Assembly (NCBI RefSeq): GCF_018141425.1
Contig: NZ_CP058561.1
Coordinates: forward strand, 2,790,001 to 2,854,000
Reading direction: 5' to 3'
DNA from: Vallitalea guaymasensis
Lineage (GTDB): Bacteria; Bacillota; Clostridia; Lachnospirales; Vallitaleaceae
DNA length: 64,000 nucleotides
Shown here: piece after piece, positions 1 to 64,000 of the stretch
Numbering within the stretch: the first letter of the stretch is position 1
Layout: each line of letters opens with the position of its first letter
The notes under the pieces: model-generated
Database searches by the model: none
Told to the model about the DNA's origin: nothing
The model's input: only the letters and a program-made list of their open reading frames with translations
Program-made: the position numbers and the translations under genes

Positions 1-2
1 GT

Positions 3-713
3 ATACTAATCATTACTAGTGAAAATGAAGACCCTTGGGAAAAATTCTTATATACAGATTTGGTGAGAGAGCTGGAAAAAGTAATGAGAAGGAATAACTA
101 TGATGTTATTGTAAGTACCATCAGCGTTACAAAACCTGAAATTGACATTACATCAAAAAGAGTTCTAGAGGGTGTATTTCTAATTAATGTAAGGGGAGAT
201 ATATTCTATAAACTATCAACGAAAATATCGGCACCCATGATAATAGTTGACAGTTTAATTGAAGATAGATATTTCCACAAGATCACGTGGAATTTTTCTA
301 AGGCTATAGCATCTATAAAAAAGATTTATAATAGAGAAGAAATCTTTCTTGTGACCAGTAGATACAATGATAAAAGGATTATGGAATATATCAGAGATGA
401 TTTTAACAAGGAACTTATCTATGAAATGGATTCTGTAGAAGAATTAGAAAGTTTCCTTGAAAGAAATAAGGATAAAAAAGGTATAATTATAAATGAATTC
501 ATTGGCGATATGGCTTCCAGATTCATTGATAATAAGAATATCTTTGTTATATCCATATGCGGTAGTGATTATTTACTGGATAAAGATATAAGAACGGTTG
601 TATTCAGCAATAAAAAGAAAGCGGTATTAGCATCTAATCAACTATTTAAATTGATAGATAAGCAATACAGTGATAATAAATATATTTATGTTAACCATAA
701 TAAACCTAAGTAA
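3..713 (+). CDS. LacI-type regulator, effector-binding part (5' truncated by window edge)
   Basis: The frame is open from the first bases of the window, so the true start lies outside; the TTG at 60 is an internal codon, not the start. The visible ~236 residues have the alternating beta-strand/helix pattern of a periplasmic-binding-protein-like ligand domain. They start with a strand ILIIT, and a segment PMIIVDS near residue 78 resembles the 'PVV.VD' strand of LacI/GalR regulators. The DNA-binding domain would be upstream and is not seen. The gene stands just before the tail-like locus, but nothing shows a link to it. Family assignment rests on fold pattern only. Confidence 0.55.
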   Translation: MLIITSENEDPWEKFLYTDLVRELEKVMRRNNYDVIVSTISVTKPEIDITSKRVLEGVFLINVRGDIFYKLSTKISAPMIIVDSLIEDRYFHKITWNFSKAIASIKKIYNREEIFLVTSRYNDKRIMEYIRDDFNKELIYEMDSVEELESFLERNKDKKGIIINEFIGDMASRFIDNKNIFVISICGSDYLLDKDIRTVVFSNKKKAVLASNQLFKLIDKQYSDNKYIYVNHNKPK

Positions 714-775
714 TTATGGTTAACATAGGTATTTCTTTATTTGTAGTATTATCAAGGCTATTCTACAAATCTGAC

Positions 776-790
776 TACGCATTTTGAGTA
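776..790. promoter_or_regulatory. Operator-like half-conserved palindrome, copy 1
   Basis: TACGCATTTTGAGTA is an imperfect inverted repeat. It matches the perfect one at 929-943 in 13 of 15 positions. The two copies lie on either side of the sigma-A promoter at 820-848, an arrangement suited to repression by a looping or cooperative regulator. The regulator is unknown. Confidence 0.4.
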
Positions 791-819
791 AATTAATCAT
801 AAAGTTGTCAAATTGTTCA

Positions 820-848
820 TTGACATTACACGTAATGAGTATTATAAT
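820..848 (+). promoter_or_regulatory. Consensus sigma-A promoter for the first sigma-like gene
   Basis: TTGACA (820-825), a 17-bp spacer and TATAAT (843-848) are a perfect vegetative promoter. The spacer carries the palindrome ATTACACGTAAT. On the reverse strand this reads CGTGTAATGT, close to the start of the CGTGTTAATGTCGT motif found upstream of the tail genes. Transcription would give a ~170-nt leader before the gene at 1025. Confidence 0.7.
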
Positions 849-928
849 ATTATTATGGTAATAATAATAAAAGTACTTATCTATTTTTATATTACAAAAT
901 TAATGAAATATATTTTTTTATACTCAAC

Positions 929-943
929 TACTCGTTTTGAGTA
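929..943. promoter_or_regulatory. Operator-like perfect palindrome, copy 2
   Basis: TACTC-GTTTT-GAGTA is a perfect 5-bp inverted repeat with a 5-bp spacer. It is the second copy of the element at 776-790, about 150 bp away, and lies in the leader of the gene at 1025. Confidence 0.45.
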
Positions 944-1024
944 ATAATAATCTTCTTTTAGAATATTGAACTTATAATGATAGTTAAGTATAGAGAAATA
1001 TCAGAACAAATTGGAGGTTAATGA

Positions 1025-1447
1025 ATGAATATTTTATATGGCTCTTATGAGGATTTATTAAAAAGAATATCTGTTATAAAATTAAGATTGGATTCTTATA
1101 AAAAAGAGAAGGAATTGCTTGTAAATGTATTAGAAAGTGGAAAACAAAGTGTTATAAAAGTCAAGGATGAGAGAATATCATACATGACTTACTTAAAGGA
1201 AATTAAGATAATGGATTCACATATATTACTACATGAGGAAGAACTCATCCGTTTGATAAAGGAAAAAGAGAAGATAGATAGTATAATGGGTGGGTTAGAA
1301 GGAACTAATGAGAGAGTTTTCTATTATAGAATTGTCAAAGGTATGACCCAAGAACAGACCGCTGAAAAATTATATATGTCAGCTAGACAAGTACAGAGAA
1401 TCGAGAAAAAGTTGGAAAATGGGAATATGGTTACTACTCCCATTTGA
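1025..1447 (+). CDS. Small sigma-like (region 4) phage-type transcription factor
   Basis: This 140-residue protein has a charged, probably coiled N-terminal half (residues 1-95) and a C-terminal helix-turn-helix. The HTH begins at about residue 103 with 'FYYRIVKGMTQEQTAEKL' and continues 'MSARQVQRIEKKL', the typical sigma-70 region-4/ArpU/DUF1492-type HTH of small phage late-gene activators. RBS GGAGG precedes the ATG. It is a paralogue of the gene at 5874: the starts align (MNILYGSYEDL versus .NIIYNSYEDL) and so do the HTHs. It probably activates the tail genes or nearby ones. Its consensus promoter and two operators suggest it is the regulated entry point. Function is inferred from the HTH and position. 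Confidence 0.65.
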   Translation: MNILYGSYEDLLKRISVIKLRLDSYKKEKELLVNVLESGKQSVIKVKDERISYMTYLKEIKIMDSHILLHEEELIRLIKEKEKIDSIMGGLEGTNERVFYYRIVKGMTQEQTAEKLYMSARQVQRIEKKLENGNMVTTPI

Positions 1448-1715
1448 AATATTTAATTGAAATAGCTATACAGATTACAGCTATAATAACCATTATAATT
1501 ATTGGCAAAATAGCAGTATCTGTTGATAAACCTAGAGAGGTTGATTTTAAAATTTTTATTCCTTGTGTCAGAGGTAAGATGTACATATTTTATCTAATAA
1601 AGAAGCTTATAATTGTGAAGGTAATGATATAAGAATACAATCATCGAATGGTAAATTATTATTTAATAATGAGGAAGTAGTAACAGTTGGCAATGTACTA
1701 GCTGTGTTTGGATAA
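1444..1715 (+). pseudogene. Frameshifted small gene, unrecognised
   Basis: A TTG-initiated frame overlaps the previous stop by 4 bp. It begins with a hydrophobic helix (IEIAIQITAIITIIIIG) and stops at 1632. A second frame, entered just after an in-frame TAA near 1578, gives convincing protein sequence (DVHILSNKEAYNCEGNDIR, ending GNVLAVFG) up to the TAA at 1713-1715. Together they look like one gene of about 90 codons broken by a small indel. The second part resembles the repetitive ends of phage tail-fibre-like proteins, but I cannot name a family. Confidence 0.4.
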
Positions 1716-1722
1716 AATTAAT

Positions 1723-1754
1723 CCTAAACAAAGATTTTAAATATCTTTGTTTAG
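1723..1754. terminator. Hairpin at the convergent gene ends
   Basis: TAAACAAAGAT and ATCTTTGTTTA form a stem across the 3' ends of the broken plus-strand gene and the minus-strand stalk gene. The T-run is poor, so it is a weak bidirectional terminator candidate. Confidence 0.4.
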
Positions 1755-2309
1755 ATAAGGTAGAATATTTTTTTGGTAGAAGGATAGTGTAATGCAAGTC
1801 CTTCCCATATATTCTACAGCATTGGAAATATCAAAGGTAATAAGTGCTTCATGCGTTTTCCCGCTGATAAGTGTAGCTGTTTTTTTGTTAGATTCATCAC
1901 GAAATAAAAAACCATAACCATCGTCAAAAGAACTATATATATAATGAATGTCTTCTAATCCAACATAATTTATGTCATCTATATTGTATATTGGGATGCC
2001 ATTATCAGTGAGGGATGGAGTAGAAATTTTTTCTGGAGTTACATTTTGTTTGCCAATTTCCACTCTACTTAATTGAGCATTCCACTCAACATCAGCACCT
2101 AATAAATTACAGAAGTTTCTGACAGGAAGATAAGTGTTACCTTCATAAACTAAAGCTGGAAGCTTATCATCCATATAAACTTCACCATCAACAAGAATAT
2201 CATATTTAACTTTGGTGCAGACGTATTCTTTAATATCATCTGCATAAACAAATAAAAATGAGCTTGTCAACAATATTGCTGCTACAAATCCTGCTACAAA
2301 TTTTTTCAT
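1737..2309 (-). CDS. Secreted stalk-domain protein, paralogue 1
   Basis: This 190-residue protein has a signal peptide (residues 1-23, cut after VYA). A copper-amine-oxidase-N-like 'stalk' domain follows at about 36-76 (ILVDGEVYMDD, then the NTYLPVRNFCNLLGADVEWN consensus). The C-terminal ~100 residues are unlike those of the three neighbouring paralogues, though 'INYVGLEDIHYI' recalls a second stalk repeat. The first ~75 codons and ~45 bp upstream are nearly identical to paralogues 2-4. The domain is common on Firmicute cell surfaces and usually anchors or packs against wall proteins. Its -10 is intact, but the -35 has drifted to ACAATA. Confidence 0.7.
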   Translation of the reverse strand: MKKFVAGFVAAILLTSSFLFVYADDIKEYVCTKVKYDILVDGEVYMDDKLPALVYEGNTYLPVRNFCNLLGADVEWNAQLSRVEIGKQNVTPEKISTPSLTDNGIPIYNIDDINYVGLEDIHYIYSSFDDGYGFLFRDESNKKTATLISGKTHEALITFDISNAVEYMGRTCITLSFYQKNILPYLNKDI

Positions 2310-2346
2310 TATGTTAATCTCCTTTTTAATATATATTTATAAAATG

Positions 2347-2376
2347 ATTATAATACAGAATAATTAATTATATTGT
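2347..2376 (-). promoter_or_regulatory. Degraded copy of the shared stalk-gene promoter
   Basis: On the minus strand the -10 TATAAT (2352-2347) is kept, but the position holding TTGACA in paralogues 2 and 4 reads ACAATA (2376-2371). Expression of paralogue 1 may therefore be weaker. Confidence 0.45.
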
Positions 2377-2430
2377 GTATGATTAAATAATTAGACTAGA
2401 GTTAATAATTTTTTTATAATACACTCTTAT

Positions 2431-3063
2431 TTACTTATTGAGAGTGTATATTGTTAATGATAAGATGGATTTTATGAAATATTCATATTCTATACACAAA
2501 AATTGATTAGATACTATAACATTATTAATATCTTTTAAAAGATATATACTATTATTATCTTTATCAAATTTTATTAACGATAAGGTATAACTATCATATT
2601 TTTTATCAAGCCATTCCGTAAGTAAAGTACATTTGGTATCTTTTTCTTTCAAAAACATGTTTATGCTCTCAGTAGTTACATATTTCCTGTTATTATAATT
2701 TATACACTGAAGACTAGGATATTTTTTGTCTGTATAAAAAATATATTCATTTGTTTCAGTCATATTTGAGCTTTTTGGTATATTATTCTTGTGTTTTATG
2801 TAACTCTTAATTTCAGCCTGTTGTAATTCACCATTCCACTCAACATCAGCACCTAATAAATTACAGAAGTTCCTGACAGGAAGATAAGTGTTATCTTCAT
2901 AAACTAAAGCTGGAAGTTTATCATCCTTATAAACTTCACCATCAACAAGAATATTATATTTAACTTTGGTGCAGACGTATTGATTAATATCATCTGCATA
3001 AACAAATAAAAATGAGCTTGTCAATAAAATAGCTGCTACAAATCCTGCTACAAATTTTTTCAT
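2431..3063 (-). CDS. Secreted stalk-domain protein, paralogue 2
   Basis: The start is ATG at 3063 (MKKFVAG), 7 bp after an AGGAG site; the longer frame starting MYNII overlaps this RBS and the promoter, so I reject it. The mature protein has the stalk domain (ILVDGEVYKDD, NTYLPVRNFCNLLGADVEWN) and then a ~120-residue tail shared with no neighbour. A weak second stalk-like stretch, 'NNRKYVTTESIN', lies in the tail. The protein is probably exported and surface-associated. The gene has a near-perfect own promoter (3104-3133). Confidence 0.7.
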   Translation of the reverse strand: MKKFVAGFVAAILLTSSFLFVYADDINQYVCTKVKYNILVDGEVYKDDKLPALVYEDNTYLPVRNFCNLLGADVEWNGELQQAEIKSYIKHKNNIPKSSNMTETNEYIFYTDKKYPSLQCINYNNRKYVTTESINMFLKEKDTKCTLLTEWLDKKYDSYTLSLIKFDKDNNSIYLLKDINNVIVSNQFLCIEYEYFIKSILSLTIYTLNK

Positions 3064-3103
3064 TATGTTAATCTCCTTTATAATATTATACATTTATAAA
3101 ATG

Positions 3104-3133
3104 ATTATAATGCAGAGTAATTGAATATGTCAA
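3104..3133 (-). promoter_or_regulatory. Sigma-A promoter of stalk paralogue 2
   Basis: Minus strand: TTGACA (3133-3128), 18-bp spacer, TATAAT (3109-3104). The sequence is nearly identical to the promoter of paralogue 4 (5105-5134). Confidence 0.65.
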
Positions 3134-3225
3134 TTTAATTAGTAGCAGTTAATAATACTATATTTGATTAAATAATTAGATTATGGTTAATAGTACCGTT
3201 GTTATAATAGCTTTTAGATGATTGA

Positions 3226-3666
3226 TGGAATACATCTGGAACAGCAAATAGTTCAGAAGGTATTGTAGTTAGGACTAATAATAGTAATGTAAGAGGTACG
3301 TTAAAAACTACATTGAATGTTAGTAATGGAATGAAAATTCAACATTATATATGGAATATATGGGTAGATAAGTTTAATGTAGATAGTGAAACTAGAGAAA
3401 TGTTTTTAGCTGATTATTTAAGTATTGGTGATATTGAAGAAATAGACAAAGAGAAAAAAATAGTTTTTAATTCTGGAGCTAGTATTTACACTGAATATAA
3501 TAATTTATTTGAATCATGTTGTGATGTAGCAATAAATGCTGCTACTACTTCAATAATGGGGAATGTTAGGGTAGGTATTAACCTATATCCTTATTTTTAT
3601 GAATCAGGTACAAAACTAACGTGTTATAAGTGTACAAAATTATTTATTATATTTATAGCTAATTAA
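3226..3666 (+). pseudogene. 5'-truncated gene remnant, unrecognised
   Basis: After an in-frame TGA at 3223-3225 the frame runs open to 3666 with protein-like sequence: WNTSGTANSSEGIVVR, then IWVDKFNVDSETREMFLADY near the middle. The ATG at 3337 and TTG at 3313 lack a good RBS. The low-complexity Ser/Thr/Asn start looks like the inside of a secreted or fibre protein whose 5' part is gone. The last 8 bp overlap the convergent stalk gene. I read it as a decayed fragment left between stalk-gene insertions. Confidence 0.4.
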
Positions 3667-4216
3667 TTTCAACACCTAGATTATTCTCTAGTATATTAAT
3701 ATTAATATAGAAATAAACTTCTTTATGATGGGGTAATGGTGCTACTATAAGATCATTAGAGTTTGAAATTTGGACTATATAAGATTTGGATTTATAGATC
3801 AATTCCAAACCAGTGTTTTCTATAGGCTTATTTTTAACACCAAGATTAATGAAGTAAATAATAGGTAAATATGTATTGTTGTTGTATGTTATAGCAGTTT
3901 TGCCTTTATAAGTACTAAAAGTATATTTTTGTGTTTCATTTATATCATAATTACTTGTTCTTAATTCAGCCCTACACAGTTCATCATTCCACTCAACATC
4001 AGCACCTAATAAATTACAGAAGTTCCTGACAGGAAGATAAGTGTTACCTTCATAAACTAAAGCTGGAAGGTTATCATCCTTATAAACCTCTCCATCAACA
4101 AGAATATCATATTTAACTTTGGTACAGACGTATTCTTTAATATCATCTGCATAAACAAATAAAAATGAGCTAGTCAACAAAATAGCTGCTACAAATCCTG
4201 CTACAAATTTTTTCAT
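3659..4216 (-). CDS. Secreted stalk-domain protein, paralogue 3
   Basis: This 185-residue protein has the same signal peptide and stalk domain as paralogues 1, 2 and 4 (residues 1-76). Its own ~105-residue C-terminus contains 'AITYNNNTYLPIIYFINLG', which looks like a second, diverged stalk repeat. ATG 4216 follows an AGGAG site. The shared 5' block extends upstream into the promoter at 4254-4282. No partner gene is obvious. The likely role is at the cell surface; the specific function is unknown. Confidence 0.7.
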   Translation of the reverse strand: MKKFVAGFVAAILLTSSFLFVYADDIKEYVCTKVKYDILVDGEVYKDDNLPALVYEGNTYLPVRNFCNLLGADVEWNDELCRAELRTSNYDINETQKYTFSTYKGKTAITYNNNTYLPIIYFINLGVKNKPIENTGLELIYKSKSYIVQISNSNDLIVAPLPHHKEVYFYININILENNLGVEIN

Positions 4217-4253
4217 TATGTTAATCTCCTTTTTAATATATATTTATAAAATG

Positions 4254-4282
4254 ATCATAATACAGAATAATTAATAGGTCAA
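4254..4282 (-). promoter_or_regulatory. Sigma-A promoter of stalk paralogue 3
   Basis: Minus strand: TTGACC (4282-4277), 17-bp spacer, TATGAT (4259-4254). Confidence 0.6.
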
Positions 4283-4394
4283 TTTAATTAGTAACAATAA
4301 ATTAAACTATGTATGATTAAATAATTAGAAATAGTACCCATTGTTATAATAGCTTTTATTAATGATGAGTTACATCAAGAAGGTGTTATTTAAT

Positions 4395-4422
4395 AAAATA
4401 GTCGATATTAATCGACTATTTT
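4395..4422 (-). terminator. Terminator of stalk paralogue 4
   Basis: AAAATAGTCGAT and ATCGACTATTTT form a 12-bp perfect stem with a 4-nt loop overlapping the stop codon at 4408. On the minus strand it ends in TTTTATT. Confidence 0.6.
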
Positions 4423-5064
4423 CCATACTAAGTTATTAATTCCCAAAGATGGAAATGAAAGGCATACACCAGTTATATTATAATTTTCTTCGTTATCCAT
4501 TCTAAAAGTCATAGTTTTTTCTTTTCCATACTCACTACGCCCTGTGATAAAAATTCTAAGCCTACCTTCTTCAGTATTATATAATTCATTGTCAGTAATA
4601 TAATAGCCTGTTGTTAATGTACCAGACCAAAATCTATCCTTATTAAATACGACTTTTACTTTAAAGGATACAATTGTCTTTGATGCATTTATTTCACATA
4701 AAGATATATTAACATCTCCATTATCATAAGATTCATCTGATTTTAAATAAACAAATTTTTCGGTTTGAGAAGTTTGGTCTGAATAATTCTGAATGTTAGA
4801 TACTGTACTTATTTCAGCTTGTTGTAATTCATCATTCCACTCAACATCAGCACCTAATAAATTACAGAAGTTCCTGACGGGAAGATAAGTGTTACCTTCA
4901 TAAACTAAAGCTGGAAGGTTATCATCCTTATAAACCTCTCCATCAACAAGAATATCATATTTAACTTTGGTACAGACGTATTCTTTAATATCATCTGCAT
5001 AAACAAATAAAAATGAGCTTGTCAATAAAATAGCTGCCACAAATCCTGCTACAAATTTTTTCAT
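4408..5064 (-). CDS. Secreted stalk-domain protein, paralogue 4
   Basis: The start is ATG 5064 behind AGGAG; the upstream MYNII extension covers the RBS and is rejected. It has signal peptide plus stalk domain (to about residue 76) and then a different ~140-residue C-terminus of beta-strand character (VNISLCEINASKTIVSFKVKV, then YYITDNELYN). That tail resembles an Ig-like sandwich and ends in WKIVD. It is the longest and most distinct tail of the four. Exported; function unknown. Confidence 0.7.
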   Translation of the reverse strand: MKKFVAGFVAAILLTSSFLFVYADDIKEYVCTKVKYDILVDGEVYKDDNLPALVYEGNTYLPVRNFCNLLGADVEWNDELQQAEISTVSNIQNYSDQTSQTEKFVYLKSDESYDNGDVNISLCEINASKTIVSFKVKVVFNKDRFWSGTLTTGYYITDNELYNTEEGRLRIFITGRSEYGKEKTMTFRMDNEENYNITGVCLSFPSLGINNLVWKIVD

Positions 5065-5104
5065 TATGTTAATCTCCTTTATAATATTATACACTTATAT
5101 AATG

Positions 5105-5134
5105 ATTATAATGCAGAGTAATTGAATATGTCAA
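5105..5134 (-). promoter_or_regulatory. Sigma-A promoter of stalk paralogue 4
   Basis: Minus strand: TTGACA (5134-5129), 18-bp spacer, TATAAT (5110-5105). Confidence 0.65.
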
Positions 5135-5199
5135 TTTAATTAACTACAATCATAAACTAATATTACTAATTTATTATATAGAAGAAAAGAGGTGTTAAA

Positions 5200-5641
5200 A
5201 TGGAACTTAGACTAATATCAAAAACGCAAACATCTGTAAAGGTTCAAGCTATTCCATACTATCCAAAGGAAAATTATGATAATTATGCATTTTACGAAGG
5301 ACTTAGTTAAGGGATATCATGGTAATAGTTGGTATGGTGCGGGAAGTATTAGCGTAGTAACTGATAAATTGCCTCTACCTGATACTCCATCACCTCCTTA
5401 TAGCAGTGAAAGGACTGACAGAGGTTTTCGAGCATATTGGAGTAGCATTACTAATGCAACAAGGTATACATCAAAATCAGCGAGGGATATTATTAGATTT
5501 TTAAATAGCTCAAATCTATTATTATTATAAGATAAAGATAAATCATTTCAAGATATAAAGAATGATCGAGCTAAAGTTAATATCAAAAGGGTAGTAAAAG
5601 AAGGACTTATGCAAGGCTTTCCAGATGGAGAGCCTTGCTGA
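5200..5641 (+). pseudogene. Broken FN3-like/SLH-like surface or fibre gene
   Basis: ATG 5200 with an AGAGGTG site opens a 36-codon frame (MELRLISKTQTSVKVQ) ending at TAA 5310. The next frame carries an FN3-like strand pattern (GFRAYWSSITNATRY at about 5431) and stops at 5530. The same frame then continues past that stop with 'FQDIKNDRAKVN' and 'VVKEGLMQGFPDGEP', an S-layer-homology signature, to TGA 5641. At least one frameshift and one stop break it. It may be the remains of a fusion or of two genes. Confidence 0.5.
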
Positions 5642-5663
5642 TTTTATATACTATAATTTGTGA

Positions 5664-5695
5664 CGTGTTAATGTCGTATTATTAAATGCTATTAT
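5664..5695 (+). promoter_or_regulatory. Bipartite tail-locus motif, copy 1 (before sigma-like gene)
   Basis: CGTGTTAATGTCGT (5664-5677), 8 variable bases, then ATGCTATTAT (5686-5695). The TATTAT at the 3' end is a plausible -10, and GTTAAT lies 17 bp upstream of it. Identical blocks with identical spacing occur at 6189-6220 and 17789-17820, each upstream of a tail-locus module. Likely a promoter for the tail system. Confidence 0.65.
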
Positions 5696-5873
5696 TTAGT
5701 TATAGCAACAATTATCATCTATTTACTATCAAAAACATTATTGGCTATGGGAAAAAGGAAAAGCATATCCCAATCATTATCATAGGCTTAGAATAGCATT
5801 TGTATTTAATGTAAAGGAAGAAGAGATATTTAACTAGTATCAAAAGAAGCATTTACATAGAGGGGGGAGAAAA

Positions 5874-6188
5874 ATTAACATCATATACAATTCATACGAA
5901 GACTTGCAACAAAGGATCATAGTACTAGAAACCCTATTAGAATCCTATCAAAACGAATCTGATACCATAGAAAAATACATATCATTACAGCAAAAAAGAT
6001 TACAGCAGTTAAGACAAGAAAAAGAAAAAGTGGACCAAGAATTTTCTAAGACACAAGGAAAAAATAATAAAGTTTTTTACTATAGAGTCATAGAAGGCTT
6101 AACCCAAGAGAAAACAGCAGAGAAATTAGGTATGTCATCAAGACAGATTCAAAGAATTGAGAAAAATTATAAAAAAGTTATAAAATGA
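5874..6188 (+). CDS. Second sigma-like (region 4) activator, apparent ATT start
   Basis: This ~104-residue protein has a coiled N-terminal half and a C-terminal HTH (FYYRVIEGLTQEKTAEKLG, then MSSRQIQRIEKN) typical of sigma region 4/ArpU-like phage activators. No ATG, GTG or TTG lies between the upstream stop (5837) and TTG 5904, which has no RBS. The sequence from ATT 5874 aligns residue for residue with the start of the paralogue at 1025 and follows a GGGGGGAG site at 4 bp, so I place the start there. The first motif copy lies upstream and the second begins at its stop codon, so it probably drives the tail operon and itself, as Xpf does for PBSX. Confidence 0.65.
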   Translation: MNIIYNSYEDLQQRIIVLETLLESYQNESDTIEKYISLQQKRLQQLRQEKEKVDQEFSKTQGKNNKVFYYRVIEGLTQEKTAEKLGMSSRQIQRIEKNYKKVIK

Positions 6189-6220
6189 CGTGTTAATGTC
6201 GTGTTAGGTAATGCTATTAT
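6189..6220 (+). promoter_or_regulatory. Bipartite tail-locus motif, copy 2 (before tail operon)
   Basis: CGTGTTAATGTCGT (6189-6202), 8 bases, ATGCTATTAT (6211-6220). It starts directly after the stop of the sigma-like gene and leaves a ~125-nt leader before the first tail gene. Confidence 0.7.
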
Positions 6221-6346
6221 ATATACAAGCCAGTCAGCTAAGACAAAAGCTACTGTCTAAACGATCGTTTATAGTAATGCATTACGAAAATAGTATATGA
6301 CAGGATTAATCATTAATCCTACATATATAGGTTGGGAGGGAAACAG

Positions 6347-6766
6347 ATGATTAACAAAGTAAAAAACGCTTTGAAAGTAAAGTTAGAAAATTTATATCCT
6401 AATTATAATATTTACCTAGAAGACAAACCAATATCAGAAATCGTTAAACCAGCTCTAAGAATTATAGTAGAAGAAAAAACTGCTTATAATCAGAGAGATA
6501 TAATAAATCAAAACGTACAACTAGATATTGCAAGTTACTTAGATGATGCTAATAAAAATGAAAAATACTGGGATATATCAGACAAACTTGATGAAGAGCT
6601 AGGGTATCTAGAAATAGAAAATACTTTGATAAGAATTGGGGAAAGAATAAGTGAAATAACAGAAGATACGTTACATTACAGATTTTCTATTCAACTTAAG
6701 ATATTAAAACCAAAAGACGCTGTGGATTCTATAAAAGGTATTAACAAAAATGTTGAATTCAAGTAA
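6347..6766 (+). CDS. Tail terminator-like protein (DUF6838 type)
   Basis: Start ATG 6347 behind GGGAGGG (the TTG at 6332 overlaps the RBS). The 139-residue protein begins with a helix, MINKVKNALKVKLENLYPN, followed by an alpha/beta fold (IYLEDKPISEIVKPALRIIV). This is the profile of the small tail-completion/terminator proteins placed just before the sheath gene in PBSX-type loci. It would cap the tail tube at the end that in a phage joins the head. It is the only 'neck-side' gene here; no capsid, portal or terminase genes precede it. Confidence 0.6.
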   Translation: MINKVKNALKVKLENLYPNYNIYLEDKPISEIVKPALRIIVEEKTAYNQRDIINQNVQLDIASYLDDANKNEKYWDISDKLDEELGYLEIENTLIRIGERISEITEDTLHYRFSIQLKILKPKDAVDSIKGINKNVEFK

Positions 6767-6840
6767 GTAACGAAAATCAGATAATTATTAGATCACTTAT
6801 CAAAACTAGAAACATAACATTTGAAAGGAAGGTGCTACAA

Positions 6841-8151
6841 ATGGGTGGAACATGGACTACTCAAAATAAAGTAAGACCAGGAGTATATATTAATTTTCAA
6901 CAAACAAGCATGGAGACAGACGAATTACATAGGGGTATCATAACAATGCCTCTAAACCTTGACTTTGGTCCAGAACAAGAGGTAATAGAAGTAACACAAA
7001 ATACTGATACACTTCCTATTTTAGGAGAAGAACTATATAACTTAGTACCAATCAGAGAAGGTTTAAAAAGAGCTGAGAAAGTTTTAGTTTATAGATTGAA
7101 TACTATGGCAGACGGTTCAAAAGCTGCTGTAACAGAAGGTAATTTAACTGCAACTGCAAAATACACAGGTACAAAAGGTAATGACTTAAAAATTACAATA
7201 GAAGCAGAAGGTGAAAACTTCAATGTTAAAACTTTTATTGGAACTAAACTTGTAGATCTCCAACAAGGAGTAAAGACTGTACAAGACTTACAAGACAATG
7301 AGTTTGTTGTATTCACTGGTTCAGATTCATTGACCGCAACAGCTGGTGTAAGCTTAACAGGCGGTACTAATGGCACAGTTGCTTCAGAGAATTATACAGC
7401 ATATAGAGAAGCTATTGAAGTATATTACTTTAATACATGCGCATTATACGATGTAACAGATATAGGCATAAAAGATGCATTCAAACAATGGATCAAAAGA
7501 CTTAGAGATGATGAAGGTAATAAAGTAGTATTAGTAGCTGAAAGTTACAGTAATGCTAATTATGAAGGAATTATCAGTGTCAAAAATGGTGTTGTACTTG
7601 AAGATGGTACTACATTAGAAGCTAAGAAAGCAACTGCTTGGGTAGCAGGAGCAACAGCAGCAGCTAACACTAATAAATCATTAACATATGATTTCTATGA
7701 CGGAGCTGTAGATGTAGACAAGAAATATAACTATTCAGCTATAGAATCATCTATTAATGACGGAGAATTCTTATTTACTGGTTATGATGGAAAAGCAAGA
7801 GTAGAGTACGATATCAACACATTACATACTTATACAAAAGACAAAGGTAGAATGTTCAGGAAAAACAGAGTCATTCGTACATTGGATGCAATCAATAATG
7901 ACATTACCAAAGTTGGAAATGAATATTTCATTGGTAAAATAAGTAACAATGAAGATGGCAGAAACCTTCTTAAGAATGAAATCATTAAATGCCTGCAAAA
8001 ATACCAGAACAATGATTCTATCACTAACTTAGATACTGGAAAAGATGTACAAGTATTAGCTAGTACAGATACAGATGTTGTTGTAGTAAGAATAGCTGCA
8101 CAACCTGTAGATGGAATGGAAAAACTGTATATGACTGTGGAGGTGAAATAA
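6841..8151 (+). CDS. Contractile tail sheath protein (XkdK-like)
   Basis: Start ATG 6841 (MGGTWTTQNKVRPGVYINF) with a GGAAGG site; the GTG at 6832 is too close to the RBS. The 436-residue length matches XkdK-type sheaths. The start 'RPGVYINF', an inserted domain (GNDLKITIEAEG, about residues 115-180) and the C-terminal region (DINTLHTYTKDKGRMFRKNR, then VIRTLD) are hallmarks of the family. Sheath subunits polymerise around the tube and contract to drive it through the target envelope. The stop is followed after 1 bp by the tube gene, so the two are co-translated. Confidence 0.9.
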   Translation: MGGTWTTQNKVRPGVYINFQQTSMETDELHRGIITMPLNLDFGPEQEVIEVTQNTDTLPILGEELYNLVPIREGLKRAEKVLVYRLNTMADGSKAAVTEGNLTATAKYTGTKGNDLKITIEAEGENFNVKTFIGTKLVDLQQGVKTVQDLQDNEFVVFTGSDSLTATAGVSLTGGTNGTVASENYTAYREAIEVYYFNTCALYDVTDIGIKDAFKQWIKRLRDDEGNKVVLVAESYSNANYEGIISVKNGVVLEDGTTLEAKKATAWVAGATAAANTNKSLTYDFYDGAVDVDKKYNYSAIESSINDGEFLFTGYDGKARVEYDINTLHTYTKDKGRMFRKNRVIRTLDAINNDITKVGNEYFIGKISNNEDGRNLLKNEIIKCLQKYQNNDSITNLDTGKDVQVLASTDTDVVVVRIAAQPVDGMEKLYMTVEVK

Positions 8152-8152
8152 T

Positions 8153-8611
8153 ATGGCGATTTTAAAAGCACAAGATATTATATCAGGAAGAGAAGGAAAA
8201 GTCTTTAAGACAATCGACGGTGTTGTAAAAGAAATGGCTTATATTAAAAAAATAGATGCCAAGATTGAAAAGAACAAATCTGAGATCAAAGTTCTAGGCA
8301 GTAGAGCAACTCATAGTAAAGCTACTGGCTGGAAAGGTACAGGAAGTATGACTATCTATTATATAACAAGTGAATTCAGACAATTGATGCTTGATTATAT
8401 AAAAACTGGAAAAGATGTATACTTTGACATTCAAGTAGTGAATGAAGACCCAGCAAGTGAAGCTGGAAAACAAACAGTTGTACTAAAAAACTGTAATATT
8501 GACAGTGTAATCATAGGACAACTTGATATTGATAAAGATGTATTAGATGAAGAATTAAGCTTCACATTTGATGATATTGAAGTATTAAACAAATTTAATG
8601 TCATAGAATAG
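8153..8611 (+). CDS. Tail tube protein (XkdM-like)
   Basis: A 152-residue protein with the beta-rich pattern of DUF2001/XkdM tube proteins: N-terminal 'ISGREGKVFKTIDG', central 'KATGWKGTGSMTIYYIT' and C-terminal 'LDEELSFTFDDIEVLNKF'. It would stack as hexamer rings inside the sheath. Its start lies 1 bp after the sheath stop with an AGGTG site inside the sheath end. An imperfect hairpin (about 8657-8684) follows and may set tube-to-downstream ratios. Confidence 0.85.
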   Translation: MAILKAQDIISGREGKVFKTIDGVVKEMAYIKKIDAKIEKNKSEIKVLGSRATHSKATGWKGTGSMTIYYITSEFRQLMLDYIKTGKDVYFDIQVVNEDPASEAGKQTVVLKNCNIDSVIIGQLDIDKDVLDEELSFTFDDIEVLNKFNVIE

Positions 8612-8718
8612 GTCGTAGTTTAATAGAAAATCAAACAGAACTATTTTCATATGTGTAAAGGGAGGCTTTTGCTTTCCTTACTCTATGAAGATATAAAACA
8701 ATTAGAGGAGTGAAGAGA

Positions 8719-9126
8719 ATGAGTAGTTTACAAGCATTTTTAAATGAAAATATTATTGATGATATCACAGAAGAGGTACTAGTTTCTAATAGATTCAAAG
8801 ACAAAAAAGGCAGCTTATTAAAATTCAAGATTAGAGCCATTACAGACAGCGAAATGTCAGATATCCAGAAAATATGTATGCGTACAGGTAAAAAAGGAAA
8901 AGTTGATTTTGATGTAAGCAAATTCAATAGATTAATTGCTATAAAAGGAACTGTAGACCCTAAGTTTGAAGAAGCAGATAGTATTAAAAGTGTTGGTTGC
9001 GTAACACCAGAAGATTATATCAAGAAAGTTATGTTACCTGGAGAAATTGCTACATTGGCAGATCAAATTCAGACTTTATCTGGATATACAGACCTTGAGG
9101 AGTTAAAAGAACAGGCAAAAAACTAA
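8719..9126 (+). CDS. Tail assembly chaperone, short form (XkdN-like)
   Basis: Start ATG 8719, 9 bp after AGGAG; the GTG at 8710 overlaps the RBS. The 135 residues fit XkdN (DUF6848-type) chaperones: SSLQAFLNENIIDDITEEV, then KIRAITDSEMSDIQKICMRT. Like lambda gpG, such proteins coat the tape measure while the tail is built and are absent from the final particle. The end carries a canonical -1 slippery site, so this is the short product of a pair; the long product continues to 9293. Confidence 0.8.
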   Translation: MSSLQAFLNENIIDDITEEVLVSNRFKDKKGSLLKFKIRAITDSEMSDIQKICMRTGKKGKVDFDVSKFNRLIAIKGTVDPKFEEADSIKSVGCVTPEDYIKKVMLPGEIATLADQIQTLSGYTDLEELKEQAKN

Positions 9127-9293
9127 TTATTGAGGGAGATTCAGATGCTAATTATGCTCATTATCTACTACATAAAATAAACTTACTCCCTCAACAATTT
9201 GTAGATTTACCAAGACGTGAAAAAGCTTTTGTAATGGCTAGTGTAGATTTACATATAGAAGCTGAGAAGAAGGCTTATAATAAGACACGTTAA
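8719..9293 (+). CDS. Tail assembly chaperone, -1 frameshift long form (gpGT-like)
   Basis: A -1 shift at A-AAA-AAC (9117-9123) joins the 135 residues of the short form to a 56-residue extension that has no start of its own. The extension is clearly protein coding (GDSDANYAHYLLHKINLLPQ, later REKAFVMASVD) and ends at TAA 9291-9293, 16 bp before the tape measure. This is the G/GT arrangement of tailed phages, in which the T part recruits tail subunits. The slip is inferred from the heptamer and the open -1 frame. Confidence 0.75.
9117..9123 (+). promoter_or_regulatory. Programmed -1 ribosomal frameshift site
   Basis: The heptamer A AAA AAC lies in the X-XXY-YYZ register of the chaperone frame, directly before its TAA stop. 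After slipping, reading continues with CTA ATT ATT GAG. A downstream stimulatory structure was not resolved by eye. Confidence 0.75.
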
Positions 9294-9309
9294 TGAAGGT
9301 GGTGAATAC

Positions 9310-10881
9310 ATGACGGCAATAACAACAATAAATAATTCAGTAGAGATGTTGAATAAATTAAGTACTACAATAGAAAAGAATATATCTACATTCAATACTT
9401 ATAAAGATAAGATTGAAGAAGGATACAAGGCTATTGATAAGATGAAGAAAGGATTCAAACTCTCTGATAAAATTAAAGAAATTAGTAATGTAAAGGAAAC
9501 AATGGAAAATCCTATGAAAGGTATCATCAATAAGATGAATCAATTAATAGGAAAGAAAAATAAAGAATCAGAAAGCAAAATAGAAGCAGGAGAAAAAGGT
9601 TCTACTAAGAAGAAAAAATGGTTTTCGGGTATTCCAGTAGGAATTGAGAAAGCAACTAGTTATATAAAAAAATTCTGGGAAACACCAATAGGGAAAAATA
9701 TTAAGCTAGGTATTACACAGGATGAAAAATTTTCAAATACGGTCAATAAGATAAAAGAAAAATGGAATAATACATGGGTTGATATGGGTGGTAGGATTGC
9801 AACAGCCATACAACCGGTTTTGGAAAAAGTATTAGCATTTTTTGATAGTAAAGAGTTTGTAGCGATGCTTGACCTGATAATGGTAATTATAGAAAAAATA
9901 ATTGGTGGAGTTATGATGCTATTAGATTATGTGAAACCATTAATGGATATGATTAATTCTATGTTATCTGTAGTGATTGAGAATTCTCATATAGTTTTGG
10001 CTGTTCTAGGTGCTGTTGCATTAGCAATTGGAGCAATAACATTAGCAACGACCATTCATAATGCAGTTATGGAAATACGTATAATCAAAGAAAGAATTTT
10101 AAAAGCTATACAAGAAGCCAATCCGACTATGATAGTAATTAAAGCTATTATCATTTTAATTACAATTCTTATAACACTTATTGCAACTATGGAGCCTGTT
10201 AGAACAGCAGTTGCCAATTTAACAAGAGGTTTCTTTGATTTCGTTGAATGGGGAATCAATGGTCTCATAGAAGGACTTGCATCTGCAGCAGAAGGGATCA
10301 TTAGATTTGCTGGTGATGGTATTAATACATTCTTGAATATATTTGTTAATCCATTTATAGATGGCATTAATCTAATTATTTCTGGACTTAATATGCTAGG
10401 TGCAAATATAGGGAAAATAGACCATCTGAAAGTTGATTTCAGTGGAGCAGCTGAAGCAACAGGAAAATTTATCAGAAAAGGTAAAGTTGATCTAAGTGGT
10501 GCTAAAGAAGCTGTGGCAGGAGCTATAGAAAACTTTTCAGCAGATGCATTAAAAGAAAAATTAGGTATAGCACAGTTGGAAAGTAAAGTTGAAGGAACAG
10601 AACAGTTACAAAGCAATGGCAATGGAACAGGCAAGAGTAAAGATGTAGGGGTACAAGTTAACAAGATAAACGATGATGTAGACATTGCCGATGAAGATGT
10701 AAAACTTATGAGAGACGTAGCAGAACGAGAAATGATACAGAATTTTGTAACCTTAACTCCAACAGTATCAATGGGCGATATGACTGTCAATGAAAATGCA
10801 GACGCAGATAGACTTCTTGGCAAGATAACTGAAGCTCTTGTAACAGAAGTCACTAATTCAGCACAGGGGGTGTATGCATAG
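9310..10881 (+). CDS. Tail tape measure protein
   Basis: A 523-residue protein placed between the chaperone and LysM genes, as in all PBSX-like tails. It has coiled-coil N-terminal repeats (EKNISTFNTYKDKIEEGYKA), Lys-rich linkers near residues 80-105 and strongly hydrophobic helices at about 190-300 (IVLAVLGAVALAIGAITLA; MIVIKAIIILITILITLIA). Tape measures set tail length at roughly 0.15 nm per residue, so this one implies a short tail of about 75-80 nm if the rule holds. It may also help membrane insertion of the tube. The stop is directly followed by the next start. Confidence 0.8.
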   Translation: MTAITTINNSVEMLNKLSTTIEKNISTFNTYKDKIEEGYKAIDKMKKGFKLSDKIKEISNVKETMENPMKGIINKMNQLIGKKNKESESKIEAGEKGSTKKKKWFSGIPVGIEKATSYIKKFWETPIGKNIKLGITQDEKFSNTVNKIKEKWNNTWVDMGGRIATAIQPVLEKVLAFFDSKEFVAMLDLIMVIIEKIIGGVMMLLDYVKPLMDMINSMLSVVIENSHIVLAVLGAVALAIGAITLATTIHNAVMEIRIIKERILKAIQEANPTMIVIKAIIILITILITLIATMEPVRTAVANLTRGFFDFVEWGINGLIEGLASAAEGIIRFAGDGINTFLNIFVNPFIDGINLIISGLNMLGANIGKIDHLKVDFSGAAEATGKFIRKGKVDLSGAKEAVAGAIENFSADALKEKLGIAQLESKVEGTEQLQSNGNGTGKSKDVGVQVNKINDDVDIADEDVKLMRDVAEREMIQNFVTLTPTVSMGDMTVNENADADRLLGKITEALVTEVTNSAQGVYA

Positions 10882-11556
10882 ATGTATAAATTTTATATAG
10901 GACTATTAGATAATAGTGAAGAAGAAATACTACTCCCAGTCAATCCAGAAGAGATTAACGTCACTCAGTCAGGGAACACAGAAACCTATAATATCTACCA
11001 GTTTGGTGAAGTAGTCGGTTCAGGTGATAGAAAACTTTTGAAAATAAGTATCAGCAGTTTCTTTCCATTAGAAGAAGCACCCTTTGTAATGACAAATAAC
11101 TTAGAACATCCAAGTGTTTATGTAAACAAAATATACAGTTGGAAACAGAGTAATAAAATCCTAACATTCAAAGTAACAGGTGGATATTATCCTATAGATA
11201 GACTATGGATGATAGAAGACTTTGAGATAACTGAAAGAGCAGGAGAAGTCGGAGATATCTACTATACCATGAGCCTAACAGAATACCGTGAATTCAAAGC
11301 AAGACGAATAACATTATCTAATAACAACGGCAAAATGGCTTATACCAAAGACTATCAGGGAGCAAGACCAGTAACTAAGGTAATACCTAAGACTTACATA
11401 GTAAAAAAAGGTGATACCCTATGGAAAATAGCTAAACTACAACTAGGAAACGGTAACTTGTACAATAAAATAGCTCAGATAAATAACATAAAAAACCCTA
11501 ACCTGATATATCCAGGACAGAAGCTGAAAATACCTCAAAACGAGGTGAGACTATGA
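10882..11556 (+). CDS. LysM tail/baseplate protein (XkdP-like)
   Basis: A 224-residue protein. The N-terminal part ([20 protein letters not shown], about residues 8-27) is the XkdP/gp53-like tail module. A C-terminal LysM domain at about 171-218 begins [20 protein letters not shown] and closes with [12 protein letters not shown]. LysM binds peptidoglycan glycan chains, so the protein may place or hold the baseplate hub at the wall. It begins the base after the tape-measure stop and overlaps the next gene by 4 bp (ATGA). Confidence 0.85.
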
Positions 11557-12509
11557 TTAATCTAATTATGCAAAATACATCCAATGGCAATATCCATGAT
11601 ATTAGTCAGTTGGTCACCAGCATTACATGGGATACAGTTAGAGTAGGAAAAGCCTCTGAATTATCTTTTACTTTAGTCATAGAAAAAGGTTTAGAAATAA
11701 GTGAAGGAAGCATTATATACTTCAAAAAAGATAACATTGGTATATTCTACGGTTATATATTCAAAATCAAAAGGTCATCAGATGAAACTCTCAGTATCAC
11801 AGCTTATGACCAGATAAGGTATTTGCTTAATAAGGATACATACGTATTCAAGAACAAAAGAGCAGATGAAATCATAAGAAAGATTGCTACTGATTTTAAC
11901 ATTAAATTAGGAACAATAGAAAATACTGATTACAAAATACCTCTAATGGTTGAAGATGGGCAGACACTTTTAGACATCATATATAAGACCTTAGATAATA
12001 CTTTGATTAACACAGGTAAAATGTATGTATTATATGATTCCTTTGGAAGTATAACCCTTAAGAATATAACAACTATGTTTACGGATCTGATTATTGGAGA
12101 TAGCAGTCTATTGACAAGTTATTCCTATGATAGAAGTATAGATGGAGATTCATATAATAAGATTAAGCTATATAAAGACAATAAACAAACTGGTAAAAGA
12201 GAAGTATTTATTGTAAAAGATAGTAGCAATATTAAAAAATGGGGACTTCTCCAGTACTATGAAAAAGTCAATGACAAGTTAAATGAAGCACAGATTCGAA
12301 AAAGGGCTAATCAGCTGCAATCTGTTAAAAATAGAGTAGTAAAAGGATTAAGTCTTGATTGTATAGGTGATTTATCTATAAGAGCAGGAAATTCAATATA
12401 TGTTGATATAAAAGGCATAGACCTTAAACAAAGATTTATTGTTGACAATGCAAAACATAATTTTAGCAACAATCAACATACAATGAGCTTAACATTGAAG
12501 GTGATATAG
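11553..12509 (+). CDS. Baseplate hub protein (XkdQ/gp27-like)
   Basis: A 318-residue protein of the XkdQ/late-control-D-like hub family: beta-rich start with '[20 protein letters not shown]', a central '[20 protein letters not shown]', and the frequent hub phrase '[12 protein letters not shown]' near the C-terminus. Hub proteins connect the tube to the spike and baseplate wedges. Translationally coupled to both neighbours (4-bp overlap upstream, abutting downstream). Confidence 0.8.
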
Positions 12510-12785
12510 ATGAGTAATACACAGAAATTTATTGGGGCATTAAAGCAGATTAATCAAGGAGTAAAAGATAATAGCCAAGATGTAACTTTTTACTATGGAC
12601 AAGTTATAGAAATACATCCCTTACAGATACAAGTGGACCAGAGATTCATACTTGATGAGGATTTCTTGGTTTTGACAAGCACAGTAGCTGTTAATAATTT
12701 ATTGCATATTGGGGATAAAGTAGTACTTTTAAGAGCACAAGGTGGACAACAATACATTGTGCTAGATAAGGTGGTGGCGACATGA
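12510..12785 (+). CDS. DUF2577-type baseplate protein (XkdR-like)
   Basis: A 91-residue OB-fold-like protein: 'YYGQVIEIHPLQIQVDQRF' followed by 'IGDKVVLLRAQGGQQYIVLDKV'. In PBSX-type loci this position holds the DUF2577 protein thought to be spike- or hub-associated. No separate spike gene is recognisable, so this is the best spike candidate. It overlaps the next gene by 4 bp. Confidence 0.75.
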   Translation: MSNTQKFIGALKQINQGVKDNSQDVTFYYGQVIEIHPLQIQVDQRFILDEDFLVLTSTVAVNNLLHIGDKVVLLRAQGGQQYIVLDKVVAT

Positions 12786-13180
12786 TACCTATAAGCGGAA
12801 CAAATATAAAGGATTTTGAAGAAATAATACCACAAACAAAAACCTATAAATTAAATTTGTTAGAAGGAAAAATAAATGATTACATTGATGGTATTGATGC
12901 AATAAAACAAGCTGTATTCAAAATCTTGGAAACAGCTAGATATCAATATCTTATATATGATTTTTCTTATGGATCAGAGCTAAATGGATTAATAGGAAAA
13001 GATAGCGATTATATAGAGATGGAACTAAGACGACGAATAAGAGATGCACTAACTACCGATGACCGCATTATTAATGTTACTGATTTTGTATTTTCCCATG
13101 AAGGAGAAAGTATGTCAGTAAGGTTTAAAGTCATCAGTGTTGAGGGTTCTTTTGAAAGCGAGGTGATGGTTAATGTTTGA
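12782..13180 (+). CDS. DUF2634 baseplate protein (XkdS/gp25-like)
   Basis: A 132-residue protein with the gp25/XkdS pattern: 'IDAIKQAVFKILETARYQYL' followed by 'YDFSYGSELNGLIGKDSDYI' and 'RIRDALTTDDRIINVTDF'. gp25-like proteins form the baseplate wedge core and trigger sheath contraction. It overlaps the baseplate J gene by 8 bp. Confidence 0.85.
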   Translation: MIPISGTNIKDFEEIIPQTKTYKLNLLEGKINDYIDGIDAIKQAVFKILETARYQYLIYDFSYGSELNGLIGKDSDYIEMELRRRIRDALTTDDRIINVTDFVFSHEGESMSVRFKVISVEGSFESEVMVNV

Positions 13181-14237
13181 GCATATGACCTATGAATCAA
13201 TTGTGGAAGATGCAATGTCAAAAATACCAGATACGGTAGATAAGAGGCAAGGCAGTATTATATATGATGCAATTGCCCCAGCCTGCGCTGAACTTGCACA
13301 GCTATATATCGATCTTGATACAGCATTAAAAATGTCCTTTGTAACTTCATCAAGTGGTGAGTTTTTAGACAGGAAATGTGCTGATTTTGGTATCTATAGG
13401 AGAAATGCTACTAAAGCAATTCGAAAAGGTGCATTCACAGGGGTCACTCCTAAGGTTGGCAGTAGATTTGGTTTAGGTGATCTTACATACGTTGTAAAAG
13501 ACAATAGTGGTGGAATGGAAAACGTAACTCTAGAATGTGAGCAAGAAGGATTAAAAGGTAACTCAGATACAGGAACACTCATCCCTATAGAAGAGATAGA
13601 AGGATTGATGTCAGCAGTTTTACAAGATGTCATTGTTCCAGGTGAAGATATGGAAACGGATGAATCTCTACTTGATAGACAGCAGGAAAAAGTCAAGAAA
13701 TCTGCCACTTCAGGAAATATCTATCACTATCAAAAGTGGGCTAAAGATATTAAAGGTGTAGGAGCTGCTAAAGTAATTCCAAGATGGAATGGAGACTATA
13801 CAGTTAAAATAATAGTCGTAGATACCTTAATGCAGCCAGCATCACAAGCATTGGTTGATGAAATCCAAGAGTATATTGATCCAAGTAAAGAGGGAAGAGG
13901 AAAAGGTACAGCACCAATAGGCGCAAAATGTACAGTAGAAGCAGCAGTTTCACAGACTATTGATCTAACTGCTACTGTAATAGATGCGGATAAGGATGAT
14001 GTTAAAAATATATTTACAAAAGAATTAAGTAGATATTTTACTGATTTGATATCTGATAACTGGCAGGATAAAGATAACTATTCAATCAGCTATGCCAAAG
14101 TAGGTGCAATACTTCTTGATGCTATCTCACAAGCAGGTGGAAGCGATTATTCTAACCTAACTATTAATGGTGGTACAAGTAATGTGGTATTAACAGACCA
14201 AGTACCGATAATAGGGACGGTGACTCTAAATGAATGA
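13173..14237 (+). CDS. Baseplate J-like wedge protein (XkdT)
   Basis: A 354-residue baseplate J/gp47 family protein. It shows the N-terminal segment 'SIVEDAMSKIPDTVDKRQGS', the early 'LDRKCADFGIYRRNATKA' and the central 'RQQEKVKKSATSGNIYHYQK'. Wedge proteins of this family link gp25 to the fibre-bearing periphery. Coupled on both sides by overlaps of 8 bp. Confidence 0.9.
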   Translation: MFEHMTYESIVEDAMSKIPDTVDKRQGSIIYDAIAPACAELAQLYIDLDTALKMSFVTSSSGEFLDRKCADFGIYRRNATKAIRKGAFTGVTPKVGSRFGLGDLTYVVKDNSGGMENVTLECEQEGLKGNSDTGTLIPIEEIEGLMSAVLQDVIVPGEDMETDESLLDRQQEKVKKSATSGNIYHYQKWAKDIKGVGAAKVIPRWNGDYTVKIIVVDTLMQPASQALVDEIQEYIDPSKEGRGKGTAPIGAKCTVEAAVSQTIDLTATVIDADKDDVKNIFTKELSRYFTDLISDNWQDKDNYSISYAKVGAILLDAISQAGGSDYSNLTINGGTSNVVLTDQVPIIGTVTLNE

Positions 14238-14772
14238 TACAGACTTAATGAAGTATCTACCTGATTACTACTCTGGTATTAGAGAATTTCAGTTAACAAT
14301 GGAAGTGGAAGATAAAAAGTTTGATGACTTGAAAGCGCATATGAAAGAACTCTATAATCAAATGTTTTTAGATACTGCTACTACAGGACTTAGTAATTGG
14401 GAAAAAGATACTGGAATACAAGATAGTAATAGCAAAGATACCGATGAAGATAGGCGTTCTAGGATACGTAGTAAAATACGTGGAATAGGTAAGATAGATG
14501 AACAATTGATAAAAGATGTAGTAGATTCTTGGACTAATGGAGATGTTGAAGTAACCTTTGCAGATGGGAAGATAAATATCAAGTTCAATAGTTTTTATGG
14601 GATACCAAGTAATATGAAAGCTGTAAAAGAGGCTATTGAACAGATTATACCAGCCCATCTGGGAGTGAAGTATAACATTAAATATCTGTTGGTAAAAGAT
14701 ATACATGACAATAGAACAATCAACGAATTACAAAATACGAAATTAAATCTATTCGAAGGAGGTGTTATCTAA
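14230..14772 (+). CDS. DUF2313 baseplate protein (XkdU/YmfQ-like)
   Basis: A 180-residue protein with the family start 'LMKYLPDYYSGIREFQLTME' and 'DTATTGLSNWEKDTGIQDSN'. It completes the wedge and usually links to the fibre gene that follows, which here overlaps it by one base. Confidence 0.85.
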   Translation: MNDTDLMKYLPDYYSGIREFQLTMEVEDKKFDDLKAHMKELYNQMFLDTATTGLSNWEKDTGIQDSNSKDTDEDRRSRIRSKIRGIGKIDEQLIKDVVDSWTNGDVEVTFADGKINIKFNSFYGIPSNMKAVKEAIEQIIPAHLGVKYNIKYLLVKDIHDNRTINELQNTKLNLFEGGVI

Positions 14773-17390
14773 TGTCAGATTACACATCAAAACTTAATCT
14801 CTATAAAGTAGACCCAGCTATAGATGGAGAAGATACGTTTAATATTAAAAGTATGATGAATGATAACTGGGATAAGATAGATGAAAAAGTGGGGAATATG
14901 GATGAGAAGTTAAGTGGCGTAGAAGATAATGCCAATAATTATAATCATCCAGATACTCATGATGCAGAGATGATAAGGATACAAGATGAAAGTGGTAAGT
15001 TTATTGGGGATAATGTTGAGGATGTTTTGGGGGAAGTTGGTTCGCAGTTGGCTGATATTGCGAACGAACAAGAAGACTTTGTGAAATACAAAAGTGATTC
15101 AAATACGTATCAAATACCAACAATAGTTGGGACTCAAATTCAGTTACAAAGACAATCTGATACGAAAAGATTATTCTTTAAATTAAGTACAGATTTAACT
15201 GGTGGAGATATAACAATATCACTAGATGGTGGGGTAACTTCAAACATTTTAAAAAATATTGATGATACTAATGTCATAGAATTATCTAAAGGTTTTGTTG
15301 AGGTGGTAGAAGAGGCAAATTTTTTTATCTATGCTCCTAAAGGTAGGGGCAGTCAAGATACTAGTTTTTTTGCAATGCATAATAAAGGTGAGACTACTGA
15401 AATTATAGATGTAAAGAAAGGGGACTATATTATATCTCAGGATATTCCCCTTTTGGTAAGTAACAATAATCTTAATGGAACTTTTGTGTATGGTGAAGAC
15501 AATAGATATATGAATGCATTAGTATATAATGATAATTATATCTTCTTCAATACTTATAATAGTTCAAAAAAATGTTTAGTGAGGTATAATTGGGATGGAA
15601 CGGATATGCGTAAGCTAAAGGATACTTATATTAATGATATAACCCTTATAGGCGATAGATTATATTATTCACCACCAGGAAGTGTTAATGAGCTACGTTC
15701 TATGAAATTAGATGGAACAGATGATAAATTGATTAATTCTGGAGATGACATTATTGGTTTAATCACAGATGGGAAAAGATTATATTATGCTAACTGGAGT
15801 GATGGGGGTAAACTTTATAGAATAGACATTGATGGAAATAATAGAGTAAAACTAAATGATAAACAAATACATAAGATAGCTTTTAATCCTAGGGATGGGG
15901 AAGATAGGATAACTTATATTACTCTAAATGGATATTATTATGATTGTTATATGATAAATACTGATGGAAGTAAAGAAGTAAAAATTACTAGTTTTGATAA
16001 AAATTCATGCATTAGTATAAATCCTTATAGCGTAGTAATGCACTATACATCTTCAGCAAGTGAATATAAAGCATATATTTCTATCATAGGAGGTTCTCAA
16101 ATTGAATTAAAAGGACTTAGAGTAACAACTGAATTTTCTTTAAGTGAGGATAGAAAAGAAACACTATTTGCTTCCGCCGATGGGATTCTGTATAGCCTGA
16201 ACAATATTACTGGGCGGTTAAGAAGAGTTGACATTCCGTACCAATCGGCTGTAGGTGTATATAATCCGGTCTTAACTTCTAAAGGTCTATTGTGTAGTAG
16301 AGCTTCTAAGATGACTTTTATATCTACTAAGACTAATATAGAAAGCATAAATAATATAAGTAGAAGAAAAAAGTATCAATCTTATACAAAAGTAGAATTC
16401 TCCTCTAATGCTATTAAGGAAAGCGACAGAGTAGGTTATCAGCGTATTGAGTCTTGGTTTGGGTGGCCAGTATCCTTAGATAGAGATATAGATTTAGGTG
16501 CAATTTCTATAAAGGTTAAAAGAAATGGTTATGCTACAGATTTAAAAATGTCTATATACAATTGGGATAGTAATGACAAGTTAGGAAGTTATGTGGTACA
16601 AAGCCCTACTACTGGGGTACAAGATTTACCTACTTTAAAAAAAGTATTTTTTAAATTTAATACTAAGTTAAGTGCTGGAAAATACGTAATAGTAATACAT
16701 AAGAGAGATTTTTCTTATAGAAATGACCAATATTATGAATTTGATGTCTCTACAAATAATACTAATGTAGAGGGGGTATATAAAGGACATAAAGAAAGTG
16801 TAAGTGGAGGTTCTGATTATTTAAAAATTGACAATCACTATAGTAATAAACAGATAGAGTTTAACATGTATGAGAATGTATATAAAGGAGATGGAAAGCT
16901 AGAACTTATTCAGGTTAAAGCAGATGGAAAACTCAAAGTTCCATCTTACCAAGAGTCTAAATACGTTAGTGGTATAATTTTAAAGAAAAAACCTGATATA
17001 TATGACATAAATTCGAAGACAACTAAAATATTAATGGGTAAAATTACATTTTATAATGCAGATAGATATTCAAATAGATATGTAGAATTTGCTTTGCCTG
17101 AAGGATTTAATGCACAATATTTAAGTGGAATACCTATAAGTTCTAATAAAGTCTCAGGTCAAGCAACAAATAGATTAGTAGAACCCATGTTAGGATGGTC
17201 GTCTGTAGGAATAGGTTGTACTTCAATAAGAGAGAGTGGTGGAAATATAAATGCTAATTCACTTGCTGTAATATCAAAAGAAGATATTTTTAGCTTACAT
17301 GATAAACAGATAGTTAGAATTGGTGGACAACAAGGCGATTCCACAGACCCTGAAACTTTTAAAATTGGGTATATGATTATTGGATATTAA
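14772..17390 (+). CDS. Tail fibre / receptor-binding protein with beta-propeller
   Basis: An 872-residue fibre with a short N-terminal attachment region (SDYTSKLNLYKVDPAIDGED) and a small helix at 25-55. A DUF5050/YWTD-like propeller at about 235-500 repeats motifs such as 'NGTFVYGEDNRYMNALVY', 'YNWDGTDMRKLKD' and 'LYRIDIDGNNRVKLND'. A C-terminal beta-rich region (550-872) may be jelly-roll domains. Position after XkdU marks it as the particle's specificity determinant. A TolB-like propeller is unusual for a fibre; the lipoprotein at 26011 has the same repeat type. Confidence 0.75.
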   Translation: MSDYTSKLNLYKVDPAIDGEDTFNIKSMMNDNWDKIDEKVGNMDEKLSGVEDNANNYNHPDTHDAEMIRIQDESGKFIGDNVEDVLGEVGSQLADIANEQEDFVKYKSDSNTYQIPTIVGTQIQLQRQSDTKRLFFKLSTDLTGGDITISLDGGVTSNILKNIDDTNVIELSKGFVEVVEEANFFIYAPKGRGSQDTSFFAMHNKGETTEIIDVKKGDYIISQDIPLLVSNNNLNGTFVYGEDNRYMNALVYNDNYIFFNTYNSSKKCLVRYNWDGTDMRKLKDTYINDITLIGDRLYYSPPGSVNELRSMKLDGTDDKLINSGDDIIGLITDGKRLYYANWSDGGKLYRIDIDGNNRVKLNDKQIHKIAFNPRDGEDRITYITLNGYYYDCYMINTDGSKEVKITSFDKNSCISINPYSVVMHYTSSASEYKAYISIIGGSQIELKGLRVTTEFSLSEDRKETLFASADGILYSLNNITGRLRRVDIPYQSAVGVYNPVLTSKGLLCSRASKMTFISTKTNIESINNISRRKKYQSYTKVEFSSNAIKESDRVGYQRIESWFGWPVSLDRDIDLGAISIKVKRNGYATDLKMSIYNWDSNDKLGSYVVQSPTTGVQDLPTLKKVFFKFNTKLSAGKYVIVIHKRDFSYRNDQYYEFDVSTNNTNVEGVYKGHKESVSGGSDYLKIDNHYSNKQIEFNMYENVYKGDGKLELIQVKADGKLKVPSYQESKYVSGIILKKKPDIYDINSKTTKILMGKITFYNADRYSNRYVEFALPEGFNAQYLSGIPISSNKVSGQATNRLVEPMLGWSSVGIGCTSIRESGGNINANSLAVISKEDIFSLHDKQIVRIGGQQGDSTDPETFKIGYMIIGY

Positions 17391-17404
17391 AAGGAGGAAT
17401 TAAA

Positions 17405-17620
17405 TTGAGTAAAAGAGGTGCTTTAGTAGTTTACGATGTTGATGGTACTATTTTATATGTAATCAACGATTGTTATTCGGAGGGTATTGACATAGAACCA
17501 CATAATAAGCCTAAAGGTATTCCAAGTATGGAGTTTGAGTATGGGGAATTAGATGGAAAAGAATTGATAAGAATAGATGTATCAGTTCCAGATAATCATA
17601 AACCTATATTTAAGATATAA
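17405..17620 (+). CDS. Small protein after the fibre gene (XkdW-position)
   Basis: A 71-residue protein starting at TTG 17405, 6 bp after AAAGGAGG. It starts SKRGALVVYDVDGTILYVI and contains 'KGIPSMEFEYGELDGKELIR'. Small beta-rich proteins of this place are common in Firmicute tail loci and may be fibre chaperones. No family recognised with certainty. Confidence 0.6.
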   Translation: MSKRGALVVYDVDGTILYVINDCYSEGIDIEPHNKPKGIPSMEFEYGELDGKELIRIDVSVPDNHKPIFKI

Positions 17621-17739
17621 TTATTTATAAAATGTACATAACAAAAAGTTGAATTATATGGGAATCCATCATTATATATACTGAAATATTTAATGTAAAA
17701 TAGGATACTAATACGAAATAAATACTAAATAATACTTAC

Positions 17740-17769
17740 AAAGAGTGTTCTCAACCGAGAACACTCTTT
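17740..17769 (+). terminator. End of the tail structural operon
   Basis: A 13-bp perfect stem (AAAGAGTGTTCTC / GAGAACACTCTTT) with loop AACC. Only a short T-tract follows, so some readthrough into the holin module is possible. Confidence 0.65.
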
Positions 17770-17788
17770 ACAATTTCCATAATCACTT

Positions 17789-17820
17789 CGTGTTAATGTC
17801 GTGCTCACCCATGCTAAAAT
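17789..17820 (+). promoter_or_regulatory. Bipartite tail-locus motif, copy 3 (before holin module)
   Basis: CGTGTTAATGTCGT (17789-17802), 8 bases, ATGCTAAAAT (17811-17820). It lies just after the terminator at 17740-17769 and ~55 bp before the XhlA-like gene, which strengthens the promoter reading. Confidence 0.7.
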
Positions 17821-17873
17821 AAACTTAACCCAATATCTTATATAAGAAATACCCGAACAAAAGGAGGTTAAAA

Positions 17874-18137
17874 ATGAACAACGTTGTCACACAAAAAGAA
17901 TTCTATGAAGCAATACAAAAGGTTACAAAAGAAACCAATGATCTTACCATTGCAATGACAGAAACAAAAACTCTAATAAGAGACTACAATGGACTTAGAC
18001 AAGTGATTAACGACGTAGATGATAGAGTCCAAAGACTAGAAGATCATACAACCAATAAAAAAGCATACAGAGAATACATCGGCTGGATAGTAGGTCTAAC
18101 TGCAACTATCCTAGCAATAATAAGCAACCTTGGATAA
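17874..18137 (+). CDS. XhlA-like holin-associated membrane protein
   Basis: An 87-residue protein with a coiled-coil stretch (YNGLRQVINDVDDRVQRLED, residues 38-57) and one C-terminal transmembrane helix (IGWIVGLTATILAIISNLG). This is the layout of XhlA/haemolysin-type proteins that work with a holin in PBSX release. RBS AAAGGAGG. Directly before the holin gene. Confidence 0.75.
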   Translation: MNNVVTQKEFYEAIQKVTKETNDLTIAMTETKTLIRDYNGLRQVINDVDDRVQRLEDHTTNKKAYREYIGWIVGLTATILAIISNLG

Positions 18138-18161
18138 ACATGTAAGAAAGGAGGCAACACC

Positions 18162-18362
18162 ATGAAAAGAATACTACAAAAACTAACTAACACAAAGACC
18201 GTCTTAGGAATAGCAAGCGCTGTTATCCTGATACTGACTAACCTTGGATTACAGGTAGACAATGAACAGATAATGACAATAGTAAAAGCTCTATGTACAA
18301 TAGGCATCTTATTAGGAATAATGAACGATGGCGGTATGAAGACCACAGAATGGAATCATTAA
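18162..18362 (+). CDS. Holin (phi LC3 / phage_holin_1 type)
   Basis: A 66-residue protein with two hydrophobic segments (TVLGIASAVILILTNLGL and MTIVKALCTIGILLGIMND) separated by the short QVDNEQI turn, and a polar C-terminus. This matches phi LC3-type holins, which start 'TVLGI' and end 'GIMNDPTT.G'. It would permeabilise the membrane to release particles. No endolysin gene follows. Confidence 0.8.
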   Translation: MKRILQKLTNTKTVLGIASAVILILTNLGLQVDNEQIMTIVKALCTIGILLGIMNDGGMKTTEWNH

Positions 18363-18377
18363 TAAGTTTACTAACTT

Positions 18378-18425
18378 AGAACTACGCTAAACCTCTAATT
18401 TTCTGCGTAGTTCTACTGTTTTTAC
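18378..18425 (+). terminator. Terminator ending the tail locus
   Basis: AGAACTACGC (18378-18387) pairs with GCGTAGTTCT (18405-18414), followed by ACTGTTTTTAC. Confidence 0.75.
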
Positions 18426-18757
18426 ATAATAATTCAACAAACCCACCAAAAAATATTTTGTGGAAAATCATGAAATTTATATCATATAAGTTGTTATGTT
18501 ATATAAAATCACAAACTATTTGACATATTGTTAACAAAAAATTTACCATGAAAAATATTTCGCTGATTTTTATTAGAAAAATAATATCCTGATTATATAA
18601 TATTTTACCTAAAAATGCCTCTCGACCAAACTTTTTATTTATCGACATATTTCTACTGTTTCCTACCTTTTACCACTCTTGAAATTATTTCCTCTTTGTC
18701 CTAAAATACTACGTGAATCGTTTGAATAATAAAAACATATAGAAAGGATGAACGATT
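18426..18757. other. AT-rich intergenic region before the amylase genes
   Basis: No coding sequence. It holds a TATATAAT box at about 18595 with no clear -35, and a TTGACA at 18520 with no good -10. Promoters for the CBM25-like gene must be here, but I cannot fix one. An A-rich GAAAGGATG RBS precedes 18758. Confidence 0.5.
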
Positions 18758-19141
18758 ATGAAAAAAGTATCTAGTATCATGTTTTTAACAGTTATGTTAT
18801 TAGTCTCAGGAAGCTTATCAGCAAATGCTTTTGCCGCTGCACCTGCTCAAAAGGTAACATGCAAGGTTGTTTACAACAGTTGGTATGAACCAAGTCTTTA
18901 TACTGAAGCAGTAATACTTCATTATGGAGTTAACGGATGGAACGATATAAAAGATGTACCAATGACTTGTAAATATGGTTATGATGAAAATCACAATTTT
19001 AAAGTATGGTATGAAGCAGATGTTGAAGTAAATGAAAATGATACCATTGATTACTGTTTCCACATCCTATACAACCGTGGAGGAGCAGAAGGATTTTGGG
19101 AAAACAATGATGGAAATGATTTTCACATGGTAGCTAAATAA
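18758..19141 (+). CDS. Secreted single-module starch-binding protein (CBM25-like)
   Basis: 127 residues: signal peptide (1-27, cut after AFA) and one module of ~95 residues with the CBM25/26 pattern (VTCKVVYNSWYEPS, 'LHYGVNGWNDIKDVPM', 'FWENNDGNDFHM'). Such modules bind alpha-glucans and normally form part of amylases. Here one is secreted alone, just before an amylase gene that lacks a recognisable copy. It may help the amylase hold starch or act as a free binder. Confidence 0.75.
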   Translation: MKKVSSIMFLTVMLLVSGSLSANAFAAAPAQKVTCKVVYNSWYEPSLYTEAVILHYGVNGWNDIKDVPMTCKYGYDENHNFKVWYEADVEVNENDTIDYCFHILYNRGGAEGFWENNDGNDFHMVAK

Positions 19142-19150
19142 TTAAGACTT

Positions 19151-19177
19151 AACTCCCCGATTTTATTGGGGAGTTTT
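19151..19177 (+). terminator. Hairpin between the CBM and amylase genes
   Basis: AACTCCCC / GGGGAGTT stem followed by TTTCAGG. The amylase RBS (AGGAGG) begins right after it. The U-tract is only three bases, so it is probably a partial terminator or mRNA-stabilising hairpin setting the ratio of the two proteins. Confidence 0.55.
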
Positions 19178-19193
19178 CAGGAGGTATAGAAAC

Positions 19194-21683
19194 ATGAAAA
19201 AATCAAAAATAATATCAAAAGCTTTGGTTCTTCCACTAGCATTAGGTCTTATGACTAATACAGGGCTAGCAGCTCCAAGAACCAATGAAAATGCTGCTTG
19301 GAATGTAAACTATAGTCAAGATGGTTCTAATCCAGCAGGTTATTACGGTCAATGGGAAGGACATAACTATTTTCCTTCACCAAATGATTGGAGAACAGTT
19401 CCAATGTACCAATTCATTACAGACAGATTTGCAGATGGAGACCCATCAAACAATGAAGGCAAATATGGCGGATATGACCTTTATAAAGTTGATGCTCGTC
19501 ACGGTGGAGATTTTAAAGGAATAGCTGATAAGTTAGATTATATAAAATCTCTAGGCTATACAGCTATATGGATTTCACCAGTATTTCAAAACAGATGTAA
19601 CTCCTATCACGGATATGGAGAAATAGATTTTACGTTAGTTGATGACAGATTTGGAACAATAGATGATTTTAGAGAAATGGTAGATGCAGCACATTCAAAA
19701 GGAATGTATGTAATTGTTGATATGATTGTTAACCATATGTCTGACTTATATTACTTTGAAGGACACCAAAATGAAGGTGCACCATTTAGACTTCATAATG
19801 GCGAATATAGATTAGTACCTAGAGATCCAAACGAAACTTATCAAGATTTTACTGTAGATAATACATTTATACCTGAAGGACAGTACTGTGATGTGTATGA
19901 TTCCCAAGGGAATAAAAAGACAGATTCTGGTATGGGAACAGGCTCTTTCTGGAATAGTGATTTCCATCATAATGGTGATCTTACAGATTACGGTGATGCA
20001 TGGTGCAATCATTTAGGAAAGATCTATGGTTCATTAGATGACCTTAGAACAACTCATCCTCGTGTTCAAGATAAGATTATTGCTATGACAAAATCCTTGA
20101 TTGCAACAACAGACATTGATGGTATTCGTATGGATACCCCTATGCAGGTACCTCTTTACTTCTTTAAGAGATGGGCTCCAGCAGTAAAAGATTATGCAGC
20201 AAGTCTTGGAAAAGATAACTTCTTTATATTTGGTGAATTCTATTGTGATCGCGGACGTGGTGCTACAATGGTAGGAAGAGGAAAAGAACCTTCTCAATGG
20301 GGAAATCCTTATTCATTTATTGATAATACATATACAATGGATGGTGGTATCAACTATCAGATGTATTTCAATTTCTTCATGCCAGCGATCAAAGACCAAG
20401 CTTATGGTAAGTTGAATCAGTGTAAGGTTCAATATGATAAAGACAAGGAAGCCTATGATTTCTGGGATCCACAAAAAAATGAATCAAGATATACAATGCT
20501 TAATTTCTATGATAATCACGACCAATGGAGAATGGCAAGTGCAAATGATGGTTTCAAAAAATCTAACCTTGCAAGTAGTGTAATTGCTTTATGGCCTGGT
20601 GTACCTCTTTTCTATTATGGAGATGAACAAGGATTTTCTTCAGAAGGTACTGCTCTTGGTGGTATATCACGTGAAGATTTCATGAGCAGTGTTGCATGGT
20701 ATGATATTAATTGTAAAACAGGTACTAATCCAGCTGTAAAAGATAACTTTGATATGTGTAATCCTTCATATCAATATGTTCAAAAAATCATGAATTTAAG
20801 AAGACAATATCCAGCACTTCAAAATACAGATGAATTGTATGAAAGATGGTGTCAACCAGATGCAGGCAATGGTGTTTATGTATATAGCCGTGTTTGGGGA
20901 GACCAAAAAAACTGGGCAATGGTTGCATTTAACACTTGGTCAGACAATATAGAAGCAAAAGATTTCCATACTGGTTGGAATGAAGGTGACGAAATTGTTA
21001 ACGCAATGAACCCAACTGAAAGATATCGTCTTGGTGAAAATGGTAAGATGAGTTCATTATGGGTGGGACCTTATGAAACAAAAGTTTTCGTTAGAGCTGA
21101 TAATTTACAAAGTCTAGATCCTGTTGTAACATCAGTAACACCAGAACATGATAATAGAGTAAATAGTGATACACAAACTATTTCTGTGAAGTTCAGTAAA
21201 GATATGGATGAAAATAGTGTAAAAGATGCATTCCGTTATGATGGTAATGGAGTTTCAGCATCTGATTTATGTTATGACAGTAATAATAAAACTCTTACAT
21301 ATGTAACAAATGTCAATGATGGAATTCATTCAGTAGAGATACTAGAAAATGCTAAGAGTACAGATGGAAAACATTTATATGGTAAATTTGAATCTAGATT
21401 CAGAAAAGGAATGGATACTAATCCAATAGCTAATCCATCAAAATATTGGACTTATGATGAGAATTTAGTTAGAGATGCAGATTCTAATGATATTGTATTA
21501 CATCATTCAGCAGCAGGAGCAAAATACTTAAGAGTATCCAATGATGATGGAAAAACATGGAGTCAATGGATGCCATATGCTGATGAAACACAATGGAGTA
21601 TTGATGATAATACAGAAAAGGTTGCTGTACAATATTGGGCTGATAATAGCGCAGCTTATTTTGTGCAAGATACAGTTAGATAA
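19194..21683 (+). CDS. Secreted GH13 alpha-amylase
   Basis: 829 residues with a signal peptide (1-26). The GH13 barrel runs from about 65 to 560 with the catalytic triad visible: nucleophile Asp314 (DGIRMD), acid/base Glu348 (FGEFY) and Asp443 (DNHD); 'VDMIVNHM' is conserved region I. A C-terminal beta domain (to about 640) is followed by an SbsA-type Ig-like domain (VTSVTPEHDNRVNSDTQTIS, about 645-740) and a last beta-rich module ending in 'VQYWADNSAAYF', perhaps a further binding domain. It cleaves alpha-1,4-glucans outside the cell. Fine specificity cannot be judged by eye. Confidence 0.9.
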   Translation: MKKSKIISKALVLPLALGLMTNTGLAAPRTNENAAWNVNYSQDGSNPAGYYGQWEGHNYFPSPNDWRTVPMYQFITDRFADGDPSNNEGKYGGYDLYKVDARHGGDFKGIADKLDYIKSLGYTAIWISPVFQNRCNSYHGYGEIDFTLVDDRFGTIDDFREMVDAAHSKGMYVIVDMIVNHMSDLYYFEGHQNEGAPFRLHNGEYRLVPRDPNETYQDFTVDNTFIPEGQYCDVYDSQGNKKTDSGMGTGSFWNSDFHHNGDLTDYGDAWCNHLGKIYGSLDDLRTTHPRVQDKIIAMTKSLIATTDIDGIRMDTPMQVPLYFFKRWAPAVKDYAASLGKDNFFIFGEFYCDRGRGATMVGRGKEPSQWGNPYSFIDNTYTMDGGINYQMYFNFFMPAIKDQAYGKLNQCKVQYDKDKEAYDFWDPQKNESRYTMLNFYDNHDQWRMASANDGFKKSNLASSVIALWPGVPLFYYGDEQGFSSEGTALGGISREDFMSSVAWYDINCKTGTNPAVKDNFDMCNPSYQYVQKIMNLRRQYPALQNTDELYERWCQPDAGNGVYVYSRVWGDQKNWAMVAFNTWSDNIEAKDFHTGWNEGDEIVNAMNPTERYRLGENGKMSSLWVGPYETKVFVRADNLQSLDPVVTSVTPEHDNRVNSDTQTISVKFSKDMDENSVKDAFRYDGNGVSASDLCYDSNNKTLTYVTNVNDGIHSVEILENAKSTDGKHLYGKFESRFRKGMDTNPIANPSKYWTYDENLVRDADSNDIVLHHSAAGAKYLRVSNDDGKTWSQWMPYADETQWSIDDNTEKVAVQYWADNSAAYFVQDTVR

Positions 21684-21704
21684 GATATAGTATAAAAACA
21701 GAGA

Positions 21705-21750
21705 GACTATCATTTTATCAAAAATGAATAGAATAATATGATAGTCTTTT
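21705..21750 (+). terminator. Amylase terminator
   Basis: GACTATCAT (21705-21713) and ATGATAGTC (21738-21746) form the stem, followed by TTTTTGTTG. Confidence 0.8.
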
Positions 21751-21984
21751 TGTTGATATTATTTTTATGTTTTTTATTGTGGTAATAGATTGAGACTCAA
21801 AAAATTGATAGGAAGAAATAATTTAAAAATATTTTTTTTATATGTATTAGTTAACTAAAAGCAATAATATTTTAGTACGTATTAACGATGTATAATAAGG
21901 AAGAAATTATACCGATATTATCAAAGTTAATAGTATTATAGTGAGTAATAAAACAATAATAAAAAACTTTTTTATTAAAAATGC

Positions 21985-22013
21985 TTGACACATTTCTAAT
22001 AATTTGTTATTAT
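21985..22013 (+). promoter_or_regulatory. 16S rRNA promoter
   Basis: TTGACA (21985-21990), 17-bp spacer, TATTAT (22008-22013). An A/T-rich UP-like tract (AAAAAACTTTTTTATTAAAAA) lies directly upstream, typical of rRNA promoters. The leader to the 16S start is ~150 nt. The rest of the 21751-22171 gap is AT-rich and holds no gene that I can support. Confidence 0.75.
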
Positions 22014-22171
22014 AGTCTCCGACGCAGTTTTGAACAATGAAAAATAAATAGTATATTAGACAACAAAACTTTAGTAATAAAGTTTTACCCAAGAAAATTC
22101 CTTAGTAAATTAATGGATAAAGACGATAGTCTATAAAATATAAGCCAGAGCAATCTGGTCAAGATGAAACT

Positions 22172-23706
<1,535 letters not shown>

Positions 23707-23709
23707 AAA

Positions 23710-23738
23710 ATAAAGTGAAACTGAGGTTTCTACTTTAT
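23710..23738 (+). other. Stem-loop just after 16S
   Basis: ATAAAGTGAAAC and GTTTCTACTTTAT pair around TGAG with one bulge. It may be part of the 16S processing region or an end structure of the 16S transcript. Confidence 0.45.
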
Positions 23739-23806
23739 AAACAATTAAGGAAACTTGAGAGTTTAATATACTATTATTTAACTGCTGAGAAAATGTTTAA
23801 AAACTA

Positions 23807-23834
23807 TTGACATTTTATAGAAATGTGATATTAT
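23807..23834 (+). promoter_or_regulatory. Promoter of the tRNA cluster
   Basis: TTGACA (23807-23812), 16-bp spacer, TATTAT (23829-23834), ending 16 bp before tRNA-Tyr. Confidence 0.65.
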
Positions 23835-23849
23835 ATATCATGTTCTTAT

Positions 23850-23931
23850 GGAGGGGTTCCCGAGTGGCCAAAGGGGGCAGACTGTAAATCTGTTGGCACC
23901 GCCTTCGAAGGTTCGAATCCTTCTCCCTCCA
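23850..23931 (+). tRNA. tRNA-Tyr (GTA)
   Basis: Class II tRNA with long variable arm. Anticodon GTA at 23884-23886 in loop CTGTAAA; T-arm GGTTCGAATCC; acceptor GGAGGGG pairs with TCCCTCC. CCA is not encoded. Confidence 0.93.
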
Positions 23932-24009
23932 TTAAAGATTTGACTTTGCTTAGCAGGCAAATTCTTACATTGTAAATATTTATTTGTTAGGCATAAGATT
24001 ATTCTTTAT

Positions 24010-24095
24010 GCCGGAGTGGCGGAACTGGCAGACGCACAGGACTTAAAATCCTGCGGTCCTTAAAGACCGTACCGGTTCGATTCCGGTCTCCGGCA
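24010..24095 (+). tRNA. tRNA-Leu (TAA)
   Basis: Class II tRNA with a long variable arm (CGGTCCTTAAAGACCGT). Anticodon loop CTTAAAA gives TAA; acceptor GCCGGAG pairs with CTCCGGC. CCA is not encoded. Confidence 0.93.
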
Positions 24096-24111
24096 TTAAA
24101 ATAAAAAAGTA

Positions 24112-24140
24112 TTGACAAATGCTCTATTATCTGGTAAAAT
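24112..24140 (+). promoter_or_regulatory. Internal promoter in the tRNA cluster
   Basis: TTGACA (24112-24117), 17-bp spacer, TAAAAT (24135-24140), ending 16 bp before tRNA-Phe. Confidence 0.65.
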
Positions 24141-24156
24141 TGTTTTTGCTGATTCA

Positions 24157-24229
<73 letters not shown>

Positions 24230-24261
24230 TTGATCGAAACACTAACAAAAAAATAAAATAT

Positions 24262-24332
24262 GCGGGTGTAGTTCAATGGTAGAACACCAGCCTTCCAAGC
24301 TGGATACGTGGGTTCGATTCCCATCACCCGCT
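24262..24332 (+). tRNA. tRNA-Gly (TCC)
   Basis: Anticodon loop CTTCCAA gives TCC between stems CCAGC/GCTGG. Acceptor GCGGGTG pairs with CACCCGC. Confidence 0.93.
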
Positions 24333-24337
24333 TTTAT

Positions 24338-24409
24338 GCGTGAGTGGCTCAGTGGTAGAGCATCGCCTTGCCAAGGCGAGGGTCGCGGGTTCGAATCCCG
24401 TCTCGCGCT
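24338..24409 (+). tRNA. tRNA-Gly (GCC)
   Basis: Anticodon loop TTGCCAA gives GCC between TCGCC/GGCGA. Acceptor GCGTGAG pairs with CTCGCGC (one G-T). Only 5 bp separate it from the other glycine tRNA. Confidence 0.93.
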
Positions 24410-24437
24410 TTTGTGTTCCAAAAAATTAATATTATGA

Positions 24438-24509
24438 TGGGTAGTCGCCAAGCGGTAAGGCACTAGACTTTGACTCTAGTATGCGTAGGTTCGAATCCTG
24501 CCTACCCAG
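24438..24509 (+). tRNA. tRNA-Gln (TTG)
   Basis: Anticodon loop CTTTGAC gives TTG between CTAGA/TCTAG. Acceptor TGGGTAG pairs with CTACCCA. Confidence 0.92.
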
Positions 24510-24511
24510 TT

Positions 24512-24537
24512 AAAAGATACGTAAGTATCTTTTTTTT
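24512..24537 (+). terminator. tRNA cluster terminator
   Basis: AAAAGATAC-GTAA-GTATCTTTT stem followed by T's. Confidence 0.8.
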
Positions 24538-24615
24538 GTGTGATAGGAAACTAGGACTTACAATATTATTAATACCATGCATATAATAATTGTAATAGAC
24601 TGAAAGGGTGATAAA

Positions 24616-25212
24616 ATGTACAAACCGCAAGTTTTTAATTTTAACACTGTGGATGGTATTACAAAAAAACAACTAGAAGAGCATTATGATCTATATGTAG
24701 GTTATATTAATAAATTTGGAGAAATAAATGATCTGCTTAAACAAAAAGACAGCTATGAAAATCCTAACTCAACATACAGCACATTAAGGAGCCTAAAAAA
24801 AGGTGAATCATATTCTTTGAATGGAATTATCCTCCATCAGCTGTATTTTGGTAATATAACAGGGCGTAAGTCTAAGATACATGGTAAGATACTGGATATG
24901 ATAAATAGAGATTTCGGTTCTTATGATAATTTTGTAGAGATGTTTACTAATACAGGGTTAAGTATGAGAGGATGGGTAGTATTAATCCAAGGAGAATATA
25001 ATGGAAAACTTCGTATAATAGGTCAAGACAGTCATGATGACGGAACTGTATATAATGGTAAACCAATCCTTGTTTTGGATGTATATGAACATGCTTATAT
25101 GATTGATTTTGGTATCGACAGAAAAGAATATATTAAGGTATTCTTTGAGAATATTAATTGGGATGTTGTAAATAAAAGGTTAGAGGGAACTAAGATAGTT
25201 TCATATAGATAG
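24616..25212 (+). CDS. Divergent Fe/Mn superoxide dismutase family protein
   Basis: A 198-residue protein with the SOD fold order. All four metal ligands can be placed: His23 (LEEHYDLYVGYIN), His74 (IILHQLYFGN), Asp155 and His159 (LDVYEHAYMIDF; family consensus DVWEHAYY.D). The usual 'HH..YV' and 'FW.NL' signatures are altered (EHYDLYV, LYFGNI), and Tyr replaces Trp before EHAY. It probably dismutates superoxide, but loss of consensus second-shell residues could change activity. Monocistronic, after the tRNA terminator. Confidence 0.75.
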   Translation: MYKPQVFNFNTVDGITKKQLEEHYDLYVGYINKFGEINDLLKQKDSYENPNSTYSTLRSLKKGESYSLNGIILHQLYFGNITGRKSKIHGKILDMINRDFGSYDNFVEMFTNTGLSMRGWVVLIQGEYNGKLRIIGQDSHDDGTVYNGKPILVLDVYEHAYMIDFGIDRKEYIKVFFENINWDVVNKRLEGTKIVSYR

Positions 25213-25314
25213 ATATATTTAATTCGACTTATATAGATTGAATCCAAGTTTTTTACATTCTATTATTATTATGCATGAATATAATTAGGTAAATATATAT
25301 TTAGAGGTTGTATT

Positions 25315-25827
25315 ATGTTAAGAAATGTATTTTTTATTCTTATCTTAACTGTCTTTGTATTCATAGCAGGAGGATGTAAAAAAGAAGTAGCCCAAGAAGT
25401 AGAAGCTAGATTTGTAATCAATGATGAAGTTATAGAAGATATAGTAGAGGGGTTATGGGTTGAAGTAGCTCTAAAAGAAGAAGGACATAAAGTTATTGTA
25501 AGAGAAAATAATGAAATAAAAAAAGAAATGATATGTTCAGGTGGAACAAAAGAAGAGCCTACTTTACTTGGAACTTTCAATTTAGAAAATAGAGGATTAT
25601 GGTTTTACTCCGAAAGATTTAAAGAAGGAGCAAAATATTGGGTAAGGATTACAGAACAATATTTATTTCACGGTATTCCTAGAGATAAAGATTGGAATAT
25701 AATAGAAGAAGAACAAGATAAGCTAGGTGGACCTGCAAGTCATGGATGTGTAAGGCTTGGAGAGGAAGATGCCCAGTGGTTCTATGAAAATGTTCCAGAT
25801 GGAACTACAGTAATTATTCATGAATAG
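25315..25827 (+). CDS. L,D-transpeptidase (YkuD) lipoprotein
   Basis: 170 residues: N-terminal hydrophobic signal with lipobox FIAGGC (Cys21), then a YkuD domain ending in the catalytic motif SHGCVRL (Cys about 145, His about 143). Enzymes of this family make 3-3 peptidoglycan cross-links or attach proteins to the wall. The domain is short, so it is a minimal type. Lipid anchoring puts it on the outer face of the membrane. Confidence 0.85.
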   Translation: MLRNVFFILILTVFVFIAGGCKKEVAQEVEARFVINDEVIEDIVEGLWVEVALKEEGHKVIVRENNEIKKEMICSGGTKEEPTLLGTFNLENRGLWFYSERFKEGAKYWVRITEQYLFHGIPRDKDWNIIEEEQDKLGGPASHGCVRLGEEDAQWFYENVPDGTTVIIHE

Positions 25828-26010
25828 ATTTAAAAATACCATGAAATATGTTAGTATTAATTAAAGTTATAGTTTAAGAACTGTTAAAATTGATAAAGAT
25901 AAAAATAATAATATAAAAGTAATACTATTGTAAAATCTATATGATACAATGAAACAATATAAAAATAGTGCAAATGAACTAGTTGAAAGAACCTAATTAT
26001 TTAGGGGGAA

Positions 26011-28620
26011 ATGAAATTGAGAATAAACAAATATATAATTATCCTAATGGTTTTTATATGCTTTCTTCTAACAAGCTGTAAAAATGAAAAGAAAGTAGAA
26101 GTAACCATTGTGGATAGTGATACAACAAGTACAAAATCTGCTGACTTAGAAAGTACAATTTCAGATATTGATTTTAATGAATGGTTATACTTTGGGAATC
26201 CTGATGACAATTACAAGATATATAGAATGAAGACAGATGGTACTGGACTTACAAAAATAGCTGATGCCAGATTTGACGGAATAAGGAATCTAGAGAGCTG
26301 GATCTATTATATTGATACTAATGAAAAATATACTCCAGCAAAATTAGCACGTGTTAGTTGGGATGGTACAGGCAAAGAAATACTTTCAGAAGAGGATGTA
26401 AATGCTTTCTGCACAAGTGAAGATTATATATTCTATATATTTGAAAATAACATCTATAGAATTCAGAAAGATGGTTCCCTAAAAACTAAAATAGTATCTA
26501 CAGAAAACCAAATCTATTCTGTAAAATATTATGGGGATACTGTTTTTTATAGTACTGACCAGGGATTATTCAGTATTGATAGTGATGGGAAAAATCCTAT
26601 GCTGCTATTAGAAGGAAATTTCACTAATTTCAGCGTAAGCAATGATAGAATATACTATTTTGATAATAAAATGTATAGTTGTGCACTTGATGGTAGTGAT
26701 GAAAGACAATTATTTGATTTAAGTGTTAGCGAGGTTTTTGTAGTCGATGATGTAATCTATTATAATCAGAATGAATATCTCTACAAAATAAATAGCTACG
26801 ACGGTAAGACCGATAAAATATTTATTGACGAATCACTTAATGACTTTTATGAGAAAGACTGTTACTTATATTTTTATGGTCAAAATAGAATATGGAAAGT
26901 AAAAACTGACTTATCAGAGAAGAAAATTTTTATTGGAACAGGCGGAGAACAACATCATAAGATGTATATCAAAGTTGATAACAGGATTTTCTCCAAAAAC
27001 TTTGAAAGTCTAGATAGTGCTGATGAGTTATCTTCTTACAAGCTTTACGAAGTAGTTGGTGATGATATGGGTAAAAAGATATCAGATATAGCTATCAACA
27101 TGTTTGACACCAACAACGGAAATGTATATTATACTGATGCAGTAGATAAAAAATTATATTGTCTTGATATTAATATGAATGAAAAAAAATTAGTTATAGA
27201 TAAGATGGTAGGTTCATTCATAATATATAATAATTTCATCTACTATACTGATATGAATGATAATTATAAGTTACATGCTTTTAATATAAGAAACAATGTT
27301 ACTACTAATATAACAAATATACCAGTAAATAATATTAAGCGTTCAGGGACCACTATCTATTTCTTGGATAACAAGAAGAGAATTGGTATATATAACCCTG
27401 GTACAGGTAATGACAGCAGATATATCAATGTATTTACTACTACCTATGATATTGTTGGAGATATAATATATTATAAAAATGAAGATGATGACGGTAGACT
27501 GTATAAAATTAAAAATGATGGAAGCGAAAACATCAAGATCACAGAAAATACTATAAAAGATATATATGCCAACGATGAAAATATCTATTACGTAGAAAAA
27601 AATGGAGCTAATCTATTATATAGAATCTCTAACAATCATACACAAGGAGAATTCTTGGACATTATTAGTATGGCTTATACTGATATGGAAATAATTGATG
27701 GTAAGTTCTATATGAGTGTAGCTTCGGAAGGTGGAAGTTATTATACTGTAGAAAAATACCTTGAAGACCTGAAATTTGATGTATCCTTTGATATGGAAAA
27801 ACAGGTTGATGATAAGTGGAAATACTTTGTTTACAAAGTGGATGGCTATATGGGTTACCTCTACAAGTATAATGTTGATACTAATGAGATAAAACTTATT
27901 GTTGATAAATGGGTTACAGATTTCCAGATAGAAGGGAAATATATATACTATACTGGATTAGATGGAATCAACATTAATTTTACTACTTATATAGATAGAA
28001 TCAATCTGGAAACTGATAATATCAATAATATAATTACTTTTATTGACCCTAAGATATATAATATATCCTTCAAAGTTATGAAGGATCATATATACTATTC
28101 TCTAGATGATTCTACAGATGGGTGTATATGGAAAAAGAACCTGATAAGTGATGAACAAACAGTTATAGTTGATGATAGTAGTAATCTAGAGAATATAGTT
28201 GATGGTTGGCTCTACTATCAAAATAGCAACAAAAGGCTTGCAAGAGTTAAATTGGATGGCTCAGATAAACAGACTCTCACTAATACTTATAGTGAATTCA
28301 TATATGCTGATAAGAATGAGTTATACTATCTAAGCATAAGTGGTGAAGATAGTTTCAAAGGTATAATCATCAAAAGAAATATTGATAGCGGTTCAAAGGA
28401 AGTTGTTGTTAACAAGGAAATAGCAATAAGTGATTTAATTGTTGTAAACGATAAGTTATATTATAATTTTGAAGGTATCAATAGGTATGACTTTAGAAAT
28501 GATAACACTACTAAGGTTTATGATAAGGAAGTTGACTATTTTTCCTTGGTAGGTGATGTATTGTATATCTCTGTACATGAAGGAGAAAATTATAAAACAA
28601 TAAAAATGCCTTTACAATAA
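26011..28620 (+). CDS. Large DUF5050 beta-propeller lipoprotein
   Basis: 869 residues with a lipoprotein signal (FICFLLTSC, Cys about 23). The rest is a series of TolB/YWTD-like repeats of the DUF5050 kind: 'WLYFGNPDDNYKIYRMKTDG', 'YYIDTNEKYTPAKLARVSWD', 'LYKIKNDGSENIKITENTIK', 'GWLYYQNSNKRLARVKLDGS'. Their number suggests two or more propellers. These are likely protein- or ligand-binding surfaces outside the membrane. The function is not known. Repeats resemble those in the tail fibre at 14772. RBS AGGGGG. Confidence 0.75.
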   Translation: MKLRINKYIIILMVFICFLLTSCKNEKKVEVTIVDSDTTSTKSADLESTISDIDFNEWLYFGNPDDNYKIYRMKTDGTGLTKIADARFDGIRNLESWIYYIDTNEKYTPAKLARVSWDGTGKEILSEEDVNAFCTSEDYIFYIFENNIYRIQKDGSLKTKIVSTENQIYSVKYYGDTVFYSTDQGLFSIDSDGKNPMLLLEGNFTNFSVSNDRIYYFDNKMYSCALDGSDERQLFDLSVSEVFVVDDVIYYNQNEYLYKINSYDGKTDKIFIDESLNDFYEKDCYLYFYGQNRIWKVKTDLSEKKIFIGTGGEQHHKMYIKVDNRIFSKNFESLDSADELSSYKLYEVVGDDMGKKISDIAINMFDTNNGNVYYTDAVDKKLYCLDINMNEKKLVIDKMVGSFIIYNNFIYYTDMNDNYKLHAFNIRNNVTTNITNIPVNNIKRSGTTIYFLDNKKRIGIYNPGTGNDSRYINVFTTTYDIVGDIIYYKNEDDDGRLYKIKNDGSENIKITENTIKDIYANDENIYYVEKNGANLLYRISNNHTQGEFLDIISMAYTDMEIIDGKFYMSVASEGGSYYTVEKYLEDLKFDVSFDMEKQVDDKWKYFVYKVDGYMGYLYKYNVDTNEIKLIVDKWVTDFQIEGKYIYYTGLDGININFTTYIDRINLETDNINNIITFIDPKIYNISFKVMKDHIYYSLDDSTDGCIWKKNLISDEQTVIVDDSSNLENIVDGWLYYQNSNKRLARVKLDGSDKQTLTNTYSEFIYADKNELYYLSISGEDSFKGIIIKRNIDSGSKEVVVNKEIAISDLIVVNDKLYYNFEGINRYDFRNDNTTKVYDKEVDYFSLVGDVLYISVHEGENYKTIKMPLQ

Positions 28621-28626
28621 ATATTT

Positions 28627-28650
28627 GGGCTGTCTTATAGACAGCCTTTT
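28627..28650 (+). terminator. Terminator after the propeller lipoprotein
   Basis: GGCTGTC-TTATA-GACAGCC followed by TTTT. Confidence 0.8.
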
Positions 28651-28694
28651 ACGTTATAATAAGATTACAAATCAGTTTGGAAAGGACTTTATAC

Positions 28695-30440
28695 ATGAAC
28701 GTATTATTAGTTGGGATAAATGCCAAGTTTATTCATTCTAACTTGGCAATAAGATACTTGGAGAAATATTGTAGAGATTATAAAGATAATATTGAAACAG
28801 TGGAATTCACAATCAATAATCTATACGATTTTATACTACAAGAGATATATAAGAAAAAACCGGATATATTATCTATTTCCTGTTATATATGGAACATAGA
28901 AATAGTTAAATCCTTGGTAAAGGATTATAAAAAGATATCTCCAGAGACAACAATTATTCTTGGGGGACCAGAAGTTTCCTATGATTCAACAGAATTAATG
29001 GAAAGATATAAGGAAATAGATGTAATAATAGTTGGAGAAGGGGAAGAAACCTTCAATGAGCTTATGAGACATTATGTTGATGGATTAAGTACAATTAATA
29101 TGATAGATGGTATTATATACAGAGAAGGTAATGAAATATATAGAAATACACAACGTATGCCTCTTGGACTGGATCAATTACCTTTTGTCTATGATGAAGG
29201 TTTTGGGGCATTTGAAAATAAAATAATCTATTATGAATCATCTAGAGGATGTCCTTTTAATTGTCAATACTGTTTATCCTCTATTGAAAAAGGAGTAAGG
29301 ATTAGAAGTTTGCCTACTGTATTGAAAGAATTACAATGTTTTCTTGATGCTAGAGTAGTACAAGTCAAATTTGTTGATAGAACCTTTAATTGTAATAAAA
29401 AACACGCTCTAGGAATTTGGAAATATCTTCATGAACATGACAATGGATATACCAATTTTCACTTTGAAATATCAGGAGACTTATTAGATGATGAGACTAT
29501 AGATTTTTTATCTAAAGTAAGACCAGGACTATTTCAACTTGAGGTTGGAGTGCAATCCACTAATGAAGTGACAATAAGCAATATTAAGAGAAAAACTAAT
29601 TTTGAAAAACTTTCAGATGTTGTTAGTAAAATTAATAAGGGAAATAATATACATCAACATCTAGATTTAATAGCAGGGCTTCCTGGGGAAGACTATATTT
29701 CCTTCGGTAAGTCATTTGATGATGTCTATAATTTGAAGCCACATCAGCTTCAATTAGGCTTTCTGAAAATATTAAAAGGTTCAGGACTGAAAAAGGATGC
29801 AGATAGATATGATATCCTGTATAAAGATAAAGCACCTTATGAGGTACTTAGAACCAAGGAATTGACTTACGATGATGTTCTGAAGTTGAAGATGATAGAA
29901 GAGATGGTGGAAATATATTATAATAGCGGAAATTTCTATTTTGCTATAAAATATATAGAGAGAAGTTTTGAAACACCATTCAGCCTATATGAATCTTTAG
30001 CAAAGTATTGGTTGAAGAACAATTATCATGGAGTTAATCATAATAAGATTAAGCTGTATACAATTTTATTAGAATTCTATCATGATATTATAGAAAAAGA
30101 CGATGTTAATATTAAGCATATTCTTCGATTTGATATGTACTTACAGGAAAAGGTCAAAAAATTTCCGTATTGGTTAGAACGTAATGATAATCATAAAGAA
30201 GCTATAATTGATTTTTATAAGAATGAGGAAAATATTATTAAGTTCCTACCAAACTATCAAGATTATACTTCCAAACAGATTAGTAGAATGGCACATTTGG
30301 AAATATTTCCTATTAACATCATAAAATGGGCGGATGATTTCTCGAAACCGATAGAACACAGGGAAATAGCAGTATTATTTGATTATCATAATAGAGATAT
30401 ATTTAGAAATAATGCTAAATATGTTCAGGTAATAATCTAA
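28695..30440 (+). CDS. B12-binding-domain radical SAM protein (DUF4080 type)
   Basis: Start ATG 28695 behind GGAAAGG. The ~581-residue protein begins with a cobalamin-binding-like domain (MNVLLVGINAKFIHSNLAIR; 'LGGPEVSYD' near 95). A radical SAM domain follows with Cys-x3-Cys-x2-Cys in SRGCPFNCQYCLSS and 'IAGLPGEDYISF'. The C-terminal ~200 residues fit DUF4080, the usual partner of this domain pair. The cobalamin His motif is not obvious. The reaction is unknown; related proteins are thought to modify RNA, lipids or small molecules. Confidence 0.8.
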   Translation: MNVLLVGINAKFIHSNLAIRYLEKYCRDYKDNIETVEFTINNLYDFILQEIYKKKPDILSISCYIWNIEIVKSLVKDYKKISPETTIILGGPEVSYDSTELMERYKEIDVIIVGEGEETFNELMRHYVDGLSTINMIDGIIYREGNEIYRNTQRMPLGLDQLPFVYDEGFGAFENKIIYYESSRGCPFNCQYCLSSIEKGVRIRSLPTVLKELQCFLDARVVQVKFVDRTFNCNKKHALGIWKYLHEHDNGYTNFHFEISGDLLDDETIDFLSKVRPGLFQLEVGVQSTNEVTISNIKRKTNFEKLSDVVSKINKGNNIHQHLDLIAGLPGEDYISFGKSFDDVYNLKPHQLQLGFLKILKGSGLKKDADRYDILYKDKAPYEVLRTKELTYDDVLKLKMIEEMVEIYYNSGNFYFAIKYIERSFETPFSLYESLAKYWLKNNYHGVNHNKIKLYTILLEFYHDIIEKDDVNIKHILRFDMYLQEKVKKFPYWLERNDNHKEAIIDFYKNEENIIKFLPNYQDYTSKQISRMAHLEIFPINIIKWADDFSKPIEHREIAVLFDYHNRDIFRNNAKYVQVII

Positions 30441-30445
30441 TTTAC

Positions 30446-30482
30446 AATATTTCCCAGGAAATGGGAATATTTCCCAGGAAAT
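30446..30482. repeat. Two tandem 20-bp repeats holding a palindrome
   Basis: AATATTTCCCAGGAAAT occurs at 30446-30462 and again at 30466-30482, and each contains the near-palindrome ATTTCC-CAGG-AAAT. It sits between the radical SAM and endonuclease III genes, immediately before the latter's RBS, so it may be an operator or an mRNA hairpin pair. Confidence 0.6.
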
Positions 30483-30506
30483 AGAAAATAGAAAGGAAGA
30501 ATTTTT

Positions 30507-31163
30507 ATGGCAAATAATAAGACGATAAAAAAGGTTCTTAACTTATTAGATGAGAATTATCCCAAAGACATAAAATGTTATTTAGACCATGAAAACCCTT
30601 GGCAATTACTTATTGCTACTATATTAAGTGCTCAATGTACTGACGATAGAGTTAATATTGTAACTAAAGATTTATTCAGGAAATACACATCTGTCAAAGA
30701 TTTTGCTGAAGCAGATATAAGTGAACTGGAACAAGATATTAGATCAACTGGTTTCTATAGAAATAAAGCTAAGAACATTATTGGATGTTGTAGGACATTA
30801 TTAGAACAACATGATGGACAAGTCCCGAAGGATATAGAGAAACTAGTTAAACTTCAAGGGGTAGGGAGAAAGACAGCTAATGTAATTAGAGGAAATATCT
30901 ATAATATCCCAAGCATAGTTGTAGATACACATGTAAAACGTATATCAAAAAAATTAGGATTCACTGAGTATACTGACCCTGTTAAGATAGAATTCGATTT
31001 GATGGAAATATTGCCAAAAGAGCATTGGATTAGATATAATACCCAAGTAATTGCTCATGGACGAGCTATATGTACTGCTAGAAGTCCAAAATGTGAAAGA
31101 TGTTTTTTACTACCTTATTGTAAAACAGGACTTGAGAATATGATTAATGTTATTGATGAATAA
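30507..31163 (+). CDS. nth: Endonuclease III
   Basis: 218 residues, the family's usual length. Helix-hairpin-helix with the catalytic lysine in LQGVGRKTANVI, catalytic aspartate in VVDTHVKRISKKLGF, and a C-terminal 4Fe-4S loop with Cys-x6-Cys-x2-Cys-x5-Cys (CTARSPKCERCFLLPYC). A DNA glycosylase/AP lyase removing oxidised pyrimidines in base-excision repair. Confidence 0.95.
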   Translation: MANNKTIKKVLNLLDENYPKDIKCYLDHENPWQLLIATILSAQCTDDRVNIVTKDLFRKYTSVKDFAEADISELEQDIRSTGFYRNKAKNIIGCCRTLLEQHDGQVPKDIEKLVKLQGVGRKTANVIRGNIYNIPSIVVDTHVKRISKKLGFTEYTDPVKIEFDLMEILPKEHWIRYNTQVIAHGRAICTARSPKCERCFLLPYCKTGLENMINVIDE

Positions 31164-31339
31164 ATTAGCCTATATGCCCTAAGATATTGTAAAAACATTC
31201 AAATCATGATACTATAATGTAGGTTATAAAAAGAATAATTAGCTAATTTAATACTTGTCATTATTTTGTTATGACATATTATTTTAGTGTTATATCAAAT
31301 AAAATATTTCATGCTTGCTTTTAAGGTAAGATAGGGAGG

Positions 31340-31963
31340 ATGAACATGGAAAAACCAATAATAATTGGCATTGCTGGAGGTACTGGTTCAGGTAAGACAA
31401 CTCTAGTGAATAAACTAAAAACTGTATTAGGTAACGAAGTAGTCGCTTTAACACATGATTATTATTACAAGGCAAATGCTCACCTTGAATTTGATGAGAG
31501 AAAAATGCTTAATTACGATCACCCTAATGCATTTGATACGGATATTTTAATAAGTGATTTAATCAAGTTGAAGAATGGTGAATCTATACAACGTCCTATC
31601 TATAGTTTTGTGAAACATACGAGAGAAAAAGAAACAGTTACAGTAGAGCCAAAAAAAGTAATTATTATTGAAGGTATCTTAATATTTGAGAACAAGGACT
31701 TAAGGGATTTGTTGGATATTAAGGTGTATGTGGATACAGATGCTGATGTACGTATTATCAGAAGGGTTCTTAGGGATGTAAAGGAAAGAGGAAGAAGCCT
31801 CGATTCCGTTATTGACCAATATCTTAACACTGTAAAGATAATGCATGAGGAATTCGTGGAACCAAGTAAAAAACATGCAGACATTATTATACCAGAAGGT
31901 GGTTATAACGAGGTGGCATGTTCAATGCTCATTGATAAGATTAGAGCACTACTTAATGAGTAA
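31340..31963 (+). CDS. udk: Uridine kinase
   Basis: 207 residues with Walker A GGTGSGKTT at about 14-22, the 'LTHDYYYKANAHL' acceptor region and the uridine-kinase phrase 'YDHPNAFDTDIL'. 'RRVLRDVKERGRSLDSVIDQY' is the lid helix. It phosphorylates uridine and cytidine in pyrimidine salvage. Start ATG 31340 behind GGGAGG; an ATG 6 bp later is possible. Confidence 0.93.
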   Translation: MNMEKPIIIGIAGGTGSGKTTLVNKLKTVLGNEVVALTHDYYYKANAHLEFDERKMLNYDHPNAFDTDILISDLIKLKNGESIQRPIYSFVKHTREKETVTVEPKKVIIIEGILIFENKDLRDLLDIKVYVDTDADVRIIRRVLRDVKERGRSLDSVIDQYLNTVKIMHEEFVEPSKKHADIIIPEGGYNEVACSMLIDKIRALLNE

Positions 31964-31991
31964 ACCTAATAAAAAGAGAGGTATTTAAAAA

Positions 31992-32372
31992 GTGTGTATT
32001 ATTAATATAAACGCTGAAAATATTGATTATGAAAGTGCTCTGGGGAAATTGGGGAATTCAATAAAATTATATAAAATAATTCTAGTAGGCTTTAAGAATA
32101 AGTATGCTAATGCATATGATGACCTGGTAACATTAGGCATAGAAAATAACTATACAGAAGCGAAAATTTTATCACATAGTTTAAAGGGGGTTTGTGGTAA
32201 TCTTGGAGCTAATAATCTGGAAATTATATCTAGGGAGCTTGAATATTCCTATTTAAATGAGGATAATAAACACTTACAATTACTAGATGCCTTTAAACAA
32301 GAGGTCCATGTGGTTTTAGAGGATATAAATAGTATTTTAGAATGTATTGATGGAACTAATGAGTCTAAATAA
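31992..32372 (+). CDS. Orphan HPt-domain protein
   Basis: 126 residues starting at GTG 31992 (RBS AGAGAGG). The four-helix HPt pattern is clear, with the phosphorylatable histidine in LSHSLKGVCGNLGANNLEII. HPt proteins pass phosphoryl groups between receiver domains. No kinase or receiver gene is next to it, so its partner must be elsewhere. Neighbours are uridine kinase and a DnaQ-like exonuclease. Confidence 0.8.
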   Translation: MCIININAENIDYESALGKLGNSIKLYKIILVGFKNKYANAYDDLVTLGIENNYTEAKILSHSLKGVCGNLGANNLEIISRELEYSYLNEDNKHLQLLDAFKQEVHVVLEDINSILECIDGTNESK

Positions 32373-32399
32373 ATTTTAGCCATGAACTGAGGTGTCATT

Positions 32400-33107
32400 A
32401 TGAAAAACTTTGTAGCATTTGATATAGAGACTACAGGTATAAGCCCGATGGATAGTAGAATTACTGAAATTGGAGCAGTTAAAATAGTTGATGGTAATGT
32501 AGTAGATGAATTCAATCAGCTAATAAACCCAGAAATATCAATTCCTGACAATATCGTATCACTTACTGGTATTACTGACGAACTAGTAAAGGATGAACCT
32601 ACAATCAATTTTGTCTTACCGGATTTTATTGATTTTTGTAAAGGATTTGATATACTTGGTCATAATATAAAATTCGATTTCAGCTTTATAAAAACATATG
32701 CACTAAAATTAAATATGACTTTTGAAAAAAATGCCCTTGATACATTGACCATATCAAGAATGGTATTAAAGGATTTGCCTAGCAGGAGATTGGGCTGTTT
32801 ATGTGATTACTATAGAATAGATTATCTAAATGGTCATCGTGCATTCAATGATGCATATGCTACATATCAGTTATATAATCAGCTTAAAACGGATTTTTAT
32901 GAAGGGAATAAGGAATTATTTATTCCAAAACCAATCTTGTGGAAACCTAAGAAAACTTCTGCAATTACATATAAACAAAAAGCTTATCTGGCTGCACTAA
33001 TAAGAAAACATAATGTAGTCCTTGATAAGCAGATTGACGAATTATCTAAAAGTGAAGCCAGTAGAGCTATAGATAATATTATTAATACATATGGTAGAGC
33101 AAAATAA
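32400..33107 (+). CDS. DnaQ-like DEDDh 3'-5' exonuclease
   Basis: 235 residues. DEDDh motifs: Exo I FDIETTGISPMDSRITEIGA, Exo II LGHNIKFDFSFI, Exo III HRAFNDAYATYQLY. It resembles PolC/epsilon-type proofreading exonucleases without a polymerase, plus a ~60-residue C-terminal extension (TYKQKAYLAALIRKHN). Probably a stand-alone repair or maturation nuclease. Confidence 0.88.
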   Translation: MKNFVAFDIETTGISPMDSRITEIGAVKIVDGNVVDEFNQLINPEISIPDNIVSLTGITDELVKDEPTINFVLPDFIDFCKGFDILGHNIKFDFSFIKTYALKLNMTFEKNALDTLTISRMVLKDLPSRRLGCLCDYYRIDYLNGHRAFNDAYATYQLYNQLKTDFYEGNKELFIPKPILWKPKKTSAITYKQKAYLAALIRKHNVVLDKQIDELSKSEASRAIDNIINTYGRAK

Positions 33108-33136
33108 ATATAAAAATTGAATTAAATAATCAAAAA

Positions 33137-33745
33137 TTATAAAGAGCTTAGAGCATTTAATATTTTATCCTTCAACATAAAATCAGTATTGTTGATTTGT
33201 GAGTATAGGGAATTAAAGCTCTTAGTATCTTTTTTTATTTTATATAATTTTCCAAGCAATATGTAATGATTACTGATATCAGTTTTGATATTTACGCCTA
33301 TCTCTAAAACCTGAACGGCGGCGTCTATTTGATTGTTTTCGTATAATAACTTTCCCCACTTGTATAGATGTTTTATAAGCATTGTATAATGTTCTTCATA
33401 CATGATAAGAGTATCTAAATTGGCAGTACCGTACTCTATTTTAAGGTCGGTATTTGTTTTGCCGTGAAAATTGACTATTTTATGTTCTAATAATTCTAGA
33501 ACTTTATTTTGAGTATATATTATGTCATTAGAACACTCTTCTTTAGTTAAGATAGGTAATTCATTTTTATCAATATAAATATAATCAAGATTTTCAAGGG
33601 ATTTTTTTCTTGTGAACATTGCCTTTTCTTCTCTTGCCCAAAAAGTTTTACTGGTATTCTTTATTGTTTTATCAGCTTGGGTCATTTTTAATTTGATAAC
33701 AATAATTAGTATGATGAATGATAATAAAAAAATTGGTATTGGCAT
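33137..33745 (-). CDS. Membrane-anchored TPR-like protein
   Basis: Start at ATG 33745 behind AGGTGAT, giving MPIPIFLLSFIILIIVIKLK as an N-terminal membrane anchor; the longer start at 33766 overlaps the RBS. The C-terminal ~80 residues form helix pairs with TPR spacing (LYKWGKLLYENNQIDAAVQVLE, then HYILLGKLYKIKKDTKSFN). Function unknown; likely a membrane-bound scaffold. Confidence 0.65.
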   Translation of the reverse strand: MPIPIFLLSFIILIIVIKLKMTQADKTIKNTSKTFWAREEKAMFTRKKSLENLDYIYIDKNELPILTKEECSNDIIYTQNKVLELLEHKIVNFHGKTNTDLKIEYGTANLDTLIMYEEHYTMLIKHLYKWGKLLYENNQIDAAVQVLEIGVNIKTDISNHYILLGKLYKIKKDTKSFNSLYSQINNTDFMLKDKILNALSSL

Positions 33746-33899
33746 TATATCACCTCGTTTTGTCAAAAATAACTTCTTTTATCTTTTGACTAATAGTGTT
33801 ATTATAATATATAATTAGTAGTAACTCAATGTTTATGAATATAAAGAACTAGTATATAAATAAAAAAGGGTATAAATTATTATTCATGGAGGGAACAAG

Positions 33900-34007
33900 A
33901 TGAACATATTCAGAAATAGAAAATTTATGAAAAGAATAGCTATAGTAATAACTGCAATAATGGTTGGCAGTGCTGTTGCAATAGCATTGATTCCATTTAT
34001 AGCGTAA
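33900..34007 (+). CDS. 35-residue single-pass membrane peptide
   Basis: ATG 33900 after a good GGAGGG site. The sequence MNIFRNRKFMKRIAIVITAI... ends ...IALIPFIA: a basic N-terminus and one transmembrane helix. The size and layout recall Prli42-type stressosome miniproteins of Firmicutes, but that is only a resemblance. A strong terminator follows directly, which supports a real transcript. Confidence 0.65.
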   Translation: MNIFRNRKFMKRIAIVITAIMVGSAVAIALIPFIA

Positions 34008-34027
34008 ATTCGTTTGATAATAACACA

Positions 34028-34069
34028 GGGGACTATGGGAGAGATGTATTAACCGATAGTCCCCTTTTT
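34028..34069 (+). terminator. Terminator of the membrane-peptide gene
   Basis: GGGGACTAT (34028-34036) and ATAGTCCCC (34056-34064) followed by TTTTTA. Confidence 0.8.
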
Positions 34070-34076
34070 ATAGTTT

Positions 34077-34898
34077 TTAATTGAATTGTTTATAATTACC
34101 TAGAATCTTGAAATGATGACAATCCTTGGACATCTTCTCAAGAGCTTTTCTAATGATGTCATTATTGATATTACCTTCAAAATCAATATAGAAATTATAC
34201 TCCCAAGGAGTATTTCCCCTAGGTCTGGACTCTATTTTTAACATATTGATATTGTTTTCTGCAAAATGCTTTAGAACGTGATACAAAGCTCCCGCTTTAT
34301 GTTCTGTAGATAATACTACACTGATTTTATTACAATCTTCATTAACCATTAATTTCTTTCCTAATATTATGAAACGTGTAGTATTGGTATTATTAGAATT
34401 TATATTTGATGCTAATATGTCTAGATTGTACAGTTGAGCTGCTTTTTTACTGCCTATTGCTGCTATTTTTTTATTTCCCTGCTTCATAATGTATTCAGCG
34501 CTTTTGGCTGTATTATAATAGGGTACAAGCTTCCATTTATAATTATTCAAGTAATTCTTGCTTTGCTCAAATGCTTGGGGGTGAGAATATACTTCCTCTA
34601 TATCTTCCATCTTACAGCCTTTTATTCCCATAAGATTATGGTTGACTTTAACATGGGTTTCTCCAACGATATGACATTCATACTTATTAATTAAATCATA
34701 AACATCGGAAATAGCTCCTGTAGAAGAATTTTCAATAGGAAGTACACCATATTCTATTGTTCCAGATTCTAATGAGGTACATATATCTTCAAAATTCTTA
34801 ACTGCTATTGTATGAACTTCTTCTCCAAAATAATTATATAATGCTTCTTCCCCAAAAGCGCCTTTAACACCTTGAAATCCTACTCGTAATAATGACAT
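34077..34898 (-). CDS. pheA: Prephenate dehydratase
   Basis: 273 residues: catalytic domain from RVGFQGVKGAFGEEALYNYF through the TTRFIILG motif (about residues 163-170), then an ACT regulatory domain with GALYHVLKHFAENNINMLKI and the ESRP phenylalanine-binding motif. It converts prephenate to phenylpyruvate and is normally feedback-inhibited by Phe. No fused chorismate mutase, as usual in Firmicutes. It pairs functionally with the DAHP synthase at 46469. Confidence 0.93.
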   Translation of the reverse strand: MSLLRVGFQGVKGAFGEEALYNYFGEEVHTIAVKNFEDICTSLESGTIEYGVLPIENSSTGAISDVYDLINKYECHIVGETHVKVNHNLMGIKGCKMEDIEEVYSHPQAFEQSKNYLNNYKWKLVPYYNTAKSAEYIMKQGNKKIAAIGSKKAAQLYNLDILASNINSNNTNTTRFIILGKKLMVNEDCNKISVVLSTEHKAGALYHVLKHFAENNINMLKIESRPRGNTPWEYNFYIDFEGNINNDIIRKALEKMSKDCHHFKILGNYKQFN

Positions 34899-35154
34899 GA
34901 AATCACTCCATTCAGGTATATTTATAATTGAATTTTAGTCTTAACTAAATTAATATTAATTTTATAAAGGGTATTAACTAATAAATATACAGAAACATTA
35001 GTATAAAGTCAAATGTTTATATATTTAGTTTTAATTAATATAATATGTATTATTAGTACAATATACTCTAATAAATCATTAAAATAGTCTTTGTTGAAAA
35101 ATGTAATAGAATATTTTATAATTATAGTGATTGAAAATTTATAATATGGTGATT

Positions 35155-36954
35155 ATGATGCTAAGACGAATGTATACAACAATTAGCCAAAGTATAAGAA
35201 ATATGAAGATATTCTATAAATTAATGTGGTATATCATTTTTATTGGTATGATACCGATTATTACATTCAGCATATCATCATATAAAAATACTCATAACCA
35301 AGTAGAGCATCAATTATTTCAGAGTAGTGAACAATTATTTAATAAATACATAGATGGTATTCAATTCAAATTGAACGTATATGAAAATCTGACTTGGGGA
35401 ATTATTGTCAATGATTCAGTTCAAAAAATTCTATCAGAAGCAGATAGATGGCAGCAAAAAGATGTAAATAAAGTACACGAAAAGATATCCAAGAATATAG
35501 ATATAATGTATAAAAGCAAGAGGGTCAATGGTATTTATAATATAATGCTGTATTCTCTTGATCCTAATTTTCCTAGAGATGGTCATAGTGTCTCTAACAT
35601 AAGTATGATATCTGAAGAGCCCTGGGGAAATAAAATGAATGTTGACAGTAAGGAAATGACCACTTTTTTCTATGAGGTGCCAACGTTAGATGATAACATA
35701 GTTTCAATCGTAAGACCTATCATCGATATTGCCAGTGAAAAATGGAATATCATAGGTTTGTTGAAAATAGATATATTGGATAGGGAATTGTTTGGGCTTA
35801 ATAAGAAGACTGACAATGATTATAAAAACAGTTTGTATATAATAGATGATGAAAATAAATTAGTCTATTACGAAGGGGATTTACAATACAAAGAAGATGG
35901 ATTGAAGACAATCAATTCATTACATACAGAAAACAATACATTGACTTATAGACAAGTGCTTCAAAACAAAGATGTAGTTTTCTATAAAAAGGTAAATCGG
36001 TATAATTGGAGAGTTTTCTTTGTAACCCATTATTCCTCCATTTATGAAGTGATAGAAAATGAAACCAAGAGTATAGTCATATATGGTATCATCGTAACCT
36101 TTTTAGTCATTTTGATAACAATATTATTTTCTAAGAAATTTTCAAGCAGAATACAGGTTTTATACAAAAAGATGTTAAAGGTTCAAAAAGGAGACCTTGA
36201 AATAACTGAAAATGTTATTGGTGAAGATGAAATAGGAGAACTAGATAATTATTTTAATGGTTCAATAGAAAAAATAAAATCACTCATAAGAGAAAATTAT
36301 ATAGAAAAAATAGAAAAAAGGGAAGCTGAACTGGTTGCACTACAATTTCAGATTAATCCACATTTTCTATACAATACATTGGAATCCATCAATTATATTG
36401 CTGAAATTTATGACTGTAATGAAATATCTATAATGAGTCAAAAGTTGGGAGAGATGTTCAGATACAGTCTCAATAAGGATTCAGAAGAATTTGTTATGTT
36501 TTATCAAGAAGAAAATCATATTAGGAATTATATTGATATCCAGAATATCAGATTTGATGATAAATATAGTATTATAACTAATGTAAGTGAGGAAATCAAG
36601 AAATATAAGATACTAAAGTTCATTTTACAGCCTATAGTTGAGAATGCTATAAAATATGGTTTTAGAAATAGGGAAAAAGGTACAATTAAAATAGAAGCTG
36701 AAGTGGTTAAAAAATACCTGATGATGACTGTTACCGATGATGGTATTGGAATTAGTGAAGAGATGTTATCGGAGATAAATGAATTCATTAATGATATGTC
36801 ATTCAATCTAGACCAAACTCGAGGAAAGAGCATAGGCTTAAGGAATGTGAACTTGCGAATTAAAATGACTTGTGGAGATGAATATGGAATAGAAATAAAG
36901 AGTGTTATAGGTAAAGGAACTAAGGTTATTTACAAATTGCCGATTTATTTATGA
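35155..36954 (+). CDS. YesM-type sensor histidine kinase
   Basis: About 599 residues. Transmembrane helix 1 near residue 20-40 (LMWYIIFIGMIPIITFSI), an extracellular sensor of ~250 residues, helix 2 (SIVIYGIIVTFLVILITILF), HAMP, His-kinase domain with QFQINPHFLYNTLESINYIA (phospho-His), and HATPase (PIVENAIKYGF; DDGIGI). Start uncertain: ATG 35155 or 35158 has a GGTGA site, while TTG 35131 lacks one. Paired with the YesN regulator 13 bp downstream. Such pairs sense sugars and control adjacent glycan-use genes, here the GH85 locus. Confidence 0.88.
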   Translation: MMLRRMYTTISQSIRNMKIFYKLMWYIIFIGMIPIITFSISSYKNTHNQVEHQLFQSSEQLFNKYIDGIQFKLNVYENLTWGIIVNDSVQKILSEADRWQQKDVNKVHEKISKNIDIMYKSKRVNGIYNIMLYSLDPNFPRDGHSVSNISMISEEPWGNKMNVDSKEMTTFFYEVPTLDDNIVSIVRPIIDIASEKWNIIGLLKIDILDRELFGLNKKTDNDYKNSLYIIDDENKLVYYEGDLQYKEDGLKTINSLHTENNTLTYRQVLQNKDVVFYKKVNRYNWRVFFVTHYSSIYEVIENETKSIVIYGIIVTFLVILITILFSKKFSSRIQVLYKKMLKVQKGDLEITENVIGEDEIGELDNYFNGSIEKIKSLIRENYIEKIEKREAELVALQFQINPHFLYNTLESINYIAEIYDCNEISIMSQKLGEMFRYSLNKDSEEFVMFYQEENHIRNYIDIQNIRFDDKYSIITNVSEEIKKYKILKFILQPIVENAIKYGFRNREKGTIKIEAEVVKKYLMMTVTDDGIGISEEMLSEINEFINDMSFNLDQTRGKSIGLRNVNLRIKMTCGDEYGIEIKSVIGKGTKVIYKLPIYL

Positions 36955-36967
36955 TGGGGGGCATGAT

Positions 36968-38557
36968 ATGTATACTTTATTAGTTGTAGAAGATGAAAAA
37001 TGGATTCGTAAAGGTCTTGTACATAAACTTAAAAAAGTTGATTTGCCGTTTGGAGAGATTCATGATGCTAGAAATGGTATTGAAGCCATAGAAATAATAA
37101 AAGACAATGATATTGATATAATCATTACTGACATCTGTATGCCAGATATGGATGGTATAGAATTGATAAAGAAGGTAAAAGAATTCAATAAACACATAGA
37201 GTTCATTATTATCAGTGGTTATTCAGAGTTTCGATATGCTGAAGCGGCTATCAATATGGGTGTGAAGAGTTATCTTTTGAAACCTACTACAGATGAAGAT
37301 CTAATGTCAGCTCTTGATAAAGTGATTTCTCGTATAGAAGAAAAAAGACAATACAATAACTTATCAAAAGAAAATATTAATATAAAGATACGTAATGAGA
37401 AATTGACCTATGAAAATGAACTGAACTATTTATTAAAATCAAAAAAGCATGACAGTAAATTCTTACAAGATAATTATCCTATTATGTATAATAGTAACCA
37501 ATATCAATTGATTATACTGAATATCAACTATGATGTAAAAGGTGAATGCAAAAATAATTACTATGACATTGAAGACGTGAAGACTAAGATATTTGATTAT
37601 CTGGTTACTAATATTCATTTAGACAATTATTATGCATTCAATAACATGGATATACTGAATCAAATATTGATTCTGATATGGGGAGATGCAGAAAAGTTAA
37701 AATTGACTGGTGACAGTATAAGTAAAAAATTATTCTATGATTGTTTATCTGGAGAGCAGATTTCCAAGACCATAGGTATCAGTACTATACTTACCCTTAT
37801 TGATAATGAACTTTATAAATCAGCCAAGAAAGCTCTTGATTTAAGACTTATCTATGGTCTTAATAAAATCTATACTGGAGAGCATATTGACTTATCAAAT
37901 GAATTCTTGTTCCCTAAAAATGAATTGAAGCTACTAAAGAAAAATATTGAAAGAGGATATATCAAGAATGTTGAAGTACTGCTACAAGAAATATTTTCAA
38001 AAGATAGATTCAGAGAATCTAATGCTGGGAACTTGTACTTCTTATATTCAGAGGTAGTAAATACTATATATGAGACATTATATTCTACAAGTGTAGATAT
38101 ACAGAAGGTTACTCAATACGATTTATCACAATATGATATTATGAACTATGCCAATAGACTAGAAGATATTTCAATATATCTATATAGACTCATTGAGAAT
38201 AGACTGATAATAAATAAAAAGACACCTATAAATTGTCGGGAACTGGTTGATGAAATTACAAAATACATTGACATGCATTATGAAGAAAAGATCAACGTAA
38301 AAAGTCTAGCGGCTAGATATGGAATCAACCCTAATTATTTTTCTACTATATTCAAGGAGCAATTAGGAGTAACATGTACTAAATACATTACAATGAAGAG
38401 GCTGGAGTATGCGTGCAGAATGCTTAGAGAGACAAATATCAATGTTGAAGAAATAGCCGAGAGTGTAGGTTATAGCGATCTTCAATACTTTTATAGAGTG
38501 TTCAAAAAAGAATTTAATTATACTCCTATGGAGTATAGGAATGGGGCTGTCTCGTAA
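36968..38557 (+). CDS. YesN-type response regulator, AraC output
   Basis: 529 residues. The receiver domain has acidic pocket VVEDE, phospho-Asp in DIIITDICMPDMDG and Lys in YLLKPT. A long middle region follows, then a C-terminal AraC HTH pair (NVKSLAARYGINPNYFSTIF and NVEEIAESVGYSDLQYFYRV). With the YesM kinase it probably activates the GH85 and ABC-transporter genes that follow. The stop codon lies inside a terminator. Confidence 0.9.
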   Translation: MYTLLVVEDEKWIRKGLVHKLKKVDLPFGEIHDARNGIEAIEIIKDNDIDIIITDICMPDMDGIELIKKVKEFNKHIEFIIISGYSEFRYAEAAINMGVKSYLLKPTTDEDLMSALDKVISRIEEKRQYNNLSKENINIKIRNEKLTYENELNYLLKSKKHDSKFLQDNYPIMYNSNQYQLIILNINYDVKGECKNNYYDIEDVKTKIFDYLVTNIHLDNYYAFNNMDILNQILILIWGDAEKLKLTGDSISKKLFYDCLSGEQISKTIGISTILTLIDNELYKSAKKALDLRLIYGLNKIYTGEHIDLSNEFLFPKNELKLLKKNIERGYIKNVEVLLQEIFSKDRFRESNAGNLYFLYSEVVNTIYETLYSTSVDIQKVTQYDLSQYDIMNYANRLEDISIYLYRLIENRLIINKKTPINCRELVDEITKYIDMHYEEKINVKSLAARYGINPNYFSTIFKEQLGVTCTKYITMKRLEYACRMLRETNINVEEIAESVGYSDLQYFYRVFKKEFNYTPMEYRNGAVS

Positions 38558-38587
38558 TATTTTACGTTACGAGAACAGCCATTTTAT
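38545..38587 (+). terminator. Terminator overlapping the yesN-type stop codon
   Basis: GGCTGT-CTCGTAA and TTACGAG-A-ACAGCC form a 13-bp stem, then ATTTTAT. The TAA stop is part of the stem. Confidence 0.75.
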
Positions 38588-38696
38588 ATTTCTTAGAGAT
38601 TTGTCCAATGGTATCCTAAGAAAAATCCATTAGATTATTAGTCTTTTACTTATATAATCTATATATGTTGAATGAATAATGAAGGAGGATATGGTG

Positions 38697-41660
38697 ATGA
38701 AGAAATTAAAAGTATTTCTAGTTCTAGCTTTTTTTGCGACATTCTGTATGGTGACACAAAACGCCAATGCACAGCAGCCTTATGCATCATATTGGTATCC
38801 AAATGAATTACTGGAGTGGACACCAGAGACAGATGAGGATTCAGCGTTTAATAGAGGAGTAATTCCTTTGGAAAACCGGTTTACTGGAGATGGGGTTAAT
38901 AGTAATGCAATGGCAGAGCCAAAGATTCAGATATTGGCTACTATGAATCCAAGTACAAGTGATAATCCATCCCAAGGGTCAGATGTATTTGATAGGTATA
39001 CATTCAACTATTGGCAGTATGTGGACTCATTAGTCATGTGGGGTGGTTCAGCTTCTGAAGGTATAATCGTTACTCCTAGTGCAGACGTAATAGATGCAGC
39101 TCATAAAAATGGAGTTAAAGTTTTAGGTTGTGTCAATTTCCAGCCTGATTATTATGGTGGTCAATTACAATGGGTAAGAGAAATGATACAAGAAAATCCT
39201 GCAGGGGTATTCCCTGGTGCAGATAAGCTTATTGAGGTAGCACAGTACTATGGATTTGATGGATGGTTCATGCATGAAGAAACTCAAGGTGCTACTTCGG
39301 CAGATGCAAAACAGATGCAGGAGTTCATGAAATATTTCCAGGATAATAAGCCAGAAGGAATGGAGCTTCACTGGTATGATTCAATGAGCAAAAATGGAAA
39401 TATCCAATATGAAAATGCACTTACAAGCAATAATGAAATGTTTTTCCAAGACGGAAATCATGTAGTTACTAATGGATTTTTTACAAACTATTGGTGGAAT
39501 GATATGTCTTCATCACGTGATAAGGCTATCAGCCTAGGTAGAAGTCAGTATGATGTGTATGCAGGAGTTTATACTGAGGCTAATGGTTATAATGAACCAA
39601 GTGGTCAATTCTATGTTGAGTGGGATGGAGTTTTTCCAGAAGGTCAGGAAGCTAAGACTTCCATAGGAATCTATAGACCTGACTGGACATTCAGAAGTTC
39701 TTCAGATGGAGATGATTTCTATGCTAGGGCAAATCGTTTTTGGGTAGGAAAAAACAGGGATCCAAGAAATAATGACACATCAGATTATTGGAAAGGTATA
39801 GCTCATTACATAATAGCAAAATCACCAATTGACAGTCTTCCATTTACAACTAATTTTAATACTGGTAATGGACACATATATGCGGTAAATGGAGAAGTGA
39901 AGCGTAACAGAGATTGGAATAACAGAAGCTTGCAGGATGTTCTGCCTACATGGAGATGGATTGCAGATAGTACTGGTACTCCTTTATATCCAAGTATTGA
40001 CTGGACAACTGCATATTATGGTGGAAGTTCATTAAAAGTAAGTGGTGTGTTAAGTCATGATAATGCAACACATCTCAAGCTCTACAAAACTTATCTTCCA
40101 ATAGATTCTAACACTAACTTATACATAACTTATAAAACACCATTGAATGAATCACATATGCAGGTAGGTATTTCTTTTGAAGATAATAAGGATCAATTTA
40201 TTTATCTGGATGCAGGAGTATCTACACCAAATGAGTGGACAACAAAAACAATATCATTAAGTGGATTTGCCGGTAAAACAATAGAAAAGATATCATTAAA
40301 TTTTGATAGTGATACTACTATAGCAGACTACACAATGAATGTAGGGCAAATATCCATAAGAAATACAGATTCAAGCATACTTCAACCAGTTTCAGGGTTG
40401 ACAATTGTAAATAATGACATTAGAGAAGGTTTATATGCAGATGCAAGATTAAAATGGAACAAACTTGATGGGGATGTTGAAGTATATGAAGTTTATAGAG
40501 TGAAATCTGATAGTACAAAAGAATTTATTGGGGCTACACCTAATAATGCATATTATGTGTCAGAATTGCGACGTGATGGTTATGAAACTGAGACAACTCT
40601 AGAAGTAATAGCACTTGATAAGAATTATAATCATGGTCAAGTGGCTAATGTATCGTTTCAGTGGCCACCATATCCAACTCCAGTAGCAGATTTTACAGTA
40701 AGCAAGACGTTGATTAAGCCTAATGAAACAGTTACATTTCATAATAAATCTACAGAAGCTACCCAGTCAATTACCTGGAATTTTACAGGAGGTTCACCAA
40801 GTAGCAGCAGTGAAGAGAATCCACAGGTAACTTACATTACTGAAGGTATTTACAATGTAACTTTAACAGCAACTAATGAAATGGGAGAAGATGTTGAGAC
40901 TAAGGAAGAATTGATTGTAGTTTCTAATGACATAACAGTAAGTAATATAGCTGTTTCCAAAAACGCTACAGCAGATACCTTCGTTTCAGGAGAAGAACCA
41001 TCAGGAGCAGTTGATAATACAGTAAGTACTAAATGGTGTGCAACAGGATCAGAACCTCATTGGCTGGTAGTAGAGCTTGGTTCAGAATATGTTCTTAGCG
41101 AGTTTGTTGTCAAGCATGCTGAAGCAGGAGGAGAAGGCTCAGGCTACAATACAAGCGATTATAAAATACAAGTCAGCAACGATGGAACTAATTGGACAGA
41201 TGTAGTTGATATGAAGGGTAATACATCAGGAATCAGTAATCATGCTATAGCCCTTACATCTGCAAGTTATGTAAGATTATATATAACAGATGCAGGAGGA
41301 GATTCAGCTGCACGTATTTATGAGTTCCAAGTAATGGGATACAAAGACAGTGGCTCATCAACATTACCAGGAAGCTTTGACTTATTATCTCCAGCTAATG
41401 GTTCAAGCTGGATATCCCGCAACAATACTTATTTTGATTGGGGAGATTCAATGAATGCTTCCAGCTATCAGATTATTGTTGATGATAATAATGATTTTGT
41501 AAGCCCTGAGATAAATATATCAGATATTAATGAGAGTAATTATACATCTAATATAACACTAAACAGATTAACAACCTATTATTGGAAAGTTATTGGAACC
41601 AATAGTAACGGTTCTACTGAGTGTAACAGTGTATCATCTTTTAGAACTAGTTTCTTCTAA
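38697..41660 (+). CDS. Secreted GH85 endo-beta-N-acetylglucosaminidase
   Basis: Start ATG 38697, 9 bp from AAGGAGG. About 987 residues: signal peptide (cut after ANA), GH85 barrel to about 380 with the catalytic glutamate region YYGFDGWFMHEETQG and the family start 'PYASYWYPNELLEWTPE'. A galactose-binding-like domain follows at about 400-560, then an Ig-like region, a PKD domain (PVADFTVSKTLIKPNETVTF), an F5/8-type C (CBM32-like) domain (SNIAVSKNATADTFVSGEEP) and a last FN3-like domain (PGSFDLLSPANGSSW). It cuts between the core GlcNAc residues of N-glycans, releasing oligosaccharides for the transporter next door. Confidence 0.88.
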   Translation: MKKLKVFLVLAFFATFCMVTQNANAQQPYASYWYPNELLEWTPETDEDSAFNRGVIPLENRFTGDGVNSNAMAEPKIQILATMNPSTSDNPSQGSDVFDRYTFNYWQYVDSLVMWGGSASEGIIVTPSADVIDAAHKNGVKVLGCVNFQPDYYGGQLQWVREMIQENPAGVFPGADKLIEVAQYYGFDGWFMHEETQGATSADAKQMQEFMKYFQDNKPEGMELHWYDSMSKNGNIQYENALTSNNEMFFQDGNHVVTNGFFTNYWWNDMSSSRDKAISLGRSQYDVYAGVYTEANGYNEPSGQFYVEWDGVFPEGQEAKTSIGIYRPDWTFRSSSDGDDFYARANRFWVGKNRDPRNNDTSDYWKGIAHYIIAKSPIDSLPFTTNFNTGNGHIYAVNGEVKRNRDWNNRSLQDVLPTWRWIADSTGTPLYPSIDWTTAYYGGSSLKVSGVLSHDNATHLKLYKTYLPIDSNTNLYITYKTPLNESHMQVGISFEDNKDQFIYLDAGVSTPNEWTTKTISLSGFAGKTIEKISLNFDSDTTIADYTMNVGQISIRNTDSSILQPVSGLTIVNNDIREGLYADARLKWNKLDGDVEVYEVYRVKSDSTKEFIGATPNNAYYVSELRRDGYETETTLEVIALDKNYNHGQVANVSFQWPPYPTPVADFTVSKTLIKPNETVTFHNKSTEATQSITWNFTGGSPSSSSEENPQVTYITEGIYNVTLTATNEMGEDVETKEELIVVSNDITVSNIAVSKNATADTFVSGEEPSGAVDNTVSTKWCATGSEPHWLVVELGSEYVLSEFVVKHAEAGGEGSGYNTSDYKIQVSNDGTNWTDVVDMKGNTSGISNHAIALTSASYVRLYITDAGGDSAARIYEFQVMGYKDSGSSTLPGSFDLLSPANGSSWISRNNTYFDWGDSMNASSYQIIVDDNNDFVSPEINISDINESNYTSNITLNRLTTYYWKVIGTNSNGSTECNSVSSFRTSFF

Positions 41661-41678
41661 CAAACAATTAATCTATAA

Positions 41679-41715
41679 AAGAGGCTGGTTTATATTGATG
41701 ACAGCCTCTTTTATA
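41679..41715 (+). terminator. Terminator between GH85 and transporter genes
   Basis: AAAAGAGGCTG (41679-41689) and CAGCCTCTTTT (41704-41714). No clear promoter follows before 41745, so part of the transporter expression may come from readthrough. Confidence 0.75.
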
Positions 41716-41744
41716 CTTGAACCTGCAAATTTAGGGGGAAGATA

Positions 41745-42698
41745 ATGAAAACAATGACAGCAAAGGCACCAAAAAAAATAGTGAAAAGTAATAAAAGATC
41801 AGTATGGAAAAGAATATGTAAATACAAGATATTATACCTGTTTTTGTTACCTGCCATAGTATTCTACTTTGTTTTTGGTTACATACCAATGTATGGGGTA
41901 ACTTTAGCCTTCAAAGACTTCAGATTTGATACTGGGATTTTAATGAGTCCCTGGGTAGGATTAAAATACGTTAGAAAATTTTTTACTTATTTCCAATTCG
42001 AATTATTGATACGAAATTCATTTGTCATCAGTTTTTTGAAACTGCTATTAGGTTTTCCAGCACCGATCATATTAGCATTAATGCTTAATGAAGTTAGAAT
42101 CAATAAGTTTAAACGAGTAATCCAGACGGTAACATACTTACCATATTTTGTATCATGGGTAGTTGTTGCTACCATATTCAGCAAATTCTTATCTCCACAT
42201 CAAGGACTTTTCAATGATATAAGAATGGCTATGGGTAAAGAACCAATATTCTTTTTAGGGTTTGCAAAATGGTTCTATATTGTGATTATATCTTCTGATA
42301 TATGGAAGAATATAGGATTTAATTCAATTATATATCTGGCAGCTCTTAGCAGCATAGACCCTATGTTATATGAAGCTGCTGCTATAGATGGAGCCAGCAA
42401 ATGGAAACGGCTGATTCATATCACTTTACCGGGTATCATGCCTACAGTTGGGATATTGTTCATATTGAGCATGAGCGGTTTGTTAAAAGCAGGATACGAA
42501 CAGATTATTCTATTCCAGCAACCGCCTACAATCCCAGTATCCGAGGTTTTGGAAACATATTCAGTCAAGGTTGGTTTGCAGCAAGGTCAATATAGTTATG
42601 CTACTGTAGTCGGATTGTTTCAGTCTATTGTATCTCTCATATTGATTGTTGTGACTAATCGTATAGCAAAAAAAGTTTCCAATACATCTCTTTGGTAG
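41745..42698 (+). CDS. ABC permease, LplB type
   Basis: 317 residues, six hydrophobic helices, with the EAA loop YEAAAIDGASKWKRLIHITL at about 204-223, and LplB-like start 'LYLFLLPAIVFYFVFGYIPM'. One half of the importer pore for complex oligosaccharides. RBS AGGGGG. No ATPase gene is nearby, as usual for this family, which borrows an MsmX-type ATPase. Confidence 0.9.
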   Translation: MKTMTAKAPKKIVKSNKRSVWKRICKYKILYLFLLPAIVFYFVFGYIPMYGVTLAFKDFRFDTGILMSPWVGLKYVRKFFTYFQFELLIRNSFVISFLKLLLGFPAPIILALMLNEVRINKFKRVIQTVTYLPYFVSWVVVATIFSKFLSPHQGLFNDIRMAMGKEPIFFLGFAKWFYIVIISSDIWKNIGFNSIIYLAALSSIDPMLYEAAAIDGASKWKRLIHITLPGIMPTVGILFILSMSGLLKAGYEQIILFQQPPTIPVSEVLETYSVKVGLQQGQYSYATVVGLFQSIVSLILIVVTNRIAKKVSNTSLW

Positions 42699-42730
42699 GT
42701 TTCATATGACAATGATTGGAGTGATTTTAC

Positions 42731-43621
42731 ATGGTTGAGAAACAATCTACAGGAGGAAAAGTATTTAAGGTACTTAATTATACACTTCTTAGTGCATTAG
42801 GTTTTGTAACCTTCTACCCTTTTTTCTACATATTGATACTATCCTTAAACGATGGATATGATGCACTTAAGGGTGGATTATACTTCTGGCCTAGAGTTTT
42901 TACACTTGATAATTATATAAAAGCTTTTGAAGATCCATTAATACTTAATGCCTTCGGTGTTTCAATATTTCGTACTGTTGTTGGAACGTTTCTGTGCGTA
43001 TTCCTGACAGCCTTAGCAGGATATGCACTATCTAGAAAGGATCTGCCTGGAAAAGGGATTATAACATTCTTCTTTTTCTTTACAACAATATTTACTGGCG
43101 GATTAATACCATTTTTCATATTACTTAGAAGTCTTCGTTTGACAAGCAGCATATGGATTTACATATTACCGTACCTATACCAGTTTTTCAATATTATAAT
43201 TATGCGAACATATTTCCAGACCATACCAGAGGAATTAAGGGAATCTGCCACTATAGACGGATGTGGGGAATTGAAGATATTCCTGAAGATATATTTGCCC
43301 CTTTCTCTTCCTATGATTGCAACAATAACATTATTCTATGGAGTTGGACATTGGAATGATTGGTTTGTAGGTGCATTCTTTGTATCTGATAAAAAACTAA
43401 AACCAGCAGCTACAATATTACAGAAAATACTTAGTGAAACCAATTTTGAGCAAGCTACTGATACGAAGAACATGAATTATAATATTAGTCGTGCTAAGAC
43501 AACGCCAGAAGCCCTGAGAATGGCATTTCTAATGATAATCACTCTGCCAATAGTATGTGTTTATCCGTTTTTGCAAAAATATTTTGTCAAAGGTATTATG
43601 ATAGGTTCAATAAAAGGGTAA
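42731..43621 (+). CDS. ABC permease, YtcP type
   Basis: 296 residues. Start 'LLSALGFVTFYPFFYILILS', EAA loop 'RESATIDGCGELKIFLKIYL'. Second membrane partner to the permease 32 bp upstream. Confidence 0.9.
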   Translation: MVEKQSTGGKVFKVLNYTLLSALGFVTFYPFFYILILSLNDGYDALKGGLYFWPRVFTLDNYIKAFEDPLILNAFGVSIFRTVVGTFLCVFLTALAGYALSRKDLPGKGIITFFFFFTTIFTGGLIPFFILLRSLRLTSSIWIYILPYLYQFFNIIIMRTYFQTIPEELRESATIDGCGELKIFLKIYLPLSLPMIATITLFYGVGHWNDWFVGAFFVSDKKLKPAATILQKILSETNFEQATDTKNMNYNISRAKTTPEALRMAFLMIITLPIVCVYPFLQKYFVKGIMIGSIKG

Positions 43622-43695
43622 TTAAGTATTTATCCATTGCATTTTATTTTGTAATGGTTAGATAGATATATAAAATAATTTAGGGAGGTTTTCAC

Positions 43696-45402
43696 ATGAA
43701 AAGAAATATGAAAAGATTTTTCTGTACAGTAATGGTAATTATGTTGACTTTTTCAATTTTCACAGGTTGTAGCAAAGATAAGGAAACTAATATAACCAAT
43801 ACTGATGATGGTAGTAAGAATGAAGCTGATAATAATAAGGAGCCAATAGTGGTTAAAGTGTTCTCTTGCTGGAATGGTTCAAGTGGTAATGCGCCAAGAG
43901 ACCATTATGATAATGTAGTAGCAAAAAAACTTTTGGAAGAAACAGGTGTAATTCTTGATATTGAATATGCCACTTCCTCAGAATCAGAGAATCTCAATAT
44001 GATGTTCTCATCAGGGGATGTTCCTTATGATTTGGTTACTGCACCTTATTGGGGCGGTAATGGAGGAGAAACTGCAATAATTAAAAGAGCCAGTAGTCAA
44101 GGTATGGTAATGCCTCTAGAAGATTTACTTGACGAATACGGTCCAAATATCAAGGAATTCGAAAAAGGATGTGCCAAAGATTTTCTGGAAAACGATATTT
44201 ACTGCAAGGAATTTGACGGACATACATATGTTATCCCGTATCAATTACCTGCTACACCAGAAGACAACAAAAACTGGGGATACTGCGTATATGTACGTAA
44301 GGACATCATGGAAGATCTAGGTTGGAAACCAGAAGATTTTGACCACTCAGAAAAAATATATGAGTTCTTGAAAGAAGTAAAAGAGGGAGATTTCCAAGAT
44401 GCTAATGGAAATCCTGTGATTCCAGCAGGTAACTGGCACAATGGATGGGATTATAATCAATTAACACGTTCATATCACACTGGTTATATGTGTGGATTCT
44501 GGGTAGATCCTGATACAGATAAAGCTATTGTAGATAGAAGAGGTCCATTAGTTGTTGATGAGATATTATTTATGAGAAAATTAGTATCTGAAGGCTTATT
44601 TGACCCTGAAGCTTTTAGACAAAATGATACTATAGCAAAAGAAAAACATGCTGTCGGTAAATATGCTCTACATGGAGTTCACTATTTCCATCAAAAAGAT
44701 TTTTATAAAAACACTTTATACAAAGAGCATCCAGAAATGGAATATGTTCCAGTAGGTCCAATCAAAAACAGCAGAGGACAAACTGGCGGTAATGCATTAA
44801 AAGGTAGAGCAGGATCACCTGCATGGTTCATACCAGCAGATACAGATGAAAAAATAGCAGAAGCAGCCATAAAAGCTATTAACTATCTAAATAGTAAAGA
44901 AGGTAAGCTGTTAGCTTTTTATGGACTTGAAGGCGTACATTATGATATGGTTGAGGGAAAACCAAAGATGAAAAAAGAATATATTGATATGAATAAGGAG
45001 GGTAATCTCAAGACAGAAACAGGTATTCAAGGAGAATACAGAGAATTTATCTCGCTCTATCCATATATAAGTGAATGGGGTGAATTTACTCCAGGTGAAT
45101 CAGAAATACCTGATGCAGCTTATGAACATATCATCAAAGATATCGTCCCTGACACAATTGTAGAAGGTTATAGAGCCAGCAACTTCATAAATAACTACGA
45201 AAAGAAAGATGAAATCAATGAACTATTAAACGGAGATCTATGGCGTGACTACAGGGAAAGAGCATACTTCGCTTCATCAGACGAAGAAGCTAAAAAGATT
45301 ATTGATGAATATTGTAAATACTTAATTGATGGGGGAATCCTAGAATACGAAGAATTCATCAACAGTGAAGCAGATAAAAGAGATGATAAAGTTTTATTCT
45401 AA
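43696..45402 (+). CDS. Oligosaccharide-binding lipoprotein (LplA type)
   Basis: 568 residues. Lipobox FTGC (Cys about 25), then a large family-1-like binding protein: 'KVFSCWNGSSGNAPRDHYDN', 'MMFSSGDVPYDLVTAP', 'KAINYLNSKEGKLLAFYGLE', 'PDTIVEGYRASNFINNYEKK'. This size and C-terminus are typical of LplA/YtcQ proteins. It probably captures N-glycan pieces made by the GH85 enzyme. Confidence 0.88.
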   Translation: MKRNMKRFFCTVMVIMLTFSIFTGCSKDKETNITNTDDGSKNEADNNKEPIVVKVFSCWNGSSGNAPRDHYDNVVAKKLLEETGVILDIEYATSSESENLNMMFSSGDVPYDLVTAPYWGGNGGETAIIKRASSQGMVMPLEDLLDEYGPNIKEFEKGCAKDFLENDIYCKEFDGHTYVIPYQLPATPEDNKNWGYCVYVRKDIMEDLGWKPEDFDHSEKIYEFLKEVKEGDFQDANGNPVIPAGNWHNGWDYNQLTRSYHTGYMCGFWVDPDTDKAIVDRRGPLVVDEILFMRKLVSEGLFDPEAFRQNDTIAKEKHAVGKYALHGVHYFHQKDFYKNTLYKEHPEMEYVPVGPIKNSRGQTGGNALKGRAGSPAWFIPADTDEKIAEAAIKAINYLNSKEGKLLAFYGLEGVHYDMVEGKPKMKKEYIDMNKEGNLKTETGIQGEYREFISLYPYISEWGEFTPGESEIPDAAYEHIIKDIVPDTIVEGYRASNFINNYEKKDEINELLNGDLWRDYRERAYFASSDEEAKKIIDEYCKYLIDGGILEYEEFINSEADKRDDKVLF

Positions 45403-45460
45403 GGAGTTTGTTTTAAAGTATTATATTAAAAGAATTATTAAAAAGTTAAGTTGTCAAGTT

Positions 45461-45491
45461 AAACCAAGGATTAAATATAAGTTCTTGGTTT
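45461..45491 (+). other. AAACCAAG hairpin, module 1
   Basis: AAACCAAG (45461-45468) and CTTGGTTT (45484-45491) flank AT-rich loop sequence. A related hairpin stands at 45809-45839. No T-run, so it is not a typical terminator, although the binding-protein operon ends just upstream. Confidence 0.5.
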
Positions 45492-45521
45492 GGGACTAAA
45501 ATAGACAACGGTGGTATATTG

Positions 45522-45626
45522 AAATCATATATAGTGATAATTACTCTCGTTACGTTTGTTGCTTCTAGCTGTTTATAAGGGATGGCAACAAGCCGTAAAG
45601 GTCGTTATTATCACTATATATGATTT
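45522..45626. repeat. Structured intergenic element D
   Basis: Arms AAATCATATATAGTGATAAT (45522-45541) and ATTATCACTATATATGATTT (45607-45626) are perfect 20-bp inverted repeats. Inside, TTACG/CGTAA and TTGTTGC/GCAACAA make further stems. It resembles elements A-C in having a long outer stem around short inner hairpins, but lacks their conserved core. Could be an ncRNA, a mobile palindrome or a processing site. Confidence 0.55.
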
Positions 45627-45808
45627 TCTTTACATTTACCACTCTTTAGACAGTTAAAAAGTGATTTTAGCCTATAAAATCTTTACTGCTCGGTTTCATA
45701 GTTATTCCGTTATTGGAGAATATTATATGGTCAGAAATCTATCAATTAGCGTAATAATTAAATAAATCTTTTCAATAAAGTTAAATAATAGACTTTGTAG
45801 ACAATCGG

Positions 45809-45850
45809 AAACCAAGAATTAATAACTAGTTCTTAGTTTGATTTTTTAAC
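45809..45850 (+). terminator. AAACCAAG hairpin, module 2, with T-run
   Basis: AAACCAAGAA (45809-45818) pairs with TTCTTAGTTT (45830-45839), one mismatch, followed by GATTTTTTAAC. It is a diverged repeat of the hairpin at 45461 and could terminate transcripts coming from element D. Confidence 0.5.
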
Positions 45851-45897
45851 ATGTATTATTGAGGCATATTGAAAACATGATTGAAATATCGAGCGTA

Positions 45898-45997
45898 AAT
45901 AGTATAGGGGAATATGGAGCAGTGAGCCATGGACGGCGAACTCAGCCCTTTAAACATGGACGTTTAATGGGCTGACGGAATATTCCCCTATACTATT
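45898..45997 (+). ncRNA. Structured intergenic element A (GGAC-loop family)
   Basis: Perfect 18-bp outer stem (45898-45915 with 45980-45997). Inside: GGAGCAGTGA, a GCC-ATGGAC-GGC hairpin, GAACT, then a CAGCCC/GGGCTG stem capped by TTAAAC-ATGGAC-GTTTAA. Element B shares the 5' flank (ATATCGAGCGTA), the core and the 3' flank (GCGACTGTT) but has compensated stem changes. Expression and strand are assumed; a palindromic mobile element is the alternative. Confidence 0.5.
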
Positions 45998-46068
45998 GGA
46001 GCGACTGTTGCCTACCAATATTATATCTCTACCAATTATTAGGAATTAACAAAAAAATAAAAAAAAAC

Positions 46069-46097
46069 TTGACATTTACCCTTTTATTCTATATAGT
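46069..46097 (+). promoter_or_regulatory. Promoter of the DAHP synthase leader
   Basis: TTGACA (46069-46074), 17-bp spacer, TATAGT (46092-46097). Transcription would start near 46104, ~70 nt before the leader peptide. Confidence 0.75.
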
Positions 46098-46173
46098 TAA
46101 GAACTAATAAAACAATTTTTAAAACAATACTACGAAATTATAAAATATAAAATATAGAATAAGAAGTGATATT

Positions 46174-46326
46174 ATGATAGATTTAAATAAGAACCTAAAC
46201 TCAAATTCATATTATTTTTACTTTTTTAGCTGGGGCTTTTACTTTTTTAGCGCTGGTTATTTTGCATTAAAAAAATTGAATGTATTTGAGAAAAACTATT
46301 ATAAGAAGCTAATAACGAATTTTTAA
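46174..46326 (+). CDS. Aromatic-rich leader peptide for DAHP synthase
   Basis: A 50-residue frame (ATG 46174, TAA 46324-46326) after a GAAGTGAT site. It contains the stretch YYFYFFSWGFYFFSAGYF: 13 of 18 residues are Phe, Tyr or Trp. Overall it has nine Phe, seven Tyr and one Trp. It lies between a consensus promoter and a Rho-independent terminator in front of the DAHP synthase gene, the classic layout of a transcription-attenuation leader. Stalling on Phe/Tyr codons when these amino acids are scarce would favour readthrough. Not an enzyme; likely made only as a sensor. Confidence 0.85.
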   Translation: MIDLNKNLNSNSYYFYFFSWGFYFFSAGYFALKKLNVFEKNYYKKLITNF

Positions 46327-46338
46327 ATGATGAAATTT

Positions 46339-46367
46339 AAAGAAGCTCTTAGGAGCTTCTTTTTTTT
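46339..46367 (+). terminator. Attenuator terminator upstream of DAHP synthase
   Basis: AAAGAAGCTC (46339-46348), loop TTAG, GAGCTTCTTT (46353-46362) and a T-run. The end of the leader frame has AAGAAGCT (46303-46310), a copy of most of the terminator's 5' arm, which gives a possible competing partner for the 3' arm. Confidence 0.85.
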
Positions 46368-46468
46368 ATATATTAATTAAGAATACTATGCGCAAAGTAT
46401 TTATTATAAGTAAATCAACTGTTGTTTTATAAATAAGAGCTTTATAAATATGAATGGAGGAATAACAA

Positions 46469-47458
46469 ATGGTTATAGTAATGAAAGCTAAAACACCAAG
46501 AGCAAATATTGATAAATTAATTAAAAAGTTAGAAGATATGGGATTAGGTGTCCATGAAACAATTGGGCAGAACTACAGTATATTAGGATTGATTGGAGAT
46601 ACAAGCAAATTAAATAAAGAGCAGATAGAAGTTTATGATGATGTAGAAAAAGTAATGAGAGTACAGCATCCTTTCAAATTGGCAAGTAGACTATTCCATC
46701 CAGAAGACTCAGTAATTACCGTTGGGAATACAAAAGTAGGTGGAGATAATCTAACTATCATAGCAGGTCCTTGCTCTGTTGAGACTGAGGAACAAATGAT
46801 AGAGGTTGCCAGAGATGTTAAAAGAGCAGGAGCTACTTTACTTCGTGGAGGGGCTTACAAACCTAGAAGTTCACCATATAGTTTCCAAGGACTTGGTGAA
46901 GATGGATTAAAATTGTTAAAGAAGGCAAGTGAAGAGACAGGTCTACCTATTGTAACAGAAGCAATCTGTTTAGATACAATAGATGTAGTTGCCAAATATT
47001 CAGATGTAATTCAAATAGGAGCAAGAAATATGCAGAACTTCGCGCTTCTTAAAAAAGCAGGAAAATTAGGAAAACCTGTTTTATTGAAAAGAGGTTTGAG
47101 TGCTACTATTGAAGAATGGTTAATGGCTGCTGAATATATCATGTCAGAGGGAAATGAAGATGTAATTTTATGTGAAAGAGGTATACGTACTTTTGAAACA
47201 TATACTAGAAATACTCTTGATCTAAGTGCAATACCTGTTATAAAAGAAATAAGCCATCTACCTATCATTGTTGACCCAAGTCATGCAACTGGTAAATGGA
47301 AAATGGTAAGACCTTTATCAAAAGGAGCTGTCGCAGTAGGAGCAGATGGTCTTATGATAGAAGTACACAATAATCCAGAATGCGCTTTATGTGATGGAGC
47401 TCAATCATTAAAACCATCAAAATTCAAGGAACTAATGGATGAGTTGAAGATCGTTTAA
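46469..47458 (+). CDS. aroF: DAHP synthase, type I-beta with regulatory N-domain
   Basis: 329 residues. An N-terminal ferredoxin-like domain (MKAKTPRANIDKLIKKLEDM, about 1-70) is followed by the catalytic barrel with AGPCSVETEEQM, LRGGAYKPRSSPYSFQGLG and VDPSHATGKW. First step of the shikimate pathway: phosphoenolpyruvate plus erythrose-4-phosphate. The N-domain in this class binds Phe/Tyr for feedback inhibition. The leader peptide and terminator upstream add transcription attenuation by the same amino acids. RBS GGAGG, 8 bp from the ATG. Confidence 0.95.
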   Translation: MVIVMKAKTPRANIDKLIKKLEDMGLGVHETIGQNYSILGLIGDTSKLNKEQIEVYDDVEKVMRVQHPFKLASRLFHPEDSVITVGNTKVGGDNLTIIAGPCSVETEEQMIEVARDVKRAGATLLRGGAYKPRSSPYSFQGLGEDGLKLLKKASEETGLPIVTEAICLDTIDVVAKYSDVIQIGARNMQNFALLKKAGKLGKPVLLKRGLSATIEEWLMAAEYIMSEGNEDVILCERGIRTFETYTRNTLDLSAIPVIKEISHLPIIVDPSHATGKWKMVRPLSKGAVAVGADGLMIEVHNNPECALCDGAQSLKPSKFKELMDELKIV

Positions 47459-47603
47459 TTATACTGAGATGAAAATGTTATGATTTGGTAACCTACCAAT
47501 TGGAAAAGTATGCTATAATTATGTTACCTAAATGAATATGATGTAACTTAGAGGTGGAAAAATAATTATTAAACAGTCTAAAATGACAGTAAGGGGGATA
47601 TTA

Positions 47604-48170
47604 GTGAATAAGAAGATAGTAATATTGTTAGTAAGTATTCTGGTAACTTTAAATATAGCAGCTGTTCCTGCATCAGCAGCTACTGATAGACAAAACTATG
47701 CAGGGGATCAGTTACATACACTTGGACTTTTAAAAGGTTATACTGATGGTACACTTGCATTGGATAATAATATTAGAAGATCAGAAGTTACAGCTCTCCT
47801 AGTAAGAGCATTAGGCTATAGCGACAAAGAAGTACCAGGTGAAGGGAAACAATTTAGTGATGTAAAAGCCGATTATTGGGCTGTTCCAGATATACAAAAA
47901 GCTTATAAATTAAAGTTGATTGTAGGAGATACTGGAGGAACATTCAGACCACTTGATAATATAAGTTATGCAGAAGTTGTAACCATATTGGTTAATGCAT
48001 TAGGTAAAAATGATAATCTTGAAGGAGAATGGCCAACCAACTATATTGATAGAGCAAAAGAAATAGGTATCATCCCTCAAGAGAACAACGGAGATATAAG
48101 AAGAAAAGTCACTAGAGGTGAAGTAAGTGTCTTAATATGGGATACCATATTAGTTAATCTTAATAAATAA
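47604..48170 (+). CDS. Secreted SLH-domain protein
   Basis: Start chosen at GTG 47604 behind AAGGGGG; ATG 47583 lies before that RBS. 188 residues: signal peptide (cut after ASA), then SLH repeats, of which two are clear ('LHTLGLLKGYTDGTLALDNN', 'IQKAYKLKLIVGDTGGTFRP') and a third is partial (RAKEIGIIPQENNGDIRRKV). SLH domains bind secondary wall polymers. With nothing else attached, this is a stand-alone wall-binding protein. Confidence 0.85.
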   Translation: MNKKIVILLVSILVTLNIAAVPASAATDRQNYAGDQLHTLGLLKGYTDGTLALDNNIRRSEVTALLVRALGYSDKEVPGEGKQFSDVKADYWAVPDIQKAYKLKLIVGDTGGTFRPLDNISYAEVVTILVNALGKNDNLEGEWPTNYIDRAKEIGIIPQENNGDIRRKVTRGEVSVLIWDTILVNLNK

Positions 48171-48186
48171 AATATTAAATAATAAA

Positions 48187-48247
48187 TGGACTCTGTTAAG
48201 CCTGCTGATGTAAACATCAGTAACAGCTACCAAGAGTCTGTTTTTTA
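48187..48247 (+). terminator. Long hairpin terminator after the SLH gene
   Basis: Nested stems: GACT/AGTC, CTGTTA/TAACAG and CTGATGT-AA-ACATCAG, followed by TGTTTTTTATT. Confidence 0.7.
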
Positions 48248-48281
48248 TTATTATAAATGATATTTAGTAATATCGAGCGTA

Positions 48282-48382
48282 AATAGTATAGGGGAATATG
48301 GAGCAGTGAGCCATGGACGGCGAACTCAGCAATGTTAAACATGGACGTTTAATTTGCTGACGAAATATTCCCCTATACTATT
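48282..48382 (+). ncRNA. Structured intergenic element B (GGAC-loop family)
   Basis: The outer stem is identical to element A (48282-48299 with 48365-48382), and so is the core GGAGCAGTGA plus GCC-ATGGAC-GGC hairpin. The inner stem is CAGCAA/TTGCTG where A has CAGCCC/GGGCTG: both strands changed, pairing kept. The apical hairpin is again TTAAAC-ATGGAC-GTTTAA. Strand and transcription are unproven. Confidence 0.5.
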
Positions 48383-48628
48383 TTCGCGACTGTTAGGTTG
48401 ATAATTAAACCCTCAATTTCCCATAAAACATATTATTCAATTGTTTTATAGTATATTCTACAAAAAATAGTTTGATTTTAATTACATAATTTTCCAATAT
48501 TTTTTTTATATTAGTGTTAAAATACTTAAGAGGGATAAGTGTATATTAGATTTTATATTGGACAAAATAAATAAAAGCACTAAAATAAGTAGAATCATTA
48601 ATATAATTAAATAAGGAGTTGTTTTGAT

Positions 48629-49132
48629 ATGCGTAATGTTACATCTGATGTACTTGTTGCATATGCTTCCAAACATGGGAGTACCGAAAAAATAGCGCAC
48701 TGGATTGGAAAAGAGATCAGAGGAAATGTAGATGTACTAAATGTAAATAACGTTCATAATCTAAATTATGATTATATTATATTGGGAACACCTATATATG
48801 AACACGAACCTCTTCCAGAAATGAGTAGTTTTATCAATAGAAATAAAGACCAGCTGGAAAACAAGAAAAAATCTGTCTTTGTAGTTTCTTCTGATAATGA
48901 AGTAAGATCAAAAAGAGAAATGAATATTGAGGCGTTTACTAATATCATTCCAGGAGAAGTTAATCAAACTGCAGTATTTGCAGGAGAAATCGACAATAGC
49001 GAGTTAAGTTCCAAAGAGTTAGAGAGTGTAAATAGTTATATGAATTCTATTTCAAAACCCACAGGTAGTTATAGTAAATTGAATGAGAAAAAATGCAGAG
49101 AATATGGTAAATCACTTAATAGGTTTATTTAG
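48629..49132 (+). CDS. Flavodoxin-domain protein
   Basis: 167 residues with the FMN phosphate loop VAYASKHGSTEKIAHWIG at the start and 'YDYIILGTPIYEHEPLPEMS' as the next binding loop, as in flavodoxins of the protoporphyrinogen-oxidase (HemG-like) type. Electron carrier or small oxidoreductase; substrate unknown. Monocistronic. Confidence 0.8.
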   Translation: MRNVTSDVLVAYASKHGSTEKIAHWIGKEIRGNVDVLNVNNVHNLNYDYIILGTPIYEHEPLPEMSSFINRNKDQLENKKKSVFVVSSDNEVRSKREMNIEAFTNIIPGEVNQTAVFAGEIDNSELSSKELESVNSYMNSISKPTGSYSKLNEKKCREYGKSLNRFI

Positions 49133-49165
49133 CGTATAGCTTTATGATTAATGCATCTAGTAAGC

Positions 49166-49197
49166 CTATATATACATCTTAAGTTATGTATATATAG
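49166..49197 (+). terminator. Hairpin after the flavodoxin gene
   Basis: CTATATATACAT and ATGTATATATAG form a 12-bp perfect stem, followed by ACTTATTATTTG. Confidence 0.5.
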
Positions 49198-49346
49198 ACT
49201 TATTATTTGTAATGATATTTATCCAAAAGATATGATAAAAAAGTACAACTTATGCATTCACAAAATTTACTAATATATCATTTTTTTACAAAAGAAAAAA
49301 TAAATTATAATAAGGGTTAGAATTTATATAGAGGGAGGATGCTCTA

Positions 49347-51131
49347 ATGGAGGAACCAAAGAATAATAAGAAAAAAAGAAAATGGTTACTAGTAACAATA
49401 ATCACTATAATAGTAGTTATTGTCGCTTTAGCATGCTATTTTTTTATAAGATACAAAAATATGGAAAAGGTTGTAAAAAGAGATGTCATCTACGAAGGAA
49501 TAAGTATTGAGGGGATAGACATAGGTGGTTTATCTAAAGAAGAAGCATTAGACAAAATGAAAGTGATTATCGATGAAAAAATATTTGATAAAGAAATAAA
49601 AATATCATATGAAGATAAGATATATACTAAACCATATAATTACTTTGAATTCAAATCCAATTATATAGAAATTGTAGATAAAGCCTATAATCTATTCAAG
49701 ACAGGGAAATTAAAAGAACGATATAATAAAATTAATAAATTAAAAGAAGATAAAATTGATTATAGTGTAGAAAACGTATATAATGAAGAGAAAATAAAAG
49801 AATTTGTTAGTTCTATCAAAAATGACTTTAATATAGAGCCAAAAAATGCTATAATACATAGAAAAAATAGTGAATTTATTATAGACAAAGAAGTTAATGG
49901 CTTAAAATTGAATGTTGATACGAACGTAGCCAATCTAAAAAATGCGATTGACAATTTTAAACAAGAATTAGAACTTGTTGTTGAGGTAACAAAACCAAAA
50001 TACACCAAAGAATATTATAGCAATATAAAAGAAGTAATAGGTGAATATAGCACTGCACACAATAATAATAAAGCAAGAACTCAGAATCTAAGAATTGCGT
50101 GTAATAAAATAAATGGAACCATTTTATATCCTGGTCAAGACTTTGCTACCCATGTAGCAATAAGTCCTATAAGTTCAAAAAATGGGTATAGAGAAGCCCC
50201 TATAATCATTTCAGGCGAAGTAAAAGATGGTCTTGGTGGAGGAATATGCCAAGTAGCTACTACTCTATATAATGCTGTTCTAATGGCAGAACTGAAAGTA
50301 ATTGAAAGACAAAATCATTCTATGCCAGTATCTTATATAGAAAAAGGCAAAGATGCTACAATGTCAGGTAGTCATGTGGATTTTGTTTTTGAAAACAGTA
50401 GCAACTATCCAATATATATTGAAAGTTTTGTATATGGTGGTAAACTCTGTATGAGATTATTTGGTAACGACGAGAGAAATAGTAGCAGAAAGATTAAATT
50501 CCAATCAGAAATCATTCAAAAGATATCTCCACCAAAAGCTACTTATATAACAGATAGTTCCTTGGCACCAGGTGCAAAGGTTACAAAAAGAAAAGCAATA
50601 AATGGTTATAAAGTAAAATTATATAAATTAATTTATGTAAATGATAAATTAACGGATAAACAATTAGTAAATACCAGTTATTATAAGCCAGTTGGTGCTA
50701 TAATAAGAGTAGGCAAGAAAAAGGTAGCTGAAGCAAATGAACCTGTTGAAACTATGGAAGCGACTAATGTAATAGAGGAAGAAGAAACAGTAGAAACATT
50801 GAAGACTATAGATGATGATGAAAAAATTACTGAAGATACTGTAAAAGGTACTGAAGAAATGGAAGAAGAAATTGTAGAAGATATAGAAGAAGATATAAAA
50901 ATAGATATAGAAAAAGATGTAGAAGAAGATATAGAAAAGAATACTGAAAATAGTATTTCAGATGATAAGATGGATAATAATTCAGAAGAAGAATTAGAAA
51001 AAGCCATAGATGATACTGTTTCGATTCAAGAAGATTCAGAAAACATAGAAGATATGGAAAAAAATGAAGAAGCTACAGACGAAGGAGTCGATAAAGATGA
51101 AGCTGGGAAAAGTACCGGAGACAGTACTTAA
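49347..51131 (+). CDS. VanW-family membrane protein with acidic tail
   Basis: 594 residues. Membrane anchor at about 11-32 (KWLLVTIITIIVVIVALACYFF), YoaR-type peptidoglycan-binding-4 domains (about 60-215), then the VanW domain (LRIACNKINGTILYPGQDFA; 'GLGGGICQVATTLYNAVL'; 'MPVSYIEKGKDATMSG'), a G5-like stretch, and a ~125-residue tail made mostly of Glu and Asp. It likely acts in the wall. The last 35 bp overlap the next gene, whose RBS lies in the acidic-tail codons. Confidence 0.85.
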   Translation: MEEPKNNKKKRKWLLVTIITIIVVIVALACYFFIRYKNMEKVVKRDVIYEGISIEGIDIGGLSKEEALDKMKVIIDEKIFDKEIKISYEDKIYTKPYNYFEFKSNYIEIVDKAYNLFKTGKLKERYNKINKLKEDKIDYSVENVYNEEKIKEFVSSIKNDFNIEPKNAIIHRKNSEFIIDKEVNGLKLNVDTNVANLKNAIDNFKQELELVVEVTKPKYTKEYYSNIKEVIGEYSTAHNNNKARTQNLRIACNKINGTILYPGQDFATHVAISPISSKNGYREAPIIISGEVKDGLGGGICQVATTLYNAVLMAELKVIERQNHSMPVSYIEKGKDATMSGSHVDFVFENSSNYPIYIESFVYGGKLCMRLFGNDERNSSRKIKFQSEIIQKISPPKATYITDSSLAPGAKVTKRKAINGYKVKLYKLIYVNDKLTDKQLVNTSYYKPVGAIIRVGKKKVAEANEPVETMEATNVIEEEETVETLKTIDDDEKITEDTVKGTEEMEEEIVEDIEEDIKIDIEKDVEEDIEKNTENSISDDKMDNNSEEELEKAIDDTVSIQEDSENIEDMEKNEEATDEGVDKDEAGKSTGDST

Positions 51132-52086
51132 GAGATCTATATTTAAACAACTTAGTACACATAGAGATGAAGTCATTGTTAGACCTAATGTTGGTGAAGA
51201 TTGCTCAGCAATAAAATTTGATAAAGATGAAGTATGTGTTGTATCCACTGATCCTATAACAGGTGCAGTAAAGGATATTGGTTCACTAGCTGTTAACATA
51301 ACAGCCAATGACTTAGCTTCTAGTGGTGCTGAACCTGTAGGCATCTTACTTACATTACTTCTTCCAGAAGGTTTTATGGAAGAAGAATTGAAAGAAATCA
51401 TGAAAGATGTTAATTATCAATGTAATCTATTAAATATTGAGGTAATGGGCGGTCATACAGAAGTAACTAATGCAGTGAATAAGCCTATTATCTCAGTAAC
51501 TGGAATTGGTAAAGCCCATGAAAACAAGCTAGTCCTAACAGGAAAAGCAGAAGTGGGACAAGACATAGTTATAACAAAGTGGGCAGGACTTGAAGGTACT
51601 GCAATTATTACTAAAGATAATGAGGATAAGCTAAGAGAACATTTTAATTCAGATCTTATTGATAATGCAATGAAGCTAGGTGATTACATATCTGTTGTAG
51701 AAGAAGCAAAAATAGCAGTGGAATATGGAGCCACATCCATGCATGATGTAACAGAAGGTGGTGTGTTTGGAGCTTTATGGGAAGTCGCCGCTTGTTCTAA
51801 CGTAGGTTTAGAAGTTAAACTTGAAGATATTCCTATTAAACAAGAAACCATTGAGATATGCGAATATTATAATCTGAATCCTTATAAATTAATTTCTAGT
51901 GGATGTATGATTATTACTACATATAATGGGGAACTGCTGGTAGAAAAGTTAGAAAAAGCAGGAATTGCTGGTTCAGTAATAGGTAAAATAGTAGAAGGAA
52001 AAGATAAGATAGTTATTCAATCTGATACCAGAAGAGCATTGACCCCACCAAAGACAGATGAATTGTATAAAGTTATTAATGCCTAG
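51097..52086 (+). CDS. AIR-synthase-related (HypE-like) protein
   Basis: Start ATG 51097 with AAGGAG at 9 bp, overlapping the VanW gene by 35 bp; an upstream ATG at 51064 has no RBS. 329 residues: 'VRPNVGEDCSAIKFDKDEVC', 'TDPITGAVKDIGSLAVNITA' and 'GGHTEVTNAVNKPIISVTG' are the ATP-binding signatures of the PurM/HypE/ThiL family. No hydrogenase or hyp genes are near, so a true HypE role is unlikely. Its reaction is unknown. Confidence 0.8.
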   Translation: MKLGKVPETVLKRSIFKQLSTHRDEVIVRPNVGEDCSAIKFDKDEVCVVSTDPITGAVKDIGSLAVNITANDLASSGAEPVGILLTLLLPEGFMEEELKEIMKDVNYQCNLLNIEVMGGHTEVTNAVNKPIISVTGIGKAHENKLVLTGKAEVGQDIVITKWAGLEGTAIITKDNEDKLREHFNSDLIDNAMKLGDYISVVEEAKIAVEYGATSMHDVTEGGVFGALWEVAACSNVGLEVKLEDIPIKQETIEICEYYNLNPYKLISSGCMIITTYNGELLVEKLEKAGIAGSVIGKIVEGKDKIVIQSDTRRALTPPKTDELYKVINA

Positions 52087-52119
52087 ATTAATAAATAAAT
52101 GAAAGTGGAGGGACTATAT

Positions 52120-52602
52120 ATGAGACAAGAGATTTTAGGTATATTAGAACAGAATTGCAAGGTAACAGTTGATGATCTGGCCACAATATTAGATAATCCA
52201 AAAGAAGATATTGCAAAAGAGTTGACACAACTGGAAAAAGAACAGATTATATGTGGTTACCATACAATAATTAACTGGGATAAAACAAATATTCATAAGG
52301 TAACAGCATTGATTGAAGTAAAAGTAACACCACAAAGAGGACAAGGTTTTGATAAAATAGCTGAAAGAATCTATAGATTCAAAGAAGTTACAGCTGTTTA
52401 TCTAATGTCAGGTGGTTTTGATTTAACAGTTATAATAGAAGGAAAAACAATGAAAGAAGTAGCATTATTCGTAGGACAAAAGTTAGCACCTCTTGAATCA
52501 GTATTAAGTACAGGTACTCACTTTGTACTTAAAAAATATAAAGACCATGGTATTATATTAGAAGAAAATAAAAAAGATGAAAGAATGGCGGTGACACCAT
52601 GA
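52120..52602 (+). CDS. Lrp/AsnC-family regulator
   Basis: Start ATG 52120 after GTGGAGGG; the ATG at 52099 lies before that site. 160 residues: winged HTH (ILGILEQNCKVTVDDLATIL), then the RAM/AsnC effector domain (ALIEVKVTPQRGQGFDKIAE; 'VYLMSGGFDLTVIIEGKTMK'). ATGA overlap with the aminotransferase, the common Lrp-aminotransferase pairing; it probably regulates that gene in response to an amino acid. Confidence 0.9.
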   Translation: MRQEILGILEQNCKVTVDDLATILDNPKEDIAKELTQLEKEQIICGYHTIINWDKTNIHKVTALIEVKVTPQRGQGFDKIAERIYRFKEVTAVYLMSGGFDLTVIIEGKTMKEVALFVGQKLAPLESVLSTGTHFVLKKYKDHGIILEENKKDERMAVTP

Positions 52603-53768
52603 GGTTAGAAGACAAGCTATCAAAAAAAGTAAAAGTTATTCCACCATCTGGTATTAGAAAATTTTTCGATATAGTATCTGAGATGGAAGATGCTATTTCA
52701 TTAGGTGTAGGTGAACCTGATTTTGACACTCCTTGGAATATTAGGGAAGAAGGAATATATTCTCTAGAAAAAGGAAAGACTTTTTACACTTCCAATTCAG
52801 GTATGTTAGAGCTTAGAGATGAAATATGTAAATATCTAAAAAGAAAATTTGGATTAAACTATGATTACAAGTCAGAAACTTTGGTGACAGTTGGAGGTAG
52901 CGAAGGAATAGACCTAGCATTCAGAGCCCTTATCAATCCTGGTGATGAAGTATTAATTCCAGAACCTTGCTTTGTATCTTATAAGCCTTGTGCTTTTTTA
53001 GCAGGGGCAACTCCTGTTACTATACCATTAAAAGCGGAAAATGAGTTTAGATTAACACCAGAAGAAGTTGAAGAACATGTAACAGATAAGACAAAGATAT
53101 TAGTATTATCATTCCCTAATAACCCAACAGGTGCTATTATGGATAAAGAAGATTTACAAAAGATAGCTGAAGTAGCTATAAAGCATGATTTGATTGTTTT
53201 ATCAGATGAAATCTATGCAGAACTTACATATGGTGAAAAACATGTTTCTATAGCATCTCTAGATGGTATGAAAGATAGAACAATAGTCATAAACGGATTT
53301 TCAAAAGCATATTCCATGACAGGTTGGAGAATGGGTTATGCAGTAGGTCCAAAAGAAATAATAGGACCTATGACCAAAATACATCAATATGGAATTATGT
53401 GTGCGCCTACTACAAGTCAATATGCAGCTATTGAGGCAGTGAAAAACAGTGATTCAGATGTAGAAGAAATGAGAAAAGCATATAATGGTAGAAGAAAAGT
53501 AATGATTGAAGGTTTCAGAAGTATGGGACTTGAATGTTTTGAGCCATTAGGAGCTTTTTATCTGTTCCCATCGATTAAAAGAACAGGTTTAACATCAGAG
53601 GAATTCGCTAATAGATTACTTATGGAAGAAAAAGTTGCTGTAGTACCAGGTACAGCATTTGGTGACAGTGGTGAAGGATTCATCAGATGTTCTTATGCTT
53701 ATAGTATCAATGATTTGAAATTGGCTATTAGTAGAATAGAAAAATTTGTAGGAAGATTAATCAAGTAA
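52599..53768 (+). CDS. Class I PLP aminotransferase
   Basis: 389 residues: 'SLGVGEPDFDTPWNIREEG', 'SFPNNPTGAIMDKEDLQKIA', and the PLP lysine in INGFSKAYSMTGWRMGYAVG (about residue 233). Subfamily I-alpha (AspC/PatA-like), acting on aspartate or aromatic amino acids. Co-translated with the Lrp regulator upstream. Confidence 0.92.
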   Translation: MRLEDKLSKKVKVIPPSGIRKFFDIVSEMEDAISLGVGEPDFDTPWNIREEGIYSLEKGKTFYTSNSGMLELRDEICKYLKRKFGLNYDYKSETLVTVGGSEGIDLAFRALINPGDEVLIPEPCFVSYKPCAFLAGATPVTIPLKAENEFRLTPEEVEEHVTDKTKILVLSFPNNPTGAIMDKEDLQKIAEVAIKHDLIVLSDEIYAELTYGEKHVSIASLDGMKDRTIVINGFSKAYSMTGWRMGYAVGPKEIIGPMTKIHQYGIMCAPTTSQYAAIEAVKNSDSDVEEMRKAYNGRRKVMIEGFRSMGLECFEPLGAFYLFPSIKRTGLTSEEFANRLLMEEKVAVVPGTAFGDSGEGFIRCSYAYSINDLKLAISRIEKFVGRLIK

Positions 53769-53792
53769 CAAACAATATTAATATAATTATAA

Positions 53793-53835
53793 TAGACTCT
53801 GTTTAGTAAAAAAAGCTAAATAGAGTCTATTTTTA
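53793..53835 (+). terminator. Terminator after the aminotransferase
   Basis: TAGACTCT (53793-53800) pairs with AGAGTCTA (53822-53829), with an inner TTTAG/CTAAA extension, then TTTTTATTTTA. Confidence 0.8.
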
Positions 53836-53939
53836 TTTTATTATAAATCATGCTTCCTTAGTTTTGTGGATTGTTGTTGTATAATTTGTTTGGTGAATAT
53901 AGCTTTAATTGTATGTTAATGATTCCAATAATTACATTG

Positions 53940-53968
53940 TTGATAAAATTAAAAATAAATGATATAAT
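53940..53968 (+). promoter_or_regulatory. Promoter of the FN3-like secreted protein gene
   Basis: TTGATA (53940-53945), 17-bp spacer, TATAAT (53963-53968), ~60 bp before the start. Confidence 0.65.
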
Positions 53969-54027
53969 AATTTGAAAATAAAATATAATTTAAAAAAACA
54001 AACATTAAAGAAAAAGGAGATAGTTTT

Positions 54028-54933
54028 ATGAAAAAAGTATTTATGATGGTATTGATTGGGGTTTTAATGTTATCTAATGTGAATATTTGTAGGGCAGATA
54101 CAGGACCTATTCAGGTTCAAGGACTTATTACTATTCCTGAAGGTTATGAAGATGAAAGCTTTACTATAACAACAAATATCTACAATAATGGTACAGGTTA
54201 TAGAAACGTAACTATAATAATACAAGACAATGATATTAACCTAAGTGTTGATAAAACTCAACTAAGAATACCAGGTAATCAAGGTATCAATATAAAAATT
54301 ACTGGGACATACCCAAAAGCAGATAACAACAATATATTTGCTAATTTGAAGATTGTGGATGATCTTAATTATACAAATGACCAAGAGATTCATTTTTTTG
54401 CTCCAAGTATTTTGAAAAAAGATACTGACGATCCAAATGACCCTACAGATCCAACAGACCCTACAAATCCTACATATCCAAGTTCCAGACTATCACAGGT
54501 TACCAATGTTCAGATTCGTTATGATGAAGCAAAACAATCTTATATAGTCACTTGGGATCCTGTAAAAAATGCAAAAGGATACATGATAGAAATGTACAAA
54601 AATACAAGTGATAATAGAGATCAATATAAAAATGTATTAACGAACCAAGTAGAATTCAAAACATGTGAAGTGGGAAAATGTAGAGGTTTCAGTAAAGTAA
54701 TATTCAAAATATATGCATATAGTCCTAAACGTTTAGCTAGTCATAGTATTGCATCATGGTGTTCAACTGCTAGGAGGAGTGGGAAGAATTTTGGTACAAT
54801 GGATTGGTATGAGTATATAGAACAAGAATCTGAGAATACTCAACCACGAAGGGGTACAGGTAGTCATGCTGGAAATACAGGAAATACAAATACAGGAAAT
54901 GGTAGCAGTACTAGAAGACCTAGTCGTCGATAA
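54028..54933 (+). CDS. Secreted protein with Pro/Thr linker and FN3-like domain
   Basis: 301 residues: signal peptide (cut after CRA), a beta-sandwich domain of ~110 residues (VQGLITIPEGYEDESFTITT), a DP(T/N) linker (DPNDPTDPTDPTNPTYPSS, about 135-155), an FN3-like domain (VTNVQIRYDEAKQSYIVTWD) and a Gly/Asn/Thr-rich, Arg-ended tail. A wall- or surface-exposed protein of unknown role. No anchor motif seen. Confidence 0.7.
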   Translation: MKKVFMMVLIGVLMLSNVNICRADTGPIQVQGLITIPEGYEDESFTITTNIYNNGTGYRNVTIIIQDNDINLSVDKTQLRIPGNQGINIKITGTYPKADNNNIFANLKIVDDLNYTNDQEIHFFAPSILKKDTDDPNDPTDPTDPTNPTYPSSRLSQVTNVQIRYDEAKQSYIVTWDPVKNAKGYMIEMYKNTSDNRDQYKNVLTNQVEFKTCEVGKCRGFSKVIFKIYAYSPKRLASHSIASWCSTARRSGKNFGTMDWYEYIEQESENTQPRRGTGSHAGNTGNTNTGNGSSTRRPSRR

Positions 54934-54963
54934 GGTTCTGTAATAGCCATTAACCAGTAAACT

Positions 54964-55010
54964 AAAAGCCCTCTAGATAATATTTATTTATATTAATCTA
55001 GAGGGCTTTT
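54964..55010 (+). terminator. Strong convergent terminator
   Basis: AAAAGCCCTCTAGAT (54964-54978) and ATCTAGAGGGCTTTT (54996-55010), a 15-bp perfect stem with A and T flanks. It serves the gene before it and can also serve the minus-strand Fur-family gene. Confidence 0.85.
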
Positions 55011-55047
55011 ATGTTTACACAGGAGTAGTTATATACTCGTCTGTTTA

Positions 55048-55464
55048 TTATTTGTTGTTCTTACAATTTGCACATACTCCATAAAAGAATATTTTTTCAT
55101 ACATGATTTCAAAATCAGTATCTTCTTCAACATATTTCTTAAGATTCTCCAATTTCATAGTGTCCAAGTCAAAAACCTTGTGACATTCTAAGCATATCAT
55201 GTGTGGATGAGCTTTGACATTGGCATCATATCTAAAGCTGTCTTCTCCTACATTGAATTCTTGAACTAATTCTGCTTTTTTTAGAGTGTCTAGAGTTTTA
55301 TATACAGTGGCTAAACTCATTGTTGGATGTGTTTCTTGTAAGCATTTATAGATATGTTCTGCACTAGGATGCTCTTTGCTGTCATATAATATTTTGAATA
55401 TAGCGATTCGTTGAGGAGTAACTTTTAATTTGTGTGCTTTTAATAGCTCAGCTATATGTTGCAT
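55048..55464 (-). CDS. Fur-family regulator, PerR type
   Basis: Start ATG 55464 behind AAGGAGA. 138 residues: winged helix (KVTPQRIAIFKILYDSKEHP; 'MSLATVYKTLDTLKKAELVQ'), metal-binding 'HPHMICLECHKVFDLD', and two zinc-site CxxC pairs (CLEC, CANC). The sequence order fits PerR, the peroxide sensor, more than Fur or Zur. A 14-bp AT palindrome sits 17 bp upstream of the start, so it may autoregulate. Confidence 0.85.
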   Translation of the reverse strand: MQHIAELLKAHKLKVTPQRIAIFKILYDSKEHPSAEHIYKCLQETHPTMSLATVYKTLDTLKKAELVQEFNVGEDSFRYDANVKAHPHMICLECHKVFDLDTMKLENLKKYVEEDTDFEIMYEKIFFYGVCANCKNNK

Positions 55465-55481
55465 ACCACAGTCTCCTTTCA

Positions 55482-55495
55482 ATAATAATTATTAT
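55482..55495 (-). promoter_or_regulatory. Candidate Per/Fur box
   Basis: ATAATAATTATTAT is a perfect palindrome resembling the PerR consensus TTATAATNATTATAA. It lies directly upstream of the regulator's RBS. Confidence 0.5.
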
Positions 55496-55565
55496 CTAGT
55501 AACTATTATACTATACTTATATAGTTTGTCAAGTTTTATAAAGGTATTTGAAATAGTTGGAATAA

Positions 55566-56504
55566 TTATTCTGATAGACTTGAATTACTTTTTCTATAAT
55601 TTCCAGGTGACATGCCTACATTTTTTTTGAAATCATTGCAAAAATAGTATTCGCTATTAAAGCCCACTTCTTTAGCTATTGTTGACATATCTTTACTAGT
55701 ACATTTTAATAGATATGCAGCTTTTTTTAGTCTAACTTTTTTAATATATTGATTCACAGTTTCGCCCACTGAATTCTTGAACAGTCTAGAAAGGTGACTA
55801 TAACTTACATGGACAGAATTAGCTACATCATTGACGTTGATATCTTGATAATAGTTATCTTCTATGAACTGTATAGTGTTGATGACAATATTGTTATCAA
55901 ATGAATCATCTTTACTTCCTATATTGGATTTCAACTCTGATAAATCTTGGTTCGCATATTTAGACAGCTTAAGAACAATCTGAAAAAAGGCTAATTGAAG
56001 TTCTAATTCAGAAAATCCTTGTCTACCTAGCTCTAATAGATTCAATACTCCATTAAGAATAGTACCATCATCTGTCAGAGGTTCTGAACCAGTGGCGTAT
56101 ATAGATTCTATCAATTGCTTTGATTTGATTAGATTTAATTGTTCATTATTAAAAGCACTGTTAGTCACAATCTCCCAGCGCATAGAAAAACCAGTATGTC
56201 CAATTCCATCTTCTTGACAATGAGAATGTAATACTCCAGGTGCTAATGTATAAAACTGCCCTGGAGTAATTTTACGTTTTATTCCGTTAGATGTGGTGAA
56301 AACATAATTATCGGTTATATAATGAAATTCAAAGAAAGAATGTTTATGCTTGCTCACATTCCAATCAGGATCAGTATCCATATAATGAATACCTAATATC
56401 TTTAACTGAATATTGTTTACTAATATATCTTTATAACATATCTTATTTAATAGCATGAAATCATCTTCATAATCTGATAAATCAATTTTTATATTTTCTC
56501 TCAT
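55566..56504 (-). CDS. AraC-family regulator with cupin-like sensor
   Basis: 312 residues. N-terminal cupin-type half (HKHSFFEFHYITDNYVFTTS; 'ITPGQFYTLAPGVLHSH'), C-terminal AraC HTHs (INVNDVANSVHVSYSHLSRL; 'DMSTIAKEVGFNSEYYFCND'). Probably regulates sugar genes; the URO-D-like gene upstream is the nearest candidate target. RBS AAAGG. Confidence 0.88.
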   Translation of the reverse strand: MRENIKIDLSDYEDDFMLLNKICYKDILVNNIQLKILGIHYMDTDPDWNVSKHKHSFFEFHYITDNYVFTTSNGIKRKITPGQFYTLAPGVLHSHCQEDGIGHTGFSMRWEIVTNSAFNNEQLNLIKSKQLIESIYATGSEPLTDDGTILNGVLNLLELGRQGFSELELQLAFFQIVLKLSKYANQDLSELKSNIGSKDDSFDNNIVINTIQFIEDNYYQDINVNDVANSVHVSYSHLSRLFKNSVGETVNQYIKKVRLKKAAYLLKCTSKDMSTIAKEVGFNSEYYFCNDFKKNVGMSPGNYRKSNSSLSE

Positions 56505-56683
56505 ACAGTTACAGCCTTTCTATTAAATATTTATTATATGTTACTTATACAGTATACCAAATATAAATATTCAATACAATAAACTATAACTTGATTTATT
56601 CAATTTACTATAAAGCTAAAATAGCCAATAGTCCTTTTACTAGAAGAAAAGTGTTTTGTGATTATATTGACGGTTACTTCGTA

Positions 56684-56853
56684 GCAAAATAGTATATGTA
56701 TATGTGGAGTAGTGAGGCAGGACGCCGAACCCAGCATTTAATCTGACAGCCCTACTGGACTGTCAGAAATAATAATGGACTCGATGTCCATTATTATTTG
56801 TCGAGTTCAGGACGAACAAGTAGCTGGCGGAACATATACATATACTATTTTGC
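56684..56853 (-). ncRNA. Structured intergenic element C (GGAC-loop family)
   Basis: Perfect 22-bp outer stem (56684-56705 with 56832-56853). The core GGAGTAGTGA, GGC-AGGAC-GCC hairpin, GAACC, CAGC...GCTG-GCGGA matches elements A and B, with compensated pairs in the small hairpin. It holds three extra hairpins: CTGACAG/CTGTCAG, a 14-bp one at about 56767-56799, and GTTC-AGGAC-GAAC. The core shown reads on the plus strand; the feature sits between two minus-strand genes, so the transcribed strand is uncertain. Confidence 0.5.
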
Positions 56854-56909
56854 AAAAACCAAGTCAGAACAAAACATTTTTTCTGACCTACTGGTAATAT
56901 AATTTATAA

Positions 56910-57920
56910 TTACTTGAAAAGTTCATTCCATGTTTCAAATACTTGTTTCACATTTTCAGGTTTAGCACCTGGACCAAATTCACATTGTGCTATACATCCA
57001 CCGTTATCCCATAGATTGTTTTTAACCAATTTTACTGCATCCTTGATTTCTTCTGTGCTTCCATAAGGTAATAGATTCTGTCTATCAATCTCACCCCAGA
57101 AAGTTATTTTACCTTTGAACTTGACTAGTTCATCCATCGGCATACAAAATAGTTGTGAATTAATCGCATCAAGACCTAATTCCACTAAATGAGGATAAAT
57201 ATCTAATATATATCCATCTGAATGCATAAATATTTTTTTGCCATGGCTATGAGCTATATCTATATAGTCCTTATACATCGGCTTGAAAAGCTCTTCCCAT
57301 ATACTAGGATTTATTAAAAGACTTTTTTGTGAACCCCAATCATCCATAAAAGATAATCCATCAACATCGGTTTCAGCCCATTTTGTCAATAGTTCACAGT
57401 AGAATTCATGCATTTTACCCATGAAATCAAGTAAACCTTGAGGTCTTAACATTAAATCAATAAATAGATTCTCAGTACCTCTAATGAATTGTAGCTGTTC
57501 AAAAGGTCTAGGACAGCAACCTCCAAAAACAAATTTATCTGAATTCTTGCAGAACTCATTTATTTTTTCTTTATCTATTGTTAACCATTCCCTAGGAATA
57601 TGGATATTGTTTACATCTTTCCATTCTTCATCTTGGATCAATGGTTCTTTAACTTCGCCTATAATACCTTTTTGGTAATTCAAGAACTTACATCCCCATG
57701 CATCTGTAGACTCTCCAATATCTGTAGGGTCACCTTCTGAGATGTCCTTTTCAGCATAATAGCCTGGCGCTCCATCAAAATCATCAGGATAATCCTCATG
57801 TAACTTAGCCAATTCTTCAGGGTAATGGTTGTTAGCCCATGGTAATACCCATTTTTGCCTAGGTGCTCTTTCTGGATTATCAAAATTAAGTGTTTTGTAT
57901 ACTAATTCTCTTGAATTCAT
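56910..57920 (-). CDS. Uroporphyrinogen-decarboxylase-like methyltransferase-type protein
   Basis: 336 residues of the URO-D fold: start 'MNSRELVYKTLNFDNPERAP', 'GLSFMDDWGSQKSLLINPSI', 'KIFMHSDGYILDIYPHLVEL', C-terminal 'GCIAQCEFGPGAKPENVKQV'. It lacks the haem-type URO-D signature and is not among haem genes; it fits MtaA/CmuA-like methyl-transfer or demethylation proteins. Substrate unknown. RBS GGGAGGA. Confidence 0.8.
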   Translation of the reverse strand: MNSRELVYKTLNFDNPERAPRQKWVLPWANNHYPEELAKLHEDYPDDFDGAPGYYAEKDISEGDPTDIGESTDAWGCKFLNYQKGIIGEVKEPLIQDEEWKDVNNIHIPREWLTIDKEKINEFCKNSDKFVFGGCCPRPFEQLQFIRGTENLFIDLMLRPQGLLDFMGKMHEFYCELLTKWAETDVDGLSFMDDWGSQKSLLINPSIWEELFKPMYKDYIDIAHSHGKKIFMHSDGYILDIYPHLVELGLDAINSQLFCMPMDELVKFKGKITFWGEIDRQNLLPYGSTEEIKDAVKLVKNNLWDNGGCIAQCEFGPGAKPENVKQVFETWNELFK

Positions 57921-58226
57921 AGATTAATCCTCCCTATTTATTTAAGTTGAATTAAGTATAACAATATGGACACTGGTTTATTTAAGAAATCATATTATTT
58001 TTTTATAAAAAAATACTTTAAATCATATTACATAGTAAGATATATCCTATTTTGGGAATAATAAATGGTATAAAATACCAATATACAATTTATGAGTAAT
58101 AGTATATAAGGTTGAACAAATAAGGGTAATATGGTAAAATATTTTTTATTGGAATATTTATTCAGATTTAGTATTTTTGATATTTCTAACGGAGATATGG
58201 ACTAGAATTGAAAGGATGAATAGCAT
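57921..58226. other. Divergent intergenic region
   Basis: AT-rich, no gene. It contains the RBS of the URO-D-like gene (minus strand, GGAGGATTAA) and a TAAAAT box near 58135 that may serve cheX. No clear operators. Confidence 0.5.
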
Positions 58227-58703
58227 ATGTCAGTAATAAATGTAGAATATATTAACCCATTTATTGGAGCAGCCCAAAAGATTTTAAAAGATGTATGTCA
58301 ATTAGAAACTAAATTACAAAAGCCCTACTTGAAAGATGCAGAATATGAAGGAGACCTATTGGCTGTAATCATAGGTGTTACAGGTAATATAAAAGGACAA
58401 GTCATACTATCTCTTAATATTAGTACTGCATGCAATATAGCTTCTAAAATGATGATGGGTATGCCAGTTGAAGAATTGAATAATATGGCAAAAAGTGCTA
58501 TTAGTGAATTATCAAATATGATACTAGGTAATGCAGCTACAGCATTATCACAAAAAGGATTGACAGTTGATATTACTCCACCATCAATATGTTTAGGTAA
58601 AGATATGAATATTATGGTTAACCATTCTAAGAATATATGTGTACCATTAAAATTTTCTGATGATAGTCTTTTCGAAATAAATATATCAATAGTGGAAGAA
58701 TAG
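58227..58703 (+). CDS. cheX: CheX-like chemotaxis phosphatase
   Basis: 158 residues of the CheC/CheX/FliY fold: 'YINPFIGAAQKILKDVCQLE' start, catalytic E-x2-N in AISELSNMILGNA (about 91-103), and 'LTVDITPPSICLGKDMNIMV'. It would dephosphorylate CheY-P. No other chemotaxis genes are nearby. 18 bp separate it from trmL. Confidence 0.85.
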   Translation: MSVINVEYINPFIGAAQKILKDVCQLETKLQKPYLKDAEYEGDLLAVIIGVTGNIKGQVILSLNISTACNIASKMMMGMPVEELNNMAKSAISELSNMILGNAATALSQKGLTVDITPPSICLGKDMNIMVNHSKNICVPLKFSDDSLFEINISIVEE

Positions 58704-58721
58704 AAAATAAGGTGAATTGAA

Positions 58722-59210
58722 ATGAACATATTATTACACGAACCAGAAATACCATATAACACTGGTAATATTGGAAGGACCTGTGTTGCTTCAGGTACAG
58801 CTTTACACTTAATTAAACCTTTAGGTTTTTTTATTGATGAAAAATCAGTAAAGAGAGCAGGACTTGATTATTGGGATGATTTAGAGTTATATTTATATGA
58901 AGATTTTGATGACTTTATTAGTAAAAATCCTAATGCAACTATTTACATGGCAACCACTAAAGCCAAAAAAACATATGCAGAAGTTAAATACGAAAAAGAT
59001 AGTTTCATCATGTTCGGTAAAGAGAGTGCGGGAATACCAGAAGATATTCTAGTAAAATATCCAGATACAAGTATTAGAATACCAATGGAACCTAACATTA
59101 GATCATTGAATTTATCAAATGCAGTTGCTATAGTATTGTATGAATCTCTAAGACAACAAAATTTTGCTCATATGCAATTAGAAGGACAATTAAGGAATTA
59201 TAAATGGTAA
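58722..59210 (+). CDS. trmL: tRNA (cytidine(34)-2'-O)-methyltransferase
   Basis: 162 residues, SPOUT fold: 'LHEPEIPYNTGNIGRTCVAS', 'LIKPLGFFIDEKSVKRAGLD', and the knot 'SIRIPMEPNIRSLNLSNAVA'. Methylates the wobble base of tRNA-Leu isoacceptors, of which one gene is at 24010. Confidence 0.92.
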   Translation: MNILLHEPEIPYNTGNIGRTCVASGTALHLIKPLGFFIDEKSVKRAGLDYWDDLELYLYEDFDDFISKNPNATIYMATTKAKKTYAEVKYEKDSFIMFGKESAGIPEDILVKYPDTSIRIPMEPNIRSLNLSNAVAIVLYESLRQQNFAHMQLEGQLRNYKW

Positions 59211-59234
59211 AAGGACAGCTTAGCTGTCCTTTTT
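59209..59234 (+). terminator. trmL terminator
   Basis: AAAAGGACAGCT-TA-GCTGTCCTTTTT; the stem starts at the stop codon. Confidence 0.8.
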
Positions 59235-59286
59235 AGTATAATGAAACTTTGTTTTTATAGAAATTTTTTAAGTTAACCGTTTTGTT

Positions 59287-60132
59287 TTATTCTGCAAATG
59301 TACGTAAAAGTCTTATTTTATGTCTAGCTACTTCAATAACTCTATCTCTTGCTATGCCCATAGCCGTTTTCAAAGGAATGTTTTTTCCACTCTCACTAAA
59401 AGCTTCTAATAATCCTTCATTATATGCTAATACTAAGTCTGTACCTATGTTTATTTTGGCAACACCTAATCTAACAATTTCAATAATATCTTCATCAGGG
59501 GTATTAGAGCCGCCATGGACAACAATTGGGATATTTACTTTATTTACGATTTTTTCAACTAGGTCAAAATCAATTTTTGGTTTTGATGAATAAATTCCGT
59601 GAGCAGTCCCTATAGAAACAGCTAAAGCATCTATATTAGTACGCTTAGCAAATTCTTCAGCCATATCAGGATCGGTAAGTCCGGAATTTCTAACGGATAT
59701 GTCACTGTTAGCATCAAATATTTTTCCCAATTCTGCTTCGACTGAGACACCTCTCATATGAGCATAGGAGACTACCTTTTTGGTTATTGATATATTTTCT
59801 TCAAAATCGTCTGAAGATAAATCTATCATTACTCCTGTAAAACCACCATCAATACAATTTATTGCTTGCTCATAAGAGTTACCATGATCTAGACTTAATG
59901 AAATTGGAACTGTAGATTTTTTTGCTGCTACTTTAGTTAAAGCTGTCATGTAATCTATGCCAGCATAATCTAGATCAGCATGATATAGTTGTACGATTAA
60001 TGGGGAATTTTCTAACTCAGCAGCTGTGGTAATAGCTTGGACTGTTTCCATATTAGACACATTTAAAGCAGGTACAGCGTATTTATGTACACGAGCATGA
60101 TTCAACATTTCTGTAAAAGGAACAATACGCAT
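59287..60132 (-). CDS. Class II ketose-bisphosphate aldolase
   Basis: 281 residues: 'VPALNVSNMETVQAITTAAE', zinc ligands in SLSLDHGNSYEQAINCIDGG, 'VSVEAELGKIFD', 'VVHGGSNTPDEDIIEIV' and 'KINIGTDL'. It cleaves fructose-, tagatose- or related 1,6-bisphosphates. It is divergent from a sugar kinase/aldolase operon, so a role in that sugar's breakdown is likely rather than glycolysis. Confidence 0.88.
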   Translation of the reverse strand: MRIVPFTEMLNHARVHKYAVPALNVSNMETVQAITTAAELENSPLIVQLYHADLDYAGIDYMTALTKVAAKKSTVPISLSLDHGNSYEQAINCIDGGFTGVMIDLSSDDFEENISITKKVVSYAHMRGVSVEAELGKIFDANSDISVRNSGLTDPDMAEEFAKRTNIDALAVSIGTAHGIYSSKPKIDFDLVEKIVNKVNIPIVVHGGSNTPDEDIIEIVRLGVAKINIGTDLVLAYNEGLLEAFSESGKNIPLKTAMGIARDRVIEVARHKIRLLRTFAE

Positions 60133-60241
60133 AATAATTCTCCTTTCGATAATAATATTATTTTGTTGGTTACAATTTTAATAATATCACATGTTAATAA
60201 TTATTACAATGAAAAAAATAAAGTAAAAATGCAATATAAAA

Positions 60242-60270
60242 TTGACATTATATCTATAATATTGTATAAT
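60242..60270 (+). promoter_or_regulatory. Promoter of the kinase-aldolase operon
   Basis: TTGACA (60242-60247), 17-bp spacer, TATAAT (60265-60270), a perfect consensus. The ~150-nt leader to 60425 is AT-rich; no known riboswitch recognised. Confidence 0.75.
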
Positions 60271-60424
60271 GTGACTAACAATAAAATCGAAAAAGTTATT
60301 AAATGGTATAAAAATGATTTTGATTAGAAATTTTATCTATATAATAATTATTTTTTAGATAATATTAATTGTTAAGATGATAGTATTAATTTTTCCACAA
60401 ATTATATAAGGAAGGAGTTGTGAT

Positions 60425-61897
60425 ATGAACTACTCAATAGCTATTGATTTAGGAGCAAGTGGAGGGAAAATGATATGTGCTTACTTTGATGGAAGTCAGG
60501 TGAATGTTTTAGATGAGTATCGTTTTAATAATATACCAGTTAATTTTCTTGATAATCTATATTGGGATATATTCGGATTATACAAAGAGATTATCTCGGG
60601 ATTAACTAAATTTGGTAAGAAATTTGGTCAAGCTGAGAGTATTGGTATTGATACTTGGGGTGCATCTTATGGATTTTTAGATATCAAGGGAAGGTTGTTA
60701 GAACCAGTTTATCATTATAGAGATGATAGGACTATAGGTGTTTTAAAAGAAATGTATAATATAATTCCCAAAAAAGAAGTATTTGACTTAACTGGTTGTC
60801 AATGTGAAAGAAGTTATACATTACCCCAACTATTTGCAACAGTTAAGGATAAAGAAAGAAGTTTGGAACTTGCTGATAAAATGTTGCTGTTACCAGATTT
60901 GTTAGGATATTTTCTTACAGGAGAAATCTCTACTGAAAGAACTATTGCAGGTACATCAGCTTTGCTGGAAGCATCTCAAGAGGGTTTTTGTAGAACGCTT
61001 TTTGATAAATTGAATATACCTACAAAAATCTTAACAGAAATTGTAGATGCTGGTTCTGCAAAGGGTGTAGTAATTGACAGCACTGCAAAAAAAACGGGTA
61101 TAAATAAAGCCAAAGTAATATCTACAGTGGGTCATGATAGTGCTGCTGCTGTAGTTGGTATCCCTAACTTCAAAAAAGATGATCTATACATTAGTATTGG
61201 TACTAATGTAAGTATGGGGACAGAGCGGAATAAACCTTGTATTAATGATGAATTTTATAATTATGGATTTAAGAACACTGGAGGATTAAAACGTAAAATT
61301 ATTTTATATAAAGATTTTGCAGCATTTTGGATAGTGAATGAATTAAAGAATGAATGGAAACAAAAGGGTAAGGATTACAGTTATGAAGATTTGATTAAAT
61401 TAGCAATTAATGTTAAGAATAATAATTCTTTTATTTCGTTAGAAGACGAAGATCTTAATAGTGTAGGTAATAATATGCAAGAAAAGATAGATGATTATCT
61501 TATCAAAACCAGACAAAATTCATTGAATAGTGATGGCGAATATATAAGATGTATATTTGAGAGCATAGCTCTAAAAATAAAATATTGTAAAGATAACATG
61601 GAGAAAAGTATTGGTATAAAATTTAATGATACATATGTTATTAATGGAGGAAGCCGAAACGAATTACTTAATCAACTAATAGCTGATGTATTAGATAAGC
61701 CGGTAAAAGCAGGGATGCCAAATGCTACATTAATAGGAAACATGTTAACGCAATTCTATGCCAATGGATATCTAAAAGACCTAGATGATATACGTTTTGC
61801 ATCGTCTAAGTCGTTTGATATGAAGTATTTCATTCCTAATTCAAGTAAAAATTGGGGTGAGATATTGGATATAGCAATTAATAAAAAAATAGTTTAA
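60425..61897 (+). CDS. FGGY carbohydrate kinase, rhamnulokinase-like
   Basis: 490 residues: N-terminal ATP/sugar motif AIDLGASGGKMICAYFDG (rhamnulokinases have 'DLGASSGR'), 'GIDTWGASYGFLDIKGRLLE', and C-terminal FGGY-type 'INGGSRNELLNQLIADVLDK'. It phosphorylates a ketose, most likely L-rhamnulose, L-fuculose or a similar sugar. The aldolase gene 18 bp downstream would cleave the product. Confidence 0.88.
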   Translation: MNYSIAIDLGASGGKMICAYFDGSQVNVLDEYRFNNIPVNFLDNLYWDIFGLYKEIISGLTKFGKKFGQAESIGIDTWGASYGFLDIKGRLLEPVYHYRDDRTIGVLKEMYNIIPKKEVFDLTGCQCERSYTLPQLFATVKDKERSLELADKMLLLPDLLGYFLTGEISTERTIAGTSALLEASQEGFCRTLFDKLNIPTKILTEIVDAGSAKGVVIDSTAKKTGINKAKVISTVGHDSAAAVVGIPNFKKDDLYISIGTNVSMGTERNKPCINDEFYNYGFKNTGGLKRKIILYKDFAAFWIVNELKNEWKQKGKDYSYEDLIKLAINVKNNNSFISLEDEDLNSVGNNMQEKIDDYLIKTRQNSLNSDGEYIRCIFESIALKIKYCKDNMEKSIGIKFNDTYVINGGSRNELLNQLIADVLDKPVKAGMPNATLIGNMLTQFYANGYLKDLDDIRFASSKSFDMKYFIPNSSKNWGEILDIAINKKIV

Positions 61898-61915
61898 TAA
61901 GAAAGGGAGAATAAT

Positions 61916-62533
61916 ATGGATGTAACAGCGATTAAAGAAATTCTAGAAGTGTGCGAAAGATTAGATAAAAAAGGTATGGTAAATGCGTACGAGGGTAATA
62001 TATCAATAAAACGTGATGGATTTATATATGTAACTCCAACGGGTAAAAATAAAGCTTTTTTAAAAGAAGAGATGATAGCGGTTTATGAAGAAAAAACAAT
62101 GAAACAAGTAGCAGGAATTTATCCTGCATCATCAGAATTTCCATTACATTTATGTGCTTATAAGGAGAGACCAGATATTGAAAGTGTTATTCATTGCCAT
62201 GCGCCTTACCTAACAGCATATTCATTATGTAATAAGCCTATAGAATCCAGAGCCTATCCAGAAATGATAGGAAACTTTAAAAAAATTGAAGTAGCGGAGT
62301 ATGGTACTCCAGGTGGGGAAGATATTTTTAAGGGTGTTAAGCCTTTGATAGCTAAAAAAGATATTGTAATTATGGCTAATCATGGAATGATAGCTGTTGG
62401 AAAAACAGTATATGATGCAATGAATAAATCAGAAGCTGCAGAGGCTATAGCAAAAGTACTATATCTTGCTGAAAATATTGGAGAAATCGTTGATCTTCCT
62501 GACGATGAGGTTCAGATGTTTTTGAATAAATAA
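61916..62533 (+). CDS. Class II sugar-phosphate aldolase (FucA/RhaD-like)
   Basis: 205 residues: 'LDKKGMVNAYEGNISIKRDG', zinc ligands in VIHCHAPYLTAYSL and MANHGMIAVG. Class II aldolase/adducin family, splitting a 1-phosphoketose to dihydroxyacetone phosphate and an aldehyde. Length is typical of FucA. It completes a kinase-aldolase pair for a deoxy- or pentose-type sugar. Confidence 0.88.
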   Translation: MDVTAIKEILEVCERLDKKGMVNAYEGNISIKRDGFIYVTPTGKNKAFLKEEMIAVYEEKTMKQVAGIYPASSEFPLHLCAYKERPDIESVIHCHAPYLTAYSLCNKPIESRAYPEMIGNFKKIEVAEYGTPGGEDIFKGVKPLIAKKDIVIMANHGMIAVGKTVYDAMNKSEAAEAIAKVLYLAENIGEIVDLPDDEVQMFLNK

Positions 62534-62577
62534 TAAAAGCATATGCTTTTGTTAAATAAAATTTTGGAGGGAATTTT

Positions 62578-63942
62578 ATGAAGAAAATTGTTATATCATT
62601 ATTATTAGTTTTATGTTTGGCAGCTACTGTTCTTGGAGGGTGTTCGTCAGGTGATACTAATACTGACAAAGAAAAAATTACCGATAACAATGACACTACT
62701 AAAGATAACACTTCCGATGACAAGGTATCAAAAGATACTCCTACAGAAGTTAAAATTTGGACATGGTCACCTATTTCACGTACTATGGATAAAATGATTA
62801 AAGCTTTTAACGAAAATAATCCTGATATTAAAGTAACGTATACCAATTATAATTTTTCTCCTGAATATCTATCAGCTCTTGCAGCTGGTGCTGGCTCTAA
62901 TTCTCTACCAGATATAATTGGTTTACAGCCTGGCTCATTTACACAACAATACAAAGAGTACTTAATTGATCTTGGGAGTTATGCAGAAAACTCATGGGGA
63001 GAAAATTGGGAAAACAATTTCTACAAGATCAATAGTAATCAAATTCAGTTAGGTAATGCTGAAGGTGATAATAATAAGTATATTATGCCATGTGAATCTC
63101 AGATAATAAATATTTGGTATAATACACGTATATTTGATGAGTTGGATTTATCAGTACCAAAGACATGGGATGAATTAAAATCAGTATCAAAAAAATTAAC
63201 AGACAATGGTTATGCTCCATTATACTTTGGGGGAGCAGATGGATGGCAGCATGTTAATGTATTTCAAATGTTAGCTCATCAAATGGTACCTATAGATAAA
63301 GTTCAAGATGGTACAGTTAAATGGACTGATCCTAAGATGTTAAAAGCTATGGAAGCCTTTAAAGATATGTTTGATTCTGGTATCATGCAAGTAGGTTCTT
63401 TATCAAATCATGCTTATCCTGATGGTGTTAATCTATTTACTGCTGGTAAAGTAGGTATGATGGCACTTGGTTCTTGGTGGTTACAAGAATACACTGCTCC
63501 AAAACGTGTAGGTGCTGTTGAAAATTGGGATTTCGATAATTTCTATTTACCTTCATATGAAGATGGTGGACAAGTTTCTCCTCCAGTAGGTGGTATTGAT
63601 TTTGGATATGGTATAACAAAGGATTGTAAGAATCCAGAAGCAGCATGGAGAGTTATAGAAGCATTTTCAGCAGGGGTTGGAATTCAAGCTGCTATAAATG
63701 ATCTGAACAATTTACCTGCATATAAGGGAATTATACCTGAAGGCGACATTCCTGAAAAGGTTAAGAATCAATCTATGACATATGCTGAATTATTAGATAG
63801 TGCTTATAATCAAAGAATTGGTGAGCCATCAATTGAAAATGCTTTACAGAATGCATTATCTGGTGTAGCGGCAGGTCAGCTATCACCAATGGAAGCTCTC
63901 GAAGCTATTCAAGAAGAACAAGATAAAGTTTCTAACAAATAA
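62578..63942 (+). CDS. Sugar-binding lipoprotein of an ABC importer
   Basis: 454 residues, lipobox VLGGC (Cys about 21), then a type-1 extracellular sugar-binding protein ('VKIWTWSPISRTMDKMIKAF', 'NIWYNTRIFDELDLSVPKTW', 'LPDIIGLQPGSFTQQYKEYL'). Its permeases should follow beyond the right edge. It probably takes up the sugar used by the kinase and aldolase just before it. Confidence 0.92.
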   Translation: MKKIVISLLLVLCLAATVLGGCSSGDTNTDKEKITDNNDTTKDNTSDDKVSKDTPTEVKIWTWSPISRTMDKMIKAFNENNPDIKVTYTNYNFSPEYLSALAAGAGSNSLPDIIGLQPGSFTQQYKEYLIDLGSYAENSWGENWENNFYKINSNQIQLGNAEGDNNKYIMPCESQIINIWYNTRIFDELDLSVPKTWDELKSVSKKLTDNGYAPLYFGGADGWQHVNVFQMLAHQMVPIDKVQDGTVKWTDPKMLKAMEAFKDMFDSGIMQVGSLSNHAYPDGVNLFTAGKVGMMALGSWWLQEYTAPKRVGAVENWDFDNFYLPSYEDGGQVSPPVGGIDFGYGITKDCKNPEAAWRVIEAFSAGVGIQAAINDLNNLPAYKGIIPEGDIPEKVKNQSMTYAELLDSAYNQRIGEPSIENALQNALSGVAAGQLSPMEALEAIQEEQDKVSNK

Positions 63943-63962
63943 AATGAAATAGTGTATAATAG

Positions 63963-63989
63963 CGAAAATTAGCAAATAGCTAATTTTCG
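63963..63989 (+). other. Perfect hairpin after the binding-protein gene
   Basis: CGAAAATTAGC and GCTAATTTTCG pair (11 bp, 5-nt loop) without a T-run. Hairpins in this place often protect or limit mRNA so that the binding protein exceeds the permeases. Confidence 0.6.
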
Positions 63990-64000
63990 GTATTATATGG

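What the first reader, a model, noticed from the sequence alone, without database searches (positions are those of the whole stretch)
45898..56853. New family of structured elements with covarying stems and repeated GGAC loops
Elements A (45898), B (48282) and C (56684) share GGAGYAGTGA-[hairpin]-GAACY-CAGC...GCTG. Stems change in a compensated way: CAGCCC/GGGCTG versus CAGCAA/TTGCTG, GCC/GGC versus GGC/GCC, and a completely different inner outer-stem that still pairs perfectly. Within each copy two hairpins carry the same loop: ATGGAC twice in A and B, AGGAC twice in C. This points to selection for RNA structure. GGA in hairpin loops is what CsrA binds, so a CsrA-sponge RNA is one speculative role; a palindromic mobile element is another.
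Basis: partly seen in the sequence, partly recalled or inferred. Interest (0 to 1): 0.78.

Follow-up and report, generated by a model that had tools for sequence, protein, structure and literature searches.

The report
High-copy two-GGA-loop RNA element family
Three short stretches in this bacterial genome belong to a family of folded RNAs, present in about 95 copies here, each with two loops that look like docking sites for the regulator protein CsrA; the kind is known but unexplained, and its abundance and spread stand out.

Summary
In detail: A, B and C are real, correctly placed and far beyond chance. They are three of about 95 copies in this genome, in at least four subfamilies (76 copies examined). 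They are not a wholly new family. Subfamily T1 (A, B) is of the Rfam TwoAYGGAY kind (RF01731): a T1 and a T4 sibling pass Rfam's threshold, while A and B score below it; C has no match and has AGGAC pentaloops. The CsrA-sponge idea was published for TwoAYGGAY in 2014 (PMC4333381, passages).

New here: (1) strand-specific RNA-level selection: stem mismatches on the GGA strand are G·U, not A·C (13:1 distinct events here; 71:18 in 108 named-contig copies; control repeats 19:30; a third set, 7:5, showed none). (2) In-place compensation at loci with shared flanks. (3) A(N)GGAN in both loops of 76/76 copies. (4) CsrA in 19 of 19 element-bearing genomes, against 225 of 392 sampled. (5) Turnover: congener G003 is collinear but lacks A, B and C.

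Best reading: a dispersed, still-spreading family of CsrA-binding decoy RNAs. RNA structure is well supported; transcription and CsrA binding are inferred.

The parts
45892..46003 (+). Element A, subfamily T1: whole core (P1-P2-P3 three-way junction)
   Evidence: R2 match 108.3 bits, E 5.2e-24 (the alignment A4 behind R2 holds no row of A itself, but R1, which aligned A4, was built with A and B); fold z -6.9
45898..45915 (+). A: P1 outer stem, 5' arm; pairs with 45980-45997
   Evidence: sequence; fold
45980..45997 (+). A: P1 outer stem, 3' arm
   Evidence: sequence; fold
45926..45937 (+). A: P2 hairpin GCC-AUGGAC-GGC (loop 45929-45934), first candidate CsrA site
   Evidence: sequence; fold
45943..45974 (+). 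A: P3 hairpin CAGCCC...GGGCTG with loop AUGGAC at 45956-45961, second candidate CsrA site
   Evidence: sequence; fold
48276..48388 (+). Element B, subfamily T1: whole core; P1 arms 48282-48299 / 48365-48382; GGA loops 48313-48318 and 48341-48346
   Evidence: R2 109.1 bits, E 3.5e-24; Rfam RF01731 37 bits, E 0.003, below its threshold of 43; fold z -7.9
56682..56855 (+). Element C, subfamily T2, long form: core; P1 arms 56684-56705 / 56832-56853; AGGAC loops 56719-56723 and 56809-56813
   Evidence: R2 55.6 bits, E 3.5e-11; no RF01731 match up to E 5 or E 1; fold z -8.7
56743..56799 (+). C: two-hairpin insert in P3 (CTGACAG...CTGTCAG and AAATAATAATGGAC-TCGAT-GTCCATTATTATTT); a long form is seen in 23 of 51 T2 and 3 of 20 T1 copies examined
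56643..56659 (+). C: extra outer arm of the T2 unit (GAAGAAAAGTGTTTTGT), partner about 56869-56883
   Evidence: conserved in the T2 flank alignment; MFE fold, roughly
56869..56883 (+). C: partner of the extra outer arm (ACAAAACATTTTTTC)
56622..56895 (+). C: approximate limits of the conserved T2 unit (TAGCCAATAGT... to ...TTTTCTGACCTACTGG)
   Evidence: column conservation over 51 T2 copies; limits set by eye

Best explanation
A, B and C are copies of a dispersed family of structured RNAs of the TwoAYGGAY kind. A long outer stem (P1) clamps a three-way junction that holds two short hairpins, each with an A(N)GGAN loop, the shape that CsrA recognises. One RNA would offer two sites to one CsrA dimer. 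The dispersed copies together would act as a distributed CsrA decoy (sponge) or buffer, alongside FliW. SHOWN: structure, covariation, RNA-strand-specific selection, loop constancy, high and variable copy number, csrA in the genome. INFERRED: transcription, CsrA binding, effect on the free CsrA pool, and how copies spread.
For: Structure: on A4 (31 rows, fitted to model R1) 27 of 30 pairs vary on both sides; 97.3% of cells pair against 61.7% shuffled and 36-40% slid. RNA strand: P1 mismatches on the GGA strand are GU 16: AC 1 in 76 own-genome copies (13: 1 distinct events, p 0.002) and 71: 18 distinct contexts (71: 16 with a narrower cut) in the outer arms of 108 of 127 pattern copies from named contigs (p 1e-8, 2e-9; 8 dropped near contig ends, 11 by the arm filter); 104 other inverted repeats in the same contigs give 19: 30. 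In-place compensation: in 16 groups of copies sharing both flanks, 254 outer-arm pair comparisons changed on both sides and stayed paired, 24 changed on one side and stayed paired, 24 hold an unpaired cell (comparisons within a group are not independent). Within T2: 8 distinct double changes, 5 GU, 3 unpaired; within T1: 6, 4, 1. Loops: 76 of 76 copies carry A(N)GGAN in both, though the searches that found them favour these letters. CsrA: 19 of 19 element-bearing genomes have PF02599, against 225 of 392 sampled (hypergeometric 2e-5; 11 of 11 genera against 110 of 174, 0.005); outside the own family 8 of 8 against 204 of 370, 0.008. Own genome: csrA beside ORFs that look like fliW and flagellin (named by eye). 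Prior: the CsrA motif was reported in TwoAYGGAY.
Against: No transcript data. No excess of promoter- or terminator-like sites around A, B or C over shuffles. Orientation to neighbours is only weakly sense in the own genome (++ 37, -- 17, +- 10, -+ 12; p 0.009 for 37 v 17) and random in named-contig copies (48 of 84 upstream sense, 37 of 84 downstream), so many copies would need their own promoter. The GU excess was absent in a third set (47 copies of relatives, 7: 5, p 0.77). The CsrA co-occurrence is not corrected for phylogeny, motility or genome size: 11 of the 19 are in one family, where 21 of 22 sampled genomes have CsrA. One congener (G003) keeps csrA with a single element. C has pentaloops, less like the AYGGAY hexaloop.
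Confidence: 0.55

Rival explanations
1. A palindromic mobile element (MITE/REP-like) with no cellular role; its structure is kept because transposition or an RNA intermediate needs it.
For: Copy number in six congeners 95, 68, 31, 27, 21 and 1; subfamilies of near-identical cores (23 T2 copies of equal length, mean 96.3% identity); G003 collinear but without A, B and C, G001 without B; close inverted and tandem pairs; 72 of 76 copies outside predicted ORFs, in both orientations.
Against: Old copies do not decay: copies sharing both flanks keep pairing while both arms change. T2 cores stay at 96.3% identity while their own 45-nt flanks fall to 75% (5') and 82% (3'), shuffled baseline 61%. Y1/REP-type transposase is absent in G001 and G002, which hold 31 and 68 copies, and most frequent (16 matches, some fragments) in G003, which holds one. 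No target duplication or carrier gene found. No plasmid match for C; among 62 viral-contig pattern hits the best R2 E-value is 0.19.
Confidence: 0.22
2. A trans-acting structured RNA that binds something other than CsrA (another protein or a small ligand).
For: Strong conservation also of the junction (GGAGYAGTGA, GAACYCAGC) beyond what a bare GGA-loop sponge would seem to need.
Against: Both loops keep the A(N)GGAN core in 76 of 76 copies; 19 of 19 element-bearing genomes sampled have csrA.
Confidence: 0.13
3. A cis-acting mRNA element (3'-UTR stabiliser, terminator or processing site, or 5' leader) of the neighbouring genes.
For: Intergenic; slight excess of sense orientation in the own genome (47 of 76 upstream, 49 of 76 downstream). 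Rfam types RF01731 as cis-reg, although its discoverers' table marks it as probably not cis-regulatory.
Against: 17 of 76 own copies and 22 of 84 named-contig copies are antisense to both neighbours. No terminator was scored at A, B or C; the only one found (46339-46362) lies 335 nt past A. Constancy of two GGA loops is not explained.
Confidence: 0.1

Closest known systems
TwoAYGGAY RNA (Rfam RF01731, clan CL00106)
   Same: Same architecture: outer stem, junction, two hairpins with AYGGAY loops; A, B and two higher-scoring own-genome copies match its model end to end. Weinberg et al. 2010 list it for human gut, gamma-Proteobacteria and Clostridiales (PMC2864571, passages).
   Different: A and B score below its threshold. 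C has no match and AGGAC loops; of the three T2 copies scanned one (L015) scores 31.6 bits, two nothing. Copy number (about 95 here, 8-28 in the six genomes) and dispersal are not in the passages I read.
CsrB/CsrC, RsmX/Y/Z CsrA sponges
   Same: GGA hairpin loops in pairs; known to sequester CsrA (PMC4333381, passages).
   Different: Those are one or a few genes with many sites each (recalled); here two sites per copy and dozens of dispersed copies.
REP/BIME elements with RAYT transposases
   Same: Short intergenic palindromes in many copies and close inverted pairs (recalled).
   Different: Two element-rich congeners have no Y1-type transposase match; structure is selected at RNA level, on one strand.
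Aln1a-c of Alteromonas and CsrR1/R2 of Alcanivorax
   Same: Proposed CsrA-binding GGA-rich sRNAs in marine gamma-Proteobacteria (PMC5864184, PMC9788540, passages).
   Different: Two or three loci each, as told there; homology to the present elements was not tested.

Membership tests
TwoAYGGAY (RF01731) | Score at or above the gathering score (43 bits), for A, B and C themselves | tested here: not met
   A 33.2 bits, B 37 bits, C no match. So none is filed as a formal Rfam member
TwoAYGGAY (RF01731) | The same score, for the subfamily of A and B (T1) | tested here: met
   One T1 copy, 4338020 (L046), 43.5 bits; also one T4 copy, 2049154 (L040), 46.1 bits. A and B are thus TwoAYGGAY relatives by descent
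TwoAYGGAY (RF01731) | Two hairpins with AYGGAY loops | tested here: met
   Met in A and B (AUGGAC twice). Not met in C (AGGAC twice), nor on both sides in any of the 51 T2 copies
TwoAYGGAY (RF01731) | Same overall fold over the whole model | tested here: met
   A and B match model positions 1-168; C only through R2, 1-112: a divergent relative
CsrA-sequestering RNA | GGA in hairpin loops, in pairs | tested here: met
   76 of 76 copies; searches favoured these letters
CsrA-sequestering RNA | csrA present in the genome | tested here: met
   Own genome; 19 of 19 element-bearing genomes
CsrA-sequestering RNA | Is transcribed and binds CsrA | not testable with these tools
   No expression or binding data held
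REP/RAYT element | A RAYT/Y1 transposase in the genome | tested here: not met
   PF01797: no match in G001 and G002 (31 and 68 elements); 6 in the own genome
MITE | Precise insertion with target-site duplication | tested here: inconclusive
   Sites empty in G003 at A, B and C, but intergenic flanks too diverged to define ends

The most novel reading that the evidence does not exclude
A SINE-like bacterial element whose product is a CsrA trap: a structured RNA that multiplies in the genome and sets, by its copy number (1 to 95 in congeners), how much free CsrA the cell has. Selfish spread and a regulatory dosage effect would then be one and the same trait, in Clostridia and in Marinobacter.
Probability: 0.25. 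Interest if true: 0.87.

Novelty: new variant of a known kind. Interest (0 to 1): 0.62.

Why it matters
TwoAYGGAY has been an orphan RNA since 2010, with a CsrA-binding proposal since 2014 whose validation I did not find in the searches named below. The data here show RNA-level selection on a defined strand, dozens of copies per genome in two distant lineages, and CsrA in 19 of 19 element-bearing genomes. That makes the CsrA-sponge hypothesis directly testable and raises the possibility that a repeated element tunes a global regulator by its copy number. It also shows that the Rfam model sees few of the copies: 6 of about 95 in the own genome at E <= 0.001 in a search with strict filters and 39 candidates scored, 2 of them above threshold.

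Tried and rejected
Rejected: REP/RAYT mobilisation. Phage or plasmid carriage: among 62 viral-contig pattern hits the best R2 E-value was 0.19; plasmid blastn of C gave no match. Terminator role: none scored at the elements. Promoter in T2: C has TTGACG-17-TAGTAT at 56667-56695, but those letters are no better conserved than their surroundings (by eye), so not claimed.

Led nowhere: precise insertion ends; a class-wide sample added no new lineage (3 of 391, all known); dating copies against G005 was ambiguous because G005 lacks a 12 kb stretch there and is rearranged around A, B and C, where it holds no element. Shared sites (40 loci of relatives against the 76 own copies): G005 6 of 7 examined, of 21 in that genome (five by both flanks, one by one flank); G001 1 of 11 by both flanks; G002, G003, G004, G009 and G035 0 of 22.

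Limits: one search counts 95 own-genome matches but its list is cut; I examined 74 listed plus 2 found by pattern, so about 19 were not examined. R2 scored at most 9 candidates a genome and missed G048, which RF01731 finds and which also has CsrA. Searches are taken to be the same 392 genomes (same size, same handles). The 108 copies lie in 102 loci: 58 Marinobacter by title, 9 other, 35 with no title shown. Of the 16 shared-flank groups, 13 hold a Marinobacter title, two a clostridial one, one no title shown. Three T1 copies with a length change were dropped. The ORF calls behind searches are simple scripts, 20 of 89 copies overlapped a predicted ORF, which in GC-rich DNA may be spurious, and 84 had both neighbours.

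Full report
WHAT WAS CLAIMED AND WHAT IS THERE. The three elements are present at the stated places with the stated stems and loops. The core pattern GGAGYAGTGA-GGAC-GAAC occurs 36 times in the 5.63 Mb genome, never in the reversed-pattern control. A covariance model made from 18 short copies, A and B among them (R1), counts 95 copies in this genome and 68, 31, 27, 21 and 1 in five congeners. I collected 76: T1 20 (with A and B), T2 51 (with C), T3 3 and T4 2. T2 is part of a longer conserved unit of about 210-275 nt with an extra outer stem, and 23 of 51 T2 and 3 of 20 T1 copies are long forms with a two-hairpin insert in P3.

IDENTITY. At Rfam's gathering score the window shows only rRNA and tRNA. 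At a looser threshold B matches TwoAYGGAY RF01731 with 37 bits, A with 33.2. Two other copies of this genome, 2049154 (T4) and 4338020 (T1), pass the threshold, so subfamily T1 is of the TwoAYGGAY kind by Rfam's own criterion, while A and B themselves stay below it. C is related by the shared junction and by R2 (55.6 bits; no T2 row of the own genome went into R2), not by Rfam's model; one other T2 copy (L015) scores 31.6 bits there. An exact pattern search over named genomes stopped at 120 stretches; of the 80 titles shown 61 are Marinobacter. Five Marinobacter genomes hold 28, 18, 13, 16 and 16 strict-pattern matches and Saccharospirillum 9, two of them at one place. Rfam scores a Marinobacter copy at 36.8 bits, below threshold.

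IT IS SELECTED AS RNA. On the diverse alignment A4, 27 of 30 pairs change on both sides and 97.3% of cells pair, against 61.7% in shuffles and 36-40% when slid by 1-3 columns (A4 was fitted to the model, which favours it). A palindromic DNA element would also show this, so I used a strand test: a G·U pair on one strand is an A·C mismatch on the other. On the GGA strand the own-genome stems hold 16 GU and 1 AC (13 and 1 distinct; p 0.002). In 108 of 127 pattern copies from named contigs the outer arms hold 71 GU and 18 AC in distinct contexts, or 71 and 16 with a narrower cut (p 1e-8 and 2e-9). Other inverted repeats in the same contigs, read on an arbitrary strand, give 19 and 30 (p 0.15). A third set, 47 copies of relatives, gave 7 and 5, no signal. 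Compensation happens in place. Sixteen groups of copies share both flanks; in them 254 outer-arm pair comparisons changed on both sides and stayed paired, 24 changed on one side and stayed paired, and 24 hold an unpaired cell, 6 of these without change. Within T2 there are 8 distinct double changes, 5 GU and 3 unpaired; in T1 6, 4 and 1. Of 108 outer-arm 15-mers 105 are distinct, with a mean identity of 37%, yet paired.

WHAT IT MAY BIND. Both loops are A(N)GGAN in 76 of 76 copies: hexaloops on both sides in 18 of 20 T1, pentaloops on both sides in 47 of 51 T2. The searches that found the copies favour these letters, so the constancy is partly built in. CsrA binds hairpins with GGA in the loop, usually in pairs, and Gardner and Eldai proposed this for TwoAYGGAY (PMC4333381, passages). 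csrA is present once, next to ORFs that look by eye like fliW and flagellin. In a sample of 392 genomes of the order, R2 (E <= 1e-5) rings in 19 and CsrA in 225; 19 of 19 have CsrA (2e-5 by genome, 0.005 by genus). Eleven of the 19 belong to the own family, in which 21 of 22 sampled genomes have CsrA; outside it the figures are 8 of 8 against 204 of 370 (0.008). The genomes are related, so these are indications, not a test corrected for descent. A class-wide sample added no lineage.

WHERE IT SITS AND HOW IT SPREADS. 72 of 76 own copies overlap no predicted ORF of 80 aa or more; neighbours are ++ 37, -- 17, +- 10, -+ 12. In named-contig copies orientation is random. A lies upstream of a promoter-like site at 46069-46097 and B upstream of one at 48559-48586, so neither looks like a leader of the next gene. 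G003, where R1 finds one element, is collinear over this region but lacks A, B and C; G001 lacks B; G005 is rearranged there and holds no element at these places. Yet 6 of 7 G005 elements examined have an own-genome counterpart in place, against 1 of 11 for G001 and 0 of 22 for five more distant genomes. So copies come and go on the scale of species, but are also kept. Y1/REP-type transposases do not follow the elements: 0 in G001 and G002, 16 matches in G003.

MECHANISM. I commit to a dispersed family of two-site CsrA-binding RNAs that together buffer CsrA (0.55). Structure, strand and loop constraint are shown; transcription, binding and effect are inferred. A purely mobile palindrome (0.22), another ligand (0.13) and a cis-acting UTR element (0.10) remain; the mobile reading and the decoy reading can both be true.

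LITERATURE. Searches for TwoAYGGAY (7 papers, 5 listed), RF01731 (4), CsrA with Clostrid, small RNA and sequester (52, 20 listed), Marinobacter with CsrA and small RNA (2) and two broader ones (17 and 277 papers, 10 and 12 listed) showed me no experimental test of TwoAYGGAY and no report of its high copy number. I saw listings and, for eight papers, passages (the last, Rfam 12.0, does not name the family). Most subscription papers are not held, so absence here is weak.

Noticed in passing
window 45498-45729: Another dispersed repeat of about 230 bp just upstream of element A; parts of it match many places in congener G005, four in G003 and one in G001, at 73-90% identity.
   Followed up: no
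window 46174-46362: A 50-codon ORF rich in Tyr and Phe, then a terminator hairpin (46339-46362), just before the 46469-47458 ORF that looks by eye like a DAHP synthase: a probable Tyr/Phe attenuator.
   Followed up: partly
window 56667-56695: In C a promoter-like TTGACG-17-TAGTAT whose second hexamer lies inside the 5' arm of P1; similar letters occur in several T2 copies.
   Followed up: partly
G000:C1 1188201/1188414, 3501226/3501489, 4236454/4237272; G002:C42 12494-12946: Close inverted pairs of elements of different subfamilies, and a tandem triplet with a step of about 170 bp in G002.
   Followed up: no
L274 (G000:C1 604950-605804): A T2 copy lies 332 bp from one of five equal-scoring Y1 (IS200-type) transposase genes; the other four are not that near any element listed.
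   Followed up: no
L315 (G005:C79 74106-84528): At the site of element B the near relative G005 holds an extra 10 kb with ORFs of 1879 and 997 aa and no element.
   Followed up: no
G001:C17, G004:C1, G035:C6: Two CsrA-family genes in one genome: about 2 kb apart in G001 and G035, about 50 kb apart in G004; one of the two is short (60-65 aa).
   Followed up: no
L213 2245-2673: A divergent pair of elements near a cobalamin riboswitch (3281-3547) in a contig whose title was not shown.
   Followed up: no
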